This document shows positions 1 through 49,833 of a stretch of DNA of 49,833 nucleotides, piece by piece. The stretch is from the NCBI GenBank assembly GCA_030429235.1, contig JAUIDB010000030.1:1-49833 (forward strand), written 5' to 3'. How positions within the stretch are numbered: position 1 is the first letter of the stretch; each line of letters begins with the position of its first letter. The DNA comes from Thermoanaerobaculia bacterium. GTDB taxonomy: Bacteria; Acidobacteriota; Thermoanaerobaculia; Multivoradales; JAIOJS01. The position numbers were made by a program, and so were the translations under genes. The notes beneath the pieces are model-generated. The model was not told the origin of the DNA. It saw nothing but the letters and a program-made list of their open reading frames with translations, and did no database searches.

Positions 1-172
1 CGGCCTGAGACTTCACTGCACGATCACGAGTCTTCGAGGCACCCTTCCAGCTTTGTTCAATCGCAGGAGCGACGATGTAGAGTTCGTGTCCAGCGCGCTG
101 GAGCGAGGCGACGAGTTCGTGTAAAAAGACGGAATCAATACCGTCGTCATTGGTGACGAGAATGCGGCGCAT
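1..172 (-). CDS. surE: SurE-type 5'/3'-nucleotidase, N-terminal fragment
   Basis: The first 57 codons of a gene that runs off the left edge. The ATG is at 172 and the reading begins MRRILVTNDDGID, the metal-binding N-terminal strand of SurE survival-protein nucleotidases (the two Asp at residues 9-10 bind the divalent metal). SurE removes phosphate from nucleoside monophosphates in the cytoplasm. After the NDDG motif the usual Ala-Pro-Gly is replaced by Ser-Val-Phe, and a later segment reads EQSWKGASKTR, which I associate with a divergent SurE subgroup. It lies 29 nt after mtnP on the same strand. G+C here is about 56% against about 64% in the adjacent end of mtnP, a mild difference over a short stretch. 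Family call is good; substrate cannot be judged from the fragment. Confidence 0.85.
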   Translation of the reverse strand, partial: MRRILVTNDDGIDSVFLHELVASLQRAGHELYIVAPAIEQSWKGASKTRDRAVKSQA

Positions 173-201
173 GGGACGAGTCACGGTGGCCGAAGCGGTG
201 C

Positions 202-1068
202 CTAGTCCAGGTAGCGCCCGACGATCGGAGCGAGGTTGCGCTTGGTCTGCTCAGGAATCATGGACCGATCGGTGATCAGAGAGTGCGCCAGAGCGTCCTT
301 GCACCCGCAGGTCCGTTCCCGGCTCCCGATCTTGGCCACCACCTCCTTGACCACCTGCTGCGCCATGGCAGCGTTGGCTTGCACGACCTCCATCACCGCC
401 ATGCCGCTCACGTCCTCTTCCTCTTCGTGCCAGCAGTCGTAGTCGGTCACCATGGCCAGGGTGGCATAGCAGATCTCGGCCTCGCGAGCCAGCTTGGCCT
501 CCTGCAGATTGGTCATACCGATGATGTCCATGCCCCACGACCGGTAGGTCTCGGACTCGGCGCGGGTCGAGAACGTGGGGCCCTCCATGCAGATGTAGGT
601 CCCCCCCTCGTGCACGGTGGCACCCGCGGCGCGGGCTCCGGCCACGAACACGGGGATCAGGTCGGGGCACACCGGGTTGGCGAACCCGACGTGGGCCACG
701 AGACCGTCGCCGAAGAAGGTGTCCACCCGGTGTCGGGTGCGGTCGAAGAACTGGTCGGGGACCACGATCTCGGTGGGGGCGTACTCGATCTTCATCGAAC
801 CCACGGCACTGACCGAGAGAATCCTCTCGACCCCGAGAGTCTTGAAGGCCCAGATGTTGGCCCGGAAGTTCAGCTCCGAGGGCAGCAGACGATGGCCGCG
901 CCCGTGCCGAGGCAGGAAGGCGACCTTCTGCCCCTCCAGAGTACCGAGAATGAAGGAGTCGGACGGATCGCCGAAGGGCGTCTCGATCTTGCGCTCCTCC
1001 TCGATCACCAGGCCGTCCATTCCGTAGAGGCCGCTCCCTCCGAGTACTCCGATGCGATATGGCTCCAT
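202..1068 (-). CDS. mtnP: S-methyl-5'-thioadenosine phosphorylase
   Basis: A 288-residue trimeric nucleoside phosphorylase that splits methylthioadenosine with phosphate into adenine and methylthioribose 1-phosphate, clearing the by-product of polyamine synthesis and feeding adenine to salvage. Visible motifs are the phosphate loop GGSG (residues 10-13), PRHGRGH (53-59), MEGP (161-164) and TDYDCW (208-213). The Asp pair in TDYDCW selects the 6-amino purine and separates MTA phosphorylases from guanosine/inosine phosphorylases. The start at 1068 is preceded by AGGAG; the frame is open further upstream, but that extension is low-complexity and unlike the family. It follows the Gfo/Idh gene after 88 nt and precedes surE. 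Confidence 0.93.
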   Translation of the reverse strand: MEPYRIGVLGGSGLYGMDGLVIEEERKIETPFGDPSDSFILGTLEGQKVAFLPRHGRGHRLLPSELNFRANIWAFKTLGVERILSVSAVGSMKIEYAPTEIVVPDQFFDRTRHRVDTFFGDGLVAHVGFANPVCPDLIPVFVAGARAAGATVHEGGTYICMEGPTFSTRAESETYRSWGMDIIGMTNLQEAKLAREAEICYATLAMVTDYDCWHEEEEDVSGMAVMEVVQANAAMAQQVVKEVVAKIGSRERTCGCKDALAHSLITDRSMIPEQTKRNLAPIVGRYLD

Positions 1069-1132
1069 TGCAGACTCCTGTGGTCGTAGTTGTTCTGACG
1101 TGGTTGGTGGGGGGTCGTTCTTCTGTTGGGCA

Positions 1133-1149
1133 GTGCCCCGATTGGGCAC
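1133..1149. other. Hairpin between Gfo/Idh gene and mtnP
   Basis: A perfect 6-bp stem (GTGCCC at 1133-1138 pairing with GGGCAC at 1144-1149) with a 5-nt loop lies in the 88-nt gap upstream of mtnP. There is no T-run on either side, so an intrinsic terminator is unlikely. It could be an RNA processing or attenuation element, or chance in GC-rich DNA. Confidence 0.3.
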
Positions 1150-1156
1150 CGAGTGA

Positions 1157-2095
1157 TCAGGCCGCCTGGATCGCGTCGAGAATCTCCAAAGCGGTGGCCA
1201 ACGCTCGCCGACCCTCGTCGGCCCGCACGCAGCGAACAGCCTCGCCCCGACAGGCGGCAAAGAAGGCCTCCTGCTCGCGCACCAGGGGTTCCGCCTTCTC
1301 CACCACGAGGTCCAGGGACTCGATCCGGGGACCGGTCTCCTCGCGATGCAGGCGGTAGCCCTTGATCTCCTGGGCCTGGTAGTCCAACGACAGGTAGGTC
1401 GACGGAAGGATGGCCCGGAGCTTGCGTGCCCGTTCGAACGAGACGCGCGAGGCCGCGAGATTGGCGACGCAGCCGGACTCGAGTTCGAGCCGCACGGTAG
1501 CCAGGTCGATGCGGGGAGAGAGAACGTCGATCCCCGTGGCCCGAATCTCGCGCACCGGGCTCGGATCCAGGGCGTGCAGGATCTGGAGATCGTGGATCAT
1601 CAGATCGAGGATGACGTCGACATCCAGGCTGCGGGGACTGAAGACCCCCAACCTCTCGACCTCGACGAACCGAGGGGTCCCCGGCTGATCGAGCAGGCGC
1701 TGCACGGCCGGGTTGTAGAACTCCACATGACCGACGGCGCACACCCGCTCGGCGGCGTGAGCCGCGCTGATGAGCTCATCTGCCTCGGCGAGGGTCGCCG
1801 CGATCGGCTTCTCGATCAAGACGTGACAGCCACGGCCCAAGAGGTCGAGGCCGAGGCGATGGTGTTCGGTGGTCGGGACGGCGAGAACGGCCGCGTCGAG
1901 CTGGCTGGCGAGCTCATCGAAGCTCGAGAAAGCGCGCACTCCATGCTCCTCCGCGACCCGTGCCGACGCTGCGGGGTCACGATCGAAGATCCCAACGCAC
2001 TCGACTCCCGGCAGCTGGGACAGAATGCGCGCGTGGTGTCGCCCCAGCGCTCCGGTGCCGAACACGCCCGCTCTCAGGACCTGCGGCTCAGCCAC
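1157..2095 (-). CDS. Gfo/Idh/MocA-family oxidoreductase, lpxA-linked (GnnA-like candidate)
   Basis: A 312-residue NAD(P)-dependent sugar oxidoreductase. The N-terminal Rossmann fingerprint reads GVFGTGALGRHH (about residues 10-21), the catalytic-Lys motif EKP follows in IEKPIAATLAEADE, and a family-typical DLMIHDLQIL supplies the active-site His. The GTG start overlaps the lpxA stop by 8 nt, so the two are co-translated. In Acidithiobacillus ferrooxidans, gnnA (same family) and the aminotransferase gnnB lie next to lpxA and convert UDP-GlcNAc to a 3-amino sugar for amide-linked lipid A. Here there is no aminotransferase and no lpxB beside it, so a GnnA role is only a hypothesis. Family membership is secure; the substrate, probably a UDP-sugar, is inferred from context. 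Confidence 0.85.
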   Translation of the reverse strand: MAEPQVLRAGVFGTGALGRHHARILSQLPGVECVGIFDRDPAASARVAEEHGVRAFSSFDELASQLDAAVLAVPTTEHHRLGLDLLGRGCHVLIEKPIAATLAEADELISAAHAAERVCAVGHVEFYNPAVQRLLDQPGTPRFVEVERLGVFSPRSLDVDVILDLMIHDLQILHALDPSPVREIRATGIDVLSPRIDLATVRLELESGCVANLAASRVSFERARKLRAILPSTYLSLDYQAQEIKGYRLHREETGPRIESLDLVVEKAEPLVREQEAFFAACRGEAVRCVRADEGRRALATALEILDAIQAA

Positions 2096-2903
2096 CTCGC
2101 TGCCCCCCCTTGCGTCCCGGGGGATGTCGAATCAGCCCTCGCTCCGAACTCTCGGCGAACTCGATCAGGTCGACCACGGCTGGGTTCGGCGCCGTCAACT
2201 GCGCCAGGGCGTCGAGGGCGCTCGCCAGGTTGCGGCTACCGCGTACCAGTAGACGGTACGCAGCCTCGAGTTCGGTCAAGGTCTCGCGGTCGAATCCCTT
2301 GCGCTCGAGACCGATCCGATTGAGCCCGTAGCAGGCTGGTTTCGCCCCGACGGTCTTCACGAACGGCAGCGCGTCCTGAGTGATCACCGAGTACCCGCCG
2401 ACATAGGCGTGCCGCCCCACCCGGCAGAACTGGTGAATCGACGAGAAGGCGGAGATCGTTGCGTCGTCCCCCACCTCCACGTGCCCGGCCAGGGTGGCGG
2501 CATTGGCGAACACCACCCGCGACCCGACGATGCAGTCGTGGGCCACGTGCGTGTAGGCCATGAACAGCGAGTCGTCTCCGATCTTGGTCAACCCTCCGCC
2601 CTTGCCCGTTCCCCGGTGTACGGTACAGAACTCGCGAAAGTGGTTGCGGTCGCCGACCTCAAGGCGCGTCTCCTCGCCGGCGAACTTCAGATCCTGCGGT
2701 TCGAAGCCGATACAGGCGTGCGAGAAGATGCGGTTCTCTCGCCCCAGAACCGTCGGCCCCTCGATCTTGGCTCCCGCGCCCACCTCGCAGCCGTCGCCGA
2801 TGACGACGTCCGGACCGATCACCGCGAACGGACCGACGGTCACCCCTTCGCCGAGCTGCGCCGACGGATCGACGACGGCCGAAGGATGTACACGGGTCTC
2901 CAC
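2088..2903 (-). CDS. lpxA: UDP-N-acetylglucosamine O-acyltransferase (LpxA)
   Basis: A 271-residue left-handed beta-helix acyltransferase (E. coli LpxA has 262) that puts the first 3-hydroxyacyl chain on UDP-GlcNAc, opening lipid A synthesis in the cytoplasm. Hexapeptide repeats fill residues 1-180. The catalytic motif reads THVAHDC with His119 and His122, matching E. coli His122/His125. The residue equivalent to E. coli Gly173, the acyl-chain ruler, is Gly170 in YVGGYS, which predicts use of long chains (about C14) rather than C10. The C-terminal helical region carries the family RGLIR. GTG start at 2903 follows fabZ by 10 nt, with AGGA about 9 nt upstream. Confidence 0.95.
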   Translation of the reverse strand: METRVHPSAVVDPSAQLGEGVTVGPFAVIGPDVVIGDGCEVGAGAKIEGPTVLGRENRIFSHACIGFEPQDLKFAGEETRLEVGDRNHFREFCTVHRGTGKGGGLTKIGDDSLFMAYTHVAHDCIVGSRVVFANAATLAGHVEVGDDATISAFSSIHQFCRVGRHAYVGGYSVITQDALPFVKTVGAKPACYGLNRIGLERKGFDRETLTELEAAYRLLVRGSRNLASALDALAQLTAPNPAVVDLIEFAESSERGLIRHPPGRKGGQRGG

Positions 2904-2913
2904 CAGCGTGGTC

Positions 2914-3414
2914 CTAGCGATCCACCATGGCCGAGGACATCGTGGCCTCGGTCACCACCTTGCCGTCGACCAGGGCGCGGGTCTCGATCTTGGCAAAGGT
3001 CCGCCGAATCGCCAGGATCTTGGCTTCGAGAATCAGCTGGTCCCCCGGTACGACGGGGCGACGAAAGCGAGCCCGCTCGATGCCTGTGAAGTAGATCAGC
3101 TTGCCCTCACGATCGTCGCGATCGTGCAGCATCAGGAGGCCTCCGGCCTGGGCCAGGGCCTCGAGGATCATCACCCCGGGCATCACCGGATGGTCGGGAA
3201 AGTGCCCCTGAAACACCTCTTCGTTCATGGTGACGTTCTTGAGGGCGCGAATCGACTCGCCGGGCACGATCTCGACCACACGATCCACCAGCAGCATCGG
3301 GTAGCGGTGCGGGAGAATCTGCTGGATCCAACGGGAATCCCAATGGACCTCGGTGGAACTCTCGTTCGACGCCGACGACGCGTCGGCAGACTGGCGATGT
3401 TCTTCGTTACTCAC
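2914..3414 (-). CDS. fabZ: 3-hydroxyacyl-ACP dehydratase FabZ
   Basis: A 166-residue hot-dog-fold dehydratase that removes water from 3-hydroxyacyl-ACP in fatty acid elongation and so competes with LpxA and LpxD for the same substrates. The active-site segment reads [11 protein letters not shown] with catalytic His71, and the partner Glu85 lies in LEALAQAGG. About 25 extra polar N-terminal residues precede the usual start of the fold ([11 protein letters not shown]). GTG start at 3414 overlaps the lpxD stop by 8 nt. The lpxD-fabZ-lpxA order is the widely conserved lipid A arrangement. Confidence 0.95.
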
Positions 3415-4441
3415 TGATCTCCTCCGACCCTCGCTCGTTGTCTAGTCGGCGCTCCACCTTCCGGAGACGGCGGAACAGTTCCGGAAGCCGTGGCATCAGG
3501 AGAGCGGCCCGCCTCCAGATGCTCAGTTCCAGCGCGGGCTGACCTCCGACCTTCGTACCCGCGGCGACGCTCTGCAGCACCGCACTCGCACCGGCGACCT
3601 GGACTCCGTCACCGATCTCCAAGTGGTCTGCGGCCCCGGCTTTGCCGCCCATGACGACGCCGTGACCCAACGTGGTGCTGCCTGCGATTCCTACCTGGCC
3701 ACAGAGAATACACCCTGCGCCAACCCGGACATTGTGCCCCACCTGCACCAGATTGTCGAGCTTGCTCGACGCTCCGATGCGCGTCTCGTCCAGGGTCGCG
3801 CGGTCGATCGTGGTGTTGGCTCCGATCTCGACGCCATCCTCGATCACGAGTCGACCGACCTGCGGAACCTTGACCAACTGTCCGTCGTGCTGCACGTAGC
3901 CGAAGCCGTCGGAGCCAAGCACCGCTCCGGCATGCACGATGACGTGCTTTCCCACCACGGTATCGGCGTAGAGCACGACCCTCGGATGCAGAACGGTGCC
4001 CTCACCCACCTGACAATTCGGGCCCACGACGACGCCAGGATGGAGAACCACTCCCGAGCCGATCGTACTTCCCGCACCGATCGAAACGAAGGCACCGATC
4101 GAAGCCGTACCGTCGACGGTCGAAGCCGGGTCGACAACCGCCGAGGGGTGAACTCCAGCCACCTCCGCCCGGCCCGGATAGAAGCGCTGCAGCAAGACGA
4201 CCAGAGCCCAACCGGGATCGGGTGCGACCAGCTGATCGACCCCGAGGCCGTCCTGAGGAGAGGCAACCAGGAGTGCCCCCGCCTGTGAGGACGCTAGTTG
4301 ATCGCGGTACCGAGGATCGGTGTACGGCGCGATCTCCTCGACTCCGGCCGTCCCCAGCGCGCCGAGACCCCGGATCTGGCGGTCGGGATCCCCGACGACC
4401 TCGCCTCCGATCCAGCGTGCGAGCTCGCCGAGCGAGTACAT
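3407..4441 (-). CDS. lpxD: UDP-3-O-acylglucosamine N-acyltransferase (LpxD)
   Basis: A 344-residue acyltransferase that adds the amide-linked 3-hydroxyacyl chain in the third step of lipid A synthesis. An N-terminal uridine-binding domain (residues 1-95) precedes a long left-handed beta-helix (96-300) with hexapeptide repeats. Family signatures are GSDGFGY (176-182) and the catalytic His236 in VQVGHN. The C-terminal helix is basic and charged. Length is normal (E. coli 341). The ATG at 4441 has GGAG directly adjacent, a poor Shine-Dalgarno placement, so translation may depend partly on coupling with skp 19 nt upstream. Confidence 0.95.
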
Positions 4442-4460
4442 CTCCGACCGCCGTTCGAAG

Positions 4461-4994
4461 CTAGTTGCTCGAGGCGTCGAAGCGCTGAATCACCTGGGCG
4501 GTGATGTCGACCGCGTCGTCGGCGAACAGCAAGCCACTCCGGAACTTGTTGAAGATCAGCGTGTAGCCTCCCTCCTTGCCCATCGTGTCAATGATCGAGA
4601 TCACGTCCTTCTCGATGGCGGAGAGCGCCTGGTCGCGCAACTTGCCGAGCTCTTTGTCGGCATCTTCCTGGAACCGACGCAACGCGATGGCCTGATCCTC
4701 GTAGTCCTTCTTGAGCTCGTCGAGACGCTCGGGAGCCAACGAGAGACTTCCCTCTTCGATCCGCTTGGCGAGATCTGCGAGCTGCTGTTGCATGGCTCGT
4801 CCCTCGGCCAGCTTCTCGTCCTGCTTGGCCTTGATCGACTCGAGGGCGGTCTTGCCGCGCTGCGACTCCATCACGATCCGGTCCGAGTCGATGACCGCGA
4901 TCTTCGACTGGGCGGCGGCGGGAACGGCGGCGATGGCACCGAGGCTGGCGAGGAGGACAGTTCCTCCGACGAGGGTCTTGATCTTGCCAAACAT
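4461..4994 (-). CDS. skp: Periplasmic OmpH/Skp-family chaperone
   Basis: A 177-residue secreted chaperone that binds unfolded outer-membrane proteins and delivers them to the BAM complex. Residues 1-28 form a signal peptide (hydrophobic stretch then AVPAAAQS). The mature part begins [12 protein letters not shown], the conserved first strand, followed by about 90 residues of charged amphipathic helix (the prefoldin-like arms) and the closing YTLIFNK. The start has AAGGAG 9 nt upstream. It lies between bamA and lpxD, the usual bamA-skp-lpxD order in diderms. Confidence 0.9.
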
Positions 4995-5049
4995 GCTGAA
5001 AGGCTCCTTGGAATCTCTTGTAGGTTTCAGGGTTTTTGGATCGCCGGCA

Positions 5050-7494
5050 TCAGAAGCTGGTACCGACGTCGAACTGGAAGGACTCGAAGCGGTCGCCCGG
5101 CTTCTCGTCGAGGTTGCTGGCGTAGATGAAGCGCAGGGGCAGGCCGAAGACCGGAACGAACATCCGCAACTCCGCTCCTGCCGAGTACCTCATGTTGTGG
5201 CGGTCGTAGTCCACTCCCAGGCTGGGATCGAAGACACCACCGGCGTCCGCGAAGAACACCAGGCGGAAAGGTCCTCCCAGCAAGACATGGTACTCGAGTC
5301 CCATCTCGGCGTACTCGGTACCACCCAGGATGTTGCCGAACTGATCGCGGATCGCGTTGCCGTTGGAGTCGCGGAGATAGAGCGATCGGTTGGCGAAGCC
5401 CCGCACGCTGCGAGAACCGCCGATGTAGTAGCGCTCGAGCAGCGGCAGGTCGTTGTCGCCGAAGGGATCCAGGTACCCCAGCTCGAAGTTGACGCCGAGC
5501 ACGGTACGGGCCGGCGCCCGGGTGACCGGCTTGTAGTAGGTGAACGAGAGTTCGGGGCGCCAGAACTCCACCTCGCCGCCGAGGAAGCCGCCCGCGTACT
5601 CGAGCGAAGCGTCGATCCGCATCCCCCGGGTCGGCTCGATACGGCTGTCTTGGCTGTCGTACAGCCAGCTCGGACGCAGCGTCGACTTGCTGTAGGAGTC
5701 GACGAAGGCATCGATTTCGCCCGCGGCGTTGAGGGTTTCGATTCGCGACTCCAGATCGGTCAGCGAGTAGCTCAGTCGTGTCGACGTAAACAGTCCTCCG
5801 CTACGGCCATAGGTCAAGACGATTCCGGTCTCGTCCTGCTGTTGCCGCTGGTCGAGGAAGGTGTAGTCGAAGGAGCGATCGAAGATCTGGAAGCCGGCCG
5901 ACTGGGGCCGGTCGCGAATCCAGGGCACGAAGTAGGAGAAGTCGTAGCGGTCGGAGGTGCCGCCGGTCTGGATGGCGACGGACAGGGTCTCGCCGCGGCC
6001 GAGGAAGTTCTGCGTCCGGATCGAGAACTGCCCGAAAAAGCCGTCGAGTTCACTCCATCCACCACCGAAGAGGAGCTCGGTACGGTCGGCCTCTTCACCT
6101 CGCACACGGAGGTCGACGGTGTGCTTCTCGGTGTCGAAGTTCTCGAACTCGACCGGATTGTCCTCGTCGAGCTGGAAGTAGCCGAGCTGGTTGAGCTTGT
6201 AGAGGCTGCTGCGGAGGGCCCCCATGTTGAGGACCCGACCCTCCTGAATCCGGAACTCACGGCGCAGCACGCGGTCCCGAGTTCGATCGTTGCCCTGGAA
6301 CTCGAGTCGGCCGACGAAGTACTGGTCGGCTTCGTCGACATGGATCAGGACGTCGGCCACGTTGTCGGGCCGCTCGCGGAGTTCCACGTCGACCGTAGAG
6401 TAGATGTAGCCAGAGTTCCGATACAGGTCTCCCAGCGACTCGACGCCCTTGTCGATCGCCGAGGCCTTGAGCCACTGGGTCCGCGGGCGGTCGAACGCCC
6501 GAAGCAGCAGTTCGTCGGCGTAGACTTCGTTGCCATCGACCGAAATCTGGCCGAACTTCCAGCGCTCGCCCTCGTCGATCGGAATCGTCAGGAAGAGCCG
6601 TCGCTTCTGCTCTTTCACCGAGTCGGCGTCAGGACGCAGCGCCCGGATCTCGAGCTCCGGTTCGCCGATCAGGATGTTCTTGTAGCCCCGCTCCCGGTAG
6701 AGCTCGCGGACTCGCTCCATGTCTTCTTCGAACGTCGCTACGTTGTAGAGATCCCGTTTCAGGATCTTGCTGAGCGGACCCGAGGGGCGCGTCTTGCGCA
6801 GCGCCAAGCCCAGGCGGAAGTCCGAGAAGACCGTGTTGCCCTCGAAGTTGACGTCCTCGATCTTGACCTTGTCCCCCTCGTCGACCGCAAACTGGACCCG
6901 CACCTCACCGACTCCCACCTCCTCCAACGTATGGCTGACCTCGGCGAAGCGATATCCCTTCTCGGCGTAGAGATCGACGAGGGCCCGCTCCAGCCGCCGA
7001 AGCTCGCCCGACTCCAGCGGGACCCCTTCGCGAACCCGAATGCGCTCTTCGTCGATGCGATCTTCGACGTCGGACCGGTTCAGCTTCTTGAGTCCCTCGT
7101 ACTCGACCGAGCGCAGGAGTGGACGTTCCCGCAAGATCACTCTGACCGTCACACCGCCGTCGGTCGCCTGTTCTTCGACCTGGATGTCATCGATCAGTCC
7201 TCGCGACCAGAGGTCGTGGATGGCGCGATTCAGTCCCGCCCGATTCAGGGGCCGGCCCACTTCGAGGCCCAGGTAGTAGCTCAGCGTCTCGTCGGACAGC
7301 GCTTCGAGACCCTCGTACTGGATCGCCGTCACCACCGGGCCCTCGGTCGCTGGCGCTTGAGCTGGCAAGACGGTAGACGAGATCAACAGGAGCAGCCCGA
7401 TCAGGGCGGTAGTGCGCCGGCCGATCCCGACGGGCTCGGTTCGGTCTCGAACTGTGCGCAGTTTCCCTGAATCCCGTTGCCCGTGGTTCGTCAT
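5050..7494 (-). CDS. bamA: Outer-membrane protein assembly factor BamA
   Basis: An 814-residue Omp85 protein, the core of the beta-barrel assembly machine in the outer membrane. A signal sequence sits unusually deep (hydrophobic residues about 30-45, after a basic stretch that includes RR). Five POTRA domains follow to about residue 430 (for example FEGNTVFSDFRL and FQGNDRTRDRVLRREF). The C-terminal half is the 16-strand barrel, with the lid-lock motif SRSVRGF and a terminal aromatic residue, the usual BAM-recognition end. The long polar leader before the hydrophobic core suggests the true start might lie downstream, but no ATG is obvious there. The leader region contains two adjacent inverted repeats. 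Confidence 0.95.
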   Translation of the reverse strand: MTNHGQRDSGKLRTVRDRTEPVGIGRRTTALIGLLLLISSTVLPAQAPATEGPVVTAIQYEGLEALSDETLSYYLGLEVGRPLNRAGLNRAIHDLWSRGLIDDIQVEEQATDGGVTVRVILRERPLLRSVEYEGLKKLNRSDVEDRIDEERIRVREGVPLESGELRRLERALVDLYAEKGYRFAEVSHTLEEVGVGEVRVQFAVDEGDKVKIEDVNFEGNTVFSDFRLGLALRKTRPSGPLSKILKRDLYNVATFEEDMERVRELYRERGYKNILIGEPELEIRALRPDADSVKEQKRRLFLTIPIDEGERWKFGQISVDGNEVYADELLLRAFDRPRTQWLKASAIDKGVESLGDLYRNSGYIYSTVDVELRERPDNVADVLIHVDEADQYFVGRLEFQGNDRTRDRVLRREFRIQEGRVLNMGALRSSLYKLNQLGYFQLDEDNPVEFENFDTEKHTVDLRVRGEEADRTELLFGGGWSELDGFFGQFSIRTQNFLGRGETLSVAIQTGGTSDRYDFSYFVPWIRDRPQSAGFQIFDRSFDYTFLDQRQQQDETGIVLTYGRSGGLFTSTRLSYSLTDLESRIETLNAAGEIDAFVDSYSKSTLRPSWLYDSQDSRIEPTRGMRIDASLEYAGGFLGGEVEFWRPELSFTYYKPVTRAPARTVLGVNFELGYLDPFGDNDLPLLERYYIGGSRSVRGFANRSLYLRDSNGNAIRDQFGNILGGTEYAEMGLEYHVLLGGPFRLVFFADAGGVFDPSLGVDYDRHNMRYSAGAELRMFVPVFGLPLRFIYASNLDEKPGDRFESFQFDVGTSF

Positions 7495-7525
7495 AGAGTC
7501 TAGATTCCGTTGCTTGACTTGGGTT

Positions 7526-7564
7526 CGATCGGGAGACCCCGATCGGGTCCGGCGGCCGCCGGAC
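7526..7564. repeat. Tandem inverted repeats in the bamA leader
   Basis: Two inverted repeats lie one base apart. The first has 8-bp arms (CGATCGGG at 7526-7533, CCCGATCG at 7538-7545) around a 4-nt loop. The second is a perfect 18-bp palindrome, 7547-7564, made of GTCCGGCGG and its complement. If transcription starts at the nearby -10-like box, the second palindrome would lie at or beside the start point and the first in the 5' leader of bamA, 32 nt before its start codon. Either could be a protein operator or an mRNA hairpin. Confidence 0.55.
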
Positions 7565-7569
7565 GCCCA

Positions 7570-7575
7570 AATATA
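7570..7575 (-). promoter_or_regulatory. Possible -10 box for the bamA operon
   Basis: On the minus strand this reads TATATT, a rare A/T cluster in this DNA and 5 of 6 matches to the sigma-70 -10 consensus. The matching -35 position (7593-7598, TGGCGC) is poor. It lies 75 nt upstream of the bamA start, just above the palindromes. Confidence 0.35.
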
Positions 7576-7774
7576 CCCTCAGTACGAGCCGAGCGCCATC
7601 ATGGTTCGTAGCCGGCTCGCCCAGGGACCTCCGAAAGTAGGGCGCCTGTCCCCCTCAACCCATTTCACCTCGGTTCCATTCCCGCCCGGGGTCGGGCTCG
7701 ACTGCACCGCCCGCACTTCACCGAGGACCCGGCATCCCCTCTTCCCTGACGCACCGGGACGCGCCGAGGCCGAG

Positions 7775-10237
<2,463 letters not shown>

Positions 10238-10352
10238 ACCGTCTGCTCCTCTTGGTCCGCCGCCTGCCGAACTCCCGATTCAGCCGAGGCCAGGGCTCCG
10301 CTACAGGTGCCGGCAAACGCGATGGGCGAGCCTTCAGGGGTCTTAAAGAACC

Positions 10353-11057
10353 TTACGGAGCGGGGGTTTCGGAAGGCCGGGCAACCTCACCCAGCAAACC
10401 CGCATCCAACGTCAAGACTCTACCACAGCGGCGGGCGATGGCCGGGTTGTGCGTGACCAGGACCAATGTTGTTCCATGGTGTTCTGCCATGTCTCGCAGC
10501 TGATCAAACACCTGGTCACCGGTCGCCGGATCGAGGTTGCCAGTGGGCTCGTCGGCCAGGAGCAGAGGTGGTTCGAGAAGCAGGGCGCGACAGAGAGCCA
10601 CCCGCTGCCGCTCTCCGCCCGAGAGTTCCGAAGGAAAGTGGTCCAAGCGAGCCCCCAGTCCGACGCCATCGAGCAAGGAGCGGGCCCGCGTTTCGATCCA
10701 AGACAGGGCTCGTCCGGCGATGCGCCCCGGCAACATGACGTTCTCCAGCGCATCGAAGTCGGGCAGTAGCTGATGGAACTGGAAGACGAACCCGACCTTC
10801 TGGTTGCGGAACTCGGCCAACCGGCGGCCCCCCAGCGTCGCGAGATCGACTCCATCGACCTCTACCCGGCCGCGGTCCGGAACGTCGAGCCCACCGAGAA
10901 GATGCAGGAGAGTCGACTTGCCAGACCCCGAAGGTCCGACGATCGCTACCCTCTCACCAGGAGCCACGGACAGGTCCACCCCTCGCAGGACCTCTACCTT
11001 GCGCTCACCGTCGACGAAACTCTTGAACAGGCCACGTGCCTCGACGTGCTGGCTCAT
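10353..11057 (-). CDS. lolD: Lipoprotein-releasing ABC transporter ATPase (LolD)
   Basis: A 234-residue ABC ATPase of the MacB/LolD class that powers release of lipoproteins from the inner membrane to LolA. It has Walker A GPSGSGKS (41-48), the LolD-type Q-loop region VFQFHQLLPDF, signature LSGGERQRVALCRAL, Walker B LLLADEPTGNLDP and the switch His in LVTHN. The ATG at 11057 overlaps the lolC stop (ATGA), so the pair is translationally coupled. The frame is open far upstream over lolC, but that extension has no homology to the family. MacB-type export of other substrates is the alternative; pairing with a single LolC/E permease favours Lol. Confidence 0.92.
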   Translation of the reverse strand: MSQHVEARGLFKSFVDGERKVEVLRGVDLSVAPGERVAIVGPSGSGKSTLLHLLGGLDVPDRGRVEVDGVDLATLGGRRLAEFRNQKVGFVFQFHQLLPDFDALENVMLPGRIAGRALSWIETRARSLLDGVGLGARLDHFPSELSGGERQRVALCRALLLEPPLLLADEPTGNLDPATGDQVFDQLRDMAEHHGTTLVLVTHNPAIARRCGRVLTLDAGLLGEVARPSETPAP

Positions 11058-12235
11058 CGGCGGAGCGCCTCCACTGGAGGCAACTGCCCCACGCGCTGGG
11101 CGACGAAGTACGTGCTGCCCCAAGCCAGCAGGAAGGAGAGCAGAAGCACCGCCAACAGATCGGCCGACTCGACTCGAAACGGCAGGTAGTCGAGGAAGTA
11201 CACACGGTCTGGTAGCCGAACCCAGCGCTGCCGATCTAACGTCCAGGCCAGCAGGCTCCCGGCCACACCACCGACCAGCGCGCCGCCACCGGCCAGCAGT
11301 CCCCCCAGCACCAGAAACGACGTACGGACCTGATCCACCTGAGCCCCCATCGCCCGCAGCATGCCGACCTCGTGCCGCTTGTTGGCGATGAGGAGCGCCA
11401 GGTCGGCCACCAGGGCGAGAGATGCCACCAACAGAATCAGCGACACCGCCACGAACATCACTGTCTTCTCCAGCCGCAGGGCGAAGAAGAGTGGACGGTT
11501 CAGTTCCTTCCAGGTTCGAATCCTGGTCCCCTCCGGCAGTGTGGTCTGGAGTTGACCTACCAGCGCCTCGGCCGTGTCCAGCCCCGTAGTGGTCACGACC
11601 AATCGCGCCGCGCGGCGAGGAATCAGGGTCCTGGCGACCTCCAGGGGCAGTGCCAGCCGCTCGACCTCTTCGGTACGGCCCTCGGCGAACGTACCGGCCA
11701 GTCGCAGGCTGCGAACCCGCGGCTGGGGACCGAGCGGACCCAGCGTAGGCTCGGGCGAGATCACTTCCAAGGCCGAGCCGGCTTCCAGTCCCCACCGTTG
11801 GGCCAGACCATCGCCGACGTAGAGCCCACCCTGCTCTCCCTCGGCCCCGGGGAAGAAGGTAGGAAGACGACCGGCGTACCCCAACAGTTCGACCGGTTGG
11901 ACCAGACCACCACTCCGTACCCAGCCCCGTCCTCGCACGATCTCCTGGACGCGCACCACCCCGTCCGCTGCCTCGACCAGAGTCTGGGCGGCGGCTGCCC
12001 GATCTTCCGGCAGCTCGATTTCCAAGTGGGGCGTGCGGGCCAGAACCTCACTCCGCAACGCGTCCTGCAAGCCCGCCAGTGCCGCCAGCGCTAGCACCAG
12101 CGCGCCGACGCCCAGGGCGATGCCGACGGCGGCCACCGTCGAGAGGAAGTTGACGAAGGCATCTCGGCGCGCACTCCGCAGAAAGCGAAGGGCAAGCAGT
12201 ATGGCCAGCGGCAGTCGCCAGGGCCAGCGTGTCAG
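11054..12235 (-). CDS. lolC: LolC/LolE-type lipoprotein-releasing permease, apparent CTG start
   Basis: A permease of about 393 residues with the LolC/E plan: one N-terminal membrane helix, a large periplasmic domain (about residues 70-250), then three helices. The C-terminal helix region contains NKRHEVGMLRAMGA, the usual coupling segment. The family N-terminus (LALRFLRSARRDAFVNFLS, then the first helix) lies upstream of the first ATG/GTG/TTG in frame, the GTG at 12136. Between the upstream in-frame TGA and that GTG no standard start exists. A CTG at 12235-12233 overlaps the lysS stop as CTGA and has GAGGAG 8 nt upstream, an ideal ribosome-site geometry. I therefore place the start there. 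One permease gene only, so a homodimer is likely. Confidence 0.88.
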   Translation of the reverse strand: MTRWPWRLPLAILLALRFLRSARRDAFVNFLSTVAAVGIALGVGALVLALAALAGLQDALRSEVLARTPHLEIELPEDRAAAAQTLVEAADGVVRVQEIVRGRGWVRSGGLVQPVELLGYAGRLPTFFPGAEGEQGGLYVGDGLAQRWGLEAGSALEVISPEPTLGPLGPQPRVRSLRLAGTFAEGRTEEVERLALPLEVARTLIPRRAARLVVTTTGLDTAEALVGQLQTTLPEGTRIRTWKELNRPLFFALRLEKTVMFVAVSLILLVASLALVADLALLIANKRHEVGMLRAMGAQVDQVRTSFLVLGGLLAGGGALVGGVAGSLLAWTLDRQRWVRLPDRVYFLDYLPFRVESADLLAVLLLSFLLAWGSTYFVAQRVGQLPPVEALRR

Positions 12236-13773
12236 CGGTCCGACTCCTCGTCCGACGGCAGGGGCGAACGAGCGGGCTCCTCACTTGCCTCCTCGGCTAC
12301 CGGTCGCATCAGCGGAAAGAGAATGACGTCGCGGATCGACTGCCGGTCGGCGAAGAGCATTGTCAACCGGTCGATCCCGATCCCCTCGCCGCCAGCCGGC
12401 GGCATGCCCATCTCCAGCGCCTCGATGTAGTCGGCGTCGAAACCGTGGGCTTCGGCATCGCCGGCGTCCTTTGCCGCCAGCTGCTCCTGGAAGCGCTCGG
12501 CCTGGACCCGAGGATCGTTGAGCTCCGAGAAGGCGTTCGCCACTTCCATCCCTCCCATGAACAGCTCGAACCGCTCGACGAACCGAGGATCGTCGTCGCG
12601 CTGCTTCGAGAGCGGAGAGATGTCCACCGGGTAGTCCGTGATGAACGTCGGCTGGACGAGATGGCTCTCCACCGTCTCGTCGAAGAGGGCCATCAAGAGG
12701 TACCCGTACGTCTGGGTCGTCGGCAGTGCGATCTTGCGCGCCGTCAGCTCTTCGCGGAGTGCGTCCACGGTATCGAGCCGCTCGGCCGGGATCCCGGCGA
12801 AGTGGGTGATCGCCTCTCGCACCGTGAACCGCGGCCAGGGGCGGCTCAGATCGAGGCGCTCCCCCTGCCAGCGAAGCCCTGATTCCCCCAGCAGCTGAGC
12901 CTCCAGGTGACAGAACAGCTCCTCGGTGAGCTGGATCAGGTCTTCGTAGTCGACGAAGGCCCAGTAGAACTCGAGCATGGTGAACTCGGGATTGTGCTGA
13001 GTGGAGATCCCTTCGTTGCGGAAGTTCCGGTTGATCTCGTAGACCCGATGAAATCCCCCTACCGTCAAACGCTTGAGGAACAGCTCGGGAGCGATCCGGA
13101 GGAAGAGCTCGAGGTCGAGAGCATTGTGATGGGTGCGGAAGGGCCGGGCTGCGGCCCCTCCCGCCATCAGGTGCATCATCGGGGTTTCCACTTCCAGGAA
13201 GCCTCTCTGATCGAGGAAGTTGCGAATCTGACGGACGAGTCGCGAGCGCATCTCGAATACCCGACGCGAGTCGGCGTTGACGATAAGATCGAGGTACCGC
13301 TTGCGGTATCGCATCTCGACATCGGTGAGACCGTGCCACTTCTCGGGCAGGGGTCGCTGCGCCTTGGCCAGCAGCACCAGGTCCTCGAGCGCCAACGACA
13401 GTTCTCCGGCGCGAGTCCGCATCACCGCCCCCGTCGCCCCGACTACGTCCCCGAGGTCGAGTCGGTCCAGCAGGGCGATCACTTCGTCGGACATCTGCGG
13501 CCGGCGCACGAAGAGCTGCAGCTTCTCGTCGCCCTCTCCGAGGTCGATGAACTGGACCTTGCCGTGGCCCCGGATCGCTCGCACTCGGCCCGGGACGCGC
13601 ACCACGATCCCCTCTTCGTCGAGCTCTTCGGCCGACAGGTGGCCGTACCGCTCGTGCATGTCGGTGGCTTCGCCGTCGTGATCGAAACGGTGGGGAAAGG
13701 CGTCGACGCCGCTATCGACCAGCTCGTCGAGCTTGCGTCGGCGGTTCCTGATCTGTTCTTCGAGTTCGGACAT
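12232..13773 (-). CDS. lysS: Lysyl-tRNA synthetase, class II
   Basis: A 513-residue class II synthetase that charges tRNA-Lys. The N-terminal OB-fold anticodon-binding domain covers about residues 60-165 (VRVPGRVRAIRGHGKVQFIDL). The catalytic core shows motif 2 as FRNEGISTQHNPEFTMLEFY and motif 3 as GIGIDRLTMLFADRQSIRDV. The ATG at 13773 has GGAG 7 nt upstream; a further in-frame extension to 13812 lacks support. It heads the lysS-lolC-lolD run and its C-terminal acidic tail (DEESDR) overlaps the lolC start. Confidence 0.96.
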   Translation of the reverse strand: MSELEEQIRNRRRKLDELVDSGVDAFPHRFDHDGEATDMHERYGHLSAEELDEEGIVVRVPGRVRAIRGHGKVQFIDLGEGDEKLQLFVRRPQMSDEVIALLDRLDLGDVVGATGAVMRTRAGELSLALEDLVLLAKAQRPLPEKWHGLTDVEMRYRKRYLDLIVNADSRRVFEMRSRLVRQIRNFLDQRGFLEVETPMMHLMAGGAAARPFRTHHNALDLELFLRIAPELFLKRLTVGGFHRVYEINRNFRNEGISTQHNPEFTMLEFYWAFVDYEDLIQLTEELFCHLEAQLLGESGLRWQGERLDLSRPWPRFTVREAITHFAGIPAERLDTVDALREELTARKIALPTTQTYGYLLMALFDETVESHLVQPTFITDYPVDISPLSKQRDDDPRFVERFELFMGGMEVANAFSELNDPRVQAERFQEQLAAKDAGDAEAHGFDADYIEALEMGMPPAGGEGIGIDRLTMLFADRQSIRDVILFPLMRPVAEEASEEPARSPLPSDEESDR

Positions 13774-13930
13774 CGGAACACTCCATGAAGTGACGGGAGC
13801 CCCGCGACGCACCTCGCGTCGACCGAAGCTCCCGGGCAGCCCGAACCCTATCAGAGGCGGGGCTCCTCGCGGACGGCCGCTGCGCTCAGTTCAGGACCGG
13901 TGGCTGACGACGCAGAAGAGGACGCACCGG

Positions 13931-13946
13931 GCCCCCAGCGAGGGGC
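13931..13946. other. Weak GC hairpin downstream of the PNP gene
   Basis: A 5-bp stem (GCCCC at 13931-13935, GGGGC at 13942-13946) lies in the 196-bp gap 13774-13969, 24 nt after the phosphorylase stop. There is no T-run. The gap must also contain the lysS promoter, for which I see no convincing boxes. Reported only as a possible transcript-end structure. Confidence 0.22.
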
Positions 13947-13969
13947 GCAGTCTGCCGATGCCAGGAGAC

Positions 13970-14800
13970 TCAGCCGACCAGATCGGCGTCACCGAGTACC
14001 GCGCCGAACAGCGTCTGGAGCCGCGCGGCCGCCGAACGGCCGGCTTCGAGAACCTCTTCGTGATCGAGGGGGACGTCCAACAAGCCCGCCCCTAGGTTGC
14101 TGACCACCGACACGACCGCGCACTCGAGCCCGAGGTGGTTGGCGGCGATCACTTCGAGCACCGTTGACATCCCGACCACGGTGGCTCCGAGAGTGGCCAG
14201 CATCCGGACCTCGGCCGGCGTCTCGTAGCTCGGTCCCGCCATGCCCGCGTAGATGCCCTCGGCGAGAGGCACTTGCCGCTGATCGGCATGGTGGCGCAGA
14301 AGTTTGCGCAGCCGCCGCGAGTAGGCGACCGTCATGTCGGGAAAGCGAGGTCCCCACTCCGGGGGAGGGTCACCCTCCAACGGATTCTTGCCCATGAGGT
14401 TGAGGTGATCCTCGAGCAACACCAGATCGCCGGGCTGGTGCTGCGGATCGACAGCTCCGGCAGCGTTGGTCATGATGAGATTTCGCGCCCCGAGCAAGGC
14501 GCCGAAGCGGGTCAAGAAGACCGTCTGGGCCGCAGTGAGCCCCTGGTAGCCGTGGACTCTGCCGCGGTAGTAGAGCACCACTCCGCTGCCCGTCCTCAAC
14601 AGCTGAAACTCCATCGGATGACCGACGATGCCGTGCGCCGGAAAGGGCAGGAGTTCTTGCAACTCGCCCTGGGCCAGCACCTCGGCCTCGAGGTCGATGG
14701 CCAACCCGGAGCCCGAGACGAGAATGGTCTGAGGAAGGGCCCGACCCTTGGCACGCCAGGAGTCGACCGCGGACTGCAACTCAGCTACGAGATGGTTCAT
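13970..14800 (-). CDS. punA: Purine nucleoside phosphorylase, trimeric type
   Basis: A 276-residue low-molecular-mass PNP that phosphorolyses guanosine and inosine to the free base and ribose 1-phosphate. The phosphate-binding loop is GSG (30-32), followed by the His61 region (GIVGHPMEF), MTNAAGA (110-116), MAGPSYETPAE with base-binding Glu193, and VVSNLGAGL with Asn235. Glu and Asn at these two sites mark specificity for 6-oxopurines, complementing the MTA phosphorylase in this window. A TTG 33 nt upstream is an alternative start; I prefer the ATG because the protein then begins like its family. It follows the unknown 521-residue protein after 60 nt. Confidence 0.92.
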   Translation of the reverse strand: MNHLVAELQSAVDSWRAKGRALPQTILVSGSGLAIDLEAEVLAQGELQELLPFPAHGIVGHPMEFQLLRTGSGVVLYYRGRVHGYQGLTAAQTVFLTRFGALLGARNLIMTNAAGAVDPQHQPGDLVLLEDHLNLMGKNPLEGDPPPEWGPRFPDMTVAYSRRLRKLLRHHADQRQVPLAEGIYAGMAGPSYETPAEVRMLATLGATVVGMSTVLEVIAANHLGLECAVVSVVSNLGAGLLDVPLDHEEVLEAGRSAAARLQTLFGAVLGDADLVG

Positions 14801-14860
14801 GCGCCGGAGAATAGCGCACTCCCGAGGCCGCAAGCACGCCGTGGCTGCGTCGGCGAGCGA

Positions 14861-16426
14861 CTAGTTTCGATGAACCTGCAACCAGAGCCCCGAATACTCG
14901 CGCATGAGACGCATCCGGAGGAGCTGCAGCTCCCGGGCGGTGTCGAAACTACCCGAGGTCACGGCCTGAGAGATTTCATGGTCGAAACGACTGACGAACA
15001 GATCCGCCAGGCGGGTCGTCAGACGGGCCCGCAGGAAGACCGGTGCTTCCTTGGTGATGGCCGTGTCGTCGAGAATGCCGCGGATCTCCTCATTCTCCTC
15101 CATCGACCGCGAACGCAAGGCCGCCGCCCAGAGTACGAACTCTTCGAGGTTGCGATGGCAGTTGACGCCATCGGTCGTCAGGTTCCGGTAGGCGACCACC
15201 TCTCGCGGCTCGAGGCGATAGGGAAAGAGCTCCGGAGAGAGTACTGCCTTCTTGGGATCGATGTCTTCGTCGACCCCCTCCAATGCCCCGATCAGGTCCC
15301 GGCGGTAGTCCGCCAACAGTTCCTCGTCCCAATTGAGTCGGCGAGCTCCGGTTTCGTCGTCCTCGGAGGGCGCGACCGGATCCTCTTCCAGCGCATGCGC
15401 TCCCCCTAGCTCCAACACCTGATCTGGAACGAAGAGCGCCTCCCCGTCGCGGAGGCCGTGGAGTCGCGGGATCAGATCCCGCACGTGCTGTCGGAGCCGG
15501 GCCAGTTCCTCCAGACTGAGCGTCTCGTTCTGGAGGTTCTTCTCGAAGCTCTCCACCTCCTGTCGGAAGGTCGTGAGTTCGACGTCGAGCTCGGCGTCGA
15601 CGGTGACTTCCCGTTCGAGTTCGAAGATTCGCTGATAGTCAGCGACGATCCGCTGTTCTTCGCGGCGGTACAGTTGCTGAATGTGGTTTCGCAGCTCGAT
15701 GTTGGTCTCGACGATCGCCATCAGGACCGTCGGATGGAAGAAGAGATCGCCGAGCCCCAGCTTGCACTCTCGATACTGATGGATCAGTCGAGGCTCGATC
15801 AGTCGGTCGAAGGTATCGACCTCGATCATGCGCCGCCGAAACTCGCCCACGGTCCGGCCCGCCTGGTCGATCTCGGTCTGCCCCGCCTGCCGCCCCATCA
15901 GCTCCCAAAGGCTGTCGAGGATCTGCTTCATCTGCGACCTACTGCGTAGGACCCACGGCCCCTGCGGCCCCTGAGCCTCCTCGGCGACCTTGGTGATCAA
16001 GAAATCGATCTTGTCGTTGTGGTCCTGTGACCAGTCTACCGAGCCGAAGTTGTACAGGTAGAACTTGACCAGCTGCACGATGATGCTGTCGTTGTAGTTC
16101 TTGACCCGCTGGAAGAAGAGCCGCAGCAACGAGGGGGAGACCTTGCCGTCCTCTTGCAAGAGGAGCCGGTTCAGTTCGGTGAGCCGTCGTTCCGCCATCT
16201 CGAGCTCGCTGCGGACTCGATCGGTCTCGGAAGCGTTGAGATTCTGGGAAACTTCCTTCAGCAGGCCGTAGACCGCCTGAAAATCTGCCGAAGACTGGCT
16301 AAACTCGCCGTCCATCAGAAGCTTGTGCAACCCCTGCAAGAACTGATGAAAGGTCCAGGCGGACTTGAACCTGGCCGACAGGTCGATGTACCGCTGATGC
16401 AGACTGTTTAGCTCTTCCACAGACAT
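14861..16426 (-). CDS. Unrecognised 521-residue helical protein
   Basis: I do not recognise this family. The protein is soluble, with no signal peptide or membrane segment, and is predicted mostly helical and rich in Glu, Arg, Leu and Gln. Coiled-coil-like stretches occur at about residues 55-95 and 255-310 (FELEREVTVDAELDVE and following). It has aromatic-rich patches such as FYLYNFGSVDW and an acidic linker near residue 350 (EEDPVAPSEDDE). No metal-binding or nucleotide-binding motif is evident. The ATG at 16426 has GAGGA 7 nt upstream; a TTG 24 nt further out is less likely. It is divergent from hpt across 60 bp and upstream of the PNP gene on its own strand, so a link to purine metabolism is possible but only by position. 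Confidence 0.8.
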   Translation of the reverse strand: MSVEELNSLHQRYIDLSARFKSAWTFHQFLQGLHKLLMDGEFSQSSADFQAVYGLLKEVSQNLNASETDRVRSELEMAERRLTELNRLLLQEDGKVSPSLLRLFFQRVKNYNDSIIVQLVKFYLYNFGSVDWSQDHNDKIDFLITKVAEEAQGPQGPWVLRSRSQMKQILDSLWELMGRQAGQTEIDQAGRTVGEFRRRMIEVDTFDRLIEPRLIHQYRECKLGLGDLFFHPTVLMAIVETNIELRNHIQQLYRREEQRIVADYQRIFELEREVTVDAELDVELTTFRQEVESFEKNLQNETLSLEELARLRQHVRDLIPRLHGLRDGEALFVPDQVLELGGAHALEEDPVAPSEDDETGARRLNWDEELLADYRRDLIGALEGVDEDIDPKKAVLSPELFPYRLEPREVVAYRNLTTDGVNCHRNLEEFVLWAAALRSRSMEENEEIRGILDDTAITKEAPVFLRARLTTRLADLFVSRFDHEISQAVTSGSFDTARELQLLRMRLMREYSGLWLQVHRN

Positions 16427-16486
16427 CAGTTGTTCCTCATGGGATGTCAATCATTCTAAGGGAACGACCAACAAAAGGAAAACACC

Positions 16487-16999
16487 ATGCCGCAGACCCT
16501 CATCTCCAGCGAAGAGCTACAACAGCGGATCCGAGAGCTGGCCGCGGAGATCGACCGTGACTACCGAAACTGTGAGAATCTGATCTGCGTTGGGGTGCTC
16601 AAGGGCTCGGTCTTTTTCATGGTCGATCTGCTCAAACAGTTGGAGATTCCCCTGGCTGTCGACTTCTTCCAGACCTCCTCTTACGGCAGTGCCACGGAGC
16701 CGGGTGAGGTGAGAATCCGGAAGGACCTCGACCTCGCGGTGCGCGGCAAACACGTGCTTCTCATCGAAGACATCGTCGACACCGGCTTCACTCTGCGCAC
16801 CATCCTGGATCTCCTGAAGTTTCGCGGTGCCTCGTCGGTCAAGCTGTGTGCGCTCCTCGACAAGCCGTCGCGCCGACAGATCGAGGTCCCGATCGACTAT
16901 CGTGGTTTCGCCATCGAGGACAAGTTCGTCATCGGCTACGGGCTGGACTACGACGAACGCTATCGCAACCTGCCCTACATCGGCGTTCTGGAGGGCTAG
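16487..16999 (+). CDS. hpt: Hypoxanthine phosphoribosyltransferase
   Basis: A 170-residue type I phosphoribosyltransferase that converts hypoxanthine (and usually guanine) plus PRPP to IMP or GMP. The PRPP-binding loop reads LLIEDIVDTGFTL (91-103). The flexible-loop region is SSYGSAT, and the purine-contact segment is FVIGYGLDYDERYRNLPYIG, all typical of bacterial HPRT. The ATG is preceded by AAGGA. It starts 60 bp from a divergent gene and is followed after 5 nt by ridA. Confidence 0.96.
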   Translation: MPQTLISSEELQQRIRELAAEIDRDYRNCENLICVGVLKGSVFFMVDLLKQLEIPLAVDFFQTSSYGSATEPGEVRIRKDLDLAVRGKHVLLIEDIVDTGFTLRTILDLLKFRGASSVKLCALLDKPSRRQIEVPIDYRGFAIEDKFVIGYGLDYDERYRNLPYIGVLEG

Positions 17000-17004
17000 A
17001 CGCC

Positions 17005-17376
17005 ATGCGACGCTATTCGACAGATTCCGCGCCTGCCGCCCTGGGGCCCTACGCCCAAGCCGTTTCCTGTGGCGGATTCCTCTTCACTTCCGGCCAGGTA
17101 GGCATCGACCCCGAGACTGGAGAGTTGGTCGAGGGCTTCGAGGGCCAGACCCGTCAAGTCCTCACGAACTTGACCGCGGTCCTAGCCGCCGCCGGGCGAA
17201 CGCCGCAGCACATCGTCAAGGCCACGATTTTCGTAACCGATCTCGCCGAGTTCCCTCGGCTGAACGAGCTCTACGGCACCTTCGTCGGCGACCATCGGCC
17301 CGCCCGATCCACCGTCGAAGTCTCCGCCCTGCCCAAGGGTGCCCTGGTCGAGATCGACCTCGTCGTCGCGCTCTGA
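17005..17376 (+). CDS. ridA: RidA-family 2-iminobutanoate/2-iminopropanoate deaminase
   Basis: A 123-residue YjgF/YER057c/UK114 protein that hydrolyses reactive enamine and imine by-products of PLP enzymes. The substrate-binding Arg101 (RPARSTVEV) and Glu116 (ALVEID) match E. coli Arg105 and Glu120, the residues that define active RidA. It follows hpt by 5 nt and stops 7 nt before the 3' end of the convergent cyclase gene. Confidence 0.93.
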   Translation: MRRYSTDSAPAALGPYAQAVSCGGFLFTSGQVGIDPETGELVEGFEGQTRQVLTNLTAVLAAAGRTPQHIVKATIFVTDLAEFPRLNELYGTFVGDHRPARSTVEVSALPKGALVEIDLVVAL

Positions 17377-17383
17377 CCGGCCT

Positions 17384-20365
17384 TCAGTTGGAGGCGCGCT
17401 CCCAGAGTACAGTACGGTTGCGTCCCGTGCTCTTGGCCCGATAGAGCGCCTGGTCCGCGTGGTCGACGAGGGTCAGAGGGCTCCCCGACGCCGCGGCCGG
17501 CGCCCACGCCACTCCCACGCACACCGTCAGTACCGAAGCTACGGGGGACGCGGGGTGCGCGATCTCGAGTCCCTCGATCGCCGCCCGGAGAGTCTCCGCT
17601 AACTCGAGTGCGATCTCCTGCGAAACGTCGGGAAGGATCGCCACGAACTCTTCGCCGCCGTAGCGCGCCACGAAGTCCTCCGCCCGTTGAACGCAGTTCG
17701 AGATCTCCCGCGCCACGGCCTTGAGGGCTCGGTCGCCAGCTCGATGCCCCTGAGAATCGTTGTAGCCCTTGAAGGCATCGATGTCGATCATCAACACGGC
17801 GAGGGACGACTGGCGCCGCACGGCCCGTCGCCATTCCCGTTCGAGGGTCTCGTCGAAGGAGCGACGGTTCGCCACGCCGGTCAGGCCATCGAGGCGGGTC
17901 TGTCGTTGCAGTTGTCGGTTCGCCTGCGCCAACTCGTCGGTGCGGAGTCGGACCTCGTTCTCGAGGCGCCGGCGACTGCGGCGGGCGCGGTACCCCCGCA
18001 ACAGGTAGAGGACCCAGGGGACAATGACCAGCAGCATGCCGAGGGCCAGCCGTACCATCGGGGTTTCCAACAGCGTCGGCTGGACCAGGACCGAGACGCT
18101 GGCACCGAGCGGGTTCTCGAGACCATCTTCGTTGCTCGCAGTCACCTCGAAGGTGTACTCCCCCGGGGGCAGGTTCGTGTAGTAGGCGACGCGTCGGTTC
18201 TCCACCTCCCTCCACTCTGGATCGAAGCCGGCCAGGCGATACCTGAAGGTGAGATTCTCCGGCGAAAGGAGTCCCAACGCCGTGTAGTGGATCTCGAGAT
18301 CTCGGCCGGTGGCAGGGACCACGATCCGCCCCTCGATCTCGCTAGACACTGCATCGACGGAGTAGGTCTCGAGCACGACCGGCGGCGCGATTCCGTTCCG
18401 ACGCAGGTTTCCGGGATCGACCACCGCCGCGCCCATCACCGTGGCGAACCACAGACGGCCCGATCGGGTTCGCCATGCCGACGGCTGCGAGGTCCCGTTG
18501 CACTGGTCCGCAGGCAGGCCGTCGGCGCGATCGAAGGTCGTCACGGTCAGTCGCTCGATCTCGCCCCGCTCCAGACGCTCTAGATCGGAGCGGGCGATGC
18601 GCTGAACCCCGTAGTTCGATGAGGTCCACAGGTGGCCCAGATGGTCGTCGACGATCGAGAAGATTCGTTCCTGCTGCAAGCCCGCTTGTCGACCGTAGGG
18701 GCGGAAGCGACGCGAACCACCCTCGCCGACCTGGTGGAGTGCGAGTCCCCGATCGGTGCCGACCCAGAGTCGGCTCTCGGAGTCTCGCGCCAGCACGAAC
18801 ACTCGCGCGCTCGGCAGTCCATCTGTCTCGTCGAACACCTCGAGCCCGCCCGGTGTCCATCGGTAGAGACCATCGAGCGTGCCCATCCACACCGATCCAT
18901 CGGGATCAGCATCGAAGGCCATGACGTTGAGATCTCGCAGCCCGGAGCTGCGATCGAAAACCGAGAAGGACTCGTCGGCGGCGCGGCGTGCCGCCCCCTG
19001 GTTGGTCCCCACCCAGAGTGTCCCGTCCGCACCCGTCGTGATCGCCAAGACAATGGCTCCGGGCAGACCATCGGACAGACCAACCCGGGTTACCACTCGG
19101 CGCTGGTCGATCGACACCAGGCCAGCCTCGGTACCTACCCAGAGCGCTCCGTCGGGGCTTTGGTGGAGGCTCTTGACGAGCCTCGACCCCAGTTCCTCCT
19201 GGCCGAAGCGTTCGACGACCTCTCCCGACTCGAGACGCACCAATCCCCCACCGTCGGAACCGATCCAGACCCCACCCTGCGCGTCCTCCAGAATGGTCCG
19301 CACGTTGTCGTGGGGTAGCCCGTCGGCCTCGTTGTAGGTTGCGAATCGAAGGTCCCTCAGGGCATGCAGACCACCTCCGTTGGTTCCGATCCAGAGGCTG
19401 CCCTCCGAATCCTGCCAAAGCGACCTGACGAGTTCAGACTCGAGTCCGTGCCGACGATCGAGGACCTCGAGTCTTCCCTGGCTCCAACGCTGGACTCCGC
19501 CACCATCCGTACCGAACCACACCGTCTGATCGCCGTTCGAACCGTGATCGAGGAGCAGCGTCCGCACGGCTCCTCTCCCCGATCGATCGGAGCCCCGATC
19601 CGGCTCTGTCCACCCACTGCCCTCTACCGATCGATGGTAGAGATTCCCCCCCTCGGTGCCGGCCCAGACACCCGACTCGTCGCTCGCCAGGGCAAGTACC
19701 GAACGTCCATCTGGGATCGCGCTGGTCTGCACGACCCGATCGGTCACGATGCGGGTCAGAACGCCACTGTCGAAACCAGCCCACAGGTCTCCGTTGGGAG
19801 CCAGTTCCAACGTCCGAATCGTCGCCTCGGGGAGTTGCTCGCCGCCTACGAGGTCTGCGATCACCTCGCCTTGGAACCAACGAACCAGGCGAGGACCGAG
19901 GGCTGCCCAGACCCCGCCGGACCCATCGGCCTCGACCGCCAGGACCGCACGCCCGTCGATGTCGGAACTGCGCAACACGACCTCGAAGTGGGCTCCACGC
20001 CGTCGACTGATGCCCGCCGCCGTCGCCACCCACAAGGTGCCGTCTCGTCCCACCGCCAGGTCGTAGATGGCGTCGTGCTCGATCCCCGGGGTCGACTCGC
20101 TCCGGAAGACCACGAAGCGAATTCCGTCGAAGCGGACCACACCTTCGTAGGTGGCCAGCCAGAGGTAGCCATCCGGTGTTTGTACGATCTCGTGCACCGT
20201 CTGCTGGGGCAAACCATCGCGCCAACCCGCCAGGTTGTACTCGTTCAGGCTGCGCGAAGAGTCGAGGGCTGGCAGCTGATTCGCGCTCGACAACAGCAGG
20301 AGCAGGAGCAGTCCGCTCACTGCGCCGGTGGCCGCCCTCCGAGACCTACTGCTGTGGCGTCTCAC
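17384..20365 (-). CDS. Membrane diguanylate cyclase with two-component-regulator propeller sensor
   Basis: A 993-residue sensor cyclase. A signal or anchor segment (LLLLLLL near residue 20) leads to a periplasmic sensor of many repeats of the form DGxLWVGT, two seven-bladed propellers in related proteins, then a Y_Y_Y domain (FRYRLAGFDPEW). A membrane helix lies at about 769-789. The cytoplasmic GGDEF domain has GGEEF at 903-907, and an RxxD inhibitory site, RAED, lies at 894-897, exactly five residues before it. It therefore should make c-di-GMP and be product-inhibited. This architecture replaces the histidine kinase of hybrid two-component sensors with a cyclase. The GTG at 20365 has GGAG 12 nt upstream, rather far, and TACAAT 6 nt upstream. 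Confidence 0.93.
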   Translation of the reverse strand: MRRHSSRSRRAATGAVSGLLLLLLLSSANQLPALDSSRSLNEYNLAGWRDGLPQQTVHEIVQTPDGYLWLATYEGVVRFDGIRFVVFRSESTPGIEHDAIYDLAVGRDGTLWVATAAGISRRRGAHFEVVLRSSDIDGRAVLAVEADGSGGVWAALGPRLVRWFQGEVIADLVGGEQLPEATIRTLELAPNGDLWAGFDSGVLTRIVTDRVVQTSAIPDGRSVLALASDESGVWAGTEGGNLYHRSVEGSGWTEPDRGSDRSGRGAVRTLLLDHGSNGDQTVWFGTDGGGVQRWSQGRLEVLDRRHGLESELVRSLWQDSEGSLWIGTNGGGLHALRDLRFATYNEADGLPHDNVRTILEDAQGGVWIGSDGGGLVRLESGEVVERFGQEELGSRLVKSLHQSPDGALWVGTEAGLVSIDQRRVVTRVGLSDGLPGAIVLAITTGADGTLWVGTNQGAARRAADESFSVFDRSSGLRDLNVMAFDADPDGSVWMGTLDGLYRWTPGGLEVFDETDGLPSARVFVLARDSESRLWVGTDRGLALHQVGEGGSRRFRPYGRQAGLQQERIFSIVDDHLGHLWTSSNYGVQRIARSDLERLERGEIERLTVTTFDRADGLPADQCNGTSQPSAWRTRSGRLWFATVMGAAVVDPGNLRRNGIAPPVVLETYSVDAVSSEIEGRIVVPATGRDLEIHYTALGLLSPENLTFRYRLAGFDPEWREVENRRVAYYTNLPPGEYTFEVTASNEDGLENPLGASVSVLVQPTLLETPMVRLALGMLLVIVPWVLYLLRGYRARRSRRRLENEVRLRTDELAQANRQLQRQTRLDGLTGVANRRSFDETLEREWRRAVRRQSSLAVLMIDIDAFKGYNDSQGHRAGDRALKAVAREISNCVQRAEDFVARYGGEEFVAILPDVSQEIALELAETLRAAIEGLEIAHPASPVASVLTVCVGVAWAPAAASGSPLTLVDHADQALYRAKSTGRNRTVLWERASN

Positions 20366-20371
20366 GGCGAG

Positions 20372-20377
20372 ATTGTA
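20372..20377 (-). promoter_or_regulatory. -10-like TACAAT immediately before the cyclase start
   Basis: On the minus strand TACAAT ends 6 nt before the GTG start codon. This spacing is that of leaderless transcripts, where transcription begins at the start codon. No good -35 is visible. The same hexamer occurs 7 nt before the start at 37548. Confidence 0.4.
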
Positions 20378-20589
20378 CTCCTTCGCGATGAAGCTGCGGC
20401 TCGCTCGAGCGCCGGGACCGTGAAACAATCGGCCGAATGCTCGTCCTCGCAGCCTAGGCTGAGTGCGACATCTCGAAGGCCACAGGTCGAGCGAGCGCAC
20501 TTCGACGGACTCCCGAGCCCGATGCCAGGGTTCCGCCGAATCGCTTGCCCTCGCGCCGAAACCGCGTACCCGATACCCTCGGAGACCTC

Positions 20590-23139
20590 ATGAAACCACC
20601 CAGTGAAGCCGTCGCCGCCAAGCCCCAAGGGGAGCGCGACTTCCGGTTGATCGGAACTCCTTTTCGGCGGGTCGACGCCCGCGCCAAGGTGACCGGCCAG
20701 ACCCGTTATGCCGACGACCTCTCCTTCCCGAGAATGGTCCATATGCGTCTGGTGCGAAGTACCGTGCCCCACGCTCGGATTCGGCAGATCGACTTCTCGC
20801 GGGCGGAGAAGGTGCCCGGCTTCCTCGGCAAGCTGACCGGCGAGGCTCTGCCCGAGACCTTCGGCATCCTCCCCGTGTCCCAAGACGAGCACGCGCTCTG
20901 CCCTGACGTCGTCCGGTTCGTCGGCGATCCAGTGGCAGCCGTGGTTGCCGTCACCGAGGATCAGGCGATCGAAGCAGCCCTCGCGGTCGAGGTCGAATAC
21001 GAGCCATTGACGACCGTCGCCTCGATCGAAGAGGCGCTCTCGACCCCAGAACCCCGTATCCACGACTACGGAGTCGAAGGCAACCTCCACAAGGTCGTTT
21101 CGATGGAGTTCGGCGACGTCGAACCAGGCTTCGAGGAGGCTGAAGTCATCCTCGAGGATACGTTCCTCTACGAGGGCAATACCCATCTCCCGATGGAGCA
21201 GCATTCGAGTGTCGCGGTACCCGAAGACGAGGGCCGATTGACACTCTACTCTTCGACCCAGACGCCGCACTACTGCCACCGTGCGCTCGCCAAGGTACTC
21301 GGACTCCCCGCGTCGAGAATCCGCGTCGTCGGAACACCCAACGGCGGGGGGTTCGGCGGCAAGAGCGATCCCTTCAACCACGAGATCGTCGCCGCTCGCA
21401 TGGCCCTCGACCTCGGCCGTCCGGTCAAGGTGACACTGACCCGCGAAGAGGTCTTCTACTGCCACCGAGGGCGCCACCCGGTGCTCATGGCCCTGCGCAC
21501 TGGCTTCACCAAGGACGGCGCAATCACGGCCCAACACCTCAAGACCGCGCTCGATGGCGGCGCCTACGGTAGCTACGGCGTGGCCAGCACCTACTACACC
21601 GGGGCCCTGCAGACCGTGACCTACGACCTGCCTCGCTACCGGTTCGACGGGGTCCGGTGCTTCACCAACAAGCCCCCCTGCGGCCCCAAGCGGGGCCATG
21701 GCACCCCGCAGCCACGGTTCGGCTTCGAGATTCAACTCGACAAGGCCGCGCACCAACTCGGGATCGACCCGGCAGACATCCGATTGAAACACCTGGCCGC
21801 ACCCCACACGATCACGGCGAACTGGCTCAAGGTCGAGACCATCGGCCTGCGCCAATGCATCGAGAAGGTGGTCGAGGGTAGCGGTTGGCGCGAGCGCTAC
21901 GGCAAACTGCCGCGGGGACGTGGCCTGGGACTGGCCTGCGGTTCCTATCTCTGCGGCGCGGGGCTGCCGATCTACTGGAACCACATGCCCCAGTCCGGAG
22001 TGATGTTGAAGCTCGACCGTAGCGGCGGGGTCGCGGTATTCTGCGGCGAGAGCGAGATCGGTCAGGGCTCGGACAGCGTCTTGGCCGCTATCGTGGCCGA
22101 GGTCCTCGGCGTCGATCTCCTCGACATCCGGCTCTGCGTCGCCGATACCGACTTGACCCCGGTGGATCTCGGTTCCTACTCCTCCCGGGTCACGCTGATG
22201 ATGGGTAACGCCGCCCTGCAGGCCGCACAGCGAGCGCGCGATCTGATCGCCTCGGCGGTCTCGAAGAAGCTGGAAATCCCGGCCTCCCGTCTGGTGTTCG
22301 CCGAGAACCGGGTCTTCGACGCCGCCGATCCCGAGCAGGGCGTCACCTTCCAGGAGGCCTCAATCATCGCCGAAGCCCTGCACGGTACGTTGGCCACGAC
22401 GGGATCGTACATTCCTCCCCGTTCCCCTGGCCGCTATCGGGGGGCTGGCGTGGGCCCCTCACCCACCTACTCGTACTCGGCCAGTGTCGTCGAGGTCGAG
22501 GTGGATCCCGACACTGGCCTCTACGAGGTACACCACGTTTGGATGGCACACGACATCGGCCGCTCGATCAATCCAGCCTTGGTGATGGGACAGGTCGAGG
22601 GAGGCGTCTACATGGGACTGGGCGAGGTGCTCATGGAGGAACAGGCCTTCCGGCGGTTGCCCAAACGGCTCTCCGATTCGCTGGTCCACAAGATGCCCTC
22701 CCTGCTCGAGTACAAGAGCCCTACCTTCCACGACATGCCGCCGGTCACCACCTACCTGGTGGAAGACCCCGATGCGCTTGGCCCGTTCGGGGCCAAGGAG
22801 GTGGGTCAGGGTCCGCTCCTGCCGATCATGCCGGCGGTGGCCAATGCCATCTTCGACGCGGTGGGCGTTCGGGTCGACCAGACACCGATTCATCCCCACA
22901 TGATCCTCGAGGCCCTGGCGGCCCAGGCCAACGAGGAGGAAGGACGCTACGGCCCCACCGCCTTCCCCGAGGTCGACTTCGGGGAAACGCTGCTGGTTCC
23001 GACCCCCGAGCAGGGCGGAGACGGACGAGCGATCAACAGTTGGAAGGAGCAGCTGCGATCGGGCATGCGATCCTCGACCGGAACCATGACGACGCGCGAC
23101 GAAGCGTTGTCCAACAAGAAGGGAGCCCTGACCACATGA
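20590..23139 (+). CDS. Molybdenum-binding subunit, xanthine oxidase family (4-hydroxybenzoyl-CoA reductase alpha type)
   Basis: An 849-residue large subunit of the molybdopterin hydroxylase family. It starts with the aldehyde-oxidase a/b hammerhead (FRRVDARAKVTGQTRYADDL). Cofactor loops are GGGFGGK (252-258), CGPKRGHGTPQPRFGFE and GPFGAKEVGQG, whose Glu737 is the family catalytic base. No 2Fe-2S domain is fused at the N-terminus. The partner gene carries the extra 4Fe-4S loop found in 4-hydroxybenzoyl-CoA reductase, so removal of a phenolic hydroxyl from an aryl-CoA is the best guess. Substrate is not proven, and true hydroxylation (purine or aldehyde) remains possible. The ATG has GGAG 5 nt upstream. 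The stop overlaps the next gene (ATGA). Confidence 0.85.
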   Translation: MKPPSEAVAAKPQGERDFRLIGTPFRRVDARAKVTGQTRYADDLSFPRMVHMRLVRSTVPHARIRQIDFSRAEKVPGFLGKLTGEALPETFGILPVSQDEHALCPDVVRFVGDPVAAVVAVTEDQAIEAALAVEVEYEPLTTVASIEEALSTPEPRIHDYGVEGNLHKVVSMEFGDVEPGFEEAEVILEDTFLYEGNTHLPMEQHSSVAVPEDEGRLTLYSSTQTPHYCHRALAKVLGLPASRIRVVGTPNGGGFGGKSDPFNHEIVAARMALDLGRPVKVTLTREEVFYCHRGRHPVLMALRTGFTKDGAITAQHLKTALDGGAYGSYGVASTYYTGALQTVTYDLPRYRFDGVRCFTNKPPCGPKRGHGTPQPRFGFEIQLDKAAHQLGIDPADIRLKHLAAPHTITANWLKVETIGLRQCIEKVVEGSGWRERYGKLPRGRGLGLACGSYLCGAGLPIYWNHMPQSGVMLKLDRSGGVAVFCGESEIGQGSDSVLAAIVAEVLGVDLLDIRLCVADTDLTPVDLGSYSSRVTLMMGNAALQAAQRARDLIASAVSKKLEIPASRLVFAENRVFDAADPEQGVTFQEASIIAEALHGTLATTGSYIPPRSPGRYRGAGVGPSPTYSYSASVVEVEVDPDTGLYEVHHVWMAHDIGRSINPALVMGQVEGGVYMGLGEVLMEEQAFRRLPKRLSDSLVHKMPSLLEYKSPTFHDMPPVTTYLVEDPDALGPFGAKEVGQGPLLPIMPAVANAIFDAVGVRVDQTPIHPHMILEALAAQANEEEGRYGPTAFPEVDFGETLLVPTPEQGGDGRAINSWKEQLRSGMRSSTGTMTTRDEALSNKKGALTT

Positions 23140-24182
23140 TTCGTCTGCCCCCTTTTGCGTACCGTCGCCCCACCGACCTGGCCGACGCCGCCGCAATGCT
23201 CGCCGGCGAGGGCCCCGAGACTCGTCTCGTAGCCGGCGGAACCGACCTCTGGCCGAACCTGAAGCGACGCCACCAGCAAGCCTCGACCGTCATCAGCCTG
23301 ATGGGGATCCAGGGCCTCGCAGGGGTAGAGGAAACCGAGGATGGTGGTCTACGGATCGGCGCCACGACTCCCCTCTCCACGGTCGCAGACCATCCGGTCG
23401 TGCGGTGGCGGTATCCTGGTCTGAGCCGAGCCATCGACAGCATCTCGTCTCCCCCCCTTCGCAACATGGGGACGATCGGAGGCAACCTCTGCGTCGATAC
23501 CCGCTGCACCTACTACAACCAGAGCGAGGAGTGGCGGCGCTCGATCAACTACTGCATGAAAGCCGCCGGTGAGATCTGTTGGGTCGCTCCCAGCTCGCCG
23601 CGCTGTTGGGCGCACAGCGCCTCGGACTCGGCCCCCATGCTGGCGGCCCTGGAGGCCGAAGTCGAACTGGTCTCGACCCGCGGAAGCCGTCGCATTCCCC
23701 TGCCCCAGATGTATCAGGACGACGGCATCGAGTACCTGGCCAAACAACCTGACGAGATCCTGACCACCATCTACCTGCCGGCTACTTCCGATGCGGCCCA
23801 CTGCCGCAGTAGTTTCTGGAAGCTCCGACGACGCGGCTCGATCGACTTCGCCGTGATGTCCACCGCTACGACGTTGTGGCTCGACGGTCACGGTCGAGTC
23901 GAGCGGGCTGCAATCTACCTCGGAGCCGTCGCTTCTTTTCCCAAACCGGCGGACAAGGCCGTCGAGCGGCTGATCGGTGAGATCCCTACCCCCGAGTTAC
24001 TCGACCAGGTATCCGAGTTGGCCCGGCGGAAAGCGACGCCGATGGACAACACCGACTTTCAGGCTCAATGGCGCAAGGCGGTAGCGGGCAAATACATCCG
24101 GGCCGCCCTGCGAGAAGCCCTCGGTATGGACCCCGAACTGCTCGCCCCTAAGCACCAGGCGGGGGGGACTCCGACTTCGTGA
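23136..24182 (+). CDS. FAD- and 4Fe-4S-binding subunit (4-hydroxybenzoyl-CoA reductase beta type)
   Basis: A 348-residue FAD subunit of the CO-dehydrogenase/xanthine-dehydrogenase class. FAD loops are LVAGGTDLW (31-39) and TIGGNLC (113-119). Inserted after the second loop is a cysteine segment with Cys124, Cys140, Cys148 and Cys157. The spacings of 16, 8 and 9 residues match, to my recollection, the four ligands of the extra 4Fe-4S cluster in the beta subunit of Thauera 4-hydroxybenzoyl-CoA reductase, a cluster absent from xanthine dehydrogenases. In that enzyme it passes low-potential electrons towards the molybdenum. It is coupled to the alpha subunit (ATGA) and to tag (GTGA). No 2Fe-2S gamma subunit lies in the window. 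Confidence 0.87.
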   Translation: MIRLPPFAYRRPTDLADAAAMLAGEGPETRLVAGGTDLWPNLKRRHQQASTVISLMGIQGLAGVEETEDGGLRIGATTPLSTVADHPVVRWRYPGLSRAIDSISSPPLRNMGTIGGNLCVDTRCTYYNQSEEWRRSINYCMKAAGEICWVAPSSPRCWAHSASDSAPMLAALEAEVELVSTRGSRRIPLPQMYQDDGIEYLAKQPDEILTTIYLPATSDAAHCRSSFWKLRRRGSIDFAVMSTATTLWLDGHGRVERAAIYLGAVASFPKPADKAVERLIGEIPTPELLDQVSELARRKATPMDNTDFQAQWRKAVAGKYIRAALREALGMDPELLAPKHQAGGTPTS

Positions 24183-24754
24183 GCTCTCCTCCGGTTCGCT
24201 GCGATTGGTGCCTCGGTAGCGAGGCCATGAAGCGTTACCACGACGAGGTGTGGGGGGTCCCTGTCCACGACGACGCGGCGCTCTACGCCAAGCTCGTGCT
24301 GGACGGCGCGCAGGCTGGGCTGAGCTGGTCGACGATTCTCGACAAACGTGACAACTACTACCGTGCCTTCGATGGTCTCGATCCTGCGGTCGTGGCCGAG
24401 TACGGCCCCGAGGACGAGGCCCGACTCCTCTCCGACGCCGGGATCGTTCGTAACCGCCTCAAGGTCCGCTCGGCCATCCGAAACGCTCGCGGCGTCCTGG
24501 AGATTCAGCAGGAGGTCGGCTCGTTCGACCGCTATCTGTGGGACTTCGTGGATGGCGAGCCGATTATCAATCACTGGCGCTCGATGGCCGAGGTCCCGGC
24601 CCAAACCGAACTCTCGCAGCGCCTGAGCCGAGACCTCAAACAACGCGGCTTCAACTTCGTAGGCCCCACGATCCTCTACGCCTATCTGCAGGCGATCGGT
24701 ATGGTCAACGACCACATCGTGACCTGCTTTCGCCACGCCGAGTTACATCCGTGA
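24179..24754 (+). CDS. tag: DNA-3-methyladenine glycosylase I
   Basis: A 191-residue helix-hairpin-helix glycosylase that removes 3-methyladenine from alkylated DNA. The zinc-snap ligands Cys8, His21, His179 and Cys183 match E. coli Cys4, His17, His175 and Cys179 in spacing. Base-pocket residues Tyr20 and Trp50 are kept, but E. coli Glu38 is replaced by Asp42 (LDGAQAGLSW). The GTG start overlaps the previous stop (GTGA) and its own stop overlaps the next start the same way, so it is embedded in the molybdoenzyme operon although its job looks unrelated. Confidence 0.94.
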   Translation: MSSPPVRCDWCLGSEAMKRYHDEVWGVPVHDDAALYAKLVLDGAQAGLSWSTILDKRDNYYRAFDGLDPAVVAEYGPEDEARLLSDAGIVRNRLKVRSAIRNARGVLEIQQEVGSFDRYLWDFVDGEPIINHWRSMAEVPAQTELSQRLSRDLKQRGFNFVGPTILYAYLQAIGMVNDHIVTCFRHAELHP

Positions 24755-26340
24755 CCGAGACCCTCGACCCACCGAATCTCTACGAGGAAGTTCTGAGTGC
24801 CCGCGGCGACGAGCCCCTGCCCGCGGCCAAGCCACCTCGCGGGTCGGCCGCGATCGTCCTGTGGCGCTACGATGCGGAGGATCGACTCCAGGTCTACTGG
24901 GTCGAGCGCTCCGAACGAGTGCGGTTCATGCCCGGCTGGTTTGCCTTCATCGGTGGCACCGTCTCTCGGGCTGACAGTCAGCTACCGGTAGCGGGAGAAC
25001 CACGCGGGCTCGCGGCTCAGAACGCCCCCGAGTCCTTGCCCCCCGGACAGAGAGACGAGAGTCGAGACGTCCGCGGTCTGGTGGGGTGTGCGTTGCGAGA
25101 GCTCTTCGAGGAAGTCGGAATCCTGGTGACCTCCGGAACCTCAGCGTCATCAGAGGTGCTAACCACCGCCCGGGAAGCCGCACTCGAAGATCCGTCGACC
25201 TTCGGAAGGTTCCTCGAGTCGCACCAGCTCGAGCTCGATGCCCGCGACCTCGTGTTTGCCGGCCGTTGGTTGACACCGCCCTTCGCGCCGCTACGGTTCG
25301 ACAACCGCTTCTACCTGCTCGAATGGCCGGCGGATCGGTCGCAGCAGCCGGAAGTCTGGCCCGGAGAGCTGGCCTCGGGCCAGTGGGTCTCTCCCCGCGA
25401 GGCTCAAGAGCGCTGGCTGCACGGAGAGGTTCTCGCCGCACCTCCGATCCTCCATATCCTGTCCGTCCTCGCCCAGGCCGGCCCACGAGAAGCGCTGCCT
25501 CGGTTGCAACGCCCCACCGAGGCCGAACTGGGCCCCTACCGCCGGGTCGAGTTCCGCCCTGGGATTCTCATGTTTCCGCTGCCATCGGCCACCCTACCTC
25601 CGGCCACCCATACCAACTGCTACCTTCTTGGCCAGGAGGAAGCGGTCGTCGTCGACCCGGGATCGGGTGACCCCAAGTCGCAGGACGACCTGGTGGCCGC
25701 TCTGCAAGAGGCCGAGGCTCGTCTGGGAAGACGCCCCACCGCGATCTGGCTCACCCACCACCATCCCGACCACATCGCCGGAGTGGAGCCCCTGCGCCGC
25801 CGACTCGGCCTCCCGGTCCTCGCTCACCCCCAGACCGGTGAGCGCCTCCGAGCGGTAGGCATCGAGCTCGATGGTCTGCTCGAAGACGGCCACGAACAGG
25901 AACTCGGCCCCGGCTACCTGGTCCGAGTCCACCACACTCCGGGGCACGCCCGCGGCCACATCGCGCTCTACGCCGAGACCCACGGTGCGCTCCTTTGTGG
26001 TGACCTCGTCTCGGCGCTCTCGACCATCATCATCGACCCTCCCGAAGGCAACATGGGCCAGTACCTGGACTCTCTCCAGAGGATGGCCGACCTGCAGCCC
26101 GACACCCTGTTTCCGAGCCACGGACCGATTCTCGCTCGGGGAGGACGTTTCCTGGCCAAGGCCCGCCAGCACCGTCTCTGGCGCGAGGAGCGCGTCTACG
26201 AAGCCTGGCAGGTAGGCCTCCGCGAGCCGGCCGAAATCCTGCCCCGCGTCTACGAGGAGATACCGCGCATGATCTGGCCACTCGCCGAGCGGCAGATCCG
26301 CGCCCACATCGAACACCTGCAGGAGATCGGGCGCATCTGA
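24751..26340 (+). CDS. NUDIX hydrolase fused to metallo-beta-lactamase-fold hydrolase
   Basis: A 529-residue two-domain protein. The NUDIX domain (residues 30-240) begins with FIGGT (67-69 GG) and has the catalytic RELFEEVG at 116-123, but about 45 residues are inserted between the leading Gly and this core, as in the RP2/NUDT19 group. The second domain (270-529) is a metallo-beta-lactamase fold with HxHxDH at 336-341 (THHHPDH), His399 in HTPGH, Asp418 in LLCGDL and His457, a full set of dinuclear zinc ligands; it resembles LACTB2-type nucleases. Substrate is unknown; CoA-type or nucleotide pyrophosphates for the first domain and RNA or thioesters for the second are family-based guesses. GTG start overlaps tag. 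Confidence 0.9.
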   Translation: MTETLDPPNLYEEVLSARGDEPLPAAKPPRGSAAIVLWRYDAEDRLQVYWVERSERVRFMPGWFAFIGGTVSRADSQLPVAGEPRGLAAQNAPESLPPGQRDESRDVRGLVGCALRELFEEVGILVTSGTSASSEVLTTAREAALEDPSTFGRFLESHQLELDARDLVFAGRWLTPPFAPLRFDNRFYLLEWPADRSQQPEVWPGELASGQWVSPREAQERWLHGEVLAAPPILHILSVLAQAGPREALPRLQRPTEAELGPYRRVEFRPGILMFPLPSATLPPATHTNCYLLGQEEAVVVDPGSGDPKSQDDLVAALQEAEARLGRRPTAIWLTHHHPDHIAGVEPLRRRLGLPVLAHPQTGERLRAVGIELDGLLEDGHEQELGPGYLVRVHHTPGHARGHIALYAETHGALLCGDLVSALSTIIIDPPEGNMGQYLDSLQRMADLQPDTLFPSHGPILARGGRFLAKARQHRLWREERVYEAWQVGLREPAEILPRVYEEIPRMIWPLAERQIRAHIEHLQEIGRI

Positions 26341-26377
26341 TCGCGCCCCAACCTACTCACTTCTAGAGGAACACCCC

Positions 26378-28102
26378 ATGGCAAACTCCTTTCGCCCCAA
26401 CCCCCGTCCGCTCTTCGGCGCCCTCGGTGCCGTCCTGATGCTTCTGTCACTCCCTGGCTGCCGTCCCGAAGCCGGAGAGACGCCACCCCCCGTGGTCGAT
26501 CTGGTGAGCCAGGCCGAAGCCGCCGGCGAGGCAATCGATGGAGAGCGCCTGCGAGAAGTGGTCGTCGACTTCTCCAGCGACGACATGCTCGGGCGTGGAC
26601 CGGGGAGCGACGGAGACATCAAGGCTCGTGCCTATCTGATCGAGAGGCTGCAGGAGTTGGGGCTCGAACCGGGAGGATCCGACGGATCGTGGGAGCAGCC
26701 CTTCGAGATGGTGGGGATCACCACCTCGTCGCCCACTACCTGGACCTTTGATCAGGCTGGCGAACGCCTCACCTTCGACTACTGGGACGACTTCATCGCG
26801 GGGTCGGGCACTCAGGATGCCACCTCGACTCTCGAGAACGCCGAGGTGGTTTTCGTCGGGTACGGCATCCAGGCCCCGGAGTACGACTGGGATGACTTCG
26901 CGGGCGTCGACGTCCAGGGCAAGGTCCTCCTGGTGCTGAACAACGATCCCGACTGGGACCCTGAACTCTTCGAAGGAGACCGCCGACTCTACTACGGACG
27001 CTGGACCTACAAGTACGAGACTGCCGCGGCTCTGGGTGCGGCCGGAGCGATCATCATCCACACCACTCCGTCCGCCGGCTACGGCTGGCAGGTCATTCAG
27101 AGTTCCTGGACCGGGGAGCAGTTCGAGCTTCCGACCGAGGGAGAACCGAGGACCCAGGTCGCCGCCTGGCTCACCGAGGAAGCCGCCCGCAGCCTCGTCA
27201 CCCACGCCGGGCACGACCTCGACCAGTTGATCGAGTCGGCTCGCCACCGTGAGTTCCAGCCAGTTCCGCTGGGGGTCACCACCTCGCTCACGCTCGAGAA
27301 CAGTGTGCGTCGCGTCGAGACCGCCAACGTCCTCGGCCTTCTGCGAGGGCGCGATCCCGAACTGTCCGACGAGGTCGTCGTCTACAGCGCGCACTTCGAT
27401 CACCTCGGTCAGCGTGAAGCCGACCCCGACGATCCGGATGCCGACACCATCTACAACGGTGCCCTCGACAATGCGACGGGCGTCGCGCAGCTGCTGGCCA
27501 TGGCCCGGTCCTTCGGGACCCTGACCGAGGCGCCACGCCGCTCCCTGCTCTTCGCCTTCGTCGGCGCCGAAGAGCAGGGGCTCCTGGGATCGAAGTACTA
27601 CGCCCGCCACCCCACCTTCCCGCCCGGCAAGATGGCTGCGGTCCTCAACTACGACGGTGGCAACATCTGGGGCCGCACCCGAGACATGACCTTCGTGGGC
27701 ATGGAAAAGTCGAACCTGGGCCAACTGATCTCCGAGCTCGCGGCCGAACAGGGACGGGTGGTCAATCCCGATCAGTTCCCAGATCAGGGTTTCTACTACC
27801 GCTCCGATCAGTTCAGTTTTGCCAAGATCGGCGTTCCCGGCGTCTACCTGGACAATGGACTCGACTTCCTCGATCGGCCGGAGGGCTGGGGTTTGGAGCA
27901 GGTCGAGGGGTGGCTCGACCAGCACTACCATCAGGTGTCGGACGAGATCAACGACGAGTGGGTCTTCGATGGCATGGTCGAGGACGTGCGACTCGGCTTC
28001 AAGGCGGGGCTGATTCTGGCCGAACAGGACACTCTTCCGCAGTGGACGCCCGGCGACGAGTTCGAGGCGGCCCGGCGGGAGGCTCTCGCCGCGGTGGAAT
28101 GA
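26378..28102 (+). CDS. M28-family zinc aminopeptidase, lipoprotein
   Basis: A 574-residue exported peptidase. The N-terminus is a lipoprotein signal with lipobox LPGC (Cys28), so the mature enzyme is anchored by lipid, probably in the outer membrane through the Lol system. A PA (protease-associated) insert spans about 150-265. The catalytic domain has zinc ligands His339 (YSAHFDH), Asp365 (GALDNATG), the Glu398-Glu399 pair (GAEEQG) and Asp426 (LNYDGGN). It likely trims peptides in the periplasm or at the surface. GAGGA precedes the ATG, 37 nt after the NUDIX fusion gene. Confidence 0.92.
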   Translation: MANSFRPNPRPLFGALGAVLMLLSLPGCRPEAGETPPPVVDLVSQAEAAGEAIDGERLREVVVDFSSDDMLGRGPGSDGDIKARAYLIERLQELGLEPGGSDGSWEQPFEMVGITTSSPTTWTFDQAGERLTFDYWDDFIAGSGTQDATSTLENAEVVFVGYGIQAPEYDWDDFAGVDVQGKVLLVLNNDPDWDPELFEGDRRLYYGRWTYKYETAAALGAAGAIIIHTTPSAGYGWQVIQSSWTGEQFELPTEGEPRTQVAAWLTEEAARSLVTHAGHDLDQLIESARHREFQPVPLGVTTSLTLENSVRRVETANVLGLLRGRDPELSDEVVVYSAHFDHLGQREADPDDPDADTIYNGALDNATGVAQLLAMARSFGTLTEAPRRSLLFAFVGAEEQGLLGSKYYARHPTFPPGKMAAVLNYDGGNIWGRTRDMTFVGMEKSNLGQLISELAAEQGRVVNPDQFPDQGFYYRSDQFSFAKIGVPGVYLDNGLDFLDRPEGWGLEQVEGWLDQHYHQVSDEINDEWVFDGMVEDVRLGFKAGLILAEQDTLPQWTPGDEFEAARREALAAVE

Positions 28103-28143
28103 GCCGCGCGACGGTCGGGGTCTCGATCCTCCTCGGAGTGATC

Positions 28144-28162
28144 GGGCCCTGACCCTCGGCCC
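28144..28162. terminator. Possible bidirectional hairpin between convergent genes
   Basis: In the 69-bp gap between the M28 peptidase and the convergent adenosine deaminase gene, GGGCC (28144-28148) can pair with GGCCC (28158-28162) across a 9-nt loop. No T-run follows on either strand, so termination here is only plausible by position. Confidence 0.28.
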
Positions 28163-28171
28163 ATGGCCGTC

Positions 28172-29194
28172 TTACTCCTCTACCGCGTCGAACCGGGCTT
28201 CCGCCCTTCGGCGCGCGGCATCCTCGAGAAACGCGTGCTGCAAGGCACGGCGAGCGAATCGCGACAGATCGGATCGCCGGTAGCCGAAGGTCTCGGCCAG
28301 CCGACGGTACTCGTCGGTCAGGGTGGTCGAGAAAAGCGGTGGATCGTCGGAGTGGACCGACACCGCCACCCCGGCGCGGTGGAGTCGATCGAAGGTGTGC
28401 TGGCTCAGATCCTCGAAGACCCCGAGGCAGACGTTCGACGAGGGGCAAACCTCCACCGGAATCCCCCGCGACGCGAGTTCCTGGACCAGGTCTGGGTCCT
28501 CGATCGCCCGCACCCCGTGCCCGATCCGCTCGGCCCGACAGAGTTCGAGTACTGCGCGAATCGACCCGGGTCCGTCGTGCTCACCGGCGTGCGCGACACA
28601 ATGGAGGCCCGCCGCCGCGGCCGCAGTGAAGTGCTCCCGAAAGGGCTCGACTGAGAAGCCCTTCTCGATACCAGCCAGCCCCAACGCGACGACGCCGTGG
28701 TCTGTACCCGCCAACGCCCACTCCACCGTTCGGTCGGCCCAACGGGGTGAGATGTTCCGCACGATGTCCGGAATCCAGCGCACCGTGACGCCATGCTCGC
28801 GCTCCCCCTCGCACACCGTCTCCCACAGCGCCTCCCGAACTTCCTGGCCGTTGCAGCCATTCTGCAGATGGGTACCGATGGTGAAGTGGACCTCACTATG
28901 GAAGATGTTCTGCCGCGCCTGCTCGGCGATGAAGTCGCGCGCGATCAACTGAAAGTCCTCTGGGTCCCGCAAACAGCGGGAGCAGGTCAGGTAGATGTCG
29001 ACGAAGTGCTCGAAGTCGCGAAACCGGAACCATTCCGCCAGCCCCTCCTCGTCGTCGGCTGGTAGTTCGACTCCTCGTCGGCGGGCCAACCGCAGCAAGG
29101 TCCGGGGTTGAATCGAACCCTCCAGATGTACGTGCAACTCCACCTTGGGCAGCGCGAGCAGCCAGTCGGATAGATCCGAGTCGGTTGCCTTCAT
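28172..29194 (-). CDS. add: Adenosine deaminase family protein
   Basis: A 340-residue amidohydrolase expected to deaminate adenosine to inosine. Metal and catalytic residues are His21 and His23 (ELHVHLEGS), His202 and Glu205 (AHAGEH), His226 (ERIGHG) and Asp283-Asp284 (SVHSDDP). Length and motif order fit adenosine deaminase; adenine deaminases of the same superfamily are the main alternative. The ATG at 29194 has GGGAG 4 nt upstream. A GTG at 29212 is possible. It follows coaD by 22 nt on the minus strand and would feed inosine to the PNP and hypoxanthine to Hpt encoded in this window. Confidence 0.88.
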   Translation of the reverse strand: MKATDSDLSDWLLALPKVELHVHLEGSIQPRTLLRLARRRGVELPADDEEGLAEWFRFRDFEHFVDIYLTCSRCLRDPEDFQLIARDFIAEQARQNIFHSEVHFTIGTHLQNGCNGQEVREALWETVCEGEREHGVTVRWIPDIVRNISPRWADRTVEWALAGTDHGVVALGLAGIEKGFSVEPFREHFTAAAAAGLHCVAHAGEHDGPGSIRAVLELCRAERIGHGVRAIEDPDLVQELASRGIPVEVCPSSNVCLGVFEDLSQHTFDRLHRAGVAVSVHSDDPPLFSTTLTDEYRRLAETFGYRRSDLSRFARRALQHAFLEDAARRRAEARFDAVEE

Positions 29195-29216
29195 TCGTCT
29201 CCCGGCCTTCACGCGT

Positions 29217-29741
29217 TCAGTTCGTCTCGGGACGCAGGCGCTCTTCCAGCCGGCGAAGAACTGGTACCGGCACCAGACCCGACAGGTCGCCCCCCAGACG
29301 AAAGACCTCCTTGACGAGGCGACTCGACACGAAGGTGTACTCCTCGCGCGGGGTCAAGAAGACGGTCTCGATCCCCGGATCCAGGCGGCGGTTCATCAAG
29401 GCCATCTGAAACTCGTACTCGAAGTCGGAAACCGCGCGCAGTCCCCGGATGATAGCGCGCGCACCCAGGCTCTCGACGAAGTCGACCAGGAGGCCCGAGA
29501 AACTCTGTACCGTGAAGATCGGGTCCTCGCCGACGACCTCACTGATCATGGCCACCCGCTCGTCGACCGAGAAAAGCGGCCGTTTTTCTTCGTTCTCGAG
29601 CACTCCCACCACCACCCGATCAAACAGCGGCTTGCAGCGCCGCATGATGTCGAGATGCCCTCCGTGCAGTGGATCGAACGAACCGGGATACACGGCGATC
29701 CGGGGGCCGGCAGAAGCGGTCGGATCGCTGCTACCACTCAT
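29217..29741 (-). CDS. coaD: Phosphopantetheine adenylyltransferase
   Basis: A 174-residue nucleotidyltransferase catalysing the penultimate step of coenzyme A synthesis, joining phosphopantetheine and ATP to dephospho-CoA. The nucleotide-binding motif is YPGSFDPLHGGHLDI (18-32), followed by RGLRAVSDFEYEFQMA and VSSRLVKEV near the C-terminus, all typical. A short polar N-terminal tail (about 13 residues) precedes the first strand. The ATG overlaps the stop of the propeller gene (ATGA). Confidence 0.96.
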   Translation of the reverse strand: MSGSSDPTASAGPRIAVYPGSFDPLHGGHLDIMRRCKPLFDRVVVGVLENEEKRPLFSVDERVAMISEVVGEDPIFTVQSFSGLLVDFVESLGARAIIRGLRAVSDFEYEFQMALMNRRLDPGIETVFLTPREEYTFVSSRLVKEVFRLGGDLSGLVPVPVLRRLEERLRPETN

Positions 29742-31924
29742 CGTCGGAGCGTCTCCACGTCGATGGTCACGCGATTGAAGGCAGCATCCATCAGGCGGAC
29801 CACCACGAAAGATCCCTCTTCAGGCACCGGCAGCAGGAGGGTCTCGGATCGGGAATCGAGAAGACCGTCCTCGGGACGCACGTCCTGCCATTCGCCCGCG
29901 TCGACGCTGTACTCGGCGCGGCGTATCGGGTTCCATCGGTCGCGTACATCGATCCGTAGTGTAGCCCCGCTCCGCTGAGCCTGCACGACTTCCGGTGGCG
30001 AGTGATCGATGACCACCGGCTCGCTCTGCCGGCGATCGACGAGTCCCTTCGGGTTCCCCTCCGCATCCGAGGCCGACAGCTGAAACCGGTAGATGCCGTC
30101 GGGAATGCCGCTGACGTCAAAGCTCAGGTGTTCCTCTTCGTGCTCATCCACGACATCGATCCAACGTTCTCCACCCTCGGGTCGAAACTGGAGCCGGTAG
30201 CGCAACGGGTCTCCGTTGGGGTCGCTGGCGGCCCAGACCAGGGTCCTGAAGCCCTGCTTCCACACGGACTTGTAGCGCTGCACGTTGTCGGCATCCGTCG
30301 TTTTCAGCGTCGTGAAGATGCCCTCTCGGTTGGGATGGACCGGTTCGAAGATCTGTTGGCTGGGGTTGAAGCTCTGAGGCACCTGGATCTTCCCGGGAGG
30401 CCAAACCTCGAGTTTGCTGATCCGGGGAGCAAGGTTGTGCTGACGGTAGGAGAGCTCCGCCGAGGACAACGTCGGCGAGGCCGCGCCGCCCTTGGCCAAC
30501 ATCCGCCACTGCACGAACCGGGCTGCGGGAAGCGTGCTCAACGAGAGATCGGTGCCCGCGCGAGGCTCGGTCCATTCCGACCAACTCGCATCCGGTTCGG
30601 CACTCGAGCCGCTGCGGAAGGAAAACCGTAGCGAACTCCCGTTCGGAACCTCGCCAAAGCGGTGGAAGGTGCCGAACTCCGCCATCTGACCGGCGTCGAG
30701 TACCGGACTCACATAGCTGCCTTCCCGCTGGCGACCGCTACTGAGCCGATAGAGCGCGGAAGCATTGGAGGTCGCCAGGGCCGGCAGTCCCCCTTCGTCC
30801 GGCAACAGACTGACGATCTGGCGTTCGTCGATGTCGTTCTCGAGAACCAGTTCGCCGCCCTGCAAGGAGTAGAGTCGTCCTTCGAGCCCCGTTCCGACCC
30901 ACAGGCGATCAGAACCCCAGTACATCGAGAAGACGGTGTCCTCGGCGAGCCGTGCCACCGGCTCGACCTCACCCTGCGGCGCAATGCGCAGGATCTCGGA
31001 GCGGGGACCGCGGTGGCCCGGAGGGCGAGAACCCACCAGGTGCACTCCGGTCTCCTCCACCAGTACCACCGCCGTCCCCTCTTCACTGCTGTCATCACCG
31101 CTGGTCGAGGTTCCCGCCGCAGGCAGTTGACTGGCTTCGGAAGCGAGCACCGCAGCCCAGACCTCTCCTCGCTCTCCCGCCGTAAGGGCCACGACCTCGG
31201 GCTCGGGAGCATCGTAGAGGGTGCGTACCGTCCCCTGCGGGCCGATCTCTACGATCAAACCCTCACCAGCAGTCCCGGCCACCAGGCTGCCGTTGGAGCG
31301 TGCCAGCAGCGTGCGGACGTGGGTATCGTCGCTGTCCCACACGGTGCGAATCGTTTCGTCCGGAAGCACCTCCAAGAGTTTCCCCTCGGTGCCGGTAGCG
31401 ACCAGAAGCGTACCGTCGGAACGCGGAATGATCTGCCAGATGTAGGTCTGCCCCAGCTCGATACGACGCTGGAGTACGCCTTGGGCCCAGTGGTACAACG
31501 AGCCGTCGGGGGAACTGCCGGCGTACACCGAGCCGTCCGCCCCCACCGCGACGGCGAAGACTTCTGGCTCCTCGGTCTCGAACAGTAGCTCGACTCCGCC
31601 TTCGGGGCGCACCAGCGTCACCCGGCCGTCGTTGCCCGTACCGACGACCCAGCCCTCGGGATGCTTGGCCGCCGCCAGCACGAACGGCTCTTCGAGACCG
31701 CTGTGCCTCTCGGCCCGGGCTGCGAGACGCAGCGTTCCCAGGCTGTCCACGCTGATCCCGTCGAGCGTCCCGCCGAGGAAGCCCGGTTGGTCCTGGAGGC
31801 GAAAGATCTTGACCTCCGAGGCAGTTGCCACTGGCGATACCCCCAACCCGCACAGGCCGAAGACAGCCACCCGCCGAGCGATGCGGAGGGCCCTCGTTAC
31901 TACCGTTCTCTTCACTGGCTCCAT
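29738..31924 (-). CDS. Secreted beta-propeller protein with C-terminal Ig-like domains
   Basis: A 728-residue exported protein without recognised enzymatic motifs. A signal peptide covers about residues 1-35 (basic start, VAVFGLCGLGV, then ATAS). Residues 60-430 contain repeats of about 40-50 residues with Gly-Thr-Gly and DGSVYAGSSPDGSLY patterns, characteristic of a propeller. The C-terminal third has fibronectin or Ig-like features (LVWAASDPNGDPLRYRLQF; AEYSVDAGEWQ). It may bind cell-surface polymers or scaffold other envelope proteins. GAGGAG stands 4 nt before the ATG. It lies between the S55 protein and coaD, and its stop overlaps coaD. Confidence 0.82.
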   Translation of the reverse strand: MEPVKRTVVTRALRIARRVAVFGLCGLGVSPVATASEVKIFRLQDQPGFLGGTLDGISVDSLGTLRLAARAERHSGLEEPFVLAAAKHPEGWVVGTGNDGRVTLVRPEGGVELLFETEEPEVFAVAVGADGSVYAGSSPDGSLYHWAQGVLQRRIELGQTYIWQIIPRSDGTLLVATGTEGKLLEVLPDETIRTVWDSDDTHVRTLLARSNGSLVAGTAGEGLIVEIGPQGTVRTLYDAPEPEVVALTAGERGEVWAAVLASEASQLPAAGTSTSGDDSSEEGTAVVLVEETGVHLVGSRPPGHRGPRSEILRIAPQGEVEPVARLAEDTVFSMYWGSDRLWVGTGLEGRLYSLQGGELVLENDIDERQIVSLLPDEGGLPALATSNASALYRLSSGRQREGSYVSPVLDAGQMAEFGTFHRFGEVPNGSSLRFSFRSGSSAEPDASWSEWTEPRAGTDLSLSTLPAARFVQWRMLAKGGAASPTLSSAELSYRQHNLAPRISKLEVWPPGKIQVPQSFNPSQQIFEPVHPNREGIFTTLKTTDADNVQRYKSVWKQGFRTLVWAASDPNGDPLRYRLQFRPEGGERWIDVVDEHEEEHLSFDVSGIPDGIYRFQLSASDAEGNPKGLVDRRQSEPVVIDHSPPEVVQAQRSGATLRIDVRDRWNPIRRAEYSVDAGEWQDVRPEDGLLDSRSETLLLPVPEEGSFVVVRLMDAAFNRVTIDVETLRR

Positions 31925-31970
31925 CGGTCTCCTCGGGTCGATAGGGTTCGAGTTGGGTGATTCTGCTCTC

Positions 31971-33911
31971 TCATGCTCCCAGTGGAACTCCTCGGGCCAC
32001 GGTTTCGGTGGCAGCATCGGTCGGACTCGGCTGGCCCTCGCTCCCGCCCTCCCCACCGGAGTCGGACGCATCGGGGTCCTGGGCCGTCACCGGGTCGGGG
32101 CGCACCACCTCGAGGTCGATGCGAACCCCACCTGCGATCGGTACTTCGAGCCGTTGGCTCGACTCTTGCGCGACCACCAGACGCAGGGGAACGGCGCTCT
32201 TCGACGCCGCACTGGTCCACAGGCTTTGCATCGAACCCGGGAGCTGAGGCAGGACCTCGCCGGCTACGGCGAGCCCCCGCCCCGAATGCAAGCCGAGCAC
32301 GACGAGATCGCGTCGCGAGTGAAAGCCTTCGACGATCTCCAAGGCCTGTTCCAGTCGCACCGGTGAGGCCGGTTCGACCTTGGCCCGCTGCAGATCGATG
32401 GTCACCCCATCCCCCACCAGCAGGGAATAGCGACCCGCCGGCAGTTCCTGGGGAACCCGGATCGGTAGGCGATGGCGAATCACTTCGCCCCGGTACGGCA
32501 CGAACTCGAGATTCAGGTTCACCTCCTGACCGGGCCGCACCTTGGTGCGGTCGGCGTAACCACCCACCAGAATCGCCGTTCTGGGTTCGGGGTGCTGGTA
32601 GATGTCGATCTCCAATCCGTGCAGCACCACCTCGTCAAAGGCGTTCTGGAGGAAGAAGTTGACATAGCCGAGCACGAACATCGCCGCCTCGCTGGCCGCC
32701 GTCAGACCATCGAAGCTCTGCTCCAGGGCCAGGACACCGTGCGAACCCAGGTCGAAACGGACGCTGAGATCGAGTCCCATCGGTCCGATAGTGGTCGAGG
32801 CCGAGCCCTGAGCCCCCAAGGTCGCTACCGCGGCCAAGGCAGCGGTGAGTTGAGGAATCCTGGCCAGTCGCATGGTGTAGCGCTGCGGTTCGGGGACGTG
32901 CACCGTCACCACCATGGGCGTGGTCTGTGCCTCGACTCCGAGCGTGCCCCGGACTCCGGGTTGACGGTCCTGGTGGAAGGCGCCGATGGTCTTCCCCAGA
33001 CTCGCGATCTTGAACGAGTTCGCCGCACTCGGCATCACGGTGATGATCTCCGACTCCGCCATCGGCACCGAGATCTCGCCCAGCGAGTAGAAGGGGTGTC
33101 CGAAGGCGAGTACGTCCTCGCCGATCCGGTCGGTCACGGTGCCGGTGGCAGCCAGGCGCAGGTCGCCGTCCACGAGCACGGCAGCCACCGAACTGCCCGG
33201 GGGCAACAGGACCCCGTTGTCCGTGGAGACCGCTTCGGAGGCCGCGCCGATCGGGGCCAGGGGACCGAGGCTCCGCGTCAGTTGGGTCTCGATGCTCGTC
33301 GGAAAGCCGGTGATGCCCCACCCCACGGCCGGTGCGGTCTGCGAACCCTGACTGGGACGCAACTGCTCGAACGCCTCGTGCAACGTCGAAACCGCGTCAC
33401 GCTGATGCAGCAGATCGTAGACCGATGGCGCCGGAGTGGCCGAACGCAACGCGTCCCCCAGCCCCCCCCCGGCCGCTCCGCCGGCTCCGATCGCGCGCAT
33501 CGAAGCGATCGGAGTGATGCCGGCGATCGGGTCCTTGGCGAAGGCCCAGGAATAGGCTACGGCGCCTAGAAGCCGGTCTCCGATGTAGACCGGGCTACCG
33601 CTCATCCCGGCGATGATGCCCGAGTGCTCCAGTCCCTGACCGCTCAGGCGAGCGACGACGTAGTCCTGGCCGGGCGAAGTGTTGCGTACGACTCCGAGGA
33701 CCTCGAATTCGAAACGCTCTCGGCTCTGACCGGCGAAGACCGACAGGCCCCAGCCGCGTTGGCCGCGCTCCACTTCGTCGAGGGAGATGATCGGAGCGTA
33801 TTCGCTGGAACCCTGATCAGGCGTCGCCGACGCCCCAGATCCGTTCGACGAACCCGAGACCATACCGGCGAACAAGAGACCCGAAAGGAGGAGAGAGAAT
33901 TGCAGTTTCAC
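31971..33911 (-). CDS. Secreted protein with SpoIVB-type S55 peptidase motifs
   Basis: A 646-residue exported protein (signal about 1-20). It contains the S55 serine motif GMSGSP at 102-107, followed by GDRLLGAVAYSWAFAKDPIAG, which matches the same region of Bacillus SpoIVB. A Gly-His motif (FGHPF, His272) and the segment TIGAFHQDRQPGVRGTLG (308-325) match SpoIVB segments that in SpoIVB come before the serine motif. Here they come after it, so the two halves appear in swapped order. The C-terminal 250 residues are beta-rich with a Ser/Gly/Asp-rich tail. Spore formation is not implied; the group is common in Acidobacteria. Whether it is an active protease is unproven. GTG start overlaps the tsaC stop (GTGA). 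Confidence 0.82.
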   Translation of the reverse strand: MKLQFSLLLSGLLFAGMVSGSSNGSGASATPDQGSSEYAPIISLDEVERGQRGWGLSVFAGQSRERFEFEVLGVVRNTSPGQDYVVARLSGQGLEHSGIIAGMSGSPVYIGDRLLGAVAYSWAFAKDPIAGITPIASMRAIGAGGAAGGGLGDALRSATPAPSVYDLLHQRDAVSTLHEAFEQLRPSQGSQTAPAVGWGITGFPTSIETQLTRSLGPLAPIGAASEAVSTDNGVLLPPGSSVAAVLVDGDLRLAATGTVTDRIGEDVLAFGHPFYSLGEISVPMAESEIITVMPSAANSFKIASLGKTIGAFHQDRQPGVRGTLGVEAQTTPMVVTVHVPEPQRYTMRLARIPQLTAALAAVATLGAQGSASTTIGPMGLDLSVRFDLGSHGVLALEQSFDGLTAASEAAMFVLGYVNFFLQNAFDEVVLHGLEIDIYQHPEPRTAILVGGYADRTKVRPGQEVNLNLEFVPYRGEVIRHRLPIRVPQELPAGRYSLLVGDGVTIDLQRAKVEPASPVRLEQALEIVEGFHSRRDLVVLGLHSGRGLAVAGEVLPQLPGSMQSLWTSAASKSAVPLRLVVAQESSQRLEVPIAGGVRIDLEVVRPDPVTAQDPDASDSGGEGGSEGQPSPTDAATETVARGVPLGA

Positions 33912-34546
33912 GTAGAGTCCTTGCCGTCGATCACCGGTTGCCCGAGCAGTTCCTGGAGCCGAGACCGCGAGACCCCGCCCACTCGCCGCAGCCGCCAGCC
34001 GTTCTCGGTCGGTTCTACCAGGGTCGACGGCGGCCCTCCGGGCAGTCGTCCCTCATCGACGACCAGGCCATCGACCCGAGGGAAGAGCCGCTCGAGCTCC
34101 CTGGGCTCTAGTACGGGAGAAGCACCACTTAGGTTCGCACTCGTAGCCGTGAGAGGCATGTCGAGCTCCGACAGCAGACGACGCAGTCCGACATGCGCTG
34201 GAATCCGCACCGCGATCGTGCGGCCACCAGCGCTCGCCGCCAGGCGACGATCCGTCGGCAGGATCGCCGTCACCGGCGCCGGCCACACCCGCTCGACCAA
34301 GCGCCGAACCGGAGCCGCCTCGACATCGACTCCCAGAACCTTCAACTGCTCCGCCCGGTCGATCACGACCAACAGTGGTTTCCCCGCATCGCGCTCCTTG
34401 ACGGCATAGACCGCAGCGACCCCTTTCGGGTTCCGGGGGTCGACCGCGATGCCGTAGCTCGACTCGCTGGGAACGAATAGGAGGTCACTCCGGTTGAGCT
34501 GTTCGCGGACTCGATCGATCGGGTCTCCCCAGGACCAGCGCCTCAC
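33908..34546 (-). CDS. tsaC: L-threonylcarbamoyladenylate synthase (YrdC/Sua5 domain)
   Basis: A 212-residue YrdC-domain protein that makes threonylcarbamoyl-AMP for the t6A37 modification of tRNAs reading ANN codons. Recognisable segments are FVPSESSYGIAVD (family PTETSYGL, here with Ser for Thr), VKERDAGKPLLVV (family KxRP...PL), VWPAPVTAILP and TATSANLSG. It lacks the C-terminal Sua5 domain. The Thr-to-Ser and Arg-Asp changes in the substrate loop are mildly divergent. The GTG overlaps the recN stop (GTGA). Confidence 0.9.
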   Translation of the reverse strand: MRRWSWGDPIDRVREQLNRSDLLFVPSESSYGIAVDPRNPKGVAAVYAVKERDAGKPLLVVIDRAEQLKVLGVDVEAAPVRRLVERVWPAPVTAILPTDRRLAASAGGRTIAVRIPAHVGLRRLLSELDMPLTATSANLSGASPVLEPRELERLFPRVDGLVVDEGRLPGGPPSTLVEPTENGWRLRRVGGVSRSRLQELLGQPVIDGKDST

Positions 34547-36261
34547 TCCACGGCCCCGGCACCGATCAGCTCCTCTGCGTGCGAGCGCGAGAGATCGGTG
34601 ATCTCATCGCCCGCCAGCATGCGGGCCACCTCGGCGACCCGCGCCTCGGAGTCGAGTGGGGAGACTTCCACGAAGGTCCTCCCCTGCTCGACCTGCTTGC
34701 GGATCCGAAAGTGCTGATGGCCACAACTCGCGACCTGAGGAAGGTGCGTCACGGCCAGGATCTGACCGCCGCTCGCCAGCCGCCGCAGCTTACGCCCCAC
34801 GGCGGCTGCTTCGCGCCCCCCGATTCCTGCATCTACCTCGTCGAAGACCATGGTGGCTCGGTGGGCAGTGCCGTCGCCCCGCAGAGCCACCTGAAGTGCC
34901 AGGTAGACCCGGGCCAACTCACCCCCCGAGGCGACGCGAGCCAGGGGCCGGCTCGACTCACCAGGGTTGGCGGCAAACTCGAAGACCACCTGGTCGAAAC
35001 CCCAGCTACCGAATTCGACGGGCTCGTCGTCCAAGACCAGCGCACTTCCAGCACGGCTTCGACGCTCCAAGCGGGAACCGAAGCGAGCGCGATCCAGAGC
35101 CAGATCCGACAGTTCCGCCTGCACCCGCTCTGCCAACTCCCGCCCCCAACGCTGGCGTGCGGTCGAGAGTTTCAGGGCCTCCTCGCGGTAGCGATCTAGG
35201 GCTTCGGCCACCTCCGATTCCAACGCTGCGCGCCCTTCTTCGTCGATCTCCAGGCCGCCGAGTTCGGTCCGCGCTTGGTGGCGGTACTCCAGGACCTCTC
35301 GGGTTCCTTGACCGAATCGGCGAAACAACCGCTCGAGTTCCACCAGCCGCTCCTCGACTTGGTCGAGACGTCCAGGGTCGAGCTCAGTCGCGCTGAGTTG
35401 CCGACTCACCGACTCCCCCACGTCCTGGAGTAGGACCCGCGCCTCCTCGATCTCGCTCAACCAGCCGGCGGCCTCCGGCAGCCAGCGCTGCAGTGATTCC
35501 AGTTGTCGTCGGCTCTCTTCGATTCGCTCCAGGGCCGCACCCTCGCCCTCGCTGATTGCCTCCAATCCGCCGGACAGACCAGCCAGGATCGCCTCGGCAT
35601 GACGAAGCTGCTCCCGATCCCGCCGCAGTTCGATCTCCTCGTCTTCGACCGGGTCCACGGCGTCGATCTCGCGGAGCTGGAAGCGCAGCAGATCGATCCG
35701 CTCCAGACGAGTCCGGTCGTCACCGCTGAGTTGCTCCAGACGCGCGCTCAGCTCGAGGTACGAGCGATAGCTGCCCTCCACCCGAGTCAGCAGTTCGGCC
35801 GCTTCGGCCCCGCCCACGCGGTCGAGCCACTCACGTTGTCGCTCCGGCTGGGCGAGGCCGAGTTCGTCCCGCTGACCGTGCAGGGTCATCAGGTAGGGGG
35901 CGAGCTGCGTCAACAGTCTCTGGGTCACCGGCTGGTCCTCGACGAAGATCCGGTTCCGCCCCTGAGCGTGAACCTCCCGCCGGATCACGATCTCGTTCCC
36001 ATCGGCGGTGATCCCAGCTTCGTCCAGAACCTCGCGCCAGCCCGTGCCGGTCGGTTCGAAGACTCCGTGGACCTGCAGGCGATCTGCCCCGGTACGGATC
36101 AAACTGGAGTCGGCCCGTCCCCCCGCCAACAGCGCCAGGGCGTCGACCACCATCGATTTTCCTGCCCCGGTCTCACCGGAGAGCACGTTGAGGCCTTCGC
36201 CGAAGCGAACGCTCGCCTCGGCCAAAACCGCCAGGTTCCGAACGTGGAGATCTCTGAGCAC
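34543..36261 (-). CDS. recN: DNA repair protein RecN
   Basis: A 572-residue SMC-like ATPase that acts early in double-strand-break repair. Walker A is GETGAGKS (29-36). A central coiled-coil region occupies about residues 150-370 (long Glu/Leu/Arg heptads). The C-terminal half has the ABC-type signature ASGGELARVYLALQ and Walker B TMVFDEVDAGIGG, then LAVTHLPQVAS. Length is standard. The GTG at 36261 has AGGA 5 nt upstream, and the FHA-GGDEF gene ends 26 nt before it. Confidence 0.95.
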   Translation of the reverse strand: MLRDLHVRNLAVLAEASVRFGEGLNVLSGETGAGKSMVVDALALLAGGRADSSLIRTGADRLQVHGVFEPTGTGWREVLDEAGITADGNEIVIRREVHAQGRNRIFVEDQPVTQRLLTQLAPYLMTLHGQRDELGLAQPERQREWLDRVGGAEAAELLTRVEGSYRSYLELSARLEQLSGDDRTRLERIDLLRFQLREIDAVDPVEDEEIELRRDREQLRHAEAILAGLSGGLEAISEGEGAALERIEESRRQLESLQRWLPEAAGWLSEIEEARVLLQDVGESVSRQLSATELDPGRLDQVEERLVELERLFRRFGQGTREVLEYRHQARTELGGLEIDEEGRAALESEVAEALDRYREEALKLSTARQRWGRELAERVQAELSDLALDRARFGSRLERRSRAGSALVLDDEPVEFGSWGFDQVVFEFAANPGESSRPLARVASGGELARVYLALQVALRGDGTAHRATMVFDEVDAGIGGREAAAVGRKLRRLASGGQILAVTHLPQVASCGHQHFRIRKQVEQGRTFVEVSPLDSEARVAEVARMLAGDEITDLSRSHAEELIGAGAVE

Positions 36262-36287
36262 CGAAGTCCTACTAGGTCACCTCGGAA

Positions 36288-37352
36288 TCAGGAGGGCCTC
36301 TCCTCCGACCCGGCGACCGACCCATGCTCCGCGGAGTCGTAGGCCGTCGTGCGGTTGCGGCCGTTCTGCTTCGAGAAGTACAAGGCACGGTCGGCCGCTT
36401 CGTAGAGTGCGTCTCCGCGCTTGAATCCGGTCTCGAGTTCGGCGACGCCGAACGAACTGGTAACTGGAACTTCGAAGCCCGCGTAGCGAAACGGCTTGGC
36501 TTCGATTACGGCGCGCAGCTTCTCCGCCAGCTGCACCGCCTTCTCGCGCGGGGTTTCCGGTAGCAAAGCCGCGAACTCCTCACCGCCGACGCGCGCGAAG
36601 ATCTGTTCCGAGCGAAGCAGTTCGCCGACCTTCTCGGTGACGCGCTTCAGCACGTAGTCGCCGCACAGGTGACCGTAGTCGTCGTTGACCTTCTTGAAGC
36701 GGTCGATGTCGAACAGGATGAGAGACAGGGGGCGCCCGTACCGTTCGGCGCGCACCGCCTCGCGCTCGATCTCCTCCTGGAACTTCCGCTTGTTGAAGAT
36801 CTCGGTCAGACCGTCGCGCATGACCAGGTTGTAGATCGCCAGGTGGTAGGCGTTCTCCACATCCTTCTCGTGCAGGAACTTGAAGTGCACCGCCCCCACC
36901 TGGAATCGATCGCCACTGCGCAGGGTGTTCTCCCCCTGGATCAGGCGGTCGTTGATGTAGGTGCCGTTGGTACTGCCGGTGTCTTCGAGCACCACCTCCG
37001 AGCCCCGATGCTCGAGGCGGGCATGGGTTCTAGAAATCGACAGAACCTCGGGGAGCGTGATCTCGGCCGCCGGAGACCGACCGATCTCGATCACCGATCC
37101 CGGACGCAGCCGAAACCTCGTGCCGAGCAAGCGGTTTTCGGGATGGGCAATCAAGATCACGTTGGCTTCGACGCTCGGCGCCTCGACCTGAGGCTCGCGG
37201 TGGGCCAAGGTGGCCTGAAAGGCCTGCGTCCTCCCCGCCTCTCGGAGAGCCGAAATCTCGATACTGTCGGTGCTCGAATCAGACAACTTGGACGAAGACT
37301 TCCTTGAAGATTTGCGACTTCCCGATGACCGTCCAGGACGGCGCGGCTTCAT
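36288..37352 (-). CDS. FHA-domain diguanylate cyclase
   Basis: A 354-residue cytoplasmic protein. A basic, Ser-rich N-terminal tail (residues 1-60) is followed by an FHA phosphothreonine-binding domain (about 65-160; IGRSPAAEITL, SRTHARLE and GSTNGTYIN are diagnostic) and a GGDEF domain with GGEEF at 256-260 and DIDRFKKVND. The position of the inhibitory I-site, five residues before GGEEF, reads RSEQ instead of RxxD, so product inhibition is probably lost. Output would be c-di-GMP made in response to Ser/Thr kinase signalling. A TTG codon directly before the ATG is an alternative start. It leads the run recN-tsaC-S55-propeller-coaD-add. Confidence 0.93.
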   Translation of the reverse strand: MKPRRPGRSSGSRKSSRKSSSKLSDSSTDSIEISALREAGRTQAFQATLAHREPQVEAPSVEANVILIAHPENRLLGTRFRLRPGSVIEIGRSPAAEITLPEVLSISRTHARLEHRGSEVVLEDTGSTNGTYINDRLIQGENTLRSGDRFQVGAVHFKFLHEKDVENAYHLAIYNLVMRDGLTEIFNKRKFQEEIEREAVRAERYGRPLSLILFDIDRFKKVNDDYGHLCGDYVLKRVTEKVGELLRSEQIFARVGGEEFAALLPETPREKAVQLAEKLRAVIEAKPFRYAGFEVPVTSSFGVAELETGFKRGDALYEAADRALYFSKQNGRNRTTAYDSAEHGSVAGSEERPS

Positions 37353-37534
37353 CAAAACAGAGAATTCCTCTTGGTCGAACCGGGGCCGAGCTTAGCACAG
37401 CGATGGTATCGAAGGGGGTCCAGGGGATCGCCGTGGCGCCACCCTTCGGACCCGAGCCAGGCCTCGTACCGCGAGGCTGTGACCACCGGCAGAGGCTGTC
37501 GGTTGACCGGCTTCATTCCCGAGCACCGAGCGCC

Positions 37535-37540
37535 TACAAT
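37535..37540 (+). promoter_or_regulatory. -10-like TACAAT immediately before the amidotransferase start
   Basis: TACAAT ends 7 nt before the ATG at 37548 and no Shine-Dalgarno is present between them, fitting a leaderless transcript. A weak -35 match (TTCATT at 37512-37517) lies 17 nt upstream. It also decides the start codon: the frame is open to 37371, but the upstream part would include this promoter. Confidence 0.45.
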
Positions 37541-37547
37541 CACCTCG

Positions 37548-38333
37548 ATGAGACGACCGACCTCACTCCGAGCTCTCCTGCTCCAGGTCCGCGACGCAGC
37601 GGCTCCGGCCCAACACGAGCGCCTCTGTTTCCTCGAACGGCTCCGACTGCCGCCGGAACAACTCGTCTCGGTGAACGTCGTGACCGATCGGCTACCGAGC
37701 CTCGATGAGGTCCGAGCCTTCGACCTCGTCTTCCTGGGCGGTGCGGGGCGCCACTCGGCCTGCGACCACGAGCACTTCACCGACGCTCTCGAACAGCTGG
37801 TGCGAGACCTGGTCCGGGTGGGAGTTCCGTTCTTCGGCTCCTGCTACGGGCACCAGTTCCTGGTTCGGGCCCTGGGCGGTCGGGTCATCCACGACCAGAG
37901 CCGAGAGGAGGTCGGGACCTTCGAGATCGAGCTCACCGCCGACGGCACTTCCGATCCGTTGCTCCTCGGACTGCCGCGACGCTTCGACGTCCACCTCGGT
38001 CATCACGATCGGGTGGTCGACCTGCCCCCCAACATCGTGCCACTGGCCCACAGTGCACGCTGCCCGAATCAGCTGATTCGCGTGGTCGACAAACCCGTGT
38101 ACGGATCGCAGTTCCACAGCGAGATGACGCTACAGCACATTCGGGAGCGTCTCTTGATGTACGCCGACGAGTACCTCGAAGACGACGGCGAGAGCCTCTC
38201 GAGCCTGCTACGGGCGACGAGCTACGCGGACGGTCTACTGCGACGCTTTCTCGATCTCTGTCTCGAACAGCGCGCTAGTCAGGCGGTCCGATCAACTCCC
38301 GAGCCCGTCGTGTCGCTTCCATCACCGCCTTGA
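37548..38333 (+). CDS. Class I glutamine amidotransferase-like protein
   Basis: A 261-residue protein with the triad of class I amidotransferases: Cys99 in FFGSCYGHQ, His190 and Glu192 in GSQFHSE. It resembles the free-standing GuaA-like amidotransferase (COG0518) group rather than a GMP synthetase, as there is no synthetase domain. Hydrolysis of a gamma-glutamyl or glutamine substrate is expected; partner unknown. The first 60 residues include the family strand FDLVFLGGAG. The 3' end overlaps the convergent proC gene by 59 bp. Confidence 0.85.
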   Translation: MRRPTSLRALLLQVRDAAAPAQHERLCFLERLRLPPEQLVSVNVVTDRLPSLDEVRAFDLVFLGGAGRHSACDHEHFTDALEQLVRDLVRVGVPFFGSCYGHQFLVRALGGRVIHDQSREEVGTFEIELTADGTSDPLLLGLPRRFDVHLGHHDRVVDLPPNIVPLAHSARCPNQLIRVVDKPVYGSQFHSEMTLQHIRERLLMYADEYLEDDGESLSSLLRATSYADGLLRRFLDLCLEQRASQAVRSTPEPVVSLPSPP

Positions 38334-39090
38334 TCAAGGTGACCCGCAAGCCGCCTTCCTCGAGGGTCAGGAGCCCATCGACGGTGCACCCGGCCGGCGT
38401 CGTTACCGCGTCCTTGAGGAGCGCTGGGTGTTGCCCGGTCTCGAGGACCATCTGCGCCGCGCCGAGGACCGTCTGAGCGGCCAGTTCCGTCGCCACCGAC
38501 CGCGGCAACCCCGCTTTCACGCCTCCCTCTGCCAGCGACTCGATGACGACGTAGATGAAGGCCGGACCACTGGCCGAAAGGCCGGTGACGGCGTCCATGT
38601 GGTGTTCGTCGAGACGCTGCACCCGACCCAGCGGCCGGAAGAGAGTCTCGACCAGATCCATATGGGCTTCCGATGCCCAACGCCCGGCCGAAAGGACCGA
38701 CATTCCGGCATTGACCAGGGAGGGTGTGTTGGGCATGACTCGGATGACCGGCACGCCATCGCCCGCGGAGGCCTCCAGACGTGCGGTGGTGGCCGACGCC
38801 ACGATCGAAACCACCAGCTGGTCGGCATGCAGGACGTCCCGAACCTCACTCAGCACCTCAGCGGCCTGGTAGGGCTTGACGCACAGCAGAACGGTCGATG
38901 CCTCGCGAACCGCGGTCGGGTTGTCGAGCTCGACCGCCACGCCGAGTTCCTGCTCCAACAAGTCGAGACGACTCCGGTGGGCGGCGGTGGCGACGATCTG
39001 TTGCGGTTCGAGCACCCCACCGTCCAGCCAGCCTCGGATGAGCGTGCCGCCCATCTTGCCCGCTCCGAGCACGGCGACTTCGTAGCTCAC
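38275..39090 (-). CDS. proC: Pyrroline-5-carboxylate reductase
   Basis: A 271-residue NAD(P)H enzyme for the last step of proline synthesis. It has the N-terminal Rossmann fingerprint VLGAGKMGG (7-15), VIRVMPNTPSLVNAGMS, and the C-terminal signature DAVTTPAGCTVDGLLTLEEGG. The GTG start at 39090 overlaps the stop of proline dehydrogenase (GTGA). The frame stays open upstream across the dehydrogenase gene, but that part is a shadow. Its 3' end overlaps a convergent gene by 59 bp. Confidence 0.95.
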   Translation of the reverse strand: MSYEVAVLGAGKMGGTLIRGWLDGGVLEPQQIVATAAHRSRLDLLEQELGVAVELDNPTAVREASTVLLCVKPYQAAEVLSEVRDVLHADQLVVSIVASATTARLEASAGDGVPVIRVMPNTPSLVNAGMSVLSAGRWASEAHMDLVETLFRPLGRVQRLDEHHMDAVTGLSASGPAFIYVVIESLAEGGVKAGLPRSVATELAAQTVLGAAQMVLETGQHPALLKDAVTTPAGCTVDGLLTLEEGGLRVTLIKAVMEATRRARELIGPPD

Positions 39091-39992
39091 GAGCCCCCCA
39101 ATCCCAAGACCGCGCGTGCCACGTGGCCGGCGATCTCCGGATTCTCGCGCAGCCGGCGGATCGAGTACTCGTACCAGTCCTTGCCGTAGGGAACGTAGAT
39201 CCGGACCCGATGCCCCTGCTCGATCAGAATGTCGCGCAGCTCTTCGTCGACCCCGAGGAGCATCTGGAACTCGTAGCGATCCCGAGGCACCCCCAGGGAT
39301 TCCACCAGCCCGGTCGCCCGAGCGACGAGGTACTCGTCGTGCGTCGCGATCGCGGTGTACACCCCCTGGCGCAAGAGCTTCTCGAGTGCGATGACGAAGT
39401 TGGCCCGCACCGTTTCGTAGCCCTTCCAGGCGATGCTCCGGGCCTCGATGTAGATCCCCTTGCACAGCCGGATGTTGGCGCCTTGCTCGGGCAGGCTGCT
39501 GATGTCGTCCAGGGTACGGCGCATGTAGGCCTGGAGCACCGTACCGACGCAACCGTGTTTCTCCTGCAAGTCCCAGTAGGTGCGCAAGGTGGCATCGGTG
39601 GTCGTGGCATCTTCCATGTCGATCCGCAGGAAGTTCTTCAACTCTCGCGCCTTGGTGGCGAGAATGTCCAGGCAGTCACGGCAGAACATCTCGTCCTGGC
39701 CGAGCATCAACATCGTCGGCTTGATCGACACGTTCGAATCGAGATTCTCTTCGGCGATCCGATCGTAGACTCGGTTGTACTCTTCGACGTAGCCGAGCGC
39801 CGTCTCCTGTTCGCCGACCCCCTCCCCCAGGACATCGATGGTGGCCATGGCGCCGAGTTCGTTGAGCCGGCGCACGGTACGGACCGCATCCTCCAGGGTC
39901 GGCCCGGCCACGTAGCGCTTGGCGACCCGCCACACGACGAAGCGCGGGGCCAGGGGTAGGGTGCGAACCAGGATCGTGTTGAACAGGCTCAT
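39087..39992 (-). CDS. Monofunctional proline dehydrogenase
   Basis: A 301-residue FAD-dependent (beta/alpha)8-barrel enzyme oxidising proline to pyrroline-5-carboxylate and passing electrons to quinone. Family segments are NVSIKPTMLML, FLRIDMED, IRLCKGIY, ATHDEYLV, YEFQMLLGV and the C-terminal YVPYGKDWYEYSIRRLRENP, whose Arg pair binds the proline carboxylate. It resembles Thermus/Deinococcus-type stand-alone dehydrogenases; no P5C dehydrogenase is adjacent. TAAGAT lies 9 nt before the ATG. Translationally coupled to proC, which runs the reverse chemistry. Confidence 0.92.
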   Translation of the reverse strand: MSLFNTILVRTLPLAPRFVVWRVAKRYVAGPTLEDAVRTVRRLNELGAMATIDVLGEGVGEQETALGYVEEYNRVYDRIAEENLDSNVSIKPTMLMLGQDEMFCRDCLDILATKARELKNFLRIDMEDATTTDATLRTYWDLQEKHGCVGTVLQAYMRRTLDDISSLPEQGANIRLCKGIYIEARSIAWKGYETVRANFVIALEKLLRQGVYTAIATHDEYLVARATGLVESLGVPRDRYEFQMLLGVDEELRDILIEQGHRVRIYVPYGKDWYEYSIRRLRENPEIAGHVARAVLGLGGS

Positions 39993-40077
39993 CGCCGAGT
40001 GATCTTACTGAGAAGCGATCGCCTACGGTACCCGAGCCGACCGAGGTGAGGCGGGACGACGAGGCAACCGGGAGCGA

Positions 40078-41403
40078 TCACACCGCCACAGAACCGTTGG
40101 CGTCTTCCTGCACCCAACGCACCGACTTCGAGCAGGGACATACGCCCCCGACGTGCCGCAAGTTGGGCATCTCGCGAGAGGCGGCTCCGCCGTCGAGCTC
40201 GCCGGCGTGCACCTTCCGCAGAAGGTCGATGTACCCCTTGAAGTCCCGCCCGGCGGTGTACTGCTCGGGGAGGTTCCGAACGAGGTGCCGAATGTACTCT
40301 TCCACATCCTCGAAGGTCTCGCCGTCCGCGCCAACGAGTTCCCACGCGTGCATCCCACGACGCCGGAAGAACCGCTTGTCCGGCGTACTGATGAGATCCT
40401 CGGGACGTCCCACCCCGTCGACGGTTTCGCCGCCTTCGGTCATCCGACGCAGGACCTCACGGGCTGCCTTGTGGTCTAGCTTCTCGTCGCGGGCGCGGAT
40501 GTAGCGCAGGTTGAGATCTCGCACCACCTTGTCGCACTCGTCGTAGTAGTCCGACTGCGCCTCTCCGTTCTTCATGGGCTTGAGACCGTAGCGGACGTTG
40601 GTACCACCACCCCGCTCGTCACCGAACATCTCTACGCCCCGGGGTAGCCACTTGTTGATGTGCTTCTGCAAAATCTCCATCGTCACGAAGGGCTCGCCCT
40701 TGGCAGACTCCTCCGCCCACCGACGCATGGGCACGACGCCGGTCGCCAGATGGAAGGCCTCCTCGCGCAGCATCTGGGGCATGCTCTCGGCCATCGGCTG
40801 GTAGGCCGAGACCTTCTGCATCGTGAGCTGGTACTTGCCTACCCGGTCGATCAGGGCGCAGAACACGATGTTGTCGACGAAGGAGTCGAAGTCGATGTTG
40901 AAGGCCCCCAGGGTATGCGACCCGGTCCGCATCTGGAGGATCTCTTCGACCATCTCCTCACCGCTCTGATCGCTGACGTTCGACCAGTCGTCCTCCAGCA
41001 AGAGATGGAGCATCTGATAACCGTGCCGTAGCTCTTCGGCCATCATGCGCAGGACCCAGAACTGATCCTGCTCGCTCTGGGCTCGAGCCAGCGTCAACTG
41101 GTGCTGCTGGATCGACCCGAACTCGGTGCTCGCCTGTGCCTTGACCGCCCCGAGCAGATGCGATGCCTGCTGCGGTTTCATGTCGCAAGCCTTGGTGTAC
41201 TTGGGCTTACCCTCTTCCTCCCCGCACTCGATGATGCCGCACATGCCGCACTCGCGATGGGCCACCAGTTCGAACCGCTCGTCCTTCGGGAAGTACTTCT
41301 CCCAATTGTCGATCAGGAACTGGTAGTCGGGAAGAAACCGCTCGCGCCAGCTCTCCACCGCGCTGTGGAAGCGATTCGGAAGTCGGGTCGTGGTCGTGCT
41401 CAT
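40078..41403 (-). CDS. Ferritin-like di-iron oxygenase-type protein (PaaA/BoxB group)
   Basis: A 441-residue protein of the phenylacetyl-CoA/benzoyl-CoA epoxidase di-iron fold. Likely iron ligands are Glu94 (STEFGS), Glu124 and His127 (EELRH), an Asp or Glu in the helix around Asp186, and Glu215 with His218 (EEAFH). Unusual extras are an N-terminal cysteine group, Cys52, Cys55, Cys60 and Cys73 (HRECGMCGIIEC...), and a C-terminal Cys-Pro-Cys (422-424), which could hold an Fe-S cluster or zinc. None of the PaaB, C, D, E or BoxA, C partners is nearby, so substrate and electron donor are unknown. It starts 9 nt after a GNAT gene and is probably co-transcribed with it. Confidence 0.78.
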   Translation of the reverse strand: MSTTTTRLPNRFHSAVESWRERFLPDYQFLIDNWEKYFPKDERFELVAHRECGMCGIIECGEEEGKPKYTKACDMKPQQASHLLGAVKAQASTEFGSIQQHQLTLARAQSEQDQFWVLRMMAEELRHGYQMLHLLLEDDWSNVSDQSGEEMVEEILQMRTGSHTLGAFNIDFDSFVDNIVFCALIDRVGKYQLTMQKVSAYQPMAESMPQMLREEAFHLATGVVPMRRWAEESAKGEPFVTMEILQKHINKWLPRGVEMFGDERGGGTNVRYGLKPMKNGEAQSDYYDECDKVVRDLNLRYIRARDEKLDHKAAREVLRRMTEGGETVDGVGRPEDLISTPDKRFFRRRGMHAWELVGADGETFEDVEEYIRHLVRNLPEQYTAGRDFKGYIDLLRKVHAGELDGGAASREMPNLRHVGGVCPCSKSVRWVQEDANGSVAV

Positions 41404-41412
41404 GCTGGCTCC

Positions 41413-41847
41413 TCAGCGATCGAGGTGAAGGGCGAGGGAGGTGACGGGGGCAGGCTCGAAGCCGAGCGCCCGGAAGAAACCGGAGACCTGGGGCATGCCT
41501 TCGTCGACCATGGTGCGAACGGTCTTGGCGCCACGGGACCGGAAGCGCTGCCACATCTCTTCGGCGAGACGGCGGCCGATCGACTGACCGCGGTGGTCGG
41601 GGTCGACGCCAAGTACCTCGACCCAACCCGTGGGCTCCTCGAGGCCGAACTCGCCGGATCGGACTTCGCCGAGCAGGAACCCCACCACACTGCCGTCGAT
41701 CTCGGCCACCAACGAGACCTCGGGATCACGACGGATGTAGTAGACGATTCTCCGCTCCCACACGTCGGGGCGATAGGTCCCCCCGATCTTCTCGTCGATG
41801 GCGGCAATGTCCTCGAGATCGAGATCTTCGACCGGTCTGATCTTCAT
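41413..41847 (-). CDS. GNAT-family N-acetyltransferase
   Basis: A 144-residue acetyltransferase of RimI-like size. The N-terminus MKIRPVEDLDLEDIAAID and the acetyl-CoA loop VLGVDPDHRGQSIGRRLAEEM (motif A, RGxxIG) are typical; the C-terminal FRALGFEPAP is the family end. The acceptor is unknown. The ATG at 41847 has GAGGA 8 nt upstream. It lies directly upstream of the di-iron protein, which may be its partner or target. Confidence 0.88.
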   Translation of the reverse strand: MKIRPVEDLDLEDIAAIDEKIGGTYRPDVWERRIVYYIRRDPEVSLVAEIDGSVVGFLLGEVRSGEFGLEEPTGWVEVLGVDPDHRGQSIGRRLAEEMWQRFRSRGAKTVRTMVDEGMPQVSGFFRALGFEPAPVTSLALHLDR

Positions 41848-42002
41848 CGCTAGAGTCCTCACTGCGCCCGAGGGGGCGTTTGCATGTACGTATCGGCCGC
41901 ATGTCGGGACGTCCACGATCCGCTGCTGGTAGCTCGACCGAGGTCGGATGCAGCTCCGGCGGCTGGCTTCATTCTACCGATGGCGCGGTCCCGGGCGCAA
42001 CG

Positions 42003-43878
42003 CTACGGGCGTCGGCGAAACCTCTCTACCGTGTCTCGATACCAGTCGCGGGAGCGGATCAGTTTCCAGTCTCTTCCCTCCCCGTTCAGATCCATGGCGA
42101 CGGCCGCACTCAGTTTGCGGTAGCGGGCGAAGAACACACCCTGGGGAGCCGCCGGCTGCCGCCGCACCACCTCGGCCTGCAGTTCGATGTGATCCCCTCC
42201 CTGCACCAGAAAATCCCGCAGATCGAGCCAATCGGCTCCGAGGGTCACCTCGCCTCCGGCCTCGACGTCCGGGACCTCGAGGAAGTGATCGAGCCAGGCC
42301 AGACGGGGAACCCTCTGGGTCATCAGTTCGAGGACCAACGAACTGTCGCGCAGCTCCGCCTCGAGACGACCACTGACCTCGGCCCGGAGGTCTCCCTGGG
42401 TGGTCTCGACTTGTCGCACGGTCGCCTGCGGCAGCCGGACCCTGGCCCACCAGTCGGAGATGCTCTTCGACTTGCCACCCTCCGATCGGCCCGTGTGGTG
42501 GACTCCATCGAGCCGCAGTCGGCTTCCGTCGAGACGCACTGTGCCACTCTGGAAGTCCGCATCCGAGAGTGGAACCTCGAGCTCGAGGTCGAAGCGGAGA
42601 TCGAGACCTCCCAGTGAGCCCTCGAGGCCACGGCCGGCGACGGAGAGCGATCCCGAACCCGTCGCGAGCTGCGGCTCGAAGGTCGTGGCCAGCCCAACCT
42701 CGACCTCACCGGACTGCAGGATGAACGCAGACCCGGGGGGGATGTACGAGCCGAAGTGGGATACGTCCGGCACGACCGCGGTTTGGCAGGTCGACCTCGA
42801 TGGTCAGGTCTTCGACCGGCTCGTAGATCGCCGCCGAGCGCGACCTGAGGTTCACCTCCAGGCGAGGACCACGCACCACCCCTCCCTGCTCTCCCAACCC
42901 AACGTCGAACTCTTCGAGGGCGGCGGTGATCTCGACTCCTCCCGTAGCCACGGTCTCCGCCGCCAGAGTCCCCTCGCCCCGCACCGAGAAATCAAAGTAC
43001 TGGACGGAGAGCTCCGGTCCTTCGAACGTCAGCTCGCTGCCGGCTAGGACCTCGCCTTGCCGCAGATGCAGGAGTGCCTGCAGTCGGCCTTCCCCTCGCA
43101 GGTCGAGCCAGTCGTAGCGGGAGAGGTAGTACGGCAGGTACACCATTTCGCTGGCTTGCATCGACAAATCGATAAAGCCGTCGAGAGTCCTCAAGCCTTC
43201 AGACACCGTTCCCGCCCGGAACTCGTGGGGACCAAAGCGCAATTCTCGCACCAGCAGACGCTCCGCCAACCTATGGCCATCGTCCTCGCCGACCATGGAC
43301 AGATGGGAAAGATCCACCCGCAGTGGCCCGCGCCCCTGAAAGGACACGTCGCCGTCTAAGCGGCCCTCTCCCCTCCAGGAGAAGGGCGACAGGTTCAGGC
43401 TCCGCAGACCCTCCACCTGCATCCCGCCCAGCGTCGTACGCCATCCGGGCGAACCTCTAGAACCCGGCGGCTCGTCATCGTGGGTTTCGATCTCTACCGA
43501 GACGTCGGCTCCTGCCAGGTCCATCCAGCTGAACCGAACGTGGCGTCGCCAGAGCGACGGCAGCACCAGGTACACGTGCGCGTGGTCGACGGTCACGCTG
43601 CCGGAAGACCGGCGGAGATCCCAGCGAACCTCGGCCTGGGTCAGGTGGATCAACCCCGGCAACCAGGAGTAGCCGCTTTGCCAATCCACCGACCACTTTC
43701 CTGAGGCGGGATGGAGCCATCGAGGGCCGAGTTCGGTCCCCAGGAACAGGTTGGCCCCAAGGAGGTAGACGAGTTCCAGAACCACCAGGAGGCCCCCGAT
43801 TCGGCGCCACCAGCCGCGGCGCGAAGCCCTCGTGGCAGGCTCCTGCGAGGGTGGCTTTCTCCCGTCAGGCGTCGTCAA
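42003..43878 (-). pseudogene. AsmA/DUF748-like envelope protein, interrupted by a frameshift
   Basis: Two minus-strand frames form one protein of about 624 residues. The first (from TTG at 43878) has one N-terminal membrane helix (LLVVLELVYLLGANLF) and a long beta-rich periplasmic part of the kind seen in AsmA-like lipid-transport proteins. Its reading breaks off after IEVDLP; the second frame continues with TAVVPDVSHFGSYIPPGSAFILQ, which is the expected sequel. Dropping one A from the AAA run at 42782-42784 joins them exactly. So a single base insertion, either a real mutation or a sequence error, splits the gene. The C-terminal frame ends at the TAG at 42003. Function is inferred as envelope lipid transport or biogenesis. 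Confidence 0.75.
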
Positions 43879-43938
43879 CGGAGAAACTCGGAGGGCTCCG
43901 TCGTGGCGACCGTGCGATCAGAAGTTGGCCCGTGAGAC

Positions 43939-44949
43939 TCAGGGCCGCGGTGATTCTGCCGCCGGAGTGGGCACCACCGGCGGCGGTGCAGAGACCGAGT
44001 CGCCAGCGGGAACGTGCTCGTGGGCGTGGTACGAACTCCGCACCAGCGGACCCGATTCACAGTGGGCAAAGCCGAGGCTCAACGCGTACTCACGGTGTTC
44101 CGCGAACTCGTCGGGGTGCACCCAGCGGTCGACGGGAAGGTGCTTGGTCGTCGGCTGGAGGTATTGACCCAGCGTCATCACCTCGACTCCGGCCCCCCGG
44201 ATGTCGTGCAGGACCTGCCGGATCTCCTCCCGAGTCTCCCCGATGCCGAGCATGATCCCGGTCTTGACTCTCCCCTGGTATTCCCCCCGGTCGCGTCGTT
44301 CGGAGGCCTCGCGCAAGAGATCGAGGGTCCGCTGGTAGCGGCTCCCCGGGCGCGCCTTCCGGTACATCCGCTCCACCGTCTCGACGTTGTGCGAGAAGAT
44401 CTCGGGTCGCGCTCCCAAGACGATATCGAGGGCGTCGGGAACACCACGAAAGTCCGGAGTCAACACCTCGACCGCCGTCTCGGGGTTGCGTCGATGGATC
44501 GCCTCGATCACGTTGGCCCAGTGGCGCGCTCCACCATCGGGAAGATCGTCGCGATCGACCGAGGTGATCACCGCGTGTCGCAGGCCCATCGTGGCCACGG
44601 CTTCCGCCACATGGTCGGGCTCCTCGGCGTCGACTCCCGGATTGGGGCGCCCCGTGGTCACGGCACAGAAACCGCAACGCCGCGTACAGATCTCGCCCAG
44701 GATCATGAAGGTCGCGGTACCCTGCTCTCCCCAGCACTCGTAGATGTTGGGACAGCGCGCCTCGGCGCACACCGTATTGAGGTTGAGCCGATCTACCAGG
44801 CGCCGCACCTCGTGGTAACGCTCGGGCGTGGCGAGGCGGATCTTGAGCCAATCCGGACGCGGTTGGCGAGGGAGCGTCGGATCCAGATGGCCGGCGGGTC
44901 CCTTGCCGATCTGGATCAACTGCGGACTGGAGTGCGGTCGGTCGCTCAT
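43939..44949 (-). CDS. lipA: Lipoyl synthase
   Basis: A 336-residue radical SAM enzyme that inserts two sulfurs into protein-bound octanoyl groups. The auxiliary 4Fe-4S cluster ligands are Cys61, Cys66 and Cys72 (CAEARCPNIYEC), the radical SAM ligands Cys88, Cys92 and Cys95 (CTRRCGFC), and the cluster-binding RSSYHA lies at 304-309. About 30 Pro/Ala-rich residues follow the usual C-terminus. The gene comes 21 nt after nadC; TAGGAT stands 9 nt before its ATG, which could serve as an extra promoter. Confidence 0.96.
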   Translation of the reverse strand: MSDRPHSSPQLIQIGKGPAGHLDPTLPRQPRPDWLKIRLATPERYHEVRRLVDRLNLNTVCAEARCPNIYECWGEQGTATFMILGEICTRRCGFCAVTTGRPNPGVDAEEPDHVAEAVATMGLRHAVITSVDRDDLPDGGARHWANVIEAIHRRNPETAVEVLTPDFRGVPDALDIVLGARPEIFSHNVETVERMYRKARPGSRYQRTLDLLREASERRDRGEYQGRVKTGIMLGIGETREEIRQVLHDIRGAGVEVMTLGQYLQPTTKHLPVDRWVHPDEFAEHREYALSLGFAHCESGPLVRSSYHAHEHVPAGDSVSAPPPVVPTPAAESPRP

Positions 44950-44970
44950 AGCCGGCCTATCCTAGCCGAA

Positions 44971-45861
44971 TCAGCTCGCCTCGAAGTCGAGGCCGAGGTC
45001 GAGGCAGGGCGAACTGTGGGTGATCCAGCCCACCGAGATCAGATCGACTCCGGTGGCCGCGATCGGCCCGACAGTCTGCTCGGTGATTCCGCCGGACGCC
45101 TCGGTAACGCAGCGTCCCCCGACCCTGGCGACCGCCGTCGTGAGTTCGTCGATCGTCATGTTGTCGAGCAACACGGCGTCGACTCCACAGTCCAGTGCTT
45201 CCTCGAGCTGTTCGAGGTTGTCGACCTCGACTTCGATCTTGACCAGATGACCCACCCGGTCGCGAACCGATGCCAGCGCCGCTCGCACCGAGCCGGCCAC
45301 GGCCAGGTGGTTGTCCTTGATCAGGACCGCATCGTCGAGACCGAACCGATGGTTCGCTCCCCCACCGGCCCGCACCGCGTACTTTTCCAGCGCTCGTAGG
45401 CCGGGTGTCGTCTTGCGGGTGCACACGATCCGAGCTCTCGTCCCTGCCGTACGCGCCACGAGAAGAGCGGTGGCCGAGGCCACGCCGCTCAGATGCCCGA
45501 GGTAGTTGAGCGCCACGCGCTCGGCGGTGAGGAGGGCTCCGGCCGGGCCTTCGATGCGAGCGACCACGTCCCCGGCTTCGACCCGACTCCCGTCCCCGAT
45601 CCGCGCGTCGAACCGAATCGACGAGTCGACGGCGGCAAAGGTGTGACGAGCCACCTCGAGACCGGCCACGACCCCCGGTTGGCGCGCCGCAATCGTTCCT
45701 CGCCATCTGAGGTGCGGCGGAATCGTCGCGTTGGTGGTCAGATCCCCGGCATGACCGAGGTCTTCTCGCAAAGCCGCGGTGACGGCGTCGCGGTACTGGA
45801 GCGGGTGGAGCGGGAGCAGCCGGGGTACCTCCTGGCCGACCTCGGGGGATTCGACCTTCAC
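44971..45861 (-). CDS. nadC: Quinolinate phosphoribosyltransferase
   Basis: A 296-residue type II phosphoribosyltransferase that makes nicotinate mononucleotide from quinolinate and PRPP, with loss of CO2. Substrate-binding segments are TRKTTPGLRALEKYAVRAGG, NHRFGLDDAVLIKDNHL, VEVDNLEQLEEALDCGVD and TEASGGI. The GTG start overlaps the nadB stop (GTGA), completing the nadA-nadB-nadC order of de novo NAD synthesis. Confidence 0.95.
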   Translation of the reverse strand: MKVESPEVGQEVPRLLPLHPLQYRDAVTAALREDLGHAGDLTTNATIPPHLRWRGTIAARQPGVVAGLEVARHTFAAVDSSIRFDARIGDGSRVEAGDVVARIEGPAGALLTAERVALNYLGHLSGVASATALLVARTAGTRARIVCTRKTTPGLRALEKYAVRAGGGANHRFGLDDAVLIKDNHLAVAGSVRAALASVRDRVGHLVKIEVEVDNLEQLEEALDCGVDAVLLDNMTIDELTTAVARVGGRCVTEASGGITEQTVGPIAATGVDLISVGWITHSSPCLDLGLDFEAS

Positions 45862-47480
45862 GACGAGAGATCACTCACCTGAGAACCCGACGCTACCGTC
45901 TCTTCTCCGTCCAACAGCTCCGCGGCGGTCCAGAAGCTACGACTCGCCTGCTCCGGGTCGAGCTCTGGGTAGTCTTCTCGATAGTGCGCACCGCGACTCT
46001 CGCGTCGCCGTCGCGCCGCCTCGGCCACCAGCCGGGCCACGAGAAGCAGGTTGCCGGTCTCCCAGGGGGCGTCGCCGAGTTGTTCGTGGAGCTCGGTCAA
46101 CTCGCGATTCGCCGCCACCAGATCCTCCTCCCGCCGAGCCAGTCCCACGGCGTCCCAGGTCAGCTCCCGCACGCGTTGGTGTACCGACCGCACGACCTCG
46201 GGCCGACAGCGCCGATACCGGCCCGCGATCTGACGGGCCCGACGCCACACGGCTGGACTGTCCGGGGCCGCCAATAGAGAGTCGTTCACCGACTGTGCGG
46301 CTTCGGTTCCGTAGACCAGCCCCTCCAGAAGGGAGTTGCTAGCGAGCCGGTTGGCGCCGTGGACTCCAGTCGAAGAGGTTTCGCCGCAGGCCCAGAGACC
46401 GGCCAAGGAACTCCGTCCCTCGAGATCGACGGCGATGCCGCCCATGTGGTAGTGGACCGCTGGAGTCACGGGCATCGGATCGACTCGGGGATCGATGCCG
46501 ACCTCGGCGCAGCGCTGAAAGACGGTAGGGAACCGACGGGGCAGCCGCTCTCCGATCGAGCTACGGCCGTCGAGAAAGACCCGACCACCGTTCCCTCGCC
46601 GTCGCCAGATGGCGCGGGCCACGATGTCGCGCGGAGCCAACTCGGCCAACGGGTGCTCCTCGAGCATGAACCGTTGCCCCTCCTCGTCGACCAGAATCGC
46701 CCCTTCACCTCGAAGAGCCTCGGTCAAGAGGGGTAGCGGATCAGTGTCGGCCGCCAAGGCCGTGGGGTGGAACTGCACCATCTCGAGGTCTGCGAGCACG
46801 GCGCCGGCGCGAGCGGCCATCGCGAGTCCGTCGCCCGTCACCTCTTGGGGGTTGGTGGTGTACCGATACACCTGGCCGATTCCGCCGGTCGCCAGAACTA
46901 CCGCGGGGGCCGCCCAACAGCGCCACGCGCCGTGGCGATCGAGACCCAGCAGGCCGATCACTCGTCCGTCCTCGACCACCAGATCCTGAGCGAAGACCTC
47001 CTCCTCGACCCGAATCCAATCCGCGGCATCGACCGCTGCGGCCAGGGTGCGACTGATCTCCGCCCCCGTCGCATCGCCGCCGGCGTGCAGAATACGACGT
47101 TGGGAATGGGCAGCTTCGCGCCCCAGATGGAGCTCTCCCGCGGGATTCTGGTCGAAAGCGGCTCCCCGCTCGATCAGTTCCAACACCCGCTCCGGACCTC
47201 GCAAAGTCAGCTGGCGCACTGCGTCCTGGTCTGCGATCCCCCCGGCTACCGCCAGCGTATCGGCCGCATGCTCGGACGGCGAGTCCGTTCCCGAGAGTGC
47301 CACCGCAACGCCCCCCTGGGCCCAGGAGGTCGACCCTCCCTCGCCGAGGCGACTCTTGGTCACCAAGGTCACCCGCTTCCCATCGAGCGCGAGTGCGGCC
47401 TGCATCCCGGCCACTCCGCTACCCACCACCAGGACGTCGCAGGCGTGGGGCGGGTCCAGTCGGACGACCGGAGCGCTCAT
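45858..47480 (-). CDS. nadB: L-aspartate oxidase
   Basis: A 540-residue flavoenzyme oxidising L-aspartate to iminoaspartate, which NadA condenses with dihydroxyacetone phosphate. The FAD fingerprint is VLVVGSGVAGMQAALAL near residue 16. Succinate-dehydrogenase-family motifs are STSWAQGGVA, VVLATGGIGQVYRYTTNP, MVQFHPTAL, VHYHMGGIAVD and GVHGANRLASNSLLEG. Length is normal. The ATG overlaps the nadA stop (ATGA). Confidence 0.95.
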   Translation of the reverse strand: MSAPVVRLDPPHACDVLVVGSGVAGMQAALALDGKRVTLVTKSRLGEGGSTSWAQGGVAVALSGTDSPSEHAADTLAVAGGIADQDAVRQLTLRGPERVLELIERGAAFDQNPAGELHLGREAAHSQRRILHAGGDATGAEISRTLAAAVDAADWIRVEEEVFAQDLVVEDGRVIGLLGLDRHGAWRCWAAPAVVLATGGIGQVYRYTTNPQEVTGDGLAMAARAGAVLADLEMVQFHPTALAADTDPLPLLTEALRGEGAILVDEEGQRFMLEEHPLAELAPRDIVARAIWRRRGNGGRVFLDGRSSIGERLPRRFPTVFQRCAEVGIDPRVDPMPVTPAVHYHMGGIAVDLEGRSSLAGLWACGETSSTGVHGANRLASNSLLEGLVYGTEAAQSVNDSLLAAPDSPAVWRRARQIAGRYRRCRPEVVRSVHQRVRELTWDAVGLARREEDLVAANRELTELHEQLGDAPWETGNLLLVARLVAEAARRRRESRGAHYREDYPELDPEQASRSFWTAAELLDGEETVASGSQVSDLSS

Positions 47481-48511
47481 CCGCGGGGTCCCCTACCGAC
47501 CTCGAGCATCCGTGCGACGGCCGAACGGGCCCGCTCCGAAGTCGCGGGGTCGACGACGACCCGGTGCTCCAGGTTCTGTAGAGCCTCGAGCACTTTGGGC
47601 AAGGTGATCCGCTGCATGTGGGGGCAGAGATTGCAGGGTCGGACGAAGTCGACCTGCGGGAAGTTGACCGACACGTTGTCTGACATCGAGCACTCGGTGA
47701 TCATCACGACCCGGGAGGCGCCCGACCGTTCGACCCCCTGGATCATGGCCGAGGTCGAACCCACGAAATCGGCCTCCGCCAGCACATCCTGAGGGCACTC
47801 GGGATGAGCCAACACGTAGATCGAAGGATCCTGGGCCCGGTAGGCCTTGATCTCCTCGCCGGTGAACCGCTCGTGCACCTCACAGTGCCCCTTCCAGAGG
47901 ATCAGCTCGACGTCGGTCTGCGATGCGACCCACTGGCCGAGGAACTCGTCGGGCAGGAAGATGACCTTGTCGACACCGAGTGACTCCACCACTTCGACGG
48001 CATTGGCCGAAGTGCAGCAGATATCCGACTCCGCCTTCACGTCCGCCGACGTGTTGACGTAGGTCACCACCGGCACCCCGGGATGACGCTCTTTGAGCAA
48101 GCGAATGTCAGCCCCGGTAATCGACTCGGCCAACGAGCAGCCGGCCTTGACGTCGGGAATCAGAACGGTCTTTTCGGGCGACAGGATCGCCGCGGTCTCC
48201 GCCATGAAATGGACGCCACACAGAACGATGACCTCGGCGTCGGTACGAGCGCCGAACTGCGCCAGGCCCAGGGAGTCCCCCCGATAGTCAGCGATGCCGT
48301 GGAAGATCTCGGGCGACTGGTAGTTGTGGGCCAGGATGACCGCATTGCGCTCCTCTCTCCATCGCAGGATCTCCGCGATGTAGGGGGCGTGGATCCTCCA
48401 CTCCACCTCTGGTACGACCCGACTCATCCGGTCGTAGATGGGGGCCAGATCGGCCAGCAGCTCTGTCGTGGCCGGCGCTATCTCGGTCGCTGCGGTTCTC
48501 TCCAGGCTCAT
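47477..48511 (-). CDS. nadA: Quinolinate synthase
   Basis: A 344-residue 4Fe-4S enzyme that forms quinolinate. The three cluster cysteines are Cys98 (LCGVHFMAETA), Cys210 (KGHCEVHERF) and one of Cys293/Cys296 (RPCNLCPHM). Other family segments are LAHNYQSPEI, PDVKAGCSLAESI and YVNTSADVKAESDICCTSANA. The ATG at 48511 has a strong GGAGG 5 nt upstream; the frame is open 51 nt further, but that part overlaps an operator-like palindrome and lacks homology. It is the first gene of nadABC and is preceded by two matching palindromes and a promoter. Confidence 0.96.
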   Translation of the reverse strand: MSLERTAATEIAPATTELLADLAPIYDRMSRVVPEVEWRIHAPYIAEILRWREERNAVILAHNYQSPEIFHGIADYRGDSLGLAQFGARTDAEVIVLCGVHFMAETAAILSPEKTVLIPDVKAGCSLAESITGADIRLLKERHPGVPVVTYVNTSADVKAESDICCTSANAVEVVESLGVDKVIFLPDEFLGQWVASQTDVELILWKGHCEVHERFTGEEIKAYRAQDPSIYVLAHPECPQDVLAEADFVGSTSAMIQGVERSGASRVVMITECSMSDNVSVNFPQVDFVRPCNLCPHMQRITLPKVLEALQNLEHRVVVDPATSERARSAVARMLEVGRGPRG

Positions 48512-48536
48512 CACAACCTCCGTCTTGCCTCGGTCC

Positions 48537-48559
48537 AATATGCTCAGACTGAGCATATT
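48537..48559. promoter_or_regulatory. Palindromic operator 1 upstream of nadA
   Basis: A perfect 23-bp inverted repeat: left arm AATATGCTCAG (48537-48547), one central base, right arm CTGAGCATATT (48549-48559). It begins 26 nt before the nadA start and would lie in the transcribed leader. Length, symmetry and A/T-rich ends fit a site for a dimeric winged-helix regulator. The NrtR-like protein at 49192-49833 is the obvious candidate. Confidence 0.72.
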
Positions 48560-48593
48560 CATGGGTCAGAAAAAGGGCCTAGTGGCCACGGCT

Positions 48594-48616
48594 CTTATGC
48601 TACAACTGAGTATAAG
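48594..48616. promoter_or_regulatory. Palindromic operator 2 at the nadA promoter
   Basis: A second, imperfect 23-bp inverted repeat of the same length: left arm CTTATGCTACA, central A at 48605, right arm CTGAGTATAAG. The arms pair at 8 of 11 positions, and the right arm shares CTGAG.ATA with operator 1. The centres of the two sites are 57 bp apart. It covers the -10 box and most of the spacer of the predicted nadA promoter, so binding would block RNA polymerase. Confidence 0.68.
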
Positions 48617-48626
48617 TAAAAGTCAA
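48597..48626 (-). promoter_or_regulatory. Predicted nadABC promoter
   Basis: On the minus strand a -35 box TTGACT (48626-48621, 5 of 6) and a -10 box TAGCAT (48602-48597, 4 of 6) are 18 nt apart. Transcription would start near 48590, giving a leader of about 80 nt that contains operator 1. The -35 box overlaps the stop codon of the upstream membrane-protein gene, so nadA would have a promoter of its own. Confidence 0.6.
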
Positions 48627-49195
48627 GGCTTCCGCTCGGAAGAACCTCGGGGCGTCCGACGACGGTTCATCACCATCGCCTGGAGCATACCCAGCACGAG
48701 GAACAACGCTCCGGTGAGATCGCCTTGACCTAGCGCTAGCAGGGGGACCGAGAGGACCAACACCACGAACTGGCCCGCCGCTTGGATCGCTCCACTGTCC
48801 GCCTCTCGCGGCGCGCGCTTCGAGCTCTCTGCCGTCTCGGTGGCCTCCACCCCACCGGACCGTTCGCCCTTAGCCGACGGCGCTTGCCGGTCGACCGTGG
48901 CCGCCTGGCGCTGGAGCTCTTCGGCCACATCGGGGGCATAGGTCACGACGATGGCGAGGTAGGTGAACCCGGCCGCCAAGCCCTGAGCTCGCCAGCCTCC
49001 GCGGCCCGCCGCCCGCTGCACCACCCAACCGACCCACAGACCCACTGGCAAGGCCAGAAGCCCGATCTCGTAGCCGGTGAGCACCAGCACTCCGCGGTAG
49101 AACAGCGCCCCGACTGCGGCGGCCAGAGCACCGTAGCCGAGGCAACGCAGCCAGGGGAATCCTTCGGGCCTTCCCTCGCCGTTCCGAGTCTTCAC
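48623..49195 (-). CDS. Small membrane protein of unknown function
   Basis: A 190-residue inner-membrane protein I do not recognise by name. Hydrophobic segments lie at about residues 15-38 (LGYGALAAAVGALFYRGVLVL), 42-58 (IGLLALPVGLWVGWVV), 68-85 and 145-175, separated by a charged cytoplasmic or periplasmic loop rich in Glu, Ala and Arg (about 90-140). The GTG at 49195 overlaps the stop of the NrtR-like gene (GTGA) and has AGGAG 10 nt upstream. The end of the gene touches the nadA promoter. Being coupled to the regulator and upstream of nadA suggests, but does not show, a link with NAD precursor handling. Confidence 0.7.
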   Translation of the reverse strand: MKTRNGEGRPEGFPWLRCLGYGALAAAVGALFYRGVLVLTGYEIGLLALPVGLWVGWVVQRAAGRGGWRAQGLAAGFTYLAIVVTYAPDVAEELQRQAATVDRQAPSAKGERSGGVEATETAESSKRAPREADSGAIQAAGQFVVLVLSVPLLALGQGDLTGALFLVLGMLQAMVMNRRRTPRGSSERKP

Positions 49196-49833
49196 CCGCG
49201 CAACGCTCCTGGTAGACCGATCCCGGGACGAGACCGCTCTCGGAGGACCTCGCGCCGGAATCGAAAGCGCTCGGCCGGACGGCCGCCGGCGCTGCTGTCG
49301 TACACGCCGGTACCTTCGACCAGCCCTCCCCGTTCGATCAACCGACGGAAGTTCTGTTTGTGCAGGCGTACCCCCGACAGCGCCTCGACCACCCGTTGCA
49401 GCTGGAGCAGGGTGAAGGACTCGGGCAGGAGCTCGAACACCACCGGCCGGTACTTGATCTTCCCTCGGACCCGGCCCAGGGCGGTGGCCAGAATGCGTCG
49501 ATGGTCGAGGGCCATGGCCCGACCCAGATGGCGAGTTCGGCCGTGCGGCTCGGAACTGTCTCGACGAGCCTCCTCGACCAAACCGACCTCGTACAGAAGC
49601 TCGTAGCGTTCGAGGACCCGGTCGGGATCCCAGGTCGAGCCACCGAGACCAAAAGCGATCTGCCCCCGCTCGCGGCGCCTTCGCACGGCGGTGGCATCGA
49701 CGGCTCCAGTCCCCGACTCGATCCACCGGGTCAGCGCCGGTTCGATCACCCGATCGATGATCGCCGGCCGCCCCGACCGCCAATCTTCCCAGGGCAAGTA
49801 CTCGTAGGCTCCGCGCCAACTCGCCTCCCCCTC
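49192..49833 (-). CDS. NrtR-like NUDIX-related regulator, C-terminal part
   Basis: The last 213 codons of a gene whose 5' end lies beyond the right edge; the frame is open to the last base. The C-terminal region reads LGRVRGKIKYRPVVFELLPESFTLLQLQRVVEAL, then LHKQNFRRLIERGGLVEGTG and GGRPAERFRF. This is the winged-helix DNA-binding domain of NrtR-type regulators, which pair it with a NUDIX-like ADP-ribose sensor. The preceding 100 residues (DWRSGRPAIIDRVIEPAL, FGLGGSTWDPDRVLERYELLYEVGLVEEA) form a linker seen in a longer NUDIX-regulator subgroup; the NUDIX part itself is outside the window. Its position upstream of nadABC supports control of NAD synthesis. Confidence 0.82.
   Translation of the reverse strand, partial: EGEASWRGAYEYLPWEDWRSGRPAIIDRVIEPALTRWIESGTGAVDATAVRRRRERGQIAFGLGGSTWDPDRVLERYELLYEVGLVEEARRDSSEPHGRTRHLGRAMALDHRRILATALGRVRGKIKYRPVVFELLPESFTLLQLQRVVEALSGVRLHKQNFRRLIERGGLVEGTGVYDSSAGGRPAERFRFRREVLRERSRPGIGLPGALRG

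Follow-up and report, generated by a model that had tools for sequence, protein, structure and literature searches.

In Bacillus, the S55 protein SpoIVB (Pfam family PF05580, PDB entry 9lnf) carries its active-site segments in the order LGHV, which contains His236, then TIGDINRNSPFG, then GMSGSP (GMAGAP in the crystallised chain). The SpoIVB sequence used here matches PDB chain 9lnf_A over 101-426. Similarly, in HtrA/DegP and other PA-clan proteases, a His/Asp barrel comes first and a Ser barrel second. In the crystal structure of SpoIVB, according to Zhu et al. 2025 (PMC12502668), Asp363 is about 24 Å from His236, and Thr393 was suggested as the third catalytic residue. No permuted PA-clan, or chymotrypsin-like, protease was apparent among the matches listed in the literature searched, with subscription papers and preprints largely outside its range. 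The phrase 'peptidase S55' returned no paper from that literature.

Here, we describe an S55-type protein with the two halves in exchanged order. The gene lies in a 49,833-nucleotide stretch of Thermoanaerobaculia DNA, which we call the window. The features are listed below.

31971-33911, minus strand: permuted S55-type protein, 646 amino acids, GTG start (open reading frame and translation)
33486-33800, minus strand: Ser half, residues 38-142, equivalent to the SpoIVB/HtrA C-terminal barrel and made of six strands with a short helix
33591-33608, minus strand: GMSGSP, residues 102-107, with Ser104 and Ser106; Ser104 corresponds to SpoIVB Ser378 by alignment
33231-33485, minus strand: linker between the halves, residues 143-227 (about 85-90 residues), partly helical in the model secondary structure
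32886-33230, minus strand: His half, residues 228-342; counterpart of the SpoIVB N-terminal (His) half by hhalign
33162-33164, minus strand: Asp250, which lies between the first two strands of the His half and is nearly invariant
33090-33104, minus strand: FGHPF, residues 270-274, with His272; this corresponds to SpoIVB His236 by alignments
32955-32990, minus strand: TIGAFHQDRQPG, residues 308-319, holding Asp315 (32967-32969), the candidate third catalytic residue
32106-32879, minus strand: residues 345-602; up to about 440 a unit of helices and strands, followed by an all-beta region that looks Ig-like (read from the strand list)
29738-31924, minus strand: partner gene for a secreted-looking beta-propeller with a C-terminal beta region, 728 amino acids from the ATG at 31924

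An earlier note, made from the sequence alone, had placed GMSGSP, FGHPF and the segment holding Asp315 at these residues and had given the opposite order for SpoIVB. Translation of the minus frame confirms the positions, and the match to 9lnf_A bears out the order in SpoIVB. The Ser motif comes first, and His272 follows Ser104 by 168 residues. By eye, the N-terminus resembles a signal peptide, and the protein may be exported. Residues 345-602 have no Pfam match and no convincing hhalign match to SpoIVB. The closest named relative in the genome collection is from a Thermoanaerobaculia MAG, with 66% identity over the best segment.

Order of the two halves

The Ser half is recognised by several methods. 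PF05580 scores 29.3 bits, against a cut-off of 25, and is matched at E <= 0.01 in all 81 sequences scanned. Note that, in the window protein, the match pairs residues 34-131 with profile positions 105-201 of 210 only. On half a match, Pfam and NCBIfam place these proteins with the S55 family of SpoIVB, and this hides the exchanged catalytic halves. The SpoIVB equivalog of NCBIfam, TIGR02860, gives 23.9 bits, under its cut-off of 305.25. Searches of PDB sequences found SpoIVB (9lnf) through the Ser half, with E 0.0014 for the single protein and 1.5e-8 for a profile of 81 rows. In the single-protein alignment, Ser104 falls on SpoIVB Ser378 (the 9lnf chain number plus 96). For comparison by hhalign, we built a SpoIVB profile from four sequences: one is the 9lnf stretch with its serines restored to wild type, and the other three are SpoIVB proteins encoded in plasmid records. 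The Ser half matches this profile with E 1.6e-13. In structure comparisons with VIA-align, residues 38-150 resemble HtrA/DegP 149-258 (Z 8.6-8.7, 103 aligned, rmsd 3.4) and the Ser half resembles SpoIVB 9lnf 311-426 (Z 6.8, 109 aligned, rmsd 4.3). A Ser-bearing, six-stranded barrel of the PA clan is present, as seen from likeness to HtrA C-terminal barrels with Z up to 8.7. Foldseek, with the whole model against the PDB, returned nothing at E <= 0.001.

The His half was compared using residues 228-342 of our query alignment, A2, which has 81 rows. This stretch matches the SpoIVB His half over 71 columns (score 32.9, E 2.1e-4), in co-linear fashion, spanning GTxT...GH through G.GTL. None of 400 column-shuffled controls reached the same score (mean 13.4, SD 2.3, maximum 21.9). 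Similarly, 19 control windows, from residue 343 onward, scored at most 14.7 against the SpoIVB profile. The match weakens with fewer rows: 20 rows gave E 0.034 against one SpoIVB and E 0.022 against four.

Rather than a permutation, the His half could be a barrel of unrelated or independently duplicated origin in which a GH motif arose, with convergent likeness to the SpoIVB His half. The comparisons with fewer rows, at E 0.022-0.034 only, point that way, as does the preference of the isolated His half for C-terminal barrels in structure comparison (described below). However, the score from all 81 rows is well above the shuffle maximum and the match is co-linear. Furthermore, when compared with the Ser half of the same protein, the His half gives E 0.34, which is not convincing. 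We consider an origin of this kind quite improbable.

For permutation, the order of halves can be compared directly. Moving the His half ahead of the Ser half produced one co-linear alignment with the SpoIVB profile, of 172 columns and score 108.2. The native order aligned over 82 columns with a score of 87.2. Scores were 87.3 to 90.0 when other stretches, or the reversed His half, were placed ahead of the Ser half. When the His half was shuffled and then joined ahead of the Ser half (n=300), scores had a mean of 87.5 and a maximum of 97.4. Hence, while S55 proteins have the His half before the Ser half in a co-linear domain, the order here is exchanged.

Other searches with the His half gave less. 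Its profile did not find SpoIVB among PDB sequences, citrate synthase alone being returned (E 0.35). A Pfam scan of 20 His-half members matched PF05580 in two (best E 0.037), and seven other Pfam families in one member each (best E 0.025). The linker region, taken as residues 138-240, has no convincing match to the SpoIVB profile (E 0.72). The earlier note had also considered a second serine motif after residue 325. There is none: in 81 aligned sequences, G461 and P487 are the sole invariant columns in that part, and the nearly invariant ones there include no Ser. An origin by duplication and trimming might have left part of a second Ser barrel beyond residue 318, but such a remnant was rejected. 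Residues 318-445 gave E 0.14 against SpoIVB and E 0.05 against the Ser half, neither of them convincing. They also match the His half, but through residues 318-342, which both contain, and this is uninformative.

Candidate catalytic residues and predicted fold

Conservation was assessed in 249 distinct sequences, including the window protein, from several phyla. These derive from 270 rows: the 81 of A2 and 189 from 190 further loci, one locus having no matching frame of 300 amino acids and being left out. Ser104, Ser106, His272 and Asp315 are invariant in 249/249, as are G102 and the whole of S104-P107. M103 is present in 246/249 and position 250 is Asp in 248, with Glu in one. Among the 81 aligned sequences, GMSGSP, G271-H272, G310 and D315 are all invariant.

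Asp315 is aligned opposite SpoIVB Asn290, and the other three SpoIVB sequences of the profile have, by eye, Ser, Asn and Asn. From this alignment, we propose that the permuted family may have kept the PA-clan acid lost by SpoIVB, with Asp315 as the candidate.

The earlier note had allowed for loss of catalysis with the elements kept. The barrels would then be a binding scaffold, and the Ser, His and Asp residues structural or ligand-binding. Consistent with this, position 119, opposite the Thr393 put forward by Zhu et al. (PMC12502668), is Ala or Ser in 247/249 sequences (196 and 51, respectively), with Cys and Gly once each, and is never Thr. In addition, we know of no proteolytic activity reported for any member. 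However, pseudo-enzyme families usually lose at least one catalytic residue in some lineage. Since Ser104, His272 and Asp315 are kept in every one of the 249 sequences, lost catalysis is not supported, and a permuted fold without proteolysis is unlikely. Instead, as judged from residue conservation, the permuted S55 sister family is probably active as a protease.

The AlphaFold2 model of the 646-residue protein, made with 81 sequences, has pLDDT 87.8 and pTM 0.85. It contains two units of six strands each.

First unit: strands 52-58, 64-79 and 82-90, then Ser104, strands 107-110, 113-121 and 129-134, helix 135-139
Second unit: strands 241-249, 252-263 and 266-269, then His272, strands 278-293, 299-316 (with Asp315) and 319-324

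In the model, Ser104 and His272 each follow the third strand of their own unit, and Asp315 is at the end of the fifth. Chymotrypsin-type barrels have Ser, His and Asp at the same places. The spacing between His272 and Asp315 is 43 residues; in chymotrypsin, the equivalent spacing is 45. The predicted strand order is consistent with that of the two chymotrypsin barrels, except that the C-barrel precedes the N-barrel. Circular permutation, as suggested in the earlier note, is supported by this strand order together with the exchanged-order profile alignment of both halves.

Folded alone, residues 190-352 gave pLDDT 85.3 and pTM 0.73. For the isolated His half, nearly all of 50 matches listed by VIA-align are PA-clan proteases, by title, with Z from 5.0 to 7.1; note that values of at most 7.1 are under the trustworthy level of VIA-align and may mean a common arrangement only. 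SpoIVB is absent among these 50, which excludes nothing, and Foldseek found no match at E <= 0.001. Nearly all of the listed alignments, read by residue number, involve the C-terminal part of the PA-clan protease and not the N-terminal barrel. The N- and C-barrels of PA-clan proteases resemble each other. We read the matches as a likeness between the two barrels, and identity of the His half with an N-barrel is not proven by them.

Alternatively, the His and Ser halves might pair across a dimer, or with the propeller, and not within one chain. The separation of the halves, by about 85-90 residues, would suit such an exchange, but the single-chain pTM of 0.85 suggests defined packing within one chain. 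Domain-swapped pairing seems very improbable to us.

If the halves meet, coevolution might link them. A mean-field analysis was done with 222 columns and 249 sequences (Neff about 200). The top-ranked pairs are mostly within one half. Among inter-half pairs, coupling is seen between strand 117-123 and the loops that surround His272 and Asp315 (residues 269-276 and 312-319). Of the 20, 50 and 100 highest-ranked inter-half pairs, 3, 6 and 10, respectively, are in this block. Slid windows of the same block size hold, on average, 0.2, 0.5 and 0.9, respectively, and just 40, 8 and 2 of 6633 windows have at least as many pairs. Note that the windows were fixed after a first ranking had been looked at; they follow the expected neighbourhood of chymotrypsin Ser214. 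When the ranking was repeated on five subsamples of 70%, between 2 and 5 of the top 50 inter-half pairs were in the block. The strongest inter-half pairs, for example I141-G319 and I100-V292, are outside the block. Coevolution thus offers indirect support for the halves meeting.

Distribution and the propeller partner

S55 peptidases are reported to be widely detected in acidobacteria and absent from two Acanthopleuribacteraceae strains (PMC8841776). Our survey found an S55-type match in 141/147 genomes of the host class. For the host phylum, the count was 281/297 genomes and 162/167 genera. Both surveys include the window's own genome. Hence, the swapped motif order reported in the earlier note is real, and not due to chance, the motifs being constant throughout the alignment. 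PF05580 was matched in 93 of 99 sampled genomes of the phylum. Since every listed match falls within profile positions 104-202, no SpoIVB of canonical order was seen in this sample.

Matches occur in other phyla. Taking phyla from record titles, and counting fragments as matches, we found 16/16 genomes for the phylum of Latescibacterota records, 60/79 for KSB1, 47/80 for Cloacimonadota, 33/119 for Candidatus Brocadia, 24/77 for Myxococcales and 6/81 for Gemmatimonadales. Nearly every genome surveyed in the host phylum has the permuted form, which recurs in these other phyla. No SpoIVB relatives were confirmed in viral contigs.

Immediately downstream of the S55 gene is the gene for the propeller. 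The ATG at 31924, 46 nt past the S55 stop, is our choice of start; the longest open reading frame is 29738-32071. The protein matches Pfam Reg_prop with 22.1 bits, against a cut-off of 20.4, and no NCBIfam family at E <= 0.01. Of 80 loci, 73 have at least 1500 nt downstream. Of these 73, 69 have a propeller homologue immediately downstream in the same orientation, representing several phyla (60 by a script rule and nine with a long open frame that overlaps the S55 gene). No downstream propeller was found in the other four, one of which has 2228 nt downstream only. In the sample of 99 genomes, the S55 and propeller matches are both present in the same 93 and both missing from the same six. Because five of the six are under 88% complete, joint absence is well supported only by the remaining genome (G192, 99% complete). 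Four further genomes from the family of G192 are also without an S55 match in the phylum survey. In some genomes, at least three among them, both matches are present and non-adjacent. We conclude that the permuted S55 protein probably works with its propeller partner.

In the window, 4-nt overlaps are found between recN and Sua5, between Sua5 and the S55 gene, and between the propeller gene and coaD. These overlaps suggest an operon. An FHA-GGDEF protein is encoded upstream of recN (36288-37355, minus strand), and there is a match upstream of recN in five other loci. Seven loci with Planctomycetota titles (Brocadia, Jettenia, Kuenenia and others) have a Sua5-like match upstream of S55, on the opposite strand. 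The same-strand Sua5-S55 order belongs to the window's class, unlike those seven.

Shared synteny with Bacillota was also considered, given recN-spoIVB-spo0A in one plasmid record and recN-Sua5-S55 in the window. We treat this as coincidence since, across the 80 loci, recN or Sua5 is upstream on the same strand only in those closest to the window. Separately, records of Sedimentibacter and Monoglobus filed as plasmids (NZ_CP142397.1, NZ_OY725742.1 and OY725880.1) have spoIVB near spo0A. The first also has recN near spoIVB, and the third also encodes a SpoIVB relative. With core sporulation genes on board, such 'plasmids' may be chromosomal pieces.

Comparison with known proteases

The most likely identity of the protein is a permuted S55-type serine protease acting with the propeller. 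More fully, we have good confidence in a secreted, or periplasmic, S55/PA-clan serine endopeptidase that has a circularly permuted double barrel. The chain would run from the Ser barrel, through the linker, to the His/Asp barrel. The two barrels would pack as in SpoIVB or chymotrypsin, allowing His272 and Asp315 of the second to activate Ser104 of the first. Substrate binding or presentation, or regulation of the protease, would most likely be the role of the C-terminal beta region and of the propeller encoded alongside.

If this is true, one of the best-studied protease folds has been permuted in nature. On balance, we lean towards the broader view that the chymotrypsin-type double barrel has undergone a natural permutation, fixed in several phyla and near-universal in one, with a full Ser-His-Asp triad, the Asp of which SpoIVB lacks, and an obligate pairing with a secreted beta-propeller. 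The invariant Asp at a chymotrypsin-like position would then bear on the disputed acid of the SpoIVB triad, where SpoIVB has Asn. The S55 and propeller genes also constitute a conserved two-gene module, present in almost all genomes sampled from the host phylum.

The likeness to HtrA/DegP, and to other PA-clan proteases, has two parts. Residues 38-150 match their C-terminal barrel. In the second unit, His follows strand 3 and Asp closes strand 5, as in chymotrypsin.

For SpoIVB, both the Ser half, with GMSGSP, and the His half, with GTxT...GH...TIG...G, are recognisable by profile, but their order is exchanged. SpoIVB Asn290 is replaced by Asp315, and SpoIVB Thr393 by a residue that is almost always Ala or Ser. 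The permuted protein has an extra C-terminal region and a partner gene for a propeller. SpoIVB has a PDZ domain, whereas PF05580 is the sole Pfam family at E <= 0.01 in the 81 members scanned, a threshold below which a diverged PDZ could fall. To our knowledge, the host lineage is not known as a spore former. Because the equivalog score, the order of the halves and the PDZ domain all set these proteins apart, the name SpoIVB should not apply; they are a permuted sister family of S55.
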